Source: Patescibacteria group bacterium
GTDB taxonomy: Bacteria > Patescibacteriota > Minisyncoccia > JAHIHE01 > JAGLIN01
Assembly: GCA_029210775.1 (NCBI GenBank)
Contig: JARGGI010000008.1
Span: forward strand, 1 to 41,237
Direction of reading: 5' to 3'
DNA: 41,237 nucleotides
Below the pieces are notes generated by a model, which saw nothing but the letters and a program-made list of their open reading frames with translations, ran no database searches and had not been told where the DNA came from. The translations under genes and the position numbers were made by a program. Positions 1-41,237 of this stretch are shown here, piece by piece (within the stretch, counting starts at the first letter, position 1; the number at the start of each line of letters is the position of its first letter).

Positions 1-77
1 TGGAGTTCTACTGTAAATAGGTGTGATATGATATTGCGGTCAAATTCCGCATTCGCTACATTTGACACTCCAAGAAA
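1..77. repeat. 77-bp direct repeat, left copy; internally self-complementary
   Basis: Identical to 9455-9531. Contains TGGAG...CTCCA outer arms and TGCGG-tcaaatt-CCGCA core hairpin. Starts exactly at the window edge, so it may extend further left. Confidence 0.95.
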
Positions 78-179
78 AATTGTTCTTTAAAAAAATTTCT
101 TGATTATTTAACCTCTCTCCCAATTTTTCTTTTTAATCAAATCTAAATCAAATTGAATTAGATTTGAAGGAGGAGGAAA

Positions 180-413
180 ATGAAAAATATAAAGAAAAAA
201 GTAGTAGATTATCTGCTACTAAAAAGCGGCTTTGCATTTATGCACACAGAAGTGCAATATATATGCAAAAAGTGCGGAGAGCACTATGAACTCAAGTGTG
301 AACAGGATCTTGAGTTTTGCTCTAATTGTGGCGGTAGAAATACCGACACAAAAAAGAAAAATGAAATTGTTGTGAGAAGAAGTTTGAAGGATTGTCTATC
401 CGACTTTCTTTAA
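180..413 (+). CDS. Small zinc-ribbon protein
   Basis: CxxC...CxxC (CKKCGEHY..FCSNCG); SD AAGGAGGAGG at 167-176 directly after a 10-bp hairpin (137-146/158-167). Confidence 0.8.
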   Translation: MKNIKKKVVDYLLLKSGFAFMHTEVQYICKKCGEHYELKCEQDLEFCSNCGGRNTDTKKKNEIVVRRSLKDCLSDFL

Positions 414-642
414 ACCTCTTCCCTTTTTCCAAGTTTATCTTTTGAAAAAATCCCCCCAACCCCCTTTGTTAAATGGGGAGTAATAAAAAAGGTAAATTTA
501 AAAAAGCTTCAGATCTCAAAACTTCGGAATCAGAAGTGAAATCACAAAAGGCTCCACATTAACACACCCCCGCCCTTCTCAAGAGGGGAACTCAGAAACT
601 ATGGAGCCAACGATGGTGCCAAATGAATGTTCTTTAACAAAA

Positions 643-1248
643 TCATCTAATCGTCACAACTGTTTTGCTGAAATAGGGTTTGATTTCTTTGGCTAAAATT
701 TGCGTTGGCCTTGGATAGAACTTAATAAGAGAATTAAATTTTTTCCAAGAAACATTCTTTAAATCAAGTTCTTTGAAATTTAAAACAGCCAAGCCGCGCG
801 AAACAAAATAGATTTGATCCGCGAGAGCTTTTTCCGGTAAAGCGACAAATATTTCATCTTGAGATTTATATCCAAAAAACAATTCTTTCTTAATTTGTCG
901 AAATTCAATTTCTTGTGATTTAAGAATTATTTTCTTTGATTTATTAGTTGTGGCGAATGTCAGAATATAAGGAATTTGGCTTAATATCCCATATTCATTT
1001 AAAGCGGATTCAAAAGATAAATAACAGGGAAAATAAAGCTGGAAGGCGATTTTTCTATCCTCGCGGATTTTATTCGGAAGTTGATAAACATTTTTTCTCA
1101 ACCTGATAATTTTTCCGTTTTTTGTCCATCTGCTCAGAGTTACTTTAAGAGATTTTTCTTTAGCGTTAAAAATCTTCATCAAATCATTTAAAGTAAAAAA
1201 TGCCTTATTGTAATTTTTAAGTTTATTCAGATCTATTTTTGTTCGCAT
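643..1248 (-). CDS. AbiEi-like antitoxin / transcriptional regulator (wHTH)
   Basis: N-terminal wHTH pattern (DLMKIFNAKEKSLKVTLSRWTKNGKIIRLRKNVYQL), adjacent to an AbiEii-like nucleotidyltransferase. Confidence 0.75.
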   Translation of the reverse strand: MRTKIDLNKLKNYNKAFFTLNDLMKIFNAKEKSLKVTLSRWTKNGKIIRLRKNVYQLPNKIREDRKIAFQLYFPCYLSFESALNEYGILSQIPYILTFATTNKSKKIILKSQEIEFRQIKKELFFGYKSQDEIFVALPEKALADQIYFVSRGLAVLNFKELDLKNVSWKKFNSLIKFYPRPTQILAKEIKPYFSKTVVTIR

Positions 1249-1252
1249 AAGA

Positions 1253-1939
1253 TTATTTATTAATTTGGCTGATAATAAATTTTACCGCTTTTTGATAATT
1301 TCCGGGAAGAAGTCTATGCAACTCGCTTCTGATTTCTTTTTCTGTTAGTTTTGTTTTTGGGGGTTTGAACGGTTTATTCAACTTTTCCGAAAGATACCAA
1401 AGATCAAACAGGTCTCGAGGCGCTTGCCTGTTCCGAATAGCAGCAATTTTATCTTGATATATTTTTTTTGTCGTAGCGGTGTCGCAAAGAATTTCAAGAG
1501 GATAAACAGAGGTTTTCAAAACTTTCGGCAAATATTCATTTTTTTTAAATTGATTTTTCCTCTTTGATATTTCAATTTTAATGGAAAATGGCCTGTTCAA
1601 AAAATCTTCTTTAATTTTGACTTGAGCGTAAAGAGTATAAAATTTGTCTTTTTTATCCATAATTTCCAGTTCCAGATATTTTTTCTCTAAATTATTCAAG
1701 AAGCTAAAAAAATCTTTTGGATTTATTTTCACTAAAACAGAAAAATCAAGATCTACTGAAAATCGTGGCGATTGATACGCTAATCGCAGAGCTGTTCCGC
1801 CCTTAAAAATAAGTTTTTCTGAAAACCTTTGTTCAAACAGTTCTTTCAAAATAATAATTTCCCACGCTTCCCGAACAATAAGCTCTGGAGCGATTCGCAG
1901 CTCTTTTGATAGTTTGTTTACTATTTCTTGTTCTAACAT
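1253..1939 (-). CDS. AbiEii-like nucleotidyltransferase toxin
   Basis: FKGGTALRLAYQSPRFSVDLDFS nucleotidyltransferase motif (GGT...DLDF). Confidence 0.85.
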   Translation of the reverse strand: MLEQEIVNKLSKELRIAPELIVREAWEIIILKELFEQRFSEKLIFKGGTALRLAYQSPRFSVDLDFSVLVKINPKDFFSFLNNLEKKYLELEIMDKKDKFYTLYAQVKIKEDFLNRPFSIKIEISKRKNQFKKNEYLPKVLKTSVYPLEILCDTATTKKIYQDKIAAIRNRQAPRDLFDLWYLSEKLNKPFKPPKTKLTEKEIRSELHRLLPGNYQKAVKFIISQINK

Positions 1940-2005
1940 AGTTAATGTTTATGTTAATTATTTAAGAACTATATTTAGAATAGCATTTTATATTTTTATG
2001 TCAAA

Positions 2006-2105
2006 TTTTAACAACAACCGTTATCCGCCTGATTTATTCGGACGAAGAACGCTTCTTGTTAAAAAATGAGGAGTGTGTTCGTTGAAAAAAGTGGAAGAAA
2101 AATAA
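2006..2105 (+). promoter_or_regulatory. Leader element copy A
   Basis: TTTTAACAACAACCGTTATCCGCCTGATT...TCGGAC...AACGCTTCTTGTTAAAAAATGAGG...GAAAAAAGTGGAAGAAAAATA; resembles 4679-4786. Confidence 0.65.
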
Positions 2106-2134
2106 TCATCTTTCAGGTGATAAATGTTTATTAA
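2066..2134 (+). CDS. Possible 22-aa leader peptide (MRSVFVEKSGRKIIIFQVINVY)
   Basis: ATG in the conserved leader; stop lies in the loop of the hairpin preceding the next gene. Confidence 0.35.
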   Translation: MRSVFVEKSGRKIIIFQVINVY

Positions 2135-2160
2135 ACGAGTTAGTAAATATTTATCACCTG
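2114..2160 (+). promoter_or_regulatory. 12-bp perfect hairpin abutting the SD of the next gene
   Basis: CAGGTGATAAAT (2114-2125) / ATTTATCACCTG (2149-2160) followed immediately by GAGG. Confidence 0.9.
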
Positions 2161-2175
2161 GAGGTGAAAAATATT

Positions 2176-2745
2176 ATGAGATTGTTTAAAAGAAAAAAAC
2201 CCGAGACTCTCGGGGAATTGATTGAAACAAGAAATTTAAAAGAAATCCTTGAAAGAGGATTTCTGAAAGAGCTTTTAAAAGAAGCAGAAAAAAACGAGAA
2301 AGCGTTCTTTCTGCTTCTGCGAGTAGCTTCTGAAAATTCAGAAGCTCAAAAGGCAGTCAACGATATAACCCGAAGCGGAGCAAATTTTGCTCTCTCGGGA
2401 ATAACGAGAGAGGAGATAACCTTACCTCCTCTCGAAAAAATTAATCTCCTCTTTAAGGAGATTGATAGGGCAGAAAAGCCCGTAGATTTATCACATCGCC
2501 ATTATCAGGAGATGTGTGAAAACGATCTTGAGGCAAAAAAAGCTCTTGTTAGTTTTTATCTAACAAGAGCAAAGAAGATCGTAGAGGATAGGGAAAATAA
2601 TCCATTTCAAAACTCTTTTGAAATGGATTATGAAATGAGTAACATAACGCGGTATCTTCTGGAAATTCCTGTACCAGAAGTACAAGAGTTTTTTGAAACC
2701 TCAAAGCTTTTTCTGAAATATTCAGAAAAGATTGGGTCTCAGTAA
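2176..2745 (+). CDS. Hypothetical protein, hairpin-coded
   Basis: ORF track starts at GTG 2164, but ATG 2176 fits SD GGAGG at 2160-2164 better. Coding sequence is saturated with perfect inverted repeats. Confidence 0.75.
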   Translation: MRLFKRKKPETLGELIETRNLKEILERGFLKELLKEAEKNEKAFFLLLRVASENSEAQKAVNDITRSGANFALSGITREEITLPPLEKINLLFKEIDRAEKPVDLSHRHYQEMCENDLEAKKALVSFYLTRAKKIVEDRENNPFQNSFEMDYEMSNITRYLLEIPVPEVQEFFETSKLFLKYSEKIGSQ

Positions 2746-2791
2746 CCTTGTTCCTCTTTAAAATTTCTTGATTATTTAACTTCTCACTCCA

Positions 2792-2870
2792 CTTTTTCCA
2801 AACTTATTTTCTAAAAATCCTCCTAACCCCCCTTGTAAAAAGGGAGTGGTGAAAAGTAAGTTTAGAAAAG
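2792..2870 (+). terminator. Post-gene long hairpin (family copy 2)
   Basis: CTTTTTCCAAACTTATTTTC ... GAAAAGTAAGTTTAGAAAAG with inner CCCTT/AAGGG. Confidence 0.6.
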
Positions 2871-2971
2871 CCTTGAAACGAGTTGTAGGTTATAACGAGT
2901 TTGAGGGTTAAAAACGCAAAAGGCTCCACACAGGAGCATGGAGCCAACAATCAATATTTGTTCTTTAAAAA

Positions 2972-4591
2972 TTATTCTTTACCCAAAAGCGATTTTAGTT
3001 TGTCTAAAGCAGTTTTCTCGTCGATAATATTAGCTTTCTCATTATCAATTAGCGATTGGAAAATCATATCTTTTGTAAAATCTTTATCATCTCTAAGATC
3101 GTTAGCCAATCCGATTATTTCTCCCCAAGCTGGTCCGGAATTTTTAAAGCCAAAAGCGAATAAGTCCTTGCCACCGATAAGATCTGCGGGCTTGCTTTTT
3201 TCCACTCCATATTCTCTGGCTTTATCAACAAACCATTTTCCGGCTGGAAAATTTTCAGGCATCATCAGCTGTTCAGGGTTTTCCGGATTAGAAAAAGGAC
3301 CGCGACCACGATGATCGGCAGCGCCAGTTAAAGCCAATTCCCTCATAGTCGCTGGATGGATTTTTTTTGCTAATCGATTAAAAGCTCCTTTGGAAACTTC
3401 TTGATTTCGGATAGTTGAATCAATAAACCACATACTGGGAACCAAATGATTGGTAACTAAGTTGACAACCTTGCCTCGCGTCAGTCCATCAACTCCGATA
3501 TCCGATAAAAACTTTTTTGTCGGTTCTTCGCCAGCTTGCTCGTGGCCATGAGAAGTTATCCGCATTTCCCCATCCTTTTCAATTGTTTCAGTTGTGGATT
3601 TTTTGCCGAGATCGTGACACAAAGATGAAAGCATAATTATTAAAGTTGTTTCTTCTTCTAAGTCATATTCGCGGCAAAGTTTGGTAGCCTCGTCAACACT
3701 CATCAGGGTGTGCATCCAAACATCGCCTTCCGGATGCCATTCTTTCTCTTGAGGAACTTTTGTCAAATCGTCAAATTCCGGATGCAATTCTTTGAAAATT
3801 CCAATTGATTTCGCGGCTATTAGCCCCAGAGACGGCTTGTCTGATTTAATCAAAAGCTTTTTCCATTCTTCAATAATTCTTGATTTCGGCTCTTCTTTTA
3901 ATTCAGGAACCATTGTTTTCATAAGCTCCAGACTTCTTTTTTCTATTTCCAAGCCAAAACGACCAACAAATTGCGGAGCCCGTTCTGCTCTCACAGGATC
4001 GTCTTGAAACTTTTCAAAATCAGTGACTCTTAAAATTCTATTTTCAATATCTTGAAGACCTTTAAATGGATCATGAAGTTCGCCCGTCAAAGGATTGCTA
4101 GCCATTGAGTTCATCGTAAAATCACGGCGGCTCGCGGCATCTTTTATAGACATATTGGGATCTGTTTTCACATCAAACCCTTTGTGCCCTTCTCCAGCTT
4201 TTGAATCAGTCCTTGGCAAGGACACATCAATGTCTATGCCATTAGGAAGAAAAACTTTTATAATGCCAAATGCTTTTCCAACCTCTGATACTTTTCCGAA
4301 TTTTTCAATAATCTTTGCAATTTCGGGCGCTTCCAGCTTATAAACTTCTAAATCAAAGTCCTTGGGAATTTTATTGAAAAACATATCCCTAACGCTTCCC
4401 CCGACTAGCAATGCCTCTCCGCCCGCTTCTTTGATAGCTTGGCTGATTTCCAAAACTTTTTCATACGCCTCGGCATATTCTTCATAACCAAACTCCCGAA
4501 ATCTTTTTATCATCTCCTCTGGCTTTAACATTTCTTTTATTTCGCCGTTAGCGGATTCTTGCCACTCCCTATTTTCTTGGTCTATTGCCAT
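2972..4591 (-). CDS. tRNA nucleotidyltransferase / poly(A) polymerase family with HD domain (second paralogue in window)
   Basis: LLVGGSVRDMFFNKIPKDFDLEVY, RRDFTMNSMA, HD-domain HTLMSVDEAT...LCHDLGK. Confidence 0.88.
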   Translation of the reverse strand: MAIDQENREWQESANGEIKEMLKPEEMIKRFREFGYEEYAEAYEKVLEISQAIKEAGGEALLVGGSVRDMFFNKIPKDFDLEVYKLEAPEIAKIIEKFGKVSEVGKAFGIIKVFLPNGIDIDVSLPRTDSKAGEGHKGFDVKTDPNMSIKDAASRRDFTMNSMASNPLTGELHDPFKGLQDIENRILRVTDFEKFQDDPVRAERAPQFVGRFGLEIEKRSLELMKTMVPELKEEPKSRIIEEWKKLLIKSDKPSLGLIAAKSIGIFKELHPEFDDLTKVPQEKEWHPEGDVWMHTLMSVDEATKLCREYDLEEETTLIIMLSSLCHDLGKKSTTETIEKDGEMRITSHGHEQAGEEPTKKFLSDIGVDGLTRGKVVNLVTNHLVPSMWFIDSTIRNQEVSKGAFNRLAKKIHPATMRELALTGAADHRGRGPFSNPENPEQLMMPENFPAGKWFVDKAREYGVEKSKPADLIGGKDLFAFGFKNSGPAWGEIIGLANDLRDDKDFTKDMIFQSLIDNEKANIIDEKTALDKLKSLLGKE

Positions 4592-4678
4592 TATATTTTC
4601 TTTTATAAATGAATTTTTTAATAATTAACTTCATTTTACTTTATCTCTTTTGTAATTATATTTTAGCATAAAAATCAA

Positions 4679-4786
4679 TTTTAACAACAAGCGTCATGTG
4701 CCCGATTAAAATCAAATCGGACAAATCACGCTTCTTGCTAAAAATATGAGAGAAGCATTGCACATTGAAAAAGGGGAAGAAAAATA
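4679..4786 (+). promoter_or_regulatory. Leader element copy B
   Basis: TTTTAACAACAAGCGTCATGTGCCCGATT...AATCGGAC...CACGCTTCTTGCTAAAAATATGAG...GAAAAAGGGGAAGAAAAATA; resembles 2006-2105. Confidence 0.65.
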
Positions 4787-4808
4787 TTCGATGCTTTTAA
4801 AGGCTTAA
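4746..4808 (+). CDS. Possible 20-aa leader peptide (MREALHIEKGEEKYSMLLKA)
   Basis: ATG at the same leader position as 2066; stop lies inside the 5' side of the hairpin preceding ORF 4863. Confidence 0.35.
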   Translation: MREALHIEKGEEKYSMLLKA

Positions 4809-4850
4809 ATTGATTGTAAATTTTTATGATCAATTTCGGCCTTTAAAGGC
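4793..4850 (+). promoter_or_regulatory. Long hairpin abutting the SD of ORF 4863
   Basis: GCTTTTAAAGGC (4793-4804)/GCCTTTAAAGGC (4839-4850) with inner AAATTGAT (4807-4814)/ATCAATTT (4829-4836); AGGAGG follows at once. Confidence 0.9.
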
Positions 4851-4862
4851 AGGAGGAAAGAA

Positions 4863-5219
4863 ATGAAATCAAAAATTACAGAAATTTATTTTGAAAATTC
4901 TGTGACGGCAAAGACAAAATTGCCTTTGTCGGCAAAATTAGTCGTACTATCTTCAGAAAACCTCAATTCCGAGGAAATAAAAAAAATAATTGAGGCAGGA
5001 TTAAATTTGGGGGTCCACCTTGAGTGGGCCGGAAACCCAGATAAAGAAGGGGAAAATTTCCGAAAAAAATTTCATCTTTCGGAAATTCCAGAAGAATTTC
5101 TAAAGGAGTATTCTTCTTTAGAAATAAAAGAAATTCTCCGGGAAAGGAAGTTAATTCCTGGAAAATTTATCAAAGAGGAGCAAAAAAGGCTCCTCGGAAA
5201 AATTGTGGAGATATTTTAA
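4863..5219 (+). CDS. Hypothetical protein, hairpin-coded
   Basis: SD AGGAGG upstream; 118 aa; coding sequence composed of successive inverted repeats. Confidence 0.75.
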   Translation: MKSKITEIYFENSVTAKTKLPLSAKLVVLSSENLNSEEIKKIIEAGLNLGVHLEWAGNPDKEGENFRKKFHLSEIPEEFLKEYSSLEIKEILRERKLIPGKFIKEEQKRLLGKIVEIF

Positions 5220-5460
5220 TCTCCACTCCCTAAATCTATGAGCAAGAAGAATGACGAATAATATGAGAAATATAAAATAATATTTTGATTGTTTCGACTT
5301 CTTGCTCCACTTTTTCCAAGTTTACAAATAAGATTTGCAGACTTAGAAAAAATTTTTTAGCACCGAGTAATCTGTTTGTTTTTTTGGAATTAAAGCAAAT
5401 AGTTTATTCCTTGTTAAATTAGAAATAATTTTAACGAGGGATTCCTGAATTCATTTCAGG

Positions 5461-5601
5461 ATGTTCATTGAAAATTTTTTCCGAGCTGCTCTTATAGCTC
5501 GCGACTGCGTTTATTTTTTAGGCGGTAGTTTTGAAGAACTCAAAACCGCGGGCAAGAAAGAGCAGGCTGATTTTTCAGCTTATCTTGCGCGTGATGAATA
5601 G
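5461..5601 (+). CDS. Small 46-aa ORF upstream of helicase
   Basis: MFIENFFRAALIARDCVYFLGGSFEELKTAGKKEQADFSAYLARDE; below the ORF-track cut-off. Preceded by CCTGAA-ttcat-TTCAGG hairpin touching the ATG and filled with hairpins. Confidence 0.5.
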   Translation: MFIENFFRAALIARDCVYFLGGSFEELKTAGKKEQADFSAYLARDE

Positions 5602-5613
5602 AGGTGAGACAAA

Positions 5614-8600
5614 ATGAAAAGAATAGTAGTAATTGCTCCAACGCGGAGCACTTGTTTAAATATTTCAATGGTGCTAAATAATGGCGCCATTCCCTTGACC
5701 TTGCTTATGCAAGAGAATGGGGAAGAAATTTTTGAGGCCGTTGATGAACTGGAAACCGGCGGATTCGGCGTTGTCGCCGGAACTGGTACGGGTAAAACTG
5801 TGTCGTTGCGCGACATTGCCGGAAAAGTTCTCGGCGAAAAATTGCGGGTTGATGTCGTCACCCGCGAGCAGGAAGCAACAAAGCACACTTGGACATGCAA
5901 TGTACTTGTGGTGACTCCTGGAGTCGCTCTGCATTGGCTGAAATCTCAAGTAATAACGAAAGATGATTTAATCGTTATTGATGAGATACACCAAACAAGC
6001 GAGCATCTGGAATTCTCTATGGCGCTTGCCAAGAGAGCCGGGTGCAAGTTTGTCTGGATGTCAGCGACCATTGATCCGAGTATATACTCGGAATATTTGG
6101 GAGCTAACACAGTCATAGAGTGTTCAGCTTTTGATCCGTCAAAAAGGTCAAAGGTTGAATGCTTATGGAAAACGCCAGAGAATTTTCTTTCTTCCGAGGT
6201 GAATAATTTCATTGAGGAAGAAAGAGCGGTCGCCGTGTTCGTGCCCACTCGAGAGATGGCTGAAAGGTTGTCTCGAGAGTATGGTAATCGCGAAGGTCTC
6301 TACTGTGATTTCTATCATGGTGGAGAAAAGGCCGAGAAACTTCGCCAATTCTTAAAGGGCGATGTTCCCAAACCCTTTATGGTCTTTATGACCACTGCCG
6401 GCGCGAGTTCCCTGAATATTCTGGGGCTTGATACCGTGGTAATAGTGGACGAAATGTATAAGGAAATTGTCCACTCCGGTGTTCGTGTTCTGGAAAAAGT
6501 AAACCTTGGGAACAACGAGCTTTTGCAGATGGGAGGCAGGGTGAATGGAAGAACAGAGAACTCTAAAATTTATATTTTGGGTTCCCGTTCAATAGATTTC
6601 CACAACCTGAAACCTACTGCACCGGAGTTCGTGCTGGGTGGCGATTTGCAGCAGGTGGCTCTCACTTGCGCTCGTCTTGGCGTAAACGCTAGTGAGCTTG
6701 ATCTGATCGGCTCAATTGATTCAGCTCGCTATGAAAAAGAGGTAACTCGTTTCAAAGCACGCGGAATTATTGAAGCCGAGAGTGATAAGCTTACGGCTTA
6801 TGGTAAGAAAGTGGAGCGTTTGCCCATCGATCCTTCTTGGGCGGAGTTGGTGGCTCAAGCTCGGAACAGCAATAATCGGGACTTGCTGGACACTGTGGTA
6901 GTCAGCGCATGCGCTGAATCGCTTTATTCTTTGCTTCGCAATAACGCGAATTTGAGCGGAGTAAAGATAAGCGGAAGCGATCAGCTCACCGCCTATAACA
7001 TCGTGGTATCCGCCCTTAACCAGTTCGGCTTTTTCCGCAAATCAAATGGTGGAGGAGCTGAGTATGGTTTTCAGGGAGATCGGTTTAAAAAAAGATATAA
7101 TAAGAAAACCGGTCAAACTGAAAAAAATATGGGCGGATTTGTCCAGTGGTGCGACGACAACGGATTTAATCCGAAAGCCATTAAGGAAGTGGCGATCGCG
7201 ATGAAGTCCGTTTATCGCCAGTTACGAATGCAAATGCCAGTTCCACATGATTTGCAGATCATCAGTGAAAACGATGAGATGCATAAAAAGTTTGTGGATC
7301 TGCTCGCTAGAACGCAGTCCCTGGATTTTGTTCACGATGAGCAGAATTCCCAGATTGGAACTGTTTGGCGAGCAAAGCACTCGCTCACAAGCGGTGTGAG
7401 AGTGCTTGGCAAAATCCGCCACTGGACCGACAAGCGCGGTCGTCAGCGGGCGACGATTGAGGGAACGGAAGTTCCCGAAGATCTATTCAAGATTTACGCT
7501 GACAAAAAACCTGATTCTGTTTATCAGGTTAATGATGAAGGCGTGAGGATTGAATTCAAGTCGTCGTTTGCCGGCGAGTCAATCGGGTCGCTTGTAGAAG
7601 CGGTTGACGATTCCGAAGTTCCAGCGGAATTAATTGAGCAAGCGGAGGAGAAATTCATTTCCTCTCTCTTGTATCAGCTAATTTCTCCTGAATTTGCGGA
7701 TCAGAACCGCGAAATTCGCGAGCAATCCAGCCAACTCCGCACCCGTTCCGGTGGAGCCGTGGAAAAAATTTCCGAGTCCGATGAGCGAAAGCTCTATGAG
7801 CAGGAGTTCGCGGGCAAGGGGATTATCTCCGTGCGGTCCTTGCGGTCAGCCATTGAATCCGGAAATATAAATCCGGACAATCTGCTTCTGAAGCTGGAAG
7901 ATTTTATTCCAGTAGAAGAGCAGGAAAAAATCATGGCTGACAATCCGGACACCGTAAAGGTTAAGAATGAAATCTTGACCGTTGAATACGGTGGCGGAAG
8001 TTGGGGCGATGAATTCTTCTGTCGCGCAAGCGTGACAGAAGAATTCGCGCGGACCACCAAAGTGGAAGCGGTAACGCTTCCCGGCGGTCGGACTGTGGAG
8101 CTCCGCTGCGAAGGTCATTCCGCCAAGACCTTTTCTGAACTGGTTGAAAAACTGGAACAAAAGAGGATTGAGAAGGCATGGTCGGAGAAGCGCTCTGAGC
8201 TGGAATCTTCTTCGTGGATTTCTAATCCCGAGGAGATATTCCCGCTCTTGCCCAAAATCTTAACCGCGGTAGAAATTACGCGGAAAGATAACGGGCAGGG
8301 CGAGCCGGTTTACGGTTACTTCTCGCTTGTTTCTGACTCTGATCTTGATTGTAAAATTAAGATAAGAGAAACGGAAGAAGAAGCGAGGAAGGAAACCAAG
8401 ACTGGACTTGAGCGTTTGTTCCGCAAGGCAACCCGCGAATTCAGGAGAATCTCCGGCGAAGAGCCATGGGATAATTCTGAACTGCGCGAAGCCCTCAAAA
8501 ACCGTCTTGAGATGCTTTTGAAAGCGCAAATGGAAAATCTGACCGCTGAAAATTTCAGCGAGCGGGTTGAAACCATTAAGGCGGAAGCGGAGAAAATTAA

Positions 8601-9282
8601 GTCCGAGATCGTCGGCAAAGCTTCAGAAGCAAAGAAGCTTATCGCTGATACAGAAGAGGGAATTGAAAAGCAAATTAGTGCTATTGAAAACCCATCTTTT
8701 GTGGAAGCGGAAGTGAAGCAAGCTCACGAAGCTCTTCAAGAAGCCAAAGATAAATTAAAATCTGCGGCTTTTGAAGAAGTTTTGGGAGCTTGTAAAAAAG
8801 CTTCTGAAATCGCCAGTCAACTGGCCAAGCTTTATTCAGTCAGGACGGAGAATGTTCTGATTGGATTTGAAGCTTGGGATCGAGATGGCGGAGTGAACAA
8901 TAATGGCCATGGCTGGGTAGTCAGACCGGATGGGTCGCTCCGCGAAAAAGATAGTGATGATGTCAAAAGACATAAGTCTGATGGCACTTATCGCTGGGAC
9001 GTAGTGCAAGCCGAAGAGCTTGCACTACGCTGGAGGTGTAGTAGCATAAGGGATGTGGCTGGAAACAGCACATTTGAAGTTGTAAAACTTCCCTTAGGCG
9101 ATTGCACAGAAGTGCAACTGGCGACGGTTGCACGGATAGAAAAAGAGATCAAAGCCCCAAGAGGCTCGTTCGGTCTCGAAGGAAATAATAAGGAGGTAAA
9201 AAAAGAAAAGAAAGAAAGTGAAGCAGAAATAGACCCGTTGAAAATTTTGCAGCAAGGCAAAAAATTCACTCTGGGTCTATAA
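5614..9282 (+). CDS. DExH-box helicase, 1222 aa, with long coiled-coil C-terminal part
   Basis: Walker A GTGTGKT, motif II DEIH, SAT motif (WMSATID), motif VI-like LLQMGGRVNGR. Confidence 0.85.
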   Translation: MKRIVVIAPTRSTCLNISMVLNNGAIPLTLLMQENGEEIFEAVDELETGGFGVVAGTGTGKTVSLRDIAGKVLGEKLRVDVVTREQEATKHTWTCNVLVVTPGVALHWLKSQVITKDDLIVIDEIHQTSEHLEFSMALAKRAGCKFVWMSATIDPSIYSEYLGANTVIECSAFDPSKRSKVECLWKTPENFLSSEVNNFIEEERAVAVFVPTREMAERLSREYGNREGLYCDFYHGGEKAEKLRQFLKGDVPKPFMVFMTTAGASSLNILGLDTVVIVDEMYKEIVHSGVRVLEKVNLGNNELLQMGGRVNGRTENSKIYILGSRSIDFHNLKPTAPEFVLGGDLQQVALTCARLGVNASELDLIGSIDSARYEKEVTRFKARGIIEAESDKLTAYGKKVERLPIDPSWAELVAQARNSNNRDLLDTVVVSACAESLYSLLRNNANLSGVKISGSDQLTAYNIVVSALNQFGFFRKSNGGGAEYGFQGDRFKKRYNKKTGQTEKNMGGFVQWCDDNGFNPKAIKEVAIAMKSVYRQLRMQMPVPHDLQIISENDEMHKKFVDLLARTQSLDFVHDEQNSQIGTVWRAKHSLTSGVRVLGKIRHWTDKRGRQRATIEGTEVPEDLFKIYADKKPDSVYQVNDEGVRIEFKSSFAGESIGSLVEAVDDSEVPAELIEQAEEKFISSLLYQLISPEFADQNREIREQSSQLRTRSGGAVEKISESDERKLYEQEFAGKGIISVRSLRSAIESGNINPDNLLLKLEDFIPVEEQEKIMADNPDTVKVKNEILTVEYGGGSWGDEFFCRASVTEEFARTTKVEAVTLPGGRTVELRCEGHSAKTFSELVEKLEQKRIEKAWSEKRSELESSSWISNPEEIFPLLPKILTAVEITRKDNGQGEPVYGYFSLVSDSDLDCKIKIRETEEEARKETKTGLERLFRKATREFRRISGEEPWDNSELREALKNRLEMLLKAQMENLTAENFSERVETIKAEAEKIKSEIVGKASEAKKLIADTEEGIEKQISAIENPSFVEAEVKQAHEALQEAKDKLKSAAFEEVLGACKKASEIASQLAKLYSVRTENVLIGFEAWDRDGGVNNNGHGWVVRPDGSLREKDSDDVKRHKSDGTYRWDVVQAEELALRWRCSSIRDVAGNSTFEVVKLPLGDCTEVQLATVARIEKEIKAPRGSFGLEGNNKEVKKEKKESEAEIDPLKILQQGKKFTLGL

Positions 9283-9359
9283 GAACGGACAAAAAAATCC
9301 GTTCAAATAAAAATTAAATTTTCATAGGAGCGCCAAGTCGCACAATTTCGCGCTCCTAA

Positions 9360-9400
9360 CTTTTTCCAAGTTTATCTTTTGAAAGGTAAATTTAGAAAAG
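9360..9400 (+). terminator. Post-gene long hairpin (family copy 4)
   Basis: CTTTTTCCAAGTTTATC ... GGTAAATTTAGAAAAG; related hairpins near 423-506, 2792-2870 and 5310-5354. Confidence 0.6.
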
Positions 9401-9454
9401 CTCTTGAATAAAAATTTGAGGGTTTGAAATTTTGGAGCGTAGAACGAAACGAAG

Positions 9455-9531
9455 TGGAGTTCTACTGTAAATAGGTGTGATATGATATTGCGGTCAAATT
9501 CCGCATTCGCTACATTTGACACTCCAAGAAA
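9455..9531. repeat. 77-bp direct repeat, right copy
   Basis: Identical to 1-77. Confidence 0.95.
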
Positions 9532-9808
9532 TTTAATTGCTCTTGACAGGGAACTGATGTTTGATAGAATTTTGTGAGATTAAGAGGGATCCCTCGGATC
9601 CTTCCGTCACTTGGGATGACAGTTGGAAATTGCAGAAAGCTCCACAGCCCTTCGGGACAATGGAGCTAACGATAACAATAATAATAATTATCTTTCCAAA
9701 TCAGGCAGGCAGACTTTTTGCTTAAACTCTAAATTTTAAAAAATTAAGAATTTTGGCAAATCTCTCTCCAAACTGCTTGTCTGATTTGGGAAGATGAAAA
9801 TAAAAAAG

Positions 9809-9824
9809 AGCGTTTTAAAACGCT
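9809..9824. terminator. Bidirectional terminator
   Basis: AGCGTTTTAAAACGCT flanked by A-run and T-run. Confidence 0.75.
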
Positions 9825-9850
9825 TTTTTATTATATAAAATTGATATATC

Positions 9851-10786
9851 TTATTTTTCTTTATCCATTGCAAGTTCAATGAAACCTCTGATTTCGTTTG
9901 TTGGAATGAACATATCTCCGCCTTGACTGATGCCGATAATTTCTCCTTTGAGATTTACAACAGGAGATCCATAAAAATAGTTTTTCAAGGAATTTACTGT
10001 TTTGATTCTCAATTGAGTTTTGGCGGTAGTGCCTTTTTCTTCTGCTCTTTTTTGTTCATCAAAAGAAACATAATCATCAATAAATTTTGAAACTATATCA
10101 GAAACAACTGAATTATCAATGATAACTATTTTTTCTCCAAGCTGAATATTTTCAGAATCGGTTAGAGGTATGACTGGAAGATTTAATTCTTCAATTTTAA
10201 TAATTGCGAGTCCCGTTGACAAATCAATGTCGACAAGTATTGTTTCATAAACTTTGCCATTTTTAAGTTTGACTTTAATTACAGGATTTTCTTCTTCTGT
10301 TTTATTTGGAGTTATGCTTTCAGTTGAAACAATTATCAGACCGTCGCTTGTAAGAATTGTTCCAGTTCCTTTGTAAATGGAATTGTTTTTATTTGAAAAT
10401 TCTAACACCTCAATCACAGAAGGAGAAACTTTTTTTATAGCTTCAACCATAGCTCCGTCTTCTGAGATTTTTATTTCTTTTATTATTTCCACAACGGTTG
10501 TGCCCTCGTTAACTCTTTTGAGAAATTCATATTGTTTAAGTTCGGGATATTTAATTAGAGCAGATGGAAGAATGATTCGATCAATTAAAATTCCTCCAGT
10601 TCCTCCTACAAAAAAAACAAAAAGTATAAATAAAATTATACTAGAAATTCTTTTGATTCGTTTTGGTTTATACGGTTGTTCTAATAGTTCTGAAATTTCA
10701 TTTTTTGGTTTGTTGAAAAATTCTTCTGAAATTTCAGATTTGTCCTTTTGTTTTTCTCTTAATGATTTTATTGTTATATTTTTCAT
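9851..10786 (-). CDS. Membrane-anchored trypsin-like (DegP/HtrA-type) protein
   Basis: Single N-terminal TM; VSPSVIEV...TGTILTSDGLIIVS...TGLAIIKIE pattern. Catalytic triad not confirmed. Confidence 0.7.
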   Translation of the reverse strand: MKNITIKSLREKQKDKSEISEEFFNKPKNEISELLEQPYKPKRIKRISSIILFILFVFFVGGTGGILIDRIILPSALIKYPELKQYEFLKRVNEGTTVVEIIKEIKISEDGAMVEAIKKVSPSVIEVLEFSNKNNSIYKGTGTILTSDGLIIVSTESITPNKTEEENPVIKVKLKNGKVYETILVDIDLSTGLAIIKIEELNLPVIPLTDSENIQLGEKIVIIDNSVVSDIVSKFIDDYVSFDEQKRAEEKGTTAKTQLRIKTVNSLKNYFYGSPVVNLKGEIIGISQGGDMFIPTNEIRGFIELAMDKEK

Positions 10787-10819
10787 ATTAATTGTTTTTA
10801 TTATTTTTAAGTTTTTGTG

Positions 10820-11635
10820 TTATGAAATTTCCCAATTTACTGTGAATATAGTTATGATTAGAAAAATTAATACAAAAAATAAATTAGAAATTATTATTTT
10901 TTCTAAAAGCATATTTCTAAGATAGTCTTTTAATATATTCCAAAATGAATAATATACTGAAAGAATTATTGCTCCAATAATCAGATGATTTGCTGGAAGA
11001 AAACTTATTGCCCAAATTAATTCTACTACAATTAGTCCAGATAGAAAAGAATAGAAATTTAGAGTTTTGTTTTTTATTGAGTCAAGGTGAATATCGTCAG
11101 CTTTGCTTTTGAGAAAATTAATTCTTGTTAGATATATAGTTGAAAAAAAGATTGTAATAAAAATAATTGTCATCATAATCCAGAGCGGTAAATCAAGATC
11201 AATATACAAAGAATATATTCCACTTGAAATTAGAAAAACTGAAATCATAATTATGCTTTGATTCAAATTGAATCCAGAATCTAAAACTTTTGGTTTCATT
11301 GTTTCTTTTTTCATCCAGTGTTCTTGTTGAATGAAAAATCTATGCAATCCCATAAGCGCAAAGAGAAATGCAAAAGATATTAAAGTTATATATAAATGTT
11401 GAAAACTATTTTTTCCAAGAGTTACTAAGAAAACGACGCTTCCTGATGTAAAAAGTAAAATTAATATGATAGGCAAAAATCTGTATTTTGTAATCCAGAA
11501 AGCGCTTAAAATTGAAATTAAGAATAATGTTATAAGAGAGGATTGAGAGAGTCCAAAGCTTCTAAAGAAAAATTCCATCATCATAAAAAAAACAAAAGAT
11601 GGAATGAAAAATTTGATATAGTTTGATATTTTCAT
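10820..11635 (-). CDS. Multi-pass membrane protein
   Basis: Repeated hydrophobic segments; between protease and kinase genes on the same strand. Confidence 0.7.
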   Translation of the reverse strand: MKISNYIKFFIPSFVFFMMMEFFFRSFGLSQSSLITLFLISILSAFWITKYRFLPIILILLFTSGSVVFLVTLGKNSFQHLYITLISFAFLFALMGLHRFFIQQEHWMKKETMKPKVLDSGFNLNQSIIMISVFLISSGIYSLYIDLDLPLWIMMTIIFITIFFSTIYLTRINFLKSKADDIHLDSIKNKTLNFYSFLSGLIVVELIWAISFLPANHLIIGAIILSVYYSFWNILKDYLRNMLLEKIIISNLFFVLIFLIITIFTVNWEIS

Positions 11636-11653
11636 TTATTGTGAGAAGTTGAA

Positions 11654-12454
11654 TTACTTAATTATTGTTTTTATGTTTTTTTGTCCACAAAGTGATTTTT
11701 TTAATATATTTGGTTTAGAAATGTTGATTATTTCTGATTCAATTCCAAACTTAGAAAGACTGATAAGTTCGTCAACTTTTCCTTTCATCCCACCTGTTAC
11801 ATCTGTGGATGTGGATTTTCCGATGTAAAAATGGTTTATATTTTTGTTGTTAACTTCGTTAATTAAATTTGCGTTTTTATATATTTTCGGATCACAATCA
11901 AAGACTCCGTCTACATCTGTTCCGATTATAACTTTTTTCGCTTTTAATTCTTTGGCTAAATAATATATTATTTTATCGCCAGATAATATATTAAATGAAA
12001 GTTTGCTATCAATTAGTACATCCCCATATAAAACTGGAACAAGATTTAGTGAAATATATTTTTTAATTATTGTTAAATCAAATTTTCCAAGCTTTTTATT
12101 ATTCAGTATCCAGGCTGATGATTGCTGAAAGGTTATAGCGTTTATGCTATTTCTTTTTAGGTGTTTTTTTACTTCTATGTTAAGTTCTTGAAGGTCTGCA
12201 CATAAATCAGAAATAGCTTTTATTTGTGATTTGTTTTTATATCCACTGCTTAGTTCAAATTGTTTTGCTAATTTATGTCCAAATGATCCCACGCCATGAA
12301 CAATCACTAAAGAAAAACCTTTTTTCTTTTTAGCTTCTGATATTTCTCTTGAAATTCGATTCAAATTGTTTTTTTTCACTATCTTTCTTCCATTTTCTTT
12401 GTCGGTAATTACTGAACCTCCAATTTTTAAAATAATTAGATTATTTTTTGTCAT
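11654..12454 (-). CDS. Amino-acid-kinase superfamily, isopentenyl phosphate kinase-like
   Basis: LKIGGSVITDK, VHGVGSFGH, GTDVDGVFDCDP, STDVTGGMKGKV. Confidence 0.8.
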   Translation of the reverse strand: MTKNNLIILKIGGSVITDKENGRKIVKKNNLNRISREISEAKKKKGFSLVIVHGVGSFGHKLAKQFELSSGYKNKSQIKAISDLCADLQELNIEVKKHLKRNSINAITFQQSSAWILNNKKLGKFDLTIIKKYISLNLVPVLYGDVLIDSKLSFNILSGDKIIYYLAKELKAKKVIIGTDVDGVFDCDPKIYKNANLINEVNNKNINHFYIGKSTSTDVTGGMKGKVDELISLSKFGIESEIINISKPNILKKSLCGQKNIKTIIK

Positions 12455-12465
12455 TTAATAAAAAA

Positions 12466-15090
12466 TTATTTTTTGAATATAACTTTTTCTTTTTCAATGT
12501 CAACATTAATTACGTCTCCTTCTTTGATTTTTCCTTCAATTATTTCAATGGCTAATGTATCTAATATTTCATTTTGTATAACTCTTTTGAGCGGTCTTGC
12601 GCCATAGGAAGGTTCATATCCTTTTTTCGAAATAAACTTCTTTGCTTTGTCTGTGAGCTTAATTTTTATGTTTTGCTTAGCAAGTCTTTTTGAAACAAGT
12701 TCAAGTTGCAGATTAACAATTTGTAATATTTCTTTTTCGGATAAGGAGTGAAAAATTACAATTTCATCAATTCGATTCAAAAATTCAGGTTTAAAATGAT
12801 TTTTAAGTTCGGTTTTAATTTTATTTTCAAATTCTTTTTCCCTCACAGTTTTCTTATTGTCACGATTTACAAAACCAAGTGATGAATATTCTTGAATGAC
12901 TTCATTTCCGATGTTTGATGTCATGATAATCAGTGAGTTTTTGAAATTCACAACTCTTCCTTTTGCGTCTGTTAATCTTCCATTGTCTAAGATTTGAAGA
13001 AAAATGTTGAAAACTTCTGGATGCGCTTTTTCAATTTCATCAAAAAGAATCACGCTATATGGTCTTCGGCGAACTTGTTCCGTGAGTTGTCCTCCTTCTT
13101 CAAATCCAACATATCCAGGAGGAGAACCAATCATTTTTGCAACAGCATGCCGTTCCATATATTCGCTCATATCTATTCTTATTATAGCATCATCGCTGTC
13201 AAATATAAACTCTGCTAATGCTTTTGCAAGTTCGGTTTTTCCAACACCAGTTGGACCCATAAATATGAATGAGCCAATAGGTTTATTCTCCTCGGAAATT
13301 CCTGCACGGCTTCTTCTTACTGCATTTGATACGACTTTTATAGCTTCAGATTGTCCGATAACTCTTTGAGATAAGCTATCTTCCATATGAGAAAGTTTTT
13401 GAGATTCTTCTTGTATCATTTTGTTTGCTGGTATTCCGGTCCAGCGGGAAACCACTTTTGCAATATCTTCATCATCTACTTCTTCTTTGAGAATTGGTCT
13501 GTCACCTTGAATTTTTAGGAGCTTTGCTTTTTCATTCTTAATGTTTTTTTCAAGATCAGGAATTTTGCCATATCTGATCTCAGCTACTTTTTGAAGTTCT
13601 GTATTTCGATCAGCAATTTCTGCTTCTTGTCGAAGTTTGTCAATTTCTTTTGTTGATGTTCGGATTTTTGAAATTATATCTTTCTCATTTTTCCACTGAA
13701 TTTCTATGTCTTTGCTTTTTTCTTTCAAATCTGCAATCGTTTTTACTAAGTCTTTTAATCTTTCTTTTGATTCTCTGTCCTTTTCTTTTTTTAGAGCTTT
13801 TTTTTCAATTTCAAATCTGCGAAGTTCTCTTTTGGTTTTATCAAGTTCAGCTGGCATACTGTCAATTTCCATACGAATCGATGAAGCTGCTTCATCAATT
13901 AAATCAACTGCTTTGTCGGGAAGAAATCTGTCGGAAACATATCTGTCCGATAGAGTTGCGGCGCTTACAAGTGCAGAATCTTTAATTCTAACTCCGTGAT
14001 GAACTTCATATTTTTCTTTAATACCGCGCAAAATTGAAATTGTGTCTTCAATACTTGGTTCTTTGACATAAATAGGCTGAAATCTTCTTTCAAGCGCTGC
14101 GTCTTTTTCAATATATTTTTGATATTCTTTAAGGGTCGTTGCGCCGATTGTGTGCAACTTTCCTCTTGCAAGAAGTGGTTTGAGCATATTTGATGCATCC
14201 ATTGAACCTTCTGATGCTCCTGCTCCAACAAGAGTATGTAATTCGTCAATAAATAGTATGATTTTTCCGGCTGATTGCTCAATTTCTTTGAGAACTGCTT
14301 TGAGCCTTTCTTCAAATTCACCTCGAAATTTTGTGCCCGCAATCAGAGATCCGAGATCAAGAGAAACTAAATCCTTATCTTTAAGTGATTCGGGAACATC
14401 TCCTTGAACAATTCGTTGTGCAAGTCCTTCGACAATGGCAGTTTTCCCAGTTCCCGCTTCACCAATCAGAACTGGATTATTCTTTGTTCTTCTTGAAATT
14501 ACTTGCATTACTCTTCTAATTTCTTCATCTCTGCCAATCACAGGATCAAGCTTTTCTTCTTTTGCAAGTTTTGTTAAATTTTGCGCGTATTTTTCAAGGA
14601 CTTGAAATTTGCTTTCAGGTTCGCTGTCCGATACTCTTTGAGACCCTCTGACATCAACAAGAACTTTCAATATATTTTCATATGTCACATTGAATTTTTC
14701 AAGAATATTTTTTACCAAACCATTGACTTCAGTCATTGAAAGTAAAATATGCTCTGTGCTTATGAAATCATCTTTGAGTTTATTTGCTTCTTTTTGTGAA
14801 TTATCAAGAATCTGTCCCAAATAGGGAGTGAGATATACTTGACCTGTCGCTTGAGGAGGTGCTTGAATTTTTTGAATCTTTCTTATTTCTGATTCCACTT
14901 CTGCTTCAATGAAATTTATTTGGACATCTAATTTATTAAGAATTGACAAAACAACTCCCCCTTCTTGAGTTAGAAGAGCAAAAAAGAGATGAAGGGTATC
15001 AACTTGATGTTGATTATATTCAGATGCTATTGAATGCGCAGAAGCAATTGCTTCTTGAGATTTTGTTGTAAATTTGTTTGGATTTATCAT
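12466..15090 (-). CDS. clpB: ATP-dependent chaperone ClpB
   Basis: Clp N domain, two AAA+ modules ([27 protein letters not shown]), middle coiled coil. Confidence 0.97.
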
Positions 15091-15207
15091 ATATTTATTG
15101 TTATATAATAAAATATTGTTCTATATAATTTTAGCTTTTTAAAGCAAAAGAGTCAAAAAAAGATGGACAATACAATTAATCGTATTGCCCAGCAGTTGTA
15201 AATTTCG

Positions 15208-15489
15208 CTAAAACTCAATCTCAATAATATGAGCGTTTATCATGTCTCTTATAAGCATAGAAAGCCAGAGATCTTGTATTCCAAAATGGGCTTCACCACA
15301 ATTGGGATAAGCAGTGCTTTCCATACCTCCTTTCATATCTTTCGGTTTATCTGTTGTAATAGAATCTCCTATATGTAGAAATACACTCCCTTTTTTATCT
15401 ACAGCAAAGGCAATACTCATTATTGACAAATAATTTGTTTCAATCATTCCTCCAGAAGCGGCTGTCATACATCTAAGTGTTGCATTCAT
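15208..15489 (-). CDS. Hypothetical protein
   Basis: 93-aa ORF with upstream GGAGG-like SD on the reverse strand. Confidence 0.55.
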   Translation of the reverse strand: MNATLRCMTAASGGMIETNYLSIMSIAFAVDKKGSVFLHIGDSITTDKPKDMKGGMESTAYPNCGEAHFGIQDLWLSMLIRDMINAHIIEIEF

Positions 15490-15593
15490 TTAAGTTCCTC
15501 CTATTTTCAATTCACTGTTTTTTGTTTAGTATAGTTGAAAATTTTAAATTGTCAATTCTATATGGAAAGTTGTAACGAAATTAATTTAAAATA

Positions 15594-15625
15594 AAAAAAC
15601 TCCATTTTTTCAAATAGAGTTTTTT
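15594..15625 (-). terminator. Intrinsic terminator
   Basis: AAAAAACTC ... GAGTTTTTT just downstream of reverse-strand ORF 15208. Confidence 0.6.
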
Positions 15626-15647
15626 ATTAATAACGAGATTATCTTAT

Positions 15648-16733
15648 TTAATTGCAAGAAGCTTCAGATCCTCCAGTTGTTGTGGCAGAACCAAATCCAG
15701 GAGATGGTTGAGCTGATGAAAGATCAGTGTTACATTCTTCTGGTGGAGTTTCAAATGCTGAACAAATTATAGCAAGCAAGCTTTTTGAATCTCTGCCTGA
15801 ACTGAGAGTGGTTCCATTTATAACCAATGTAGGAGATCCACCAACATTATATTTTACATTATCTTCTTTGTAAACATTAAATGTAGGGTAGTTTCCTTTC
15901 CAAGTGTTTTTGTCGTTGAAGTTTGCATTTACACTGTATTTTTTATCTGTAGTTGAAATGCATGAGTTTAGTTTTGATGTATTAATTCCAGTTTTTGTTA
16001 GACAACTTTTTGAATCTCCCGCTTCAAGGAAACATTCAAGATATGAAACAAATTTGGTTGGTTGTTCAGTTTTGATGCAGTGTTGTTGAAGTTGTTCGTC
16101 TAATTCTTTTTCTCCGTGCATTGCATAATCACAGAATTTTATTTCAAAATCAATTTTATCTCCCAAAGTTTTCGCTACTGGTAAAATTCCTTTTTCAATT
16201 TGTGTTCCATATGGACAATGACTCATTACGAATAATTCAACGACTGGTTTATCGTTTTTCGTAACTTCTTTATTTTGGGGAGCAGGAGCATTTTCATTTT
16301 TTGAATTCTTTTCTTCCATTTCTTTTATATTAAATGCTTGGGTAATTACTATTTCTTCATCTTCGGTCATATAAGTGTCGAGTTCTTGTCCATTAAAGTC
16401 AACAACAACTTTATAAAGACCATTTTCTTTTGTGGCTTCTTCAATAATTGCTATTTTAGTTCCAGGAGCCAAAAGATTATTATTTATAAAATTTTCAATT
16501 TTTGTGGTAATTCTTTTTGAATCAAATGAATTTTTGTTCTTTATTAAAGGAGCAAAAGTAACATTGATCAATATTGCGATTATTACGCTTGTAAGCAGAA
16601 GCCCGAACGCAAATCCGAGATTAAAATCTTTGTTGATACAGCACTTCACTTTATTCTTTTTGGAAGTGGTATGTGTATGTTTTTCGTGACTTATTTTTTC
16701 AGCTTTTATTTTAGTTTTATTTTTTGTTTCCAT
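15648..16733 (-). CDS. Membrane-anchored thioredoxin-fold / DsbA-like protein
   Basis: N-terminal TM, VVELFVMSHCPYGTQIEKG active-site-like motif, GGSPTLVINGT. Confidence 0.75.
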   Translation of the reverse strand: METKNKTKIKAEKISHEKHTHTTSKKNKVKCCINKDFNLGFAFGLLLTSVIIAILINVTFAPLIKNKNSFDSKRITTKIENFINNNLLAPGTKIAIIEEATKENGLYKVVVDFNGQELDTYMTEDEEIVITQAFNIKEMEEKNSKNENAPAPQNKEVTKNDKPVVELFVMSHCPYGTQIEKGILPVAKTLGDKIDFEIKFCDYAMHGEKELDEQLQQHCIKTEQPTKFVSYLECFLEAGDSKSCLTKTGINTSKLNSCISTTDKKYSVNANFNDKNTWKGNYPTFNVYKEDNVKYNVGGSPTLVINGTTLSSGRDSKSLLAIICSAFETPPEECNTDLSSAQPSPGFGSATTTGGSEASCN

Positions 16734-16814
16734 ATTTTGGTGGTTAGAATTTATTTAATTATTTTTTAACAATATTTTTATTATATCAGAATTTATTTAA
16801 AAAACAAGAACAGC

Positions 16815-17204
16815 TTATAATTTGTCATAATTTATCGCATTTTCGATATGATTAAGTATTGCTTTTTTGCCATCTTTTTTGATTGTGATCGCGATGACAT
16901 CAATCTGCCAGTTGATTTCGTCTGAATATTTATTTTCAGACAAATAAAAAAGAGCTGTATTAATCAGTCTTTTTTGTTTGTGAATATTCACCGCTTCTTG
17001 TGGAAGACCGTATTTTTCAACGCTTTGTTCAGTTCTTGTTTTAACTTCAATAAAATGTAAATGATTATTTTTCACAGAAACGATGTCAATTTCACCAATT
17101 CTTTTTTGATAATTTATTTGTAATATTTTGTATCCGTTGGATTTGAGAAATTTGGTCGCTATTTTTTCTCCCATATCACCAAATTTTCTCTTTGAGGTTA
17201 TCAT
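16815..17204 (-). CDS. yraN: YraN/UPF0102 family endonuclease-like protein
   Basis: GEKIATKFLKSNGYKIL..N...GEIDIV...LHFIEVKTR. Confidence 0.9.
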   Translation of the reverse strand: MITSKRKFGDMGEKIATKFLKSNGYKILQINYQKRIGEIDIVSVKNNHLHFIEVKTRTEQSVEKYGLPQEAVNIHKQKRLINTALFYLSENKYSDEINWQIDVIAITIKKDGKKAILNHIENAINYDKL

Positions 17205-17211
17205 TATAATC

Positions 17212-17448
17212 TTATAGTAAACTTAAAATTTGTTCTGTTGTATTTGCAAGAATGTTGCTTTGAAGGTCATAATAATATAAACCAACAAGTAAACCTGTAA
17301 ACACAATTATTATAATTGCCAGATTGAAAAAATCTGATTTCATATTATATTCCTTGCTTTCTACTTTTGGTTTTTGTTGATTTGTAGTATTTTCAGAATA
17401 ATCTTCTTTTCTCTTATTTTTCAATTTAAATCTATTTTTTTTACTCAT
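17212..17448 (-). CDS. Small single-TM protein
   Basis: Basic N-terminus then one TM helix; between yraN and lepA. Confidence 0.55.
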   Translation of the reverse strand: MSKKNRFKLKNKRKEDYSENTTNQQKPKVESKEYNMKSDFFNLAIIIIVFTGLLVGLYYYDLQSNILANTTEQILSLL

Positions 17449-17510
17449 TTTGTTGTTTCTTAATATTTTAGTATATAGATAGTCTATAATTTTATTTGAT
17501 TTTATGCAAA

Positions 17511-19355
17511 TTATTTTTTCAGAACCGACAAAAATGCTTCTTGAGGAATTTCAACTCTGCCAAAAGATTTCATCTTCTTTTTTCCTTTTCTCTGTTTTTC
17601 AAGGAGCTTTCTTTTTCGCGAAACATCTCCGCCATAAAGTTTTGCAGTGACATCTTTGCGGAATGGGTTTATTGTTTCTCTTGCGATTACTTTTCCGCCT
17701 ATTGTAGCTTGGAGTGAAACAGCAAAATTTTGGCGGGGAATTGCGGTTTTGAGTTTTGCAACAATCTTTTTTCCTTCTTCTTGGCTTTGGTCTTGAGGAA
17801 CAATTCTTGAAAAAGCTTCAACTTTTTCACTTGCGACTAAAACATCCAATTTGATTAAATTCCCAGTTCTAAATCCTATCGGTTCATAATTCATTGAAGC
17901 AAAACCGCTTGAAATGCTTTTTAGGCTGTCGTAAAAATCAACAATAATATTAATTAAAGGAACTTCATAATTTAATATAACTCTGTCTTCTGAGAGATAG
18001 TTTGTGCTTTGATAAATTGCTCGAGAATTTTCTGCAAGCTTCATAACTGCACCGATTTTGTCTTTTGGCAAAATGATTTCAAGTTTTGCCCATGGTTCTT
18101 TTATATTTTCGATATGAGAAGGATCTGGCATTTCTGTTGGAGAATAAATCGTAATTTCTTTTCCATCTTTTTTATTTATGATGTATGAAACCGACGGAGT
18201 TGTGATGACAAGATTCATATCATATTCTCTGGAAAGTCTTTCACTTATAATTTCAAGATGAAGCATCCCAAGAAATCCACAAATAAAACCGCGTCCAAGA
18301 GCGCTTGAACTTTCGGGTTCATATGAAAGAGATGCATCGTTGAGTTTTAATTTTTCTAGAGCGTCGCGGAGATTTGGATATTCATCACCTTCAATTGGAT
18401 AGATACTGGCAAAAACGGTCGGATTTACTTCTTTATATCCAGGAAGCGGTTTGATTAGTTTTTCAATTTCATCAGAATCTTTGAAAGATGATTCGTATTT
18501 TGTAATCGTATCTCCAACACGACATTTTCCAACTTCTTTCAATCCCGTTGCAATATATCCGACATCACCTGCTTGAAGAAAGTCGGTTTTAACAAGTCCT
18601 GGTGTGATGACTCCCAGCTCGATAATTTCAGATTTTGCCTTTGCTTTTAAAAAATATATTTGATCTCCACTATTGATTTTTCCGTCAATAATTCTTACTT
18701 GCGCAATAACTCCTTTATATGAATCAAAATATGAATCAAAAATCAAAGCTCTCAATGGTTGATTTGGATCTCCGCTTGGAGCTGGAATTTTTTTGATTAT
18801 TTCTTCAAGAACTTTTTCAACATTTTCTCCTGTTTTTGCTGAAATTTTGATTATCTCATCTTCTTTTGTGCCAATTAAATCGCTTATTTCCTTTGAAGCT
18901 TCTGCTATCATTGCATTTGGCATATCAATTTTGTTGATAACTGGTATGATTTCCAAATTTTGTTCCATTGCCAAGTATAAATTTGCCAAAGTTTGCGCTT
19001 GAATTCCTTGAGTTGCATCAACGAGTAAAATAGCTCCTTCAACTGCAGCAAGAGAACGAGACACTTCGTATGCAAAATCAACATGACCCGGAGTGTCAAT
19101 CAGGTTGAGAATATATTCATTTCCATTCAGCTTGTATTTCATTTTTGCCGGTTGAAGTTTGATTGTGATTCCTCTTTCTCTTTCTATATCCATTTGATCA
19201 AGAAGTTGAGCTTTCATTTTTCGATCTTCAACTGTTTTTGTGATTTCCAAAAAACGGTCAGCAAGTGTTGACTTTCCGTGGTCAATGTGGGCAATTATGC
19301 AGAAATTTCTGGTATTTTGTTGGGACATTTGGTTTATATTATGGTTATTTGTCAT
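17511..19355 (-). CDS. lepA: Translation elongation factor 4
   Basis: NFCIIAHIDHGKSTLADR, DTPGHVDF, C-terminal LepA motifs (GGDVSRKRKLLEKQRKGKKKMK). Confidence 0.97.
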   Translation of the reverse strand: MTNNHNINQMSQQNTRNFCIIAHIDHGKSTLADRFLEITKTVEDRKMKAQLLDQMDIERERGITIKLQPAKMKYKLNGNEYILNLIDTPGHVDFAYEVSRSLAAVEGAILLVDATQGIQAQTLANLYLAMEQNLEIIPVINKIDMPNAMIAEASKEISDLIGTKEDEIIKISAKTGENVEKVLEEIIKKIPAPSGDPNQPLRALIFDSYFDSYKGVIAQVRIIDGKINSGDQIYFLKAKAKSEIIELGVITPGLVKTDFLQAGDVGYIATGLKEVGKCRVGDTITKYESSFKDSDEIEKLIKPLPGYKEVNPTVFASIYPIEGDEYPNLRDALEKLKLNDASLSYEPESSSALGRGFICGFLGMLHLEIISERLSREYDMNLVITTPSVSYIINKKDGKEITIYSPTEMPDPSHIENIKEPWAKLEIILPKDKIGAVMKLAENSRAIYQSTNYLSEDRVILNYEVPLINIIVDFYDSLKSISSGFASMNYEPIGFRTGNLIKLDVLVASEKVEAFSRIVPQDQSQEEGKKIVAKLKTAIPRQNFAVSLQATIGGKVIARETINPFRKDVTAKLYGGDVSRKRKLLEKQRKGKKKMKSFGRVEIPQEAFLSVLKK

Positions 19356-19771
19356 TCTGAATTTATTTTAGAATCGTTTAAATATTGCGATGAATATTTT
19401 CATAAATCATTAAAATTAATATTGAAATTATCAAACACTGATATATCAATCTGACAAAATTATTTCTGTTTGTATCGTAGGTAAAAGGCATAAATTTCAA
19501 TAGTTGCTGATGAAAGATATGAAAACAAGTTCGGCATAACAAATATGTCTTATTATTTGTTTGACATATCTAATCTTACCTATAAATGAAGAAAAAAGCA
19601 AGAATAAGTCATAATTTTGTCTTGATGGTTGGTTGATAAGATATTTTGATTTAACTTTTTTCTTATATGTTCACAATTGTTTTGTTATACTAAATTTAAT
19701 CAGATGGTTGGTTTTAGCGGTTTGTATTAGAAGTGATAATATTGCTACACAAATTATTCGTATAATAACGA

Positions 19772-19795
19772 GTTATATGAAATGCCCATTTTTTA
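19772..19795 (+). repeat. Left arm of 24-bp imperfect inverted repeat framing ORF 19809
   Basis: GTTATATGAAATGCCCATTTTTTA versus TAAAAAATGGGCACATCATATAAC at 20238-20261 (22/24 complementary). Confidence 0.85.
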
Positions 19796-19808
19796 ATTTT
19801 AATTTATA

Positions 19809-20240
19809 ATGAAGATGAATATTGAAATAGTAACTCTATTACTTACAGCATTAAACATTTTAATAATCCCTTTTTTGCTTTGGTATCTTAATAGTAGAAC
19901 TACTAAGCAAATCGAGGAACTAAAAATCAAAAATAATCTTAAGATTCAAACCTATAAAAAGCTTTTTGATATTTTCAATTCTATTTTAGCGAAGGATAAT
20001 AGCGCTAACTGGAATCCAAAAAATAGAATTGATCTTGTAACCGATTTACTTAAATATGCCCCTGATGAAATCGTAAATAAATTTGCTTTATTTTGGAACG
20101 AAGCAAAAAAGGGAGATATGGAAAAGGTTAATTTATCCGCACTATACGAAAAAATTTTACTGTTAATTAGAGAAGATTTAGGTCATAAAAATTCAAAAAT
20201 TGACAGAAAAACAGTAACAGAGTTGCTATTGAGCAAATAA
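19809..20240 (+). CDS. Small membrane-anchored hypothetical protein
   Basis: N-terminal TM then charged helical domain; stop codon lies in the right inverted-repeat arm. Confidence 0.7.
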   Translation: MKMNIEIVTLLLTALNILIIPFLLWYLNSRTTKQIEELKIKNNLKIQTYKKLFDIFNSILAKDNSANWNPKNRIDLVTDLLKYAPDEIVNKFALFWNEAKKGDMEKVNLSALYEKILLLIREDLGHKNSKIDRKTVTELLLSK

Positions 20241-20254
20241 AAAATGGGCACATC

Positions 20255-20394
20255 ATATAACACGGCATATCTGGTTCAGAAATTTTGCACTAATATAAAG
20301 CTAAAGAATGCAAAATTTCTTCATTCAAATTTGCCAAAACTAATTGATTTTTAAAGGAATTTTGGCAAACTTTAGATATGCTGAAACGTTATGA
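20255..20394. other. attC-like recombination-site-like fold
   Basis: TATAAC...GCATATCT (20265-20272) / AGATATGC (20374-20381)...GTTAT, enclosing AGAAATTTTGCA/TGCAAAATTTCT and TTTGCCAAAA/TTTTGGCAAA. Confidence 0.45.
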
Positions 20395-20612
20395 TTCCAT
20401 CGCTTCGCTTGTCTTGATCTGCCCACTTCGCATCAAGCGCGGACATTAGGCGACATATTTTTGAAAAATTTGTTTTTAAAATGTTTTTGGTGGGCTTTAA
20501 AAAATTAGGGATTTGATTTTTTTAATTTTTAATGAGGGGGAAAAAGGTGTTTTTTCCGCTTCGCTACGAAAAAATTTATTAAAAAATTATTTTAATGTAA
20601 ACTATAATTACT

Positions 20613-21911
20613 ATGACAATAAATGATGTAAAAACTAATCATAAAATCATACGAGGTGATTCAAGACAAATAAATGAATTGCCTAATAACTCTGTAAATT
20701 TAGTAATAACTTCACCGCCATATTGGCAACTAAAAGATTATGGAACAAACGATCAAATTGGATACAACAATAGCTATGAAGATTATATTAATAATTTAAA
20801 CTTAGTTTGGCAGGAATGTTGTAGAGTATTACAAAATGGCTGTCGTTTATGCATTAACATTGGCGATCAATTTGCTCGTTCAGTTTATTATGGTAGATAT
20901 AAAATTATTCCAATCAGGACTGAAATAATTAAATTTTGCGAAACAATAGGATTTGATTACATGGGATCAATTATATGGCAAAAATCAACTACGATGAACA
21001 CCTCAGGTGGAGCCACAATAATGGGATCTTTCCCATATCCTCGGAATGGTATAATTAAATTAGATTATGAATTTATTTTATTATTCAAAAAAAATGGAAT
21101 ATCAGAAAAAATTGATAAAAATTTGAAAGAGCTTTCAAAAATGACCAAAGAAGAATGGAATACTTATTTTCAAGGACATTGGAATTTTAATGGTGTTAGA
21201 CAAGATGGACACATTGCTATGTTTCCAGAAGAATTGCCAAATAGATTGATTAAAATGTTTTCATTCGTTGGAGACTCCGTGCTCGATCCTTTTGTTGGAA
21301 GCGGAACCACTTCTTTGGTGGCAAAAAATTTAGGTCGTAATTCAGTCGGATATGAAATTAATTCAAAATTTATTGAAATAATAAAACAAAAATTAGATGT
21401 TGGTGTTGGTAAAATGTTTGACAGTTCAACAATTGACTTCATAAGTCAAGAAAAGATAGATACAAACTTTAAAAATCAAATTTCTAAATTGCCGTATATT
21501 TTTAAAGACCAGATTAAACTTGATAAAAAAGTAGATCCTAAAAAATTACAATTCGGTTCAAAAATAGATGAAAACAAAAAACAGAGAGACAAATTTTTTA
21601 CCGTAAAAGAAGTTGTTAACTTTGAAACATTAAAATTAAGTAATGGTTTAGTTATAAGATTATTAGGGGTCAAAAATATACCTAATAAATCAAAAGAGGC
21701 AGTAAATTTTATTAAAGATAAAACAAATAAACAAAGAGTGTTTTTAAGATTTGATAATCAAAAATTTGATAAAAATAATAATTTATTGTATTATTTATAT
21801 TTACAAAATAAAACTTTTATAAATGCACATTTAATAAAAAATAAATTAGTTGAGGTTGATAATAATTTTGATTATAAGTATAAAACTAAATTTATAAATT
21901 TAACTAAATAA
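20613..21911 (+). CDS. DNA methyltransferase (SPPY N4-cytosine/N6-adenine class) with C-terminal SNase-like domain
   Basis: VITSPPYWQLKDYG, DPFVGSGTTSLVAKNLGRNSVGYEI; C-terminus LSNGLVIRLLGVKNI...AVNFIKDKTNKQRVFLRFD...LLYYLYLQNKTFINAHLIKNKLVEVD. Confidence 0.88.
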   Translation: MTINDVKTNHKIIRGDSRQINELPNNSVNLVITSPPYWQLKDYGTNDQIGYNNSYEDYINNLNLVWQECCRVLQNGCRLCINIGDQFARSVYYGRYKIIPIRTEIIKFCETIGFDYMGSIIWQKSTTMNTSGGATIMGSFPYPRNGIIKLDYEFILLFKKNGISEKIDKNLKELSKMTKEEWNTYFQGHWNFNGVRQDGHIAMFPEELPNRLIKMFSFVGDSVLDPFVGSGTTSLVAKNLGRNSVGYEINSKFIEIIKQKLDVGVGKMFDSSTIDFISQEKIDTNFKNQISKLPYIFKDQIKLDKKVDPKKLQFGSKIDENKKQRDKFFTVKEVVNFETLKLSNGLVIRLLGVKNIPNKSKEAVNFIKDKTNKQRVFLRFDNQKFDKNNNLLYYLYLQNKTFINAHLIKNKLVEVDNNFDYKYKTKFINLTK

Positions 21912-21946
21912 ATATGGCTAAAGAATGAATTTTAAATCAAGCAAAT

Positions 21947-22543
21947 ATGAGATGGGGACTAACCAAAAAAACTAAAGTGGGTCCGGTTGCTGAATTAATA
22001 AGAAAATGTGCCCCGAAAACCTTAAAGGAGTGGGAAAAATTTTATTTGGAAAAAGCCTATTCAAAAGAACATCTTGAGCAACTGGAAAAAATATTATTTA
22101 TTAAAGTTACGGATGTTTGTAAGGTAGAAATAGAAGATGTTACCGAAGAAGATTGTATAAATTTTATTTATAATTTGGTAATCAATAGGACTTTTGATGG
22201 TTATCAATCCGAAATTCAAACAATATACGGACAGCTTGAAAAAGCTCTGGGCGTAAAAATTGAAGCGGCTCCAGACCAATGGGATCGGGGTTATAATGTG
22301 GACTATTTTATTAAAATTAATGACAAATATATAGGTCTTCAAATTAAGCCAGCAGGATATGAATATATTACTCAAATTATAAACGAGAGAGAACAACAAA
22401 AAAAGACACACGAAAAATTTATTGCTAAATATGGTGGTAAAGTGTTTTATGTAATATCAATAACAGAAGGTAAAAATAAAATAATTCATAATCCTGAAGT
22501 GATAAAAGAAATTGAAAATGAAATAAGAAGATTAAACAAATAA
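21947..22543 (+). CDS. Type II restriction endonuclease, possibly MjaI-like
   Basis: Directly follows methyltransferase; YNVDYFIKINDKYIGLQIKPAGY nuclease-core-like motif. Family call is from memory. Confidence 0.6.
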   Translation: MRWGLTKKTKVGPVAELIRKCAPKTLKEWEKFYLEKAYSKEHLEQLEKILFIKVTDVCKVEIEDVTEEDCINFIYNLVINRTFDGYQSEIQTIYGQLEKALGVKIEAAPDQWDRGYNVDYFIKINDKYIGLQIKPAGYEYITQIINEREQQKKTHEKFIAKYGGKVFYVISITEGKNKIIHNPEVIKEIENEIRRLNK

Positions 22544-22677
22544 GGAGTTTTGAAAAATGGCATTCACCCCCAGCCCCTTTGCCTTTACGCCAAGACAAAA
22601 ATAAAATTTGTTCATTATAAAAAAGTAATTTTACTAAGGCGAGACAAAAAGAAAAGGCAAGAAGTTTAATTCTCGTC

Positions 22678-23247
22678 TTAATAATTTTGCCAAAACCATG
22701 GTCTGTGTTTCCTTGCTTCTACAAATTCTTTGAATATATATCCTTGTTTTTTTGGTTTATAGGTTGGATATTTATCTGATCTGAAATATTCTCTCTCAAA
22801 TCTTGTAGAAAAAAGCTCAGTAAGATCCTCGTCAACCAAGACATCAAACTCTTTTTCGTATGCGCATTTTGCCAGTTTTTCTACGCAATCCCACATATGA
22901 AAACCAGCTACTCTGATAATCGTTGCTTTTCCAAATTGACTCAAAATGTGGTCTGGAACTGGATAAGTTTTTTCAGTAGTATGTATTTTGAAATCAATTC
23001 CTGCCTTGAGAGTTTTATCTTCTGGTTGTAAGTTGATAATATCAGACACGATGCAGTCATCAAAAACTACGTAATTTATCCCAAATCCATTTTGGCGATA
23101 CCTTTGATCTATACATTGATTTAGTGCATTGCTATATATTTTTCTGAATGCGTTTATGCCTCCTTTTCTTGACCAACCATAGTTATTTATTTCAAAGTTA
23201 AATATCTGATGAATTGGATATAGAAATATAAATTCCTTTTGAGTCAT
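22678..23247 (-). CDS. Hypothetical protein
   Basis: 189-aa coherent ORF. Confidence 0.6.
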   Translation of the reverse strand: MTQKEFIFLYPIHQIFNFEINNYGWSRKGGINAFRKIYSNALNQCIDQRYRQNGFGINYVVFDDCIVSDIINLQPEDKTLKAGIDFKIHTTEKTYPVPDHILSQFGKATIIRVAGFHMWDCVEKLAKCAYEKEFDVLVDEDLTELFSTRFEREYFRSDKYPTYKPKKQGYIFKEFVEARKHRPWFWQNY

Positions 23248-23627
23248 TTAACACCTCCATATATTTTATTAAAGTTCTGTTTAATAGTTAAGCATTTGTT
23301 AAAAAAAATGTCAATGACTAAAATCAAAAAATAATAATAAATATGGAAGTAAAATTTTCAAATGGTTAGTTATAAGAAAAACATCAAAATTTGAAAGATA
23401 GAAAGAATGGATGAAAATAATATTTAGTTAAATTTTTAGTTAGTTAAATTGATATATATTTATAGTGCCATATGTTTGTGATTTAAAAAAAAGAAACTCA
23501 TGTTGAGTTTTGTTTTTTTATGCTAATTTGAAGCTTTGAATTTTCTATGGAGAAATATATTGTGTATTGAAATTTCTCGCGGGATTGTCACAGACTTATC
23601 GTCTTTGCAATGACAAAATTTAAATAT

Positions 23628-25232
23628 TTAATCTTCAGTGATAATTTCGGTGGTTTCAATTTTTGTCTTGAATAGTCTTCTTTGAATTGAGTTTTTGAAA
23701 ATTATAAATTCATCAATTTCTAAATTCCAACTTAAAATGCAATAGAAGGCAAGTCCTACAATTCCGGCAATTAACCCTTGCATAAAAATTCCAATTCCTG
23801 TTCCGGTGTTTAAAAATGGTTCAATGAAATATAAAGTTTTGTATGAAAGAAAACCTGCAATAATGGAAGCGAAAGAAATTTTTATTATTGGCTTGAAAAT
23901 TCTGGTGTGACAGATGAAATCAGTTTTTTTGTTGATTAGATGGTAAAGAAGAAGGGCATTGATGATTGCTGAAATTGAAAATGCTCCGACAAGTCCGGTT
24001 ATTCCATATTGTGCTGAAAGATAAAAGGCCAAAAAAATATTTATGATGACACTTGCAAGAGAAGTTAGAAATGGAGTTTTTGCATCGTGAAGCGCCCAGA
24101 AAGCTCGAGAAAAAAGAGGAATAACTCCTTGAGCAAACAAACTTAAGGAAAAAATTGCAACGGCATCAAGAAGCATCGTTGTTTCTTTCCAGCCAATTTC
24201 ACCAGTTCCAAAAATCGTACGAACAATTTGAGCGCGTAAAACGACAAGCAAAATACTAATAGGAATAATAAAAAATAAAATTTGCTTGGTTGTGGTCGTT
24301 AGATTTTTTGCAAATTCTTTCTTGTTTTCACTAAGGGAAGAAAGAGTTGGAAATGAAGCAACAGCAAAAGAGATGGCAAAAAGTCCTAAAGGAAAACTTT
24401 GTAAATTATTAGCAATATTAAAAGCGCTTAAACTTCCTGCGGAAAGTGTGGAAGCAATGATTGTAATGATGATTAAATTTAGTTGCATCGTCATAAGCGT
24501 TAAAGTTCTTGGAATCATCATTCTGATAATTTTTCTGGCACCGCTGTCTTTGAGATCTAGAATTAATTGATAATTAAAACCAAGTTTTCTGATAATTGGC
24601 AATTGCACCACAAAATGTAAAAATGATCCCAAAACAACCCCCCAAGCAAGTCCTTGAATTCCCCAGATTGGTGCAAAATATAAAGCTCCAACAATAATTC
24701 CCAAATTATACATAATAGGGGAAAGAGAATAGATGAAAAATCTTTGATATGATTGAAGAATTCCTCCTGTAATACTGCTCATAAGCAGAAAAACTGGACT
24801 GAGAAACATTATGCGTGTGAGTTTAATTGTAAGCAATTTGTTCTCAGGAGAAAATCCTGGAGTTAGGAAAGAGACGATTATGGGTGCAAATATAATCCCC
24901 AAGAGACATAAAAAAAGCAAAGCTACCATAACTAAATTCAAGATAGCATTAGCAGTTTTAAAAGCTTCTTTTTCTTTTTTTTGTGAAATTAGTTTTGCAA
25001 AAACTGGTATAAATCCTGCGGAAATTGCTCCAAGAACAACGATGTTAAAAATTAGATCTGGCACTCTGAATGATGCGTAATAGATATCAAGTTCGTTTCC
25101 AAGTCCAAATGTTCCAGCTAAGATTCGATCGCGGTATAAACCGAGTAATTTGCTGGCTAGTGCGGCGATTGCCAAAATGAGAGCAGCAGAGGTGATGGAA
25201 TTGATTCTTGCGTTGAAGAGTTTTTTGATCAT
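23628..25232 (-). CDS. murJ: Lipid II flippase MurJ/MviN
   Basis: Multi-TM; ILAIAALASKLLGLYRDRILAGTFG start and FPTLSS...LPL-type MurJ pattern. Confidence 0.92.
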   Translation of the reverse strand: MIKKLFNARINSITSAALILAIAALASKLLGLYRDRILAGTFGLGNELDIYYASFRVPDLIFNIVVLGAISAGFIPVFAKLISQKKEKEAFKTANAILNLVMVALLFLCLLGIIFAPIIVSFLTPGFSPENKLLTIKLTRIMFLSPVFLLMSSITGGILQSYQRFFIYSLSPIMYNLGIIVGALYFAPIWGIQGLAWGVVLGSFLHFVVQLPIIRKLGFNYQLILDLKDSGARKIIRMMIPRTLTLMTMQLNLIIITIIASTLSAGSLSAFNIANNLQSFPLGLFAISFAVASFPTLSSLSENKKEFAKNLTTTTKQILFFIIPISILLVVLRAQIVRTIFGTGEIGWKETTMLLDAVAIFSLSLFAQGVIPLFSRAFWALHDAKTPFLTSLASVIINIFLAFYLSAQYGITGLVGAFSISAIINALLLYHLINKKTDFICHTRIFKPIIKISFASIIAGFLSYKTLYFIEPFLNTGTGIGIFMQGLIAGIVGLAFYCILSWNLEIDEFIIFKNSIQRRLFKTKIETTEIITED

Positions 25233-25882
25233 TGATGAATTTCGTGATTTATTATATGTCTATTTTATCTTATATTTTGAAAATAGACAAAAAAGTCTAT
25301 AAATTAATGTTGGCAACTTAGGTTTTTGCATATTAATAGCTTTTCTAATTTTTATTTTTTATAAAAAAAATTAAATTATTAAAATTAAAATATATAATTC
25401 ATTTATTTTTGCCAGCTTCTCAGAATTCGCTTTTTAGAGCATTATTCAAGGCAGGCTCAAACCGTTTCTTATTCAGAAAAAGAAATAATTAGCGAAAATT
25501 AACAGGCGTATTTTAATTCTATTAATTATATTTATAAGTGATATAATAAATGGGATAAAGAGAAAAAAATTTAATATAACTTAATATCTAAAGATGAATA
25601 TGGTAGAAATATTTTTTGACAATAATTTCGTCAGAGCTGAATGTGAACCCAAAAAAAAAGTAATTCAGTACGATTTCAAGGTGAAAAGACGAGAAAAAGG
25701 AAAAGAGATGAATGAGGAAGAAAAAAGGATGAAAAAAGGATGAAAGTTTCGAATTATAAGGAAATGATAAAAAGCGATTAAGCAAAATAAATAGAACAAG
25801 GAGTGCTATTTTTGAGAAATATTGTGAGAAAACACTTTGACATTATTAAGAGTAATTATTAATTTAGTTTTAAAATATTGTT

Positions 25883-26481
25883 ATGGAATTTCTAAAAAAG
25901 ACAACTTGGCAGGAGGTTTTTCAGAAATGGAAAGACTCTGAAGCAGATAATCCTGAATGGATTCATTGTGCGACAAAAATAAAGGGATGGCCTAACTGGG
26001 AATCATGTAGAAATTATACTGTCACACAGCTAAATTTGCAAAATAGAAGCTGGAATATTTTCAAGTTTAGCAACCCACTTGCAGAAATTCCTCAAATGTT
26101 AGTGGGACCATTTTCATCTTGGCAATCCCGATTTTCAAAAAAGAATACATTATCATTTTTAGAGTTAGTAACTATTCCTCGCGAATATAAATATTTTAAA
26201 AATAATAATAAAATTTTTTAATACTAAAAAATCAATTATTTGATGTAAATTTGATTGGTATTATTCGCGAAGACATAAATCGAATTGTTTGCATAGAAGG
26301 ACATCACAAATCAATGGCACTGGCGATTGCACGAAAAGAAGTTATGGAAATTAATTTTAAAAAGCCAGTCTGTATTGCACTCGCAAAATTTCCGAAAGAG
26401 GACTCTTTTTTAATTGATATGACATTAAAAAATGGTTCTTCAAAAAAAAAGAAGATAGAAAGACTCTTTGTTGGTTTTTAA
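25883..26481 (+). pseudogene. Hypothetical gene split by a -1 frame change (ORFs 25883-26221 and 26251-26481)
   Basis: Second frame reads back into the T6 run at 26214-26219: ...KNNNKIF|LILKNQLFDVNLIGIIREDINRIVCIEGHHKSMALA.... Confidence 0.6.
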
Positions 26482-26672
26482 TATTAAGCTAATCTTTTAA
26501 GAGCAGTTTCTCCAAAAGACATATTTGAAGAAAAGATTTTTAATTAGCTTTTAAATAAAAGCCCTTTCCATTGAATAAAATTTTTTGGACTTTTTTTATT
26601 GTATATTTAAATATTTAATTTGAAATTCTGATTATTGATATGATGGGGGATTTAGAATTGCATATAAAAAAG

Positions 26673-26690
26673 AGAACCTATGAAGGTTCT
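26673..26690 (-). terminator. Small terminator hairpin
   Basis: AGAACCT-atga-AGGTTCT between A-rich and T-rich flanks, downstream of reverse-strand ORF 26691. Confidence 0.5.
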
Positions 26691-27095
26691 TTAAAAATTC
26701 TGAATTTTGATTTTTTTGTTTTGTTGTTCAGGTTTATTATAAGCCCAAAGCATCCCAATTGAAATAAAACCAATGATAATATCAGTAAGACTATTTAGAA
26801 TACTTTCGTCACCTGCAATTACAGTATTTTTTAACAAGATATTTTCAAATATTTCCCATGTAAATACGAGTATTATCAGCACCAGAAATGCATTATTCCT
26901 CATTTTATTATCATTTATTGATATTAAAACGAAAAAGGAAAATCCAGTAGCTGTGAACGCATGAAGAAGTGAAAATAAATCAAAAGGACTTAGTTGTGGA
27001 GCAGGAACAATTTGTATCAGATATTTAGTAGATAACAATACTATAAAACAAAATATTAGAAATCCTACTGATATGGATATTTTTTTAATATTCAT
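26691..27095 (-). CDS. Small multi-TM protein
   Basis: Four hydrophobic segments; GAGG SD on the reverse strand. Confidence 0.65.
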   Translation of the reverse strand: MNIKKISISVGFLIFCFIVLLSTKYLIQIVPAPQLSPFDLFSLLHAFTATGFSFFVLISINDNKMRNNAFLVLIILVFTWEIFENILLKNTVIAGDESILNSLTDIIIGFISIGMLWAYNKPEQQNKKIKIQNF

Positions 27096-27296
27096 TACTT
27101 CTCTCCTCCTCTTATAATGTTTATTTATATATTTAACATATTAACCAATTATATAAAGAACGTCAATAACAATTTTTTTGTATATATTAAATTTTAACCC
27201 CGCTCTTTAGGGCAGTTGGGTAATTCATTTTATCATCAAGTTTTAAATGTTCAGAGAAAAAACAGGGGAGTGGTTTGAAAATTTATTTTATCAAAT

Positions 27297-28784
27297 CTAT
27301 CTTCCTCCACAACCACACGATGAAGCGCCACACGATCCTCCGCAAGACCCTCCTCCATTACAAGATCCTGATGGCAAAGTAACTTGTTCTTTTGATATAT
27401 CGTCAGATGAAGGTTTTGTGTCTTTTTCTGTCACGACGAATTTTCCCCAAACCATTTGCATCCAGCAACTGAATTTTATATCACCCAATTTTTTAGGAGT
27501 AAATTCAATAATATTCTCTCCATAACTTAATTTTTTTCTGATGTTATAATCTGGCATAAGAATTTCATCAGTACAGCCTGACATTTGTTTTACGTTAATT
27601 ATCCAACGAACTGGAATATCCTTTTTTATAAAAAGAACATTTGGAGAATATCCACTATAAGTTAAATCCATATTTATAATTTGAAATTTTTCAACATTCC
27701 CATTGATTTTATATTTTTCTTGGCTTGTAGATTCTTTGGGAGCAAGTCCGGAAAATCCATATCCGAAATTTATAAATCCTCTATTGATCATAAAAATTCC
27801 AAGAACTATAACTATAACCCCTGAAAATTTTATTACTTGTTTTATTCTGTCTTTACTGATTAGTGAAATAAAATTTCCGAAACCAAACATCAAGGGAACT
27901 GTTCCAAGCGCATAGGCTCCCATTGACAAAGCTCCCTGTGTCACACTTCCAGAAGCAAGGGCATAAAGTTGTATTGCTTGAAGTGGTCCACATGGCATGA
28001 ATCCATTTAGGAGTCCAATAACAAGTGGTCCATTTGATTTTTTGCTATGTTTTTGTTTGTAGAGATATTTTGCTGTAAAAATTGGCATTTTTAATTTAAC
28101 TTTTTCAAACCAGGAAAAATTTGTGATTAAAGACAATCCCATTAAAATCATAAATGTTCCAGCTATAAGAGTTATAATTCCGGTGAATGTTGGATTAATT
28201 CCAAAAAAAGATCCAAATCCTCCCAATATCGCTCCGATTGCGGTATAAGAAATCATTCTCCCTAAATTGTAATGAAAGTGGGGTGAAGTAAATAATGAAT
28301 TCGATGTTTTCTCTTTTGTATGATGATTTGCAGTATAGGCAATAACAAGTCCTCCGCACATTCCTACACAATGAAAACTAGCTAAAAATCCAATGGCAAA
28401 AATTAACCAATAACTTATATTTTTTTCGTTAAGCTTACTTAGGATTTCAAGCGCGCCAGAATTGTTAATTAGAAAATAGCCAACAATAAACAGAATAATC
28501 AATATTCCAGCAATGGCTATTTTTTTTATATTATTTTTATTTTTTGACAGGTCTTCTTTTTTGTTTTCTGTTTCTTTTTTTATCTTGTAATCCATTTTTT
28601 CAATTGTTTCAAAAATCTTTTTTTGTGAGATTTTGTTTTCATCATATTCAATTTCACAATTTCCTGTTTGATTGTTAACTTTGACACTTTTAATACCATC
28701 AAGTATATCAACTTCGGTTTCAATTAGAATTTTGCAACTTTTGCAATGAATTCCTTCAATTTGAATTTTTATTTTTTTTAGCAT
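27297..28784 (-). CDS. HMA domain + SafE/DsbD-like membrane domain + cupredoxin-like domain + Cys/Gly tail
   Basis: GIHCKSC HMA motif; FLASFHCVGMCGGLVIAYT and GLLNGFMPCGPLQAIQLYA; IPVRWIINVKQMSGCTDEI..FSCWMQMVWGKFVV; CNGGGSCGGSCGASSCGCGGR. Confidence 0.85.
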   Translation of the reverse strand: MLKKIKIQIEGIHCKSCKILIETEVDILDGIKSVKVNNQTGNCEIEYDENKISQKKIFETIEKMDYKIKKETENKKEDLSKNKNNIKKIAIAGILIILFIVGYFLINNSGALEILSKLNEKNISYWLIFAIGFLASFHCVGMCGGLVIAYTANHHTKEKTSNSLFTSPHFHYNLGRMISYTAIGAILGGFGSFFGINPTFTGIITLIAGTFMILMGLSLITNFSWFEKVKLKMPIFTAKYLYKQKHSKKSNGPLVIGLLNGFMPCGPLQAIQLYALASGSVTQGALSMGAYALGTVPLMFGFGNFISLISKDRIKQVIKFSGVIVIVLGIFMINRGFINFGYGFSGLAPKESTSQEKYKINGNVEKFQIINMDLTYSGYSPNVLFIKKDIPVRWIINVKQMSGCTDEILMPDYNIRKKLSYGENIIEFTPKKLGDIKFSCWMQMVWGKFVVTEKDTKPSSDDISKEQVTLPSGSCNGGGSCGGSCGASSCGCGGR

Positions 28785-28841
28785 TTTTTTTAAGATTAAT
28801 TTTCAAAAATTACGAAAAGTTTAAATATTATTGTCGTTGTG

Positions 28842-28942
28842 ATGAGCAAAGTGTATTGAAGCGTCGAAGTAATCCCGCAATTAAACTCCTCGTGTTATAG
28901 CCTTGAGATTGCTTCAGTTGCTTTTGCTCCTTCGCAATGACA
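28842..28942. repeat. Degenerate dispersed palindromic repeat
   Basis: TTGTGATGAGCAAAGTGTATTGAAGCGTCGAAGTAATCCCGC then inverted GAGATTGCTTCAGTTGCTTTTGCTCCTTCGCAATGACA; partial relative near 23578-23616. Confidence 0.55.
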
Positions 28943-28952
28943 TTATTTCAAA

Positions 28953-29198
28953 TTAAAATAAACCTGCAATCTCTTCAAGCTCTGATTGTTCAATTGTAAT
29001 TATTCCATTTTCAACTTTCAAATTTGGATTAATTGGTCCAGGATTACAACCACCTTTTTCAGTTGCGATTTTTTCCATGGGATATATATTTCCGCAAGTT
29101 TTATAGATACAATAATATAAAACTATTTGTCCGTCAATAATATTAAAAATAAAAAAAGACGGAAATATTTGCATTTTAGCAGTTCCCATCTTATTCAT
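28953..29198 (-). CDS. Hypothetical protein
   Basis: 81-aa ORF overlapping the end of 29191-29466. Confidence 0.5.
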   Translation of the reverse strand: MNKMGTAKMQIFPSFFIFNIIDGQIVLYYCIYKTCGNIYPMEKIATEKGGCNPGPINPNLKVENGIITIEQSELEEIAGLF

Positions 29199-29466
29199 TT
29201 AAGTCTTTTCTGTCTTTTATTTTGTATTGTTTTTCTAATTTGGAAATAAAAGAGGTCCTGTCTTTATAGTCACCTTTAATCTCTATGGATGTAGCATTGT
29301 AAATCCCTGTAGGGTAAGTCCACTTTATGTTTATATCTAAATTATTTTCTTTGGCATTAGAAATAATTTCTCGTATGAGATTATAAAAATTTATAATCTC
29401 AATATCAATAATAATTTTAGTTCCGTATACTTTACTTCCGCCAGGTCTCATGATATTGCTGCTCAA
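29191..29466 (-). CDS. Hypothetical protein
   Basis: 91-aa ORF, apparent two-gene unit with 28953-29198. Confidence 0.5.
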   Translation of the reverse strand: MSSNIMRPGGSKVYGTKIIIDIEIINFYNLIREIISNAKENNLDINIKWTYPTGIYNATSIEIKGDYKDRTSFISKLEKQYKIKDRKDLNE

Positions 29467-29916
29467 TATATATTCCTCCTATAAGTTTGTTTTTATTTTT
29501 GTTTGCAATAAAAAAAAGCTCTCTTTGTTGAGATGCTGTCTTGTAGGTAAATTGAATTGTTATATTTAGGTCACAAGAAAACATCCCGACAAAAGAAGAG
29601 TTAGCAGTGATAATAGAAGTGTTTGATTTGAATTTCTTGTGATTATGTTTTCCATAGTTTTAAAATATCATATGAAATTATTTTGTCAACTTCTTGTATT
29701 AGTCCAACACATTTTGGACAATAAGATATTATTAATTTCTTTTTTTTGTGCTATTTTTTATTCTTAATTGATTAATTTAATTAATAATGACACAGAATCT
29801 CTTTGTATGATATTTTTATTTGGGAATGACATTTACGAGTTTTGGCAATAGCGCCTATAAATGTTAAAATAAAAACATAGATTTAATTGATAAATATTTG
29901 TTTTAAAGTTAAAAAT

Positions 29917-31017
29917 ATGAAAAAACAAAATTCATCTATCTCTTCTTTTCAATGGGAGATAACTGAGTTTCAACTTAGACAGAAACAGCAAGCGTCTATT
30001 ATTGAGAAATTTTTATTTCCTTCAATTTTTTTAATGTTTATTTTTCCTCAATTAGGTTTTGTTGGAATTCTTGCAATAGCCGTCTTTTATATAAAATTAA
30101 ATAGTAACTCAAAGTTACAAACAGGAAATGTTGTTGCGGTTGAAAAGTATAAAATTGATAATAATGGAATAAGTATTAATGATGTAAAACAAGGGAAAAA
30201 CAGTTTTTATAGTTGGAATGATTTATCCTATTTTTATAATTATTCCAAAACAAATCCATTGTTCGGGTTGTTGTTTAGTAAAATTGTTGGAGATGAATTT
30301 TTTGTTATGAATAAAGATCTAAAATTAATCAAATTGAATACAAATACCGTTGATGTGGAAAAAATTAAATTTACATTATCTAAAAAGCTAAAATTTAAAC
30401 TGCCAACAAGCTGGCAAACACCTTCTTCTTCATCAAGTTCCTCATTTAAATATTCAGGGATTGGATTGTTTGGTAATTGGCTTAGCTTTCCATCATCTTC
30501 AAATAATAATAAGCAAAAGAAGATTGGATTTTCAAACAGAAATCAAGAAAAAAGATTTCATGAACAAACAATCGCAAGTCGGATAAATTTACAAAAAGAA
30601 AAGGAAGCTTTTAAGAATAAGTTAATAATAATTTTATATCTAATTGTGGCATTTTTTGTTACTGTTGTATATCTTGTTTATGAAAACAAGGATTCATTGT
30701 CAGAGTTCAAAAATGACTCGCCAGGAAATGTTGTTATTAATCCGATAGAATCAGAAGTTTCTCAAGAAAATGATAATAATTTTAATATTTCCGATGATGC
30801 AATGTTTTGGGAAAGAAAAGGCTGTCCAAAAAATGAAGTTGATATTGTGACATGTAATCAAGATAGTGATTGTGAAATATATTTTTATTTTTTGAGCGAA
30901 AAAGGCAAGCCAGTTGAAGAGAGTACTCCAAAGAGTATGAATTATTATGTTAATTCAATAAGAGATGAAGATGGTTGTGTCTGGGGTTCAATTAATAGAA
31001 AGTATAAAAAAGCATAA
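29917..31017 (+). CDS. Membrane protein of unknown function
   Basis: TM segments; ATG 29917 preferred to the TTG at 29887. Confidence 0.65.
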   Translation: MKKQNSSISSFQWEITEFQLRQKQQASIIEKFLFPSIFLMFIFPQLGFVGILAIAVFYIKLNSNSKLQTGNVVAVEKYKIDNNGISINDVKQGKNSFYSWNDLSYFYNYSKTNPLFGLLFSKIVGDEFFVMNKDLKLIKLNTNTVDVEKIKFTLSKKLKFKLPTSWQTPSSSSSSSFKYSGIGLFGNWLSFPSSSNNNKQKKIGFSNRNQEKRFHEQTIASRINLQKEKEAFKNKLIIILYLIVAFFVTVVYLVYENKDSLSEFKNDSPGNVVINPIESEVSQENDNNFNISDDAMFWERKGCPKNEVDIVTCNQDSDCEIYFYFLSEKGKPVEESTPKSMNYYVNSIRDEDGCVWGSINRKYKKA

Positions 31018-31232
31018 AGATCTTTGGTGGCGAAGATATCCATTGGTCAGTGATTGTTCTGCAAATTCGAATTTTGATGAAGTGTTTATATGTAATAAAG
31101 TTGCCAAAAGATGTATGTTTAGATAGTTTATCTTTATATCCTGTGGATAACTTTTTAATAATATATTGATATTGTCTAAAATGCTTTATAATAAGCACTA
31201 ATATGATATTAATAAAGTTTAATATTTTTCTA

Positions 31233-31260
31233 TTGACAAATATTTTTTATCCTGTATACT
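31233..31260 (+). promoter_or_regulatory. Near-consensus sigma70 promoter
   Basis: TTGACA (31233-31238), 16-nt spacer, TATACT (31255-31260). Confidence 0.7.
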
Positions 31261-31266
31261 GTTATA

Positions 31267-32485
31267 TAGAATTATTAAAAAATCTATGACAACATTAAAT
31301 TCACAATCAATGCGAATGAAAGAATCCCAGATAACTGGCTATTTTGTGATTGTGAAAATTAGCCTACTAATTAAGTAGTTTGCTTTTGATTTAGTTTAAG
31401 GCTCGCAAGAGTTAAATAAAACAAAACCAAAAGCAACCTACCAAATAGTAGGCTTTTTGTTAAATATAAACAAAAATTGATCTTTAAAAAAGATGTTTTA
31501 GACTTACTGTAAGCTTATTAAGGGATTTTATAAAAAGTTTTCAGTAGGTCTAAAATGGCCAGCATTTATTTGGAATACCTCCTATTCCCATTCCCGTCAT
31601 AAGGATAAATGCTGGCCATAATAATTAAAAAAGGTCTTTGGACCACGCTTGCGAGAGGATATGGGTCATTATGAATCATAATGAAATTAAATTTACAAAA
31701 AACAACACTAAAAAACCCATACTCCTCTCGCACCTCCTTTCTTTATTTTTCTTAGCTAATTGTGTTTAATAATTTTGAATATAATTATTGGAGAGAAATG
31801 CTCGTTTGTTTAAAACATAGACAAACGATGAGAATACTTTGAACCATGAAAGTATTCCTTTGCCGGGAATGACTGAAGAAATATAATTCTTCAAGACTCA
31901 CAAAAGCTAAGACCAAAAAAGCTTTTGAAAAAAACAGGGGCGGTATAAAATTTATAAAAAAATATTATTAAGTTTATTAAACCGCCCCTCTTCTCACCTC
32001 TTTTAATTTTTTTTTAAATTCAATTTCTGTTTATAAAAATTTGTAAATAGAAATTGCTTCATAAGTGATCCTTATGAAGTATATGGGAGATCCTTTCAAA
32101 AGAAGATCTCTCACAATTAAGAGAGCGGAAAAATTTGGAAAAAAGCCAAATAGAAATTATAAATAATAATTTTCTTTCCGCTCTCTCATCTTCATCTAAT
32201 AAAAAATGGAGGGAAATAATGAATTATAATGAAATGATAAGCATTCTAATTTTAATTTATTGTAAGAAAGAAACTGATAATTAAAAACATCTTTCTTACT
32301 CTTTTTTAAATCAAACAATTTAAATATACACCAGAAAATAAAATGAACTTAGCCAACAAAACACAACAAAATATAATCATTAGCATTATTATCAGCCACG
32401 GGGCTTTGCCTTGAAGGTTGATTTGATGATTTAGATTTAACCTGCAAAGCAAAATCCCGAACAAAAAATGTTCGGGATTTTTTGT
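31267..32485 (+). ncRNA. Candidate large structured non-coding RNA / hairpin array
   Basis: About a dozen long, often nested stems between a good promoter and a strong terminator; no ORF of 60 aa or more in the track between 31198 and 32610. Confidence 0.5.
32453..32485 (+). terminator. Rho-independent terminator
   Basis: AATCCCGAAC-aaaaaat-GTTCGGGATT followed by T-run. Confidence 0.85.
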
Positions 32486-32633
32486 TATTTGAAAAATATA
32501 TATTAAATTTTAAGTGTCATTGTGAAATTATTGAAAAATTGTTTTAAAAAATCTCACGACGACATTTGGTTGTCTAAAAATAAAAATAAATATTTACAAC
32601 ATATAAATTTTGAATTTAAGGAGGAACAGAAAA

Positions 32634-32888
32634 TTGAGTGATAATACATGGACCAGTGAGGGAGATAAAATTCTCCTAAATGTTGAAATGAATGGTGGGT
32701 TGCAAGATGTTATTATAAAATTAAATAAAATCGTTGGTGTAAAAGGAGAAAAATGGGATTTTGTTGGAAAACCTAATTTGTATGTATTTCCACAAATTAA
32801 AGTTATAAAATCTCAAAAAGAAGGTATCCTTGAAATTTTAAACAAGGAAGGATTTTTACATTATCATAAGGGGTTTAATAATAAGTAA
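32634..32888 (+). CDS. Hypothetical protein
   Basis: TTG start with AAGGAGG at 32618-32624; the 32610 start in the track lies before the SD. Confidence 0.55.
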   Translation: MSDNTWTSEGDKILLNVEMNGGLQDVIIKLNKIVGVKGEKWDFVGKPNLYVFPQIKVIKSQKEGILEILNKEGFLHYHKGFNNK

Positions 32889-33318
32889 GCCCTTTTTTCT
32901 TTTTCAAAAAAATAAGAGCAATTTTTTTGCTCAATTTTTTGATTTATCGTTTCTTTTCTGTTAGCTCATATAGACGAACAGAAGTATTTTTATCAAGGCT
33001 AATTTTTATGACATTAGTATTTTGGAATAAAATAAGCTGTTCTTTTATTTTATTTTTTGGTGCCTGAATGTGAGTCATTATTTATGATATGGTTACAGGA
33101 CCTCCGCCCTGATCTTCTAAATATTTAATTATCAAGCGAGCAAGTCTTTCTGACAAGAGAATTTTAATTTCATTTGATTTTATAAGGTTCAAGATTTACA
33201 TCTCAATTGGCTGATAATTATATATTATCAGTAAATATCATAATACACAAAAAGAATTCCACAGGTCTAATAAATGTGATAGAATTAGATTGTTAATCAG
33301 GATATAGATAATCGTATT

Positions 33319-33903
33319 ATGACACTGTTCCAAATTAAAAAGTATTTATATGGTCTTAAAATATATATATTATTTTCTTTATATTTTTTTGCCATATCAA
33401 CGCTTATTGGATATATTTTTGCTCAAAATAATCCTGTTGAAGTCCGAGAAGTTATAAAAAACATAAGCGAAGCTCTGCTATTGGATGAAGAAATGACTTC
33501 GTTGCAACTTTTTTTCTTTATTTTTCAAAATAATGTAAGTAAGTTATTTATAATATTACCACTTGGAATTTTCGCAGGAATTATTCCATTTCTTTCAATT
33601 TTTACTAACGGATTGATTTTAGGAATTTTTGCTCAAATTGCAATTCAAGAAGTTTCCTGGTTATTTTTAATTTTCGGAATAATGCCTCACGGAATTATCG
33701 AAATTCCAGTTTTAATTGTTTCTTCTGCAATTGGAATGAGAATTGGAAAAGTTGCAATCTGGAAGTTGTTTGGATCAAAGGAGAGCCTTATAAAAGAACT
33801 TACAAAAGCTCTAAGGTTTTTTATTTTTGTACTATTCCCACTTTTGTTTATTGCAGCTTTTATCGAAACATATATAACATCTAATATCTTGAAGCTTCTT
33901 TGA
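33319..33903 (+). CDS. Stage II sporulation protein M-like (SpoIIM/DUF95) membrane protein
   Basis: NNVSKLFIILPLGIFAGIIPFLSIFTNGLILG...MPHGIIEIPVLIVSSAIGMRIG. Confidence 0.8.
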   Translation: MTLFQIKKYLYGLKIYILFSLYFFAISTLIGYIFAQNNPVEVREVIKNISEALLLDEEMTSLQLFFFIFQNNVSKLFIILPLGIFAGIIPFLSIFTNGLILGIFAQIAIQEVSWLFLIFGIMPHGIIEIPVLIVSSAIGMRIGKVAIWKLFGSKESLIKELTKALRFFIFVLFPLLFIAAFIETYITSNILKLL

Positions 33904-33917
33904 TTTATATAAATTAT

Positions 33918-33988
33918 GGGCCCGTAGTATAGTGGTATTACAGCGCATTCGCATTGCACAAACGCGAGTTCAATTCTCGCCGGGTCCA
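33918..33988 (+). tRNA. tRNA-Ala (CGC)
   Basis: Acceptor GGGCCCG/CGGGTCC with G3:U70, T arm GCGAG-TTCAATT-CTCGC, anticodon loop TTCGCAT; one mismatch in the anticodon stem. Confidence 0.75.
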
Positions 33989-34102
33989 CTATTACAATTT
34001 TCATTATATCTATTTTGTTTTTATTTGATAAAATGGTATAATAATATTAAATTTATACAGGATTAGTATTTTTTGGTTTTTAATTGGATAAATATAAAAT
34101 TT

Positions 34103-34744
34103 ATGCCGGAAAAAAAACAAAGAGTAAAAAAAATTATAGCTCTCTTAAATAGAAAATATAAAAATCCCAAGACTGCTTTGAATTACAAAACCCCACATGA
34201 ACTTTTGGTTGCTACGATTCTTTCTGCACAATGCACTGATAAAAGAGTAAACACTGTAACACAAGAACTTTTTAGAAAATATAAAAAAACAAAGGATTAT
34301 GCCAATGTTAGTAGTGAAGAATTTGAGAAAGATATACGGACAACTGGATTTTATAGAAATAAAGCGAAAAATATTATTGAAGCTTCAAAAATTATTGTTG
34401 AAAAATTTCGTTCCAGAGTTCCAGATACAATGGAAAAATTGATAACATTGCCTGGAGTCGCTAGAAAAACAGCAAATATTGTCCTTTCGGAAGCGTTTGG
34501 GAAAAACGAAGGAATCGCTGTTGACACTCATGTTAGAAGATTATCGCAAAGACTTGGTTTATCATTAAACTCAAATCCTGATAAAATAGAAAAAGATTTA
34601 ATGGACATTACAGAAAAAAAGAATTTAAGTAGGATTTCAAATTTGTTAATTTCTCATGGTAGAACAATTTGTAGCGCCAGGAGTCCAAAGTGCCGTTCTT
34701 GCGTTTTAAATAAAGATTGTCCGTCTGCATTTAGTTTTAAATAA
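34103..34744 (+). CDS. nth: Endonuclease III
   Basis: LLVATILSAQCTDKRVN, HhH LITLPGVARKTANIVL, VDTHVRR, [4Fe-4S] C-x6-C-x2-C-x5-C. Confidence 0.95.
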   Translation: MPEKKQRVKKIIALLNRKYKNPKTALNYKTPHELLVATILSAQCTDKRVNTVTQELFRKYKKTKDYANVSSEEFEKDIRTTGFYRNKAKNIIEASKIIVEKFRSRVPDTMEKLITLPGVARKTANIVLSEAFGKNEGIAVDTHVRRLSQRLGLSLNSNPDKIEKDLMDITEKKNLSRISNLLISHGRTICSARSPKCRSCVLNKDCPSAFSFK

Positions 34745-34781
34745 TATATATATCAGATTAATTTAAATATTAATCAAAAAA

Positions 34782-35309
34782 ATGATTGAAACATATAGTC
34801 TAAATATCTTTAAATGTAAGTTATGTTCAGAAGTGATTTTAGCTGAACATAAATCATCAAATTGTCCATTTTGTGGAGCGCATGATGATTATATTATTCG
34901 AGTACAAGAATGGAAAGATAATAATAATATTGATAATCTTTCTAAAATTTCAAGAGAAAATCTTGAAAATGCAATGAATTTAGAGTTTGAAAATGCAAGG
35001 TTCTATAAATGTGCTATGTCTTATTCTCGTGATGTGGAAAAAAAGGCGATATTTCAAAGTCTTTCTAAAACAGAAATGGAGCATGCATTTTTGATTTCGA
35101 AAGTGTTAAAATTACCTAAATCTGATTTAGGAATACAAAACATTTGTTTTCGTCTTGATCAAGAAAATATTGAAGATGCTCTTGTTCGTGAGAAAAAGGC
35201 AAAAGAATTTTATCTTAAAGCTTATAATGAAGCCTCGGAAGAAAGAGTTAAAGAAATATTTTTTGGTCTATTAGAAGTGGAAGGGGATCATATAAAATTG
35301 TTTGAATAA
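34782..35309 (+). CDS. Rubrerythrin-like ferritin-fold protein with N-terminal rubredoxin-like zinc site
   Basis: CKLCxEV...CPFCGA; E/ExxH pattern (FENARFYKCAM...TEMEHAFL...VEGDHIKL). Confidence 0.85.
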   Translation: MIETYSLNIFKCKLCSEVILAEHKSSNCPFCGAHDDYIIRVQEWKDNNNIDNLSKISRENLENAMNLEFENARFYKCAMSYSRDVEKKAIFQSLSKTEMEHAFLISKVLKLPKSDLGIQNICFRLDQENIEDALVREKKAKEFYLKAYNEASEERVKEIFFGLLEVEGDHIKLFE

Positions 35310-35341
35310 GGATTACAAATTTATCTACTATGAATAAATTA

Positions 35342-35364
35342 AAAAAGAGCTGATAGCTCTTTTT
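35342..35364 (+). terminator. Terminator
   Basis: AAAAAGAGCT-gat-AGCTCTTTTT. Confidence 0.75.
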
Positions 35365-35663
35365 CTTTATTGTTGTTTATAATAATTCTTTAGAAAAAAG
35401 TTGCTAATATCCTTGAATTACAAAATTCAATATATTTGTCATCCTTAGCTTGTCAAAGGGTGGAAAATGCATCAAATTTATCATAGTTCGATAGGCAGGC
35501 TCACTATAATAAATTTAGTTATCTCGTAATCTAAAGTAATTTGTAACATTCTTGACATAATTTTATATTTATGTTAGAAGTGGACACAGGAAACAACAAA
35601 CTATTTTATTGAAAATGGGAATAATTGGTTTTGTTTCTGAGAAATATAAAAAGGTGAATAAAA

Positions 35664-36818
35664 TTGAACAAAAATATAAAAAATATTTTAAGCATTGCGA
35701 TGATTACAATGCTGATGGTATCGACAATTCCTTTTCCAGTGTTTGCGGACATTGAACAGGAAAGTAGCGAAACTGTTTATTCTGAGGACTTCTTTCAGAT
35801 AAATACAAAATTTGGTTATCCTATAGGAGTACATATTCTCTCACCGAGTAATATGAATTCAAAAAAGTTGATGGTGTTAGTTTCTGGTACAGGATTGGAT
35901 TTTAAAACTAATTTTTTTACACCTGAAGATCAAAATTTGGCATTATTTTATATTCAACAAGGATATACTGTGGTTGGAATTGATAATGCTGAAACTTTGA
36001 TAGATTTTGATCCGGCTACAGATTATGCTTTTATGGATAACTGGGGTATAGACAGCCATGTAGCTAATACAAAAACCGCAGTTAAATTTGCCCAAAAACA
36101 AACAGGAATAAAGGATTATGAAATAACAGGGCACAGTCTTGGTAGTATTGTTGCTCTTTTATATTCAGAAAAATATAATGATGACGAACGCTTAAAGGCT
36201 ATTTATCTTTTGGAAATTGGGCAGTTTAACCCAGAGACAGAAGCTGAACGAATACAAATGGCTATTGAAAGTTCAATTGCAGCTGAAAATGCCATTGAAG
36301 CGGGATCGTATGTTGATTTTGAGTTGCTTGGTTTTGCTCAAATTACATTGAATGCAATAATATTTCCAACTGGAGACTCTAAAATTCCTAGTCCGTATGG
36401 TGGAAATTTTACAAATGAAGAATTTGTCTATTTTGCAGCCATATATACAAATATGTTGCCTGGTAATTGGCAATTTAATCAAGGTCTTTTTGCCGGAAAC
36501 CTATTTAGTGGTTTGTATTATACTTCATCAGATGTATTGTACCAGGTCGGTCTTAATGGCGGAATTTATCCAATGGCTATAGAAAGAGATCTATATTTAT
36601 GGCTTGCTGGCAAATATAAAATTAATTTTAAAAGTGTGAAAGTTCCAGTAGTCATAGTGAATGCTGAGGGAGGACTTGGAAATAAAGGAGAATATATCTT
36701 CAACAAGCTAAAATCTGCCGGAAATGAAGATGTTCAATATATTTTGGTTCCCGGAGGACATGCAGATATAATTTACGGAGGAGAATATGCACAAGAAATC
36801 TGGAAGTGTTTAAAGTAA
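35664..36818 (+). CDS. Secreted alpha/beta-hydrolase-fold protein
   Basis: Signal peptide; nucleophile-elbow-like ITGHSLGSIVAL; VPGGHADI. TTG start with AAAGGTG. Confidence 0.75.
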   Translation: MNKNIKNILSIAMITMLMVSTIPFPVFADIEQESSETVYSEDFFQINTKFGYPIGVHILSPSNMNSKKLMVLVSGTGLDFKTNFFTPEDQNLALFYIQQGYTVVGIDNAETLIDFDPATDYAFMDNWGIDSHVANTKTAVKFAQKQTGIKDYEITGHSLGSIVALLYSEKYNDDERLKAIYLLEIGQFNPETEAERIQMAIESSIAAENAIEAGSYVDFELLGFAQITLNAIIFPTGDSKIPSPYGGNFTNEEFVYFAAIYTNMLPGNWQFNQGLFAGNLFSGLYYTSSDVLYQVGLNGGIYPMAIERDLYLWLAGKYKINFKSVKVPVVIVNAEGGLGNKGEYIFNKLKSAGNEDVQYILVPGGHADIIYGGEYAQEIWKCLK

Positions 36819-36877
36819 GTAAATAAAGGGAGAGAAAATACTAAGTTTTCTCTCTCATATTTTTTTTATATATCTCT

Positions 36878-38320
36878 TTATTTTACCCAAAATTTCTTCT
36901 TATCTTTCAAATCCTCTTCTTCTTTTTTTTCCTCAATAACTTTTTCACTTTTCTTAATTTCTTCAGCAGATAATTTATTTAGTTCCTGAACTCTTTTTTC
37001 AAGATGATTCTTTGTGTTTCTCTTTGGATTTTCAATGACTTCAGAGAGAAGAACCTTAAGAATTGCTCCAATCTTCGGACCAGGTTTTGCATTCAGAATT
37101 TTCATAATGTCTTGTCCATTAATTTTTAACATTTTAGCAGATATCGGATCTTTACTCACTTTTTCAATTAGATATTCAAGATGTCTTAATTTATATGGTT
37201 TAGCTTTTGGAACTCCGCTTCCAAGACGATCTGCAATTCTAAGATCCATCAAATCTTTTAAATTTTCTTTTCCAGTTCTTTTTATTAATCTTCTGATTCC
37301 AGCTTCTGAAACTTCGTCAACATTATAATAAAACATATGATTTTTCACGAGCAATTCAACTTTTTCTATAACTTTGTTTGAAAATTTCAGACGAGTTAGA
37401 ATTTTTTTTGTGAATTTTGCACCGACATAATCATGATTATAAAAAGTGCTGTCAGGTCCTGTTCCAGCTTTGGTTTGCGGTTTAGCTATGTCATGAAGAA
37501 GTGATGCCAAGCGAACTTCAAGTTTCTGACTTGGGCAGTGCTGAAGTGAGAGAATTAGATGTTCATAAATTGTATAAGTGTGATGACGATTTTGGTCAAC
37601 GCCGATACCATCTTCAAGTTCTGGGAGGATATATTTCAAAAGTTTTGATTTTCGAAGAAGTTCAATTCCTTCATAAGCTTGATTTGAAAGAATAATTTTT
37701 TCAAATTCATCGCGAATTCTTTCTTTGGAAACATATTTCAAAAGATTATGATTTTTTTCAATAGAATTAAATGTATTCTTATTAATTTCAAAATTTAGCT
37801 GGCAAGAAAAACGGATTGCCCGAAGCATTCGTAGTGCATCTTCTCTAAATCTTTTGTCTGGATTTCCAACTGCTTTTATAATTTTCTTCTCTAAATCTTT
37901 TTGACTTTCAAACAAATCAATTATTGCGTAACTTTTATGTGTCATTTTTAGTGCCATTGCATTAATTGTGAAATCTCTTCTTTTTAAATCTTCTTTTAAA
38001 TTTGGAGTAAATTTAATTTCATCGGGATGTCGATTGTCGCTGTATCCAACATCAATTCTATATGTTGTAATTTCAATATTTTTCAAATTGTCATCTAATG
38101 TATTATTGTTTATGACTGTCACTGTACCAAATTTATTGTTATAAAAACTCTCTGGAAATATTTTTTGAATTTCTTCTGGTTTGGCATTTGTTGTAATATC
38201 CCAATCTTTCGGAATTTTTCCAAGCAAAAAGTCTCGGACACTTCCACCGACAACATGGGCTTCATATCCTTTCTTTTCTAGTTTTTCTATGATTGTTTTG
38301 ATTTCATTTGGGATATTCAT
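36878..38320 (-). CDS. cca: CCA tRNA nucleotidyltransferase
   Basis: AHVVGGSVRDFLLGKIPKDWDITT, KRRDFTINAMAL, HD domain LASLLHDIAKP. Confidence 0.93.
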   Translation of the reverse strand: MNIPNEIKTIIEKLEKKGYEAHVVGGSVRDFLLGKIPKDWDITTNAKPEEIQKIFPESFYNNKFGTVTVINNNTLDDNLKNIEITTYRIDVGYSDNRHPDEIKFTPNLKEDLKRRDFTINAMALKMTHKSYAIIDLFESQKDLEKKIIKAVGNPDKRFREDALRMLRAIRFSCQLNFEINKNTFNSIEKNHNLLKYVSKERIRDEFEKIILSNQAYEGIELLRKSKLLKYILPELEDGIGVDQNRHHTYTIYEHLILSLQHCPSQKLEVRLASLLHDIAKPQTKAGTGPDSTFYNHDYVGAKFTKKILTRLKFSNKVIEKVELLVKNHMFYYNVDEVSEAGIRRLIKRTGKENLKDLMDLRIADRLGSGVPKAKPYKLRHLEYLIEKVSKDPISAKMLKINGQDIMKILNAKPGPKIGAILKVLLSEVIENPKRNTKNHLEKRVQELNKLSAEEIKKSEKVIEEKKEEEDLKDKKKFWVK

Positions 38321-38352
38321 GATTTTAGTTTAGCATAGAAAATTCTAAAATG

Positions 38353-38400
38353 TAAAATGTATAATATTTCTCACGGCCGTGAGAAATATTATACATTTTA
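38353..38400. repeat. 48-bp perfect palindrome without spacer
   Basis: TAAAATGTATAATATTTCTCACGG|CCGTGAGAAATATTATACATTTTA. Confidence 0.95.
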
Positions 38401-38510
38401 AAGATTGGTTGATATTGAATTTGGCTTTGATTTTTGATGTTTTTAATAAGGGAAGTTGACTTATTATCAAGCATTCTGTTATATTTAATAAGCATTGTAT
38501 TATAATTTTC

Positions 38511-38582
38511 GTCCTCGTAGTTCAATGGATAGAACAAGAGCCTCCTAAGCTCTAGATGCAGGTTCGATTCCTGCCGAGGACA
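38511..38582 (+). tRNA. tRNA-Arg (CCT)
   Basis: GTCCTCG/CGAGGAC acceptor; AGAGC-CTCCTAA-GCTCT anticodon arm; GCAGG-TTCGATT-CCTGC T arm. Confidence 0.93.
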
Positions 38583-38692
38583 CAAATGAATTAAAAACAA
38601 GTTTTCTTTTTTTGCTCTTGTATTTTTTTGTTTTTTGTTAATCTATAGTCAATAGGCTATGAGATGTAAAATATTTAAAATTGTAAAAATTT

Positions 38693-38766
38693 GGGCCATT
38701 AGCGCAGTTGGCTAGCGCGCCTCCATGGCATGGAGGAGGTCACCGGTTCGAATCCGGTATGGTCCA
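38693..38766 (+). tRNA. tRNA-Ala (GGC)
   Basis: GGGCCAT/ATGGTCC acceptor with G3:U70; CCTCC-ATGGCAT-GGAGG anticodon arm. Confidence 0.93.
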
Positions 38767-38906
38767 CATAAAAATTTTTTTTTAAAAATTTAGTTGTTGT
38801 TGTGTAAATCATTTACTTATTGATTTTAAGTAGAAATCATGATATGATAGAGATGTAAATTATATAATTTCGTTTTATTACTTAATTAAATAATTAAGTT
38901 AAAAAT

Positions 38907-39707
38907 ATGAAAAAAACAAGATTAATCACATTATTTACAGTTATAGTTTCAGTGACGGTATTGTCTGTTGGTATGGCAATGGCGTTATCATTAAATCAAG
39001 AGACTGAAAAAGAAAAAAGAACAGTTGAGAACTATAAAAGAGATGAGATGCCTAATGGTATCATTAAAAATAAACCTGAAAATGAGCTGACCAAAGTATT
39101 ATTCATAAGATACGCACCAGATGTAAAAATGGTATGTGATAATGATAATGTTTGTGAAAAAAAAGAAAACCCTAAGAGTTGTCCAAATGATTGCAAACAG
39201 GGAGGGGATAAGGATCAAATAACAAATTCTTGCTATGATTTTCTTTCTAAATCTAAATCAAAATGGAATTGGACAGAAGATTATTATTATGAAACAGGTT
39301 TAGAATATTCAAATAATTCTGTAACTAAATGGAATAATGCAGCTCAGACAATGATATTTGGAGACGGAAATAATGAGGATAATCTTGATTGGGGTGTTTA
39401 TGATAACAAAAATTCAATTTCTTTAGGCAATTATCCAGAAGAGGGAGTTTTGGGAGTTACAGCAGTTTGGTATCAGGGAAAAAATATTTATGAATATGAT
39501 ATTTTGTTTGACACTGATTATTTTCCATTTGGAAGTCATGATTTAGATACTGTAATTCTACATGAATTTGGACATGCAGCTGGAATGGGTGATTTATATG
39601 ATACAACTTGTATAAGTGAAGTAATGTATGGTTATCTTGGAGAAGGTGAAGTTAAAACAGATTTAACTGATAATGATATTACTGGAATTAAGAAATTGTA
39701 TAAATAA
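38907..39707 (+). CDS. Secreted zincin metalloprotease (matrixin-like)
   Basis: Signal peptide; HEFGHAAGMGDLYD (HExxHxxGxxD-type) motif. Confidence 0.8.
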   Translation: MKKTRLITLFTVIVSVTVLSVGMAMALSLNQETEKEKRTVENYKRDEMPNGIIKNKPENELTKVLFIRYAPDVKMVCDNDNVCEKKENPKSCPNDCKQGGDKDQITNSCYDFLSKSKSKWNWTEDYYYETGLEYSNNSVTKWNNAAQTMIFGDGNNEDNLDWGVYDNKNSISLGNYPEEGVLGVTAVWYQGKNIYEYDILFDTDYFPFGSHDLDTVILHEFGHAAGMGDLYDTTCISEVMYGYLGEGEVKTDLTDNDITGIKKLYK

Positions 39708-39730
39708 AATAATTATATATTACTGATTTT

Positions 39731-39764
39731 AAAAATAGACTGAATTATTGTTGAGTCTATTTTT
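39731..39764 (+). terminator. Terminator
   Basis: AAAAATAGACT...AGTCTATTTTT. Confidence 0.65.
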
Positions 39765-39809
39765 ATGTCGAGATTGTGTTATAGTTTAATTAACATATTT
39801 AGGACAATT

Positions 39810-40103
39810 ATGAAAATCAATATTAATAAAAGTGATTTAAAAGAAAATTTGTATAATTTTATGCGTAAATGTGGGTATGCGCCTTTTCATGATAGTTATG
39901 TGAAAGTTCTTTCATCTTCTGGATATCCAAGATTTCATATATATATAAATGAATCGGATAGTCAATATGTTTTAAATTTACATCTTGATCAAAAAAGACC
40001 GAGTTATGGAAAAGAAACGGCTCATAATGGGGAATATGACGGAAAGGTTGTAGAAGAAGAAGTGAATCAAATTATTAAAATAGTTGATAGAGGTTTTAAT
40101 TAA
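39810..40103 (+). CDS. Hypothetical protein
   Basis: ATG 39810 preferred to TTG/ATG upstream; coherent 97-aa ORF. Confidence 0.6.
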   Translation: MKININKSDLKENLYNFMRKCGYAPFHDSYVKVLSSSGYPRFHIYINESDSQYVLNLHLDQKRPSYGKETAHNGEYDGKVVEEEVNQIIKIVDRGFN

Positions 40104-40170
40104 ATTTTTTAAGGATTAAATGTTGTTGATATAATTTGAGAAATAGAGACAATATTATATTTTTATACAA

Positions 40171-40197
40171 AAAACTGCTTTCAAAAGCAGTTTTTTT
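40171..40197. terminator. Bidirectional terminator
   Basis: AAAACTGCTTT-ca-AAAGCAGTTTT plus T-run. Confidence 0.75.
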
Positions 40198-40220
40198 AGA
40201 TTATTTTTAAAAGTTTTAAA

Positions 40221-41237
40221 TTAATAATTTAGCATGATATTTCCTTTGTTTGTTAGAAGTTCCAGTATTACAATTCCTTGCCAAATTTCTCTTGTCTTTT
40301 CATTTTCTTTATATAATTTCATTGTAATTTCAGTTTCATTCGTTTTAGACATATATTTAGCTTTGGCATCAAACTGGTTTTTAATTAATATTTTTAGTTC
40401 TAAATTTTTTATAGAATTGTCTTGATTTTCTGAATATTGAGCATTTATCATATTTTGTTCTATGTTTAATTCAGGAGAATTATTGTATTTAATACTTTCT
40501 ATTTTTACTTTTGCTTCCTTGCCTTCATTTTTGTGTTTTAGAACAATTACTAAAGAATTATTTGCAGTATCTTGTAGTGTATATTGTCTTAATTCCCAAC
40601 TTTCATCATCGCTATTATCTTCTTTGTTGTCGTTAACATCGCTTTCATCTATGTCTTCAACTTTATATTTTTCTTTTATCAACCTTTTTATGTTTTCTTT
40701 GTTTTGTGATTTTTCTTTTTCTTCTTCTTTCGAAATAATTTTGGAACCTATTGATGAGTTACTATTTAAATTAGATGGTTTTGTAATATTTTCTGTTTCG
40801 TTTTTATTACTACTTTGGGTCAAATTCTGACTAACAATATTCTTTTCATCTGAATCTTTTTTATCATTTGAATTGCTTTTGGATTTTTCTTCCGTATTGT
40901 TTTTACCTAATTCTTCTTTCAACTGATCATCCTCGCTTAAATCTTTATCTGATTTATTGATTAGTTTTAAGTTGCTTGATTCAATATTGTTTGCATTGTA
41001 AATTAAGCGGAAATAAATCGTCGTATCTTCTGTAATCGTAAATGGAGAGATATAATTATTCCAATTAATTGCATTTAAACTATATTCAGTTTTAAAAATT
41101 TCAGATCCATGATTTCCATCACTTGCCGTTAAGGAAACTATGACATCAGAAATGTACCAAGGACTAATCCCAGTTTCTCTGTTATAATTATGTCGGTTTG
41201 AGGTGTGACTTTGTCAATGTTTATGTCATTAACTATT
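40221..41237 (-). CDS. Extracellular protein with OmpL47-like beta domain, apparent frameshift, runs off window
   Basis: Frame upstream of the 40922 start is open: GISPWYISDVIVSLTASDGNHGSEIFKTEYSLNAINWNNYISPFTITEDTTIYFRLIYNANNIES; the preceding VNDINIDKVTPQTDIIITE is in another frame. Confidence 0.55.

Follow-up and report, generated by a model that had tools for sequence, protein, structure and literature searches.

Analysis of a 41,237-nt stretch of DNA (the window; contig JARGGI010000008.1) from a Patescibacteria group bacterium showed that the coding sequence at 4863-5219 is predicted to fold into a run of local hairpins, with a strength well beyond that expected from its protein sequence and codon usage. 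This gene is one of four consecutive genes of the same kind, and similarly folded genes were found in other genomes of the class, some of them in whole operons. Here the genome of the window is called G000, and other G numbers denote the other genomes compared. We consider it somewhat probable that these units represent an undescribed class of bacterial transcription unit, in which mRNAs are built like rRNA: the leader carries an antitermination signal, the coding body is folded end to end into hairpins, and a trailer stem follows. In this proposal the structure is kept by synonymous-codon selection, and the units make up accessory operons of one family, which occupy a recurrent position in the chromosome.

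Hairpins in the 4863-5219 gene

The original prediction had described this gene as the third hairpin-coded gene of the window, tiled by nine consecutive stems. All nine pairs of arms were present, to the nucleotide where the prediction had placed them. In the base-pair ensemble (pairing span <=100 nt), eight of the nine stems had a mean pair probability of 0.56-1.00. The remaining stem, GACAAA/TTTGTC (4913-4930), has its arms in place, but its pairing was not supported, as in the ensemble a longer hairpin that overlaps it, CGGCAAAG...CTTTGTCG (4906-4931), takes its place. The stop codon was correctly assigned to the last hairpin, with TAA (5217-5219) at the junction of the loop and the 3' arm. 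The claim that stems tile the whole coding sequence slightly overstated the coverage, with gaps, for example, at 4996-5011 and 5031-5054. Paired nucleotides made up 55% of the coding sequence versus 52% in codon shuffles. Since the paired fraction is barely above that of the shuffles, the gene is set apart by stronger, more local stems and not by more paired bases.

The MFE of the coding sequence was -104.7 kcal/mol, compared with -73.0 +/- 5.0 kcal/mol for 300 synonymous-codon permutations, which preserve both the protein and the codon usage (z -6.3; none of the 300 as low). The z score was -7.1 against whole-codon permutations (-66.2 +/- 5.4) and -8.2 against codon shuffles when the pairing span was limited to <=100 nt, while the region 4780-5330 gave a z score of -9.4 against dinucleotide shuffles. 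The synonymous-codon and dinucleotide controls thus rejected an artefact of composition or codon usage. A lack of excess over codon-shuffled controls would have refuted the original prediction; the excess was present (z -6.3 to -8.2), and the description of the gene as hairpin-coded survived. The z score was only -2.3 in a coarser 240-nt tiling, because tile edges cut the hairpins, and the whole-gene tests are the relevant ones.

A cluster of intrinsic terminators was rejected as an explanation, since no terminator-like site (a G+C-rich hairpin with a U-tract) was found on the sense strand within 4863-5219. A known structured RNA family was also rejected, since no Rfam family matched above its gathering score in the block and only tRNAs were over the threshold. 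The 118-aa protein (P0001) had no Pfam match and no convincing homologue in 98 relatives or in viral contigs. Its fold was not predictable by AlphaFold (pLDDT 43).

The block in the window and its repeated unit

The window scan and the per-gene test identified four consecutive hairpin-tiled genes on the + strand (Table 1). The gene at 4863-5219 is indeed the third, and the helicase gene follows it as a fourth. The - strand genes interleaved with them, an AbiE pair (643-1939) and a CCA-adding/poly(A)-polymerase-like gene (2972-4591), had z scores near 0, and 14 control genes from the contigs of the 24 hairpin-tiled coding sequences compared below had a mean z score of -0.46 without strand bias. 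A calibrated 120-nt scan sampled about 0.9 Mb of the genome (1.17 Mb) in stretches and found no comparable hairpin block elsewhere in that sample, with only short isolated matches outside the window. An exact 77-nt repeat occurs at 1-77, the left end of the contig, and at 9455-9531, inside the block. The contig probably ends at a repeat, so the hairpin block may extend beyond the window.

Table 1. Positions of the hairpin-tiled genes and their associated elements in the window
Feature	Position	Strand	Properties	Basis
boxA-like GTTCTTTAAAA	82..92	+	fits GYTCTTTAANA (source in text)	
First hairpin-tiled gene	180..413	+	77-aa zinc-ribbon protein; z -4.7, -3.9 (latter from the span <=100-nt series)	
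3' element after first gene	418..437	+		sequence recurrence
boxA-like variant GTTCGTTGAAA	2077..2087	+	upstream of second gene	sequence
Second hairpin-tiled gene	2164..2745	+	193-aa orphan; z -7.5, -9.0	
3' element after second gene	2787..2806	+		sequence recurrence
boxA-like GTTCTTTAAAA	2960..2970	+	fits GYTCTTTAANA	motif search
Upstream conserved element TTTTAACAACAASCGT...ACGCTTCTTGYTAAAAA	4680..4745	+	common to 2007-2066 upstream of second gene	repeat search
boxA-like motif GCACATTGAAA	4760..4770	+		motif search
Leader hairpin	4792..4851	+	29-nt arms, 83% complementary; directly upstream of Shine-Dalgarno	repeat search
Shine-Dalgarno AGGAGG	4851..4856	+		sequence
Third hairpin-tiled gene	4863..5219	+	118 aa (P0001, orphan)	translation, codon shuffles
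Nine local hairpins in a run	4876..5226	+	last (5205-5226) contains the stop codon	arms located, pair probabilities
3' hairpin GAGCAAGAAG/CTTCTTGCTC	5240..5307	+		MFE structure
Conserved 3' element CTCCACTTTTTCCAAGTTTA...GACTTAGAAAAA	5305..5351	+		recurrence, covariation in related G002 units, duplex energies
boxA-like GTTCATTGAAA	5463..5473	+	ahead of helicase gene	motif search
Fourth hairpin-tiled gene	5614..9282	+	1222-aa HrpA-like DExH helicase; z -8.9, -14.9; homologues also hairpin-tiled	
3' element after fourth gene	9355..9374	+		sequence recurrence

The units share a layout of a boxA-like signal, a leader hairpin, a strong Shine-Dalgarno sequence, a hairpin-tiled coding sequence and a conserved 3' stem-loop. 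The boxA-like motif G[CT][AT]C[AT]TT[AG]AAA was found 17 times in the sense orientation and never in the antisense orientation in three blocks (36.9 kb), which is about 28 times the density outside the block in this genome (0.16 per 10 kb-strand). One of the 17 sites (768), inside the - strand AbiEi gene, is probably a chance match. The sites at 82 and 2960 fit the gamma-proteobacterial boxA consensus GYTCTTTAANA of PMC5725501. The 16S leader of the host carries GTTCATTAACA, which is similar to the boxA-like motif, about 210 nt upstream of the 16S gene.

At the other end of the unit, CTCCACTTTTTCCAAGTTTA or a close variant lies downstream of every G000 hairpin gene. In the third unit, calculated duplex energies indicated that the CTTCTT..CCACTTTTTC part of the 3' element could pair with GAAAAAGGGGAAG after boxA in a leader-trailer helix. 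The corresponding duplex of the second unit, between the boxA-like leader and the 3' element near 2751-2800, was -21.7 kcal/mol. Cognate leader-trailer pairing was stronger than pairing with mismatched partners (permutation p 0.006). Only seven of the 13 units reached -14.7 kcal/mol or better, and the helix was weak or absent in six.

The 3' element forms two stems in nine G002 copies, with compensatory changes at columns 12-34, 14-32, 16-30 and 55-63, and a related element also lies between genes in both G002 and G009. The 14-nt core of the element was concentrated in the family of the window, where a reversed control had no match. Outside that family and its order, the motif TTTTTCCAAGTTTA alone mostly marked no hairpin block. 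The 3' motif of the G000/G002/G009 type was not found in G040 or G041, though both contain hairpin-tiled genes.

Other features of the window were also observed. A second gene resembling PAP/CCA-adding enzymes (36878-38320) lies in the same 41-kb contig as the one at 2972-4591, and the two have diverged to 27% identity. Between this second gene and a tRNA-Arg there is a very strong inverted repeat on both strands (38281-38460; z -8.6/-10.9), which is probably a bidirectional terminator. A non-coding array of strong hairpins at 31021-32640 (120-nt z scores down to -8.6) follows a sigma-70-like promoter (TTGACA...TATACT near 31235) and stops just before a 92-aa open reading frame (32610-32888) that has a strong Shine-Dalgarno sequence and no Pfam match. 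The array looks like a long structured leader without a hairpin-tiled coding sequence.

Hairpin-tiled genes in other genomes

The 1222-aa helicase contains PF00270, PF00271 and PF11898 and an extra C-terminal domain. It resembles HrpA-type DExH RNA helicases in its DEAD/Helicase_C domains, with weak DUF3418 similarity, but differs from them in the extra domain, which is common to otherwise unrelated hairpin-tiled genes, and in having a hairpin-tiled mRNA. Relatives were found in four other genomes of the class. The relative in G040 (Candidatus Spechtbacteria, contig MHOE01000030) has 48% identity, and that in G002 has 42% identity and is encoded by split genes. The relatives in G009 (38%) and G041 (33%) correspond to the helicase C-terminal domain only, in G009 fused to other sequence. 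A scan of genome contigs for helicase homologues returned the Spechtbacteria homologue as the only match, and a search for phage relatives of the helicase found none. All of the helicase-family genes in these four genomes were hairpin-tiled, with codon-shuffle z scores of about -7 to -12, with DNA that has diverged far. HrpA relatives in G025 and G042 were less structured, with z scores of -6.6 and -2.6, respectively; at -6.6, G025 is intermediate and not a clean background.

An uncharacterised domain of about 100 aa (W.R.GG..N...WV...DG...FEVV.LP...TE.Q) is common to the helicase C terminus (window 8830-9180) and two otherwise different hairpin-tiled genes (L051 7748-8050 and L052 4180-4473). 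It was found in only three of the 293 genomes of the class.

It is conceivable that the hairpins mainly throttle elongating ribosomes, forming a structure-gated regulon that is unlocked by the HrpA-like helicase of the locus or by a stress state. The G000 and G040 loci each contain a gene for such a helicase, itself hairpin-tiled, which G002 has in split form, and strong Shine-Dalgarno sequences adjoin the leader hairpins. However, these Shine-Dalgarno sequences are not buried in a local stem, the G009 operon has only the fused C-terminal domain, and several loci with a single hairpin gene have no helicase among the proteins scanned. We regard a translational lock of this kind as possible but unlikely.

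Larger blocks were found in G002 (L049, 1-11.4 kb, + strand) and G009 (L051, 4.8-16.3 kb, - strand). Each is one-directional and holds about 10-14 hairpin-tiled genes, with a helicase-family gene among them, while the neighbouring genes outside the blocks have normal folding. The cargo in G002 includes GNAT, radical SAM and SAVED proteins and the split helicase, and that in G009 includes Csx3, Csx3-AAA, HD and RavA/ViaA-type MoxR and VWA proteins. The G009 block has a sigma-70-like promoter, identified by eye (TTGACA...TATGAT near 18,010, minus strand), and about 1.7 kb of structured leader lies downstream of it. More hairpin-tiled genes were found in G003, G008, G010, G013 and G018. Less structured relatives of the cargo include RavA/ViaA of a Moorella phage (z -2.1/-2.7) and Salmonella ViaA (z -1.2). 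Csx3 and the Csx3-AAA-like protein are encoded by two separate hairpin-tiled genes in G009 (L051 15034-15597 and 15961-16266).

The cargo bears on whether the tiling lets mRNAs of defence or counter-defence genes survive RNA-cleaving immunity or toxins, such as type III CRISPR or endoribonuclease toxins, that destroy unstructured RNA. Csx3 (E 2.8e-27) and Csx3-AAA (3.4e-62) in G009, SAVED (3.8e-17) and a viperin-like radical SAM protein (9e-11) in G002, and the AbiE pair between the G000 hairpin genes are consistent with this idea. On the other hand, most of the cargo proteins are either uncharacterised or of kinds that do not resemble defence proteins (GNAT, zinc ribbon, RavA/ViaA, methyltransferase). 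With no data on RNase resistance, we consider evasion of this sort improbable as the main explanation. G005 carries the AbiEi/AbiEii-like pair at the equivalent location, with 78-84% identity.

The chromosomal setting was similar in several genomes. The block is convergent with a conserved trypsin-like/DUF5656/clpB cluster in G000 and G009. In G005 it lies just past the AbiE pair that adjoins this cluster, and in G002 it is about 18 kb from the cluster, on the same contig and in the same orientation. Several other family members have the cluster without a hairpin gene directly adjoining it. The block is thus accessory and occupies a recurrent position in the chromosome.

The structure of the L049 and L051 blocks spans their whole one-directional length, including non-coding leaders. 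This recalls the GORS of positive-strand RNA viruses, in which the coding strand folds locally throughout, beyond the effect of codon usage or composition, and density is conserved more than individual hairpins. One reading is an element that acts at the RNA level: its transcript would be what is copied, packaged or transferred, much as in RNA viruses that have genome-scale ordered RNA structure, and the DNA copy would merely be the source of that transcript. However, no integrase, transposase, polymerase, reverse transcriptase or capsid/virion protein was recognised among the proteins scanned in the blocks and flanks, and ordinary - strand genes interrupt the G000 block. Unlike the viral genomes, these are DNA-encoded bacterial operons, syntenic beside clpB-DUF5656-trypsin in several genera as expected for a chromosomal operon. 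We find an RNA-level element very improbable.

Strand bias and conservation of the structure

We compared the two strands of 24 hairpin-tiled coding sequences from eight genomes. The mean z score was -8.5 for the sense strand versus -6.1 for the antisense strand, and in all but one of the 24 (23) the sense strand had the larger excess (Wilcoxon p 6e-7). Since most of these coding sequences were picked because an earlier structure scan had flagged them, the mean z scores are somewhat inflated; the genes found through helicase homology (G040, G002, G009 and G041) had a strand bias of the same sign. A simple count of perfect Watson-Crick, G.U and A.C stems went in the same direction but was weak, so the energy-based test was used.

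A DNA palindrome favours both strands equally except for wobble pairs, and the larger sense-strand excess is thus a sign that selection acts on the RNA and not on the DNA. The alternative would be a DNA-level cause, either quasi-palindromes produced by template switching or single-stranded DNA hairpins used in recombination or cassette mobility. Antisense folding also beats the shuffles, as with any inverted repeat, and the repeated intergenic units separate genes much as cassette boundaries would. But a larger sense excess in 23 genes is impossible for perfect DNA palindromes, the interleaved - strand genes are unaffected, and the stems track transcription units. For an integron-type cassette array in particular, no integrase was seen in the flanking genes scanned. 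A DNA-level cause is disfavoured and, in our judgment, has hardly any chance of being correct.

The G005 orthologue of the 77-aa gene, in the same neighbourhood beside AbiE, has 62% amino acid identity and is also hairpin-tiled (z -4.2). The folding excess was -8.6 kcal/100 nt in G005 versus -8.4 kcal/100 nt in G000, and alignment of the folds showed that some hairpins were kept while others were replaced. As individual hairpins are only partly conserved between the orthologues, no specific hairpin is functionally pinned. In G002, two paralogous copies with 76% identity had fewer broken pairs than expected from randomly placed substitutions (p 0.024 and 0.006), whereas their double compensations exceeded expectation in only one direction. 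The covariation between the G002 paralogues is suggestive support for kept structure. It appears that hairpin density, more than any single hairpin, is held.

An rRNA-like model for structured mRNAs

The hairpin excess over codon shuffles, the larger sense-strand excess, its recurrence in homologues and relatives, the enrichment and orientation of the boxA-like motif, and the covarying 3' stems are observations. Nus-factor loading, shielding from Rho and RNases, and the role of the helicase are inferred; there are no binding data for boxA, and the motif is short. The folding is predicted, without expression or probing data. With these limits, we give about an even chance to the explanation that the loci are accessory operons of small-genome Paceibacteria-type bacteria, in which an rRNA-like transcription chassis produces structure-shielded mRNAs.

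In this model, synonymous codons would be selected so that the mRNA, including its coding part, folds into tandem local hairpins. The boxA-like site would load the antitermination factors NusB/NusE onto RNA polymerase, rendering it processive and Rho-resistant through a long and strongly folded RNA. The transcript would probably be poorly covered by ribosomes, and its own hairpins would keep the RNA compact and block Rho loading and single-strand-specific RNases, as for rRNA. In several units, the 3' stem-loop is predicted to pair back with the post-boxA sequence, like the leader-trailer helix of pre-rRNA. Translation would be slow, with hairpins melted one by one, perhaps with help from the DExH helicase that several of the loci encode.

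The boxA-like leader motif, the structured leader and the long, highly folded transcript are shared with rRNA operon antitermination (boxB-boxA-boxC, NusA/B/E/G, SuhB). The complementarity between the sequence just after boxA and the 3' trailer, strong in only about half of the units, resembles that of pre-16S RNA, where the trailer forms a helix with boxC, which lies downstream of boxA (PMC10250234). The units differ from rRNA operons in that the transcript is protein coding, with ribosome-binding sites, the boxA-like motifs recur within a block, and the trailer pairing is not universal. A boxA upstream of a protein-coding gene is also known from boxA-regulated mRNAs, such as those of suhB and a ParE-like toxin gene (PMC5725501); there boxA regulates one gene, and the available part of that source does not describe hairpin tiling throughout the coding sequence.

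The open-access literature thus contains rRNA antitermination, boxA-regulated single mRNAs and viral GORS, and we found in it no precedent for cellular bacterial operons that combine hairpin tiling throughout the coding sequence with boxA. Subscription journals and most preprints were outside the search, and a prior description is not excluded.

Functional structure in bacterial coding sequences is usually regarded as confined to a small number of regulatory sites, chiefly close to the start codon. Here, whole genes and operons appear to be co-coded for protein and dense RNA folding. This property occurs in different genera, in genes whose cargo proteins are unrelated, and is linked to an rRNA-style transcription signal. 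If the model is correct, these operons would provide a natural system for studying how RNA polymerase, Rho, RNases, helicases and ribosomes handle a fully structured mRNA, and would suggest that RNA folding can hold synonymous sites across an entire cellular operon.

Follow-up and report, generated by a model that had tools for sequence, protein, structure and literature searches.

Putative tandem leader-peptide attenuators of branched-chain amino acid type in an order of Patescibacteria

Introduction

In enterobacteria, ilvGMEDA and leuABCD are preceded by leader-peptide attenuators of the branched-chain amino acid (BCAA) type. Such attenuators have been described for ilv-leu of Staphylococcus aureus (PMC5794164) and for ilvBNC of Corynebacterium glutamicum (PMC11857589). 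Upstream ORFs (uORFs) also control ABC-F genes, as in the case of vmlR of Bacillus subtilis (PMC9226507) and of msrD (PMC10314930), and the mgtCBR leader of Salmonella carries tandem attenuators (PMC3641672). For large structured bacterial RNAs, OLE, GOLLD and ROOL served as comparison (PMC12286853). For Patescibacteria, the literature that we searched did not yield any account of attenuation by leader peptides.

Here, we analyzed a block of about 1.2 kb lying at positions 31233-32485 of a 41,237-nt stretch of DNA from a Patescibacteria group bacterium (GCA_029210775.1, contig JARGGI010000008.1), the whole of which we call the window. A first-pass annotation of the block had proposed one large noncoding RNA recalling the OLE/GOLLD/ROOL class. 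Based on ORFs, hairpins, covariation, recurrence and gene context, we find it likely that the block instead forms the 5' part of a polycistronic mRNA, with two ribosome-mediated transcription attenuators in tandem. Judged from their sequences, attenuator 1 would be of the leucine type and attenuator 2 of the isoleucine type, and the two together would form the leader of a gene that relatives still have but this genome has lost.

Results

A promoter-driven structured region

The block opens with a promoter and closes with a 13-pair terminator-like site (32451-32481) followed by T's, both as first annotated.

31233..31260, + strand: sigma-70-type promoter TTGACA-N16-TATACT, 11/12 consensus positions

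All of the inverted repeats listed earlier were found as well, corresponding to about a dozen strong stems. When folds were compared to dinucleotide shuffles, z was -6.5 for 31287-31466, -8.5 for 31467-31750, -8.2 for 31740-31995, -7.0 for 32010-32305 and -4.8 for 32344-32489, with 0/200 shuffles as good in each case. No ORF of at least 60 aa lies inside the 1.2-kb block, in line with the absence of a sizeable ORF noted before, but the short ORFs embedded in the stems had been overlooked.

The first annotation recognized no RNA family, and Rfam gives none for the block at gathering score (three tRNAs only in the whole window); none of its Leu, Thr, Phe or other leader covariance models reached that score. 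With relaxed thresholds, the block gave sub-threshold matches only (e.g., Thr_leader, 25.6 versus 55 bits), and the sub-threshold miRNA and leader matches were rejected as chance. A viral-contig search using the SpoIIM-like protein neighboring the block returned no match. On the 5' side of the block, the window carries a membrane-protein-like ORF (29917-31017, + strand) without a Pfam match above cut-off, and similar ORFs occupy the equivalent position in several relatives (L031, L035, L039, L046).

A leader ORF runs into a covarying terminator hairpin

The first attenuator (31286-31460) consists of the following elements.

31286..31378, + strand: leader ORF 1, MTTLNSQSMRMKESQITGYFVIVKISLLIK-stop, 30 codons, with a BCAA-rich end and tandem CTA CTA Leu codons
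31300..31355, + strand: hairpin P1, TTCACAATCA/TGATTGTGAA, inner CCAG/CTGG, within leader ORF 1
31361..31460, + strand: attenuator terminator, arm A AGCCTACTA, inner GCTTTTG/CAAAAGC stem, arm D TAGTAGGCT, T-run

Arm A overlaps the final codons of leader ORF 1: the stop codon falls inside this 5' arm of the covarying hairpin, and the CTA CTA codons are themselves arm sequence (AGCCTACTAATTAAGTAG). The aligned copies have in common the promoter, an ATG about 20 nt past the -10 box, an ORF of about 30 codons (90, 93 or 96 nt) running into the hairpin arm, and the T's; an automatic search located a matching promoter in front of 26 of the 33 leader copies. The leader 1 frame was open and ended at the hairpin arm in 33/34 copies while both other frames were closed in 33/33, the latter control being the informative part, since the start had been picked so as to yield such an ORF. 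The 34th copy (G017.C36) reads MEVSNKKSIINIFSLRIK-stop by eye, a shorter ORF just beyond the distance limit of our script.

Toward the end of leader 1, 7 of 12 codons specify isoleucine, leucine or valine (last 12 codons), compared to 25% in the proteins of the window. CTA represents 9% of the Leu codons here and is thus infrequent yet not rare. Neither leader 1 nor leader 2 has a clear Shine-Dalgarno (SD) sequence at its start. Among five close copies of leader 1, 80 codons were nonsynonymous versus 11 synonymous, and third positions were not the most variable. On these counts, the leader 1 peptide appears not to be under protein-like selection, which suits a leader peptide and is no independent proof of translation. 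Because of this, coding is argued from frame, start and stop instead of selection.

P1 is probably a pause hairpin, and other complementary pairs replace its inner stem in G006a, G002 and G004.C61 (by eye). In terminator hairpin 1, 96.5% of the cells were paired, far above slid controls, and 13 cells were double-changed versus 4.4 in shuffles (0/500 as high). Masking arm A in folding, to mimic a ribosome sitting on it, led to loss of the A:D stem and lowered the pairing of D in 22/22 copies; a shorter 5-bp terminator-like stem was still possible in several copies.

A second, isoleucine-rich leader precedes an antiterminator and a terminator

The 3' end of the block (32343-32485) has a similar layout.

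32343..32414, + strand: leader ORF 2, MNLANKTQQNIIISIIISHGALP-stop, Ile-rich
32400..32459, + strand: antiterminator hairpin, GCTTTGC...AGGTT/AACCT...GCAAAGC
32451..32485, + strand: intrinsic terminator, AAAATCCCGAACA/TGTTCGGGATTTT plus T-run, including the 13-pair site

Leader ORF 2 was found in at least nine genomes, with in-frame indels; in relatives it reads MTLINKSQRNIIISIIISRGTLSCRLV-stop, MNLINKQQNIIISIIISHGILSCRLV-stop, MLNQSQNIIISIIIIGAWPGGF-stop and others. Six of the nine residues of its core (NIIISIIIS) are I, L or V, again versus 25% in the window's proteins. In eight aligned genomes, 94.8% of the antiterminator cells were paired, with 9 double-changed cells versus 3.6 in shuffles (0/500 as high).

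The computed fold flips cleanly between antiterminator and terminator in G012, G003, G008 and G006. No such flip was seen in the window (terminator probability, 0.99 versus 1.00), because its two hairpins no longer overlap. In G003 and G011, leuA directly follows the leader 2 locus (NF002085 above cut-off) and both leaders are in place. In genomes without leuA, attenuator 2 tends to be damaged: it is decoupled in the window's genome (G000), has no hairpins in G004 and has no leader in G014 and G005, although G012 and G008 have a good switch despite lacking leuA.

The pathway is missing from the window's genome

Behind the second attenuator, the window carries a short ORF at the leuA position.

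32634..32888, + strand: 84-aa ORF behind AAGGAGG, standing where G003 and G011 have leuA

Homologs of this ORF occupy the equivalent position in G008 and G012 (43% and 37% identical). It has no Pfam match, and its predicted fold (mean pLDDT, 68) gave no PDB match below E = 0.39. A live leu operon behind the block was rejected for this genome, as the leuA HMM and Pfam HMGL find nothing there. Indeed, no HMGL-like/LeuA, IlvD or IlvC was found anywhere in the genome, which is estimated to be 100% complete, and the switches are thus orphaned here. The bacterium is apparently unable to make these amino acids. BCAAs are probably imported by these cells, in which case the sensor outlived its pathway or got separated from it. 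Within the order, IlvD was found in G004 only; the leuA homologs are mostly without IlvD, and their product may therefore not be a BCAA.

These observations bear on the possibility, which we regard as rather unlikely, that the window locus is a decaying relic whose leuA was lost and whose leaders regulate nothing any more. The missing enzymes and the failure of the Ile switch in silico fit such a decay, as do the early stop of leader 2 and the loss of leader 2 or its terminator in G004, G005 and G014. However, leader 1, its promoter and its terminator remain intact and close to consensus. The central stems have also stayed conserved, and the 84-aa ORF has its homologs in two other genera.

The 5' module recurs upstream of leuA, ABC-F and other genes

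When 60 related genomes were searched at the DNA level, 19 of them gave matches, the strongest within the same family, and the matching records in a named collection were Patescibacteria (Parcubacteria, Paceibacterota, Moraniibacteriota). In the alignment to relatives, the 5' 230 nt were covered in all main copies, the middle was patchy and the 3' 150 nt aligned well again. We then built a covariance model on the 5' hairpin (R1) and ran it against 293 genomes drawn from the class. The 5' module was present in 17/19 genomes of the order and in 0/274 others of the class. Matches at E of about 0.002 were inspected singly; the R1 match G012.C29, which lies inside a long ORF, was discarded as chance.

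Directly 3' of the G006 copy, whose leader ends in ALNLSLLLV-stop, and of a G011 copy, whose leader ends in NLLNLQSSLSLLAS-stop, lies leuA (2-isopropylmalate synthase). The G006 gene (L049:1873-3414, - strand) contains one in-frame stop (TGA), reflecting an assembly error or a split gene. A leuA-like start follows the G009 copy at the contig end, and an aminotransferase-like gene follows the G004 copy (leader ending in SVVVIERIVLLG-stop). At L050, L036 and L048, a tiny ORF accompanies the attenuator copy, and shikimate/prephenate genes lie alongside on the opposite strand.

Eight relatives, as well as the genome of the window itself, have copies with an ABC-F ATPase gene directly 3' of them. 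The leaders of these copies end in KPTN-stop, KPVK-stop or KPVR-stop, whereas those of the window locus and of the leuA type end in SLLIK-stop. The same arm (GCCTACTAATTAG) encodes S-L-L-I at the window locus and, in another frame, K-P-T-N-stop in G008. The sister copy in the window's genome (L115; G000:C22, upstream of 77457, minus strand) has the leader MNNFSLKSNNIYTSRIFGCVVMFEVKPVR-stop and a hairpin. The ABC-F gene behind it is 78% identical to that of G001 and is likely drug- or translation-stress-inducible.

With the same scaffold before ABC-F genes in at least nine genomes, the window's included, and with vmlR and msrD both controlled by a leader uORF and attenuation (PMC9226507, PMC10314930), the leaders could be antibiotic-sensing arrest peptides at the window locus too, rather than amino-acid sensors. 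We consider this improbable: the arm is read in different frames in the two types, and the window locus has no resistance gene and a run of Ile in leader 2. Some copies (G017.C68, G001x, G004x) have no annotated same-strand gene directly downstream, which could point to action in trans of a short attenuated RNA or leader peptide, like that reported for rnaTrpL/peTrpL of Sinorhizobium (PMC7298713), but most of them then have a tiny SD-preceded ORF and a terminator and the peptide body is not conserved, leaving this very unlikely.

The middle region is structured and variable

The two attenuators are separated by about 880 nt in the window and by 699-1153 nt across seven genomes. In the window, this span contains the following features.

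31496..31735, + strand: three long hairpins (31496-31555, 31555-31619, 31650-31732)
31744..31930, + strand: conserved block with a hairpin pairing UAUUUUUCUU with the Shine-Dalgarno/AUG GGAGAGAAAUG, then tandem hairpins
31798-31842, + strand: mini-ORF MLVCLKHRQTMRIL-stop, within the conserved block
32021..32056, + strand: hairpin CAATTTCTGTTTATAAA/TTTGTAAATAGAAATTG, also seen at further attenuator loci
32219..32284, + strand: tiny ORF MNYNEMISILILIYCKKETDN-stop behind a GGAGG Shine-Dalgarno; relatives have ORFs that differ in sequence at the corresponding position

The middles of relatives harbor ORFs of 20-84 aa behind SD sites. Tiny SD-preceded ORFs of the L047/L042/L043/L050/L048 group, which lie in the middle or downstream of attenuators, look related among genera (beginning MSFQELVERLFEIYL, MTFQELTERLFKICL and MSFGELTKALYEIYR), and the same group contains a second look-alike set (beginning MPFAFEAGEKTVNGLVESLEKC and MPGKFSFEIGLTSDELVTELENC). 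In G010 and G012, tRNA-Val lies right behind the first attenuator, at the position of the first long hairpin, and in G011 it lies further on. At the window's equivalent of the G010/G012 position, ARAGORN detected no tRNA-like remnant. The tRNA-Val genes that follow a BCAA-type attenuator within its transcript are L033:6215-6288 (-), L034:862-936 (-) and L037:5494-5570 (+).

Several stems within 31740-31930, among them the one pairing with a Shine-Dalgarno/AUG, are kept with compensatory changes in G000, G001, G010 and G012, an alignment of four sequences only. Covarying stems, a check suggested with the first annotation, were thus found in attenuator 1, attenuator 2 and the central stems, and the promoter-driven structured RNA region outside Rfam was borne out. 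Since the middle stems are conserved in these four genomes, the structured RNA of that annotation is partly real, as intercistronic structure of an mRNA. Compared across the relatives' sequences, the middle as a whole appears too variable for one conserved RNA.

If the block were a single large, ornate noncoding RNA like OLE, GOLLD or ROOL, working in folded form by itself or in an RNA-only complex, this would account for its length of about 1.2 kb from promoter to terminator, for the many stems of extreme stability, for the central stems covarying in four genera and for the absence of an Rfam match. We nevertheless hold it to be highly improbable. Both ends are conserved, and each appears to encode a leader peptide that runs into attenuator hairpins; the 5' module also occurs on its own at other loci; the middle is conserved in near relatives only and is otherwise swapped for small ORFs or tRNA-Val; and in two relatives (G003, G011) the equivalent locus is a leuA leader. 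The proposed likeness to OLE, GOLLD and ROOL fell with it, as no Rfam covariance model of such a family matched and the RNA is not conserved as a whole.

Discussion

Under the tandem-attenuator reading, we infer translation, stalling, BCAA sensing and the direction of the response. RNA polymerase would start near 31267, and a ribosome would translate leader 1. At high charging with leucine (or BCAAs in general), the ribosome would reach the leader 1 stop and leave, arm A would pair with arm D and the T's that follow it, and transcription would stop near 31460. At low charging, the ribosome would stall at VIVKISLL and cover arm A, D could not pair with A and transcription would continue through the middle to the Ile gate. 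About 880 nt further on, a ribosome on leader 2 would control the antiterminator/terminator pair near 32400-32485 and thereby gate the downstream gene, which is leuA in G003 and G011; in the window's genome, leuA is gone and the 84-aa ORF stands in its place.

More speculatively, and with considerable doubt on our part, the locus may represent a starvation-gated cassette of a new sort in amino-acid auxotrophic Patescibacteria. Detached from biosynthesis, the scaffold would now gate tiny peptides that change fast, besides structured RNA and tRNA-Val, and reading the same arm in another frame (SLLIK-stop or KPTN-stop) would switch it between an amino-acid and an antibiotic signal.

With one scaffold traced through an order, before leuA, ABC-F and other genes, the change of an attenuator's signal becomes traceable in sequence. 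If a host-dependent bacterium retains a starvation sensor but not the pathway, this would reveal what such cells monitor. The case is also a warning: a chain of stems that lacks a long ORF need not be a giant RNA but can be an attenuated leader containing tiny coding frames. What is new is the lineage-specific attenuator; BCAA attenuation and uORF attenuation of ABC-F genes as such were already known.

The block shares length and many stems with OLE, GOLLD and ROOL but differs from them by the lack of any sequence or covariance-model match, by the coding leaders at both ends and by its modular gene context. The mgtCBR leader is likewise long and includes two short ORFs, each linked to stem-loops. 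Its signals and gene are different, however, and in the present block each leader comes with a conserved set of hairpins of its own, with cargo in the spacer. The resemblance to vmlR and msrD lies in the sister copies, one of them in this genome, in which a promoter-proximal uORF and an intrinsic terminator precede ABC-F. The window locus differs in that its leader ends in Leu codons and is not followed by an ABC-F gene.

The described BCAA attenuators have the same short BCAA-rich ORF directly 5' of a terminator/antiterminator, and leuA is the target in relatives. Unlike in those systems, two attenuators here follow each other at a distance of about 0.7-1.15 kb, with small ORFs between them (tRNA-Val in relatives), the terminator arm overlaps the final codons of the leader, and the arrangement is confined to one order of Patescibacteria and retained in a genome without the pathway. 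A BCAA biosynthesis gene downstream, as expected of a BCAA attenuator, is absent in the window's genome; G003 and G011 have one at this locus, and so do other copies in G006 and G011.
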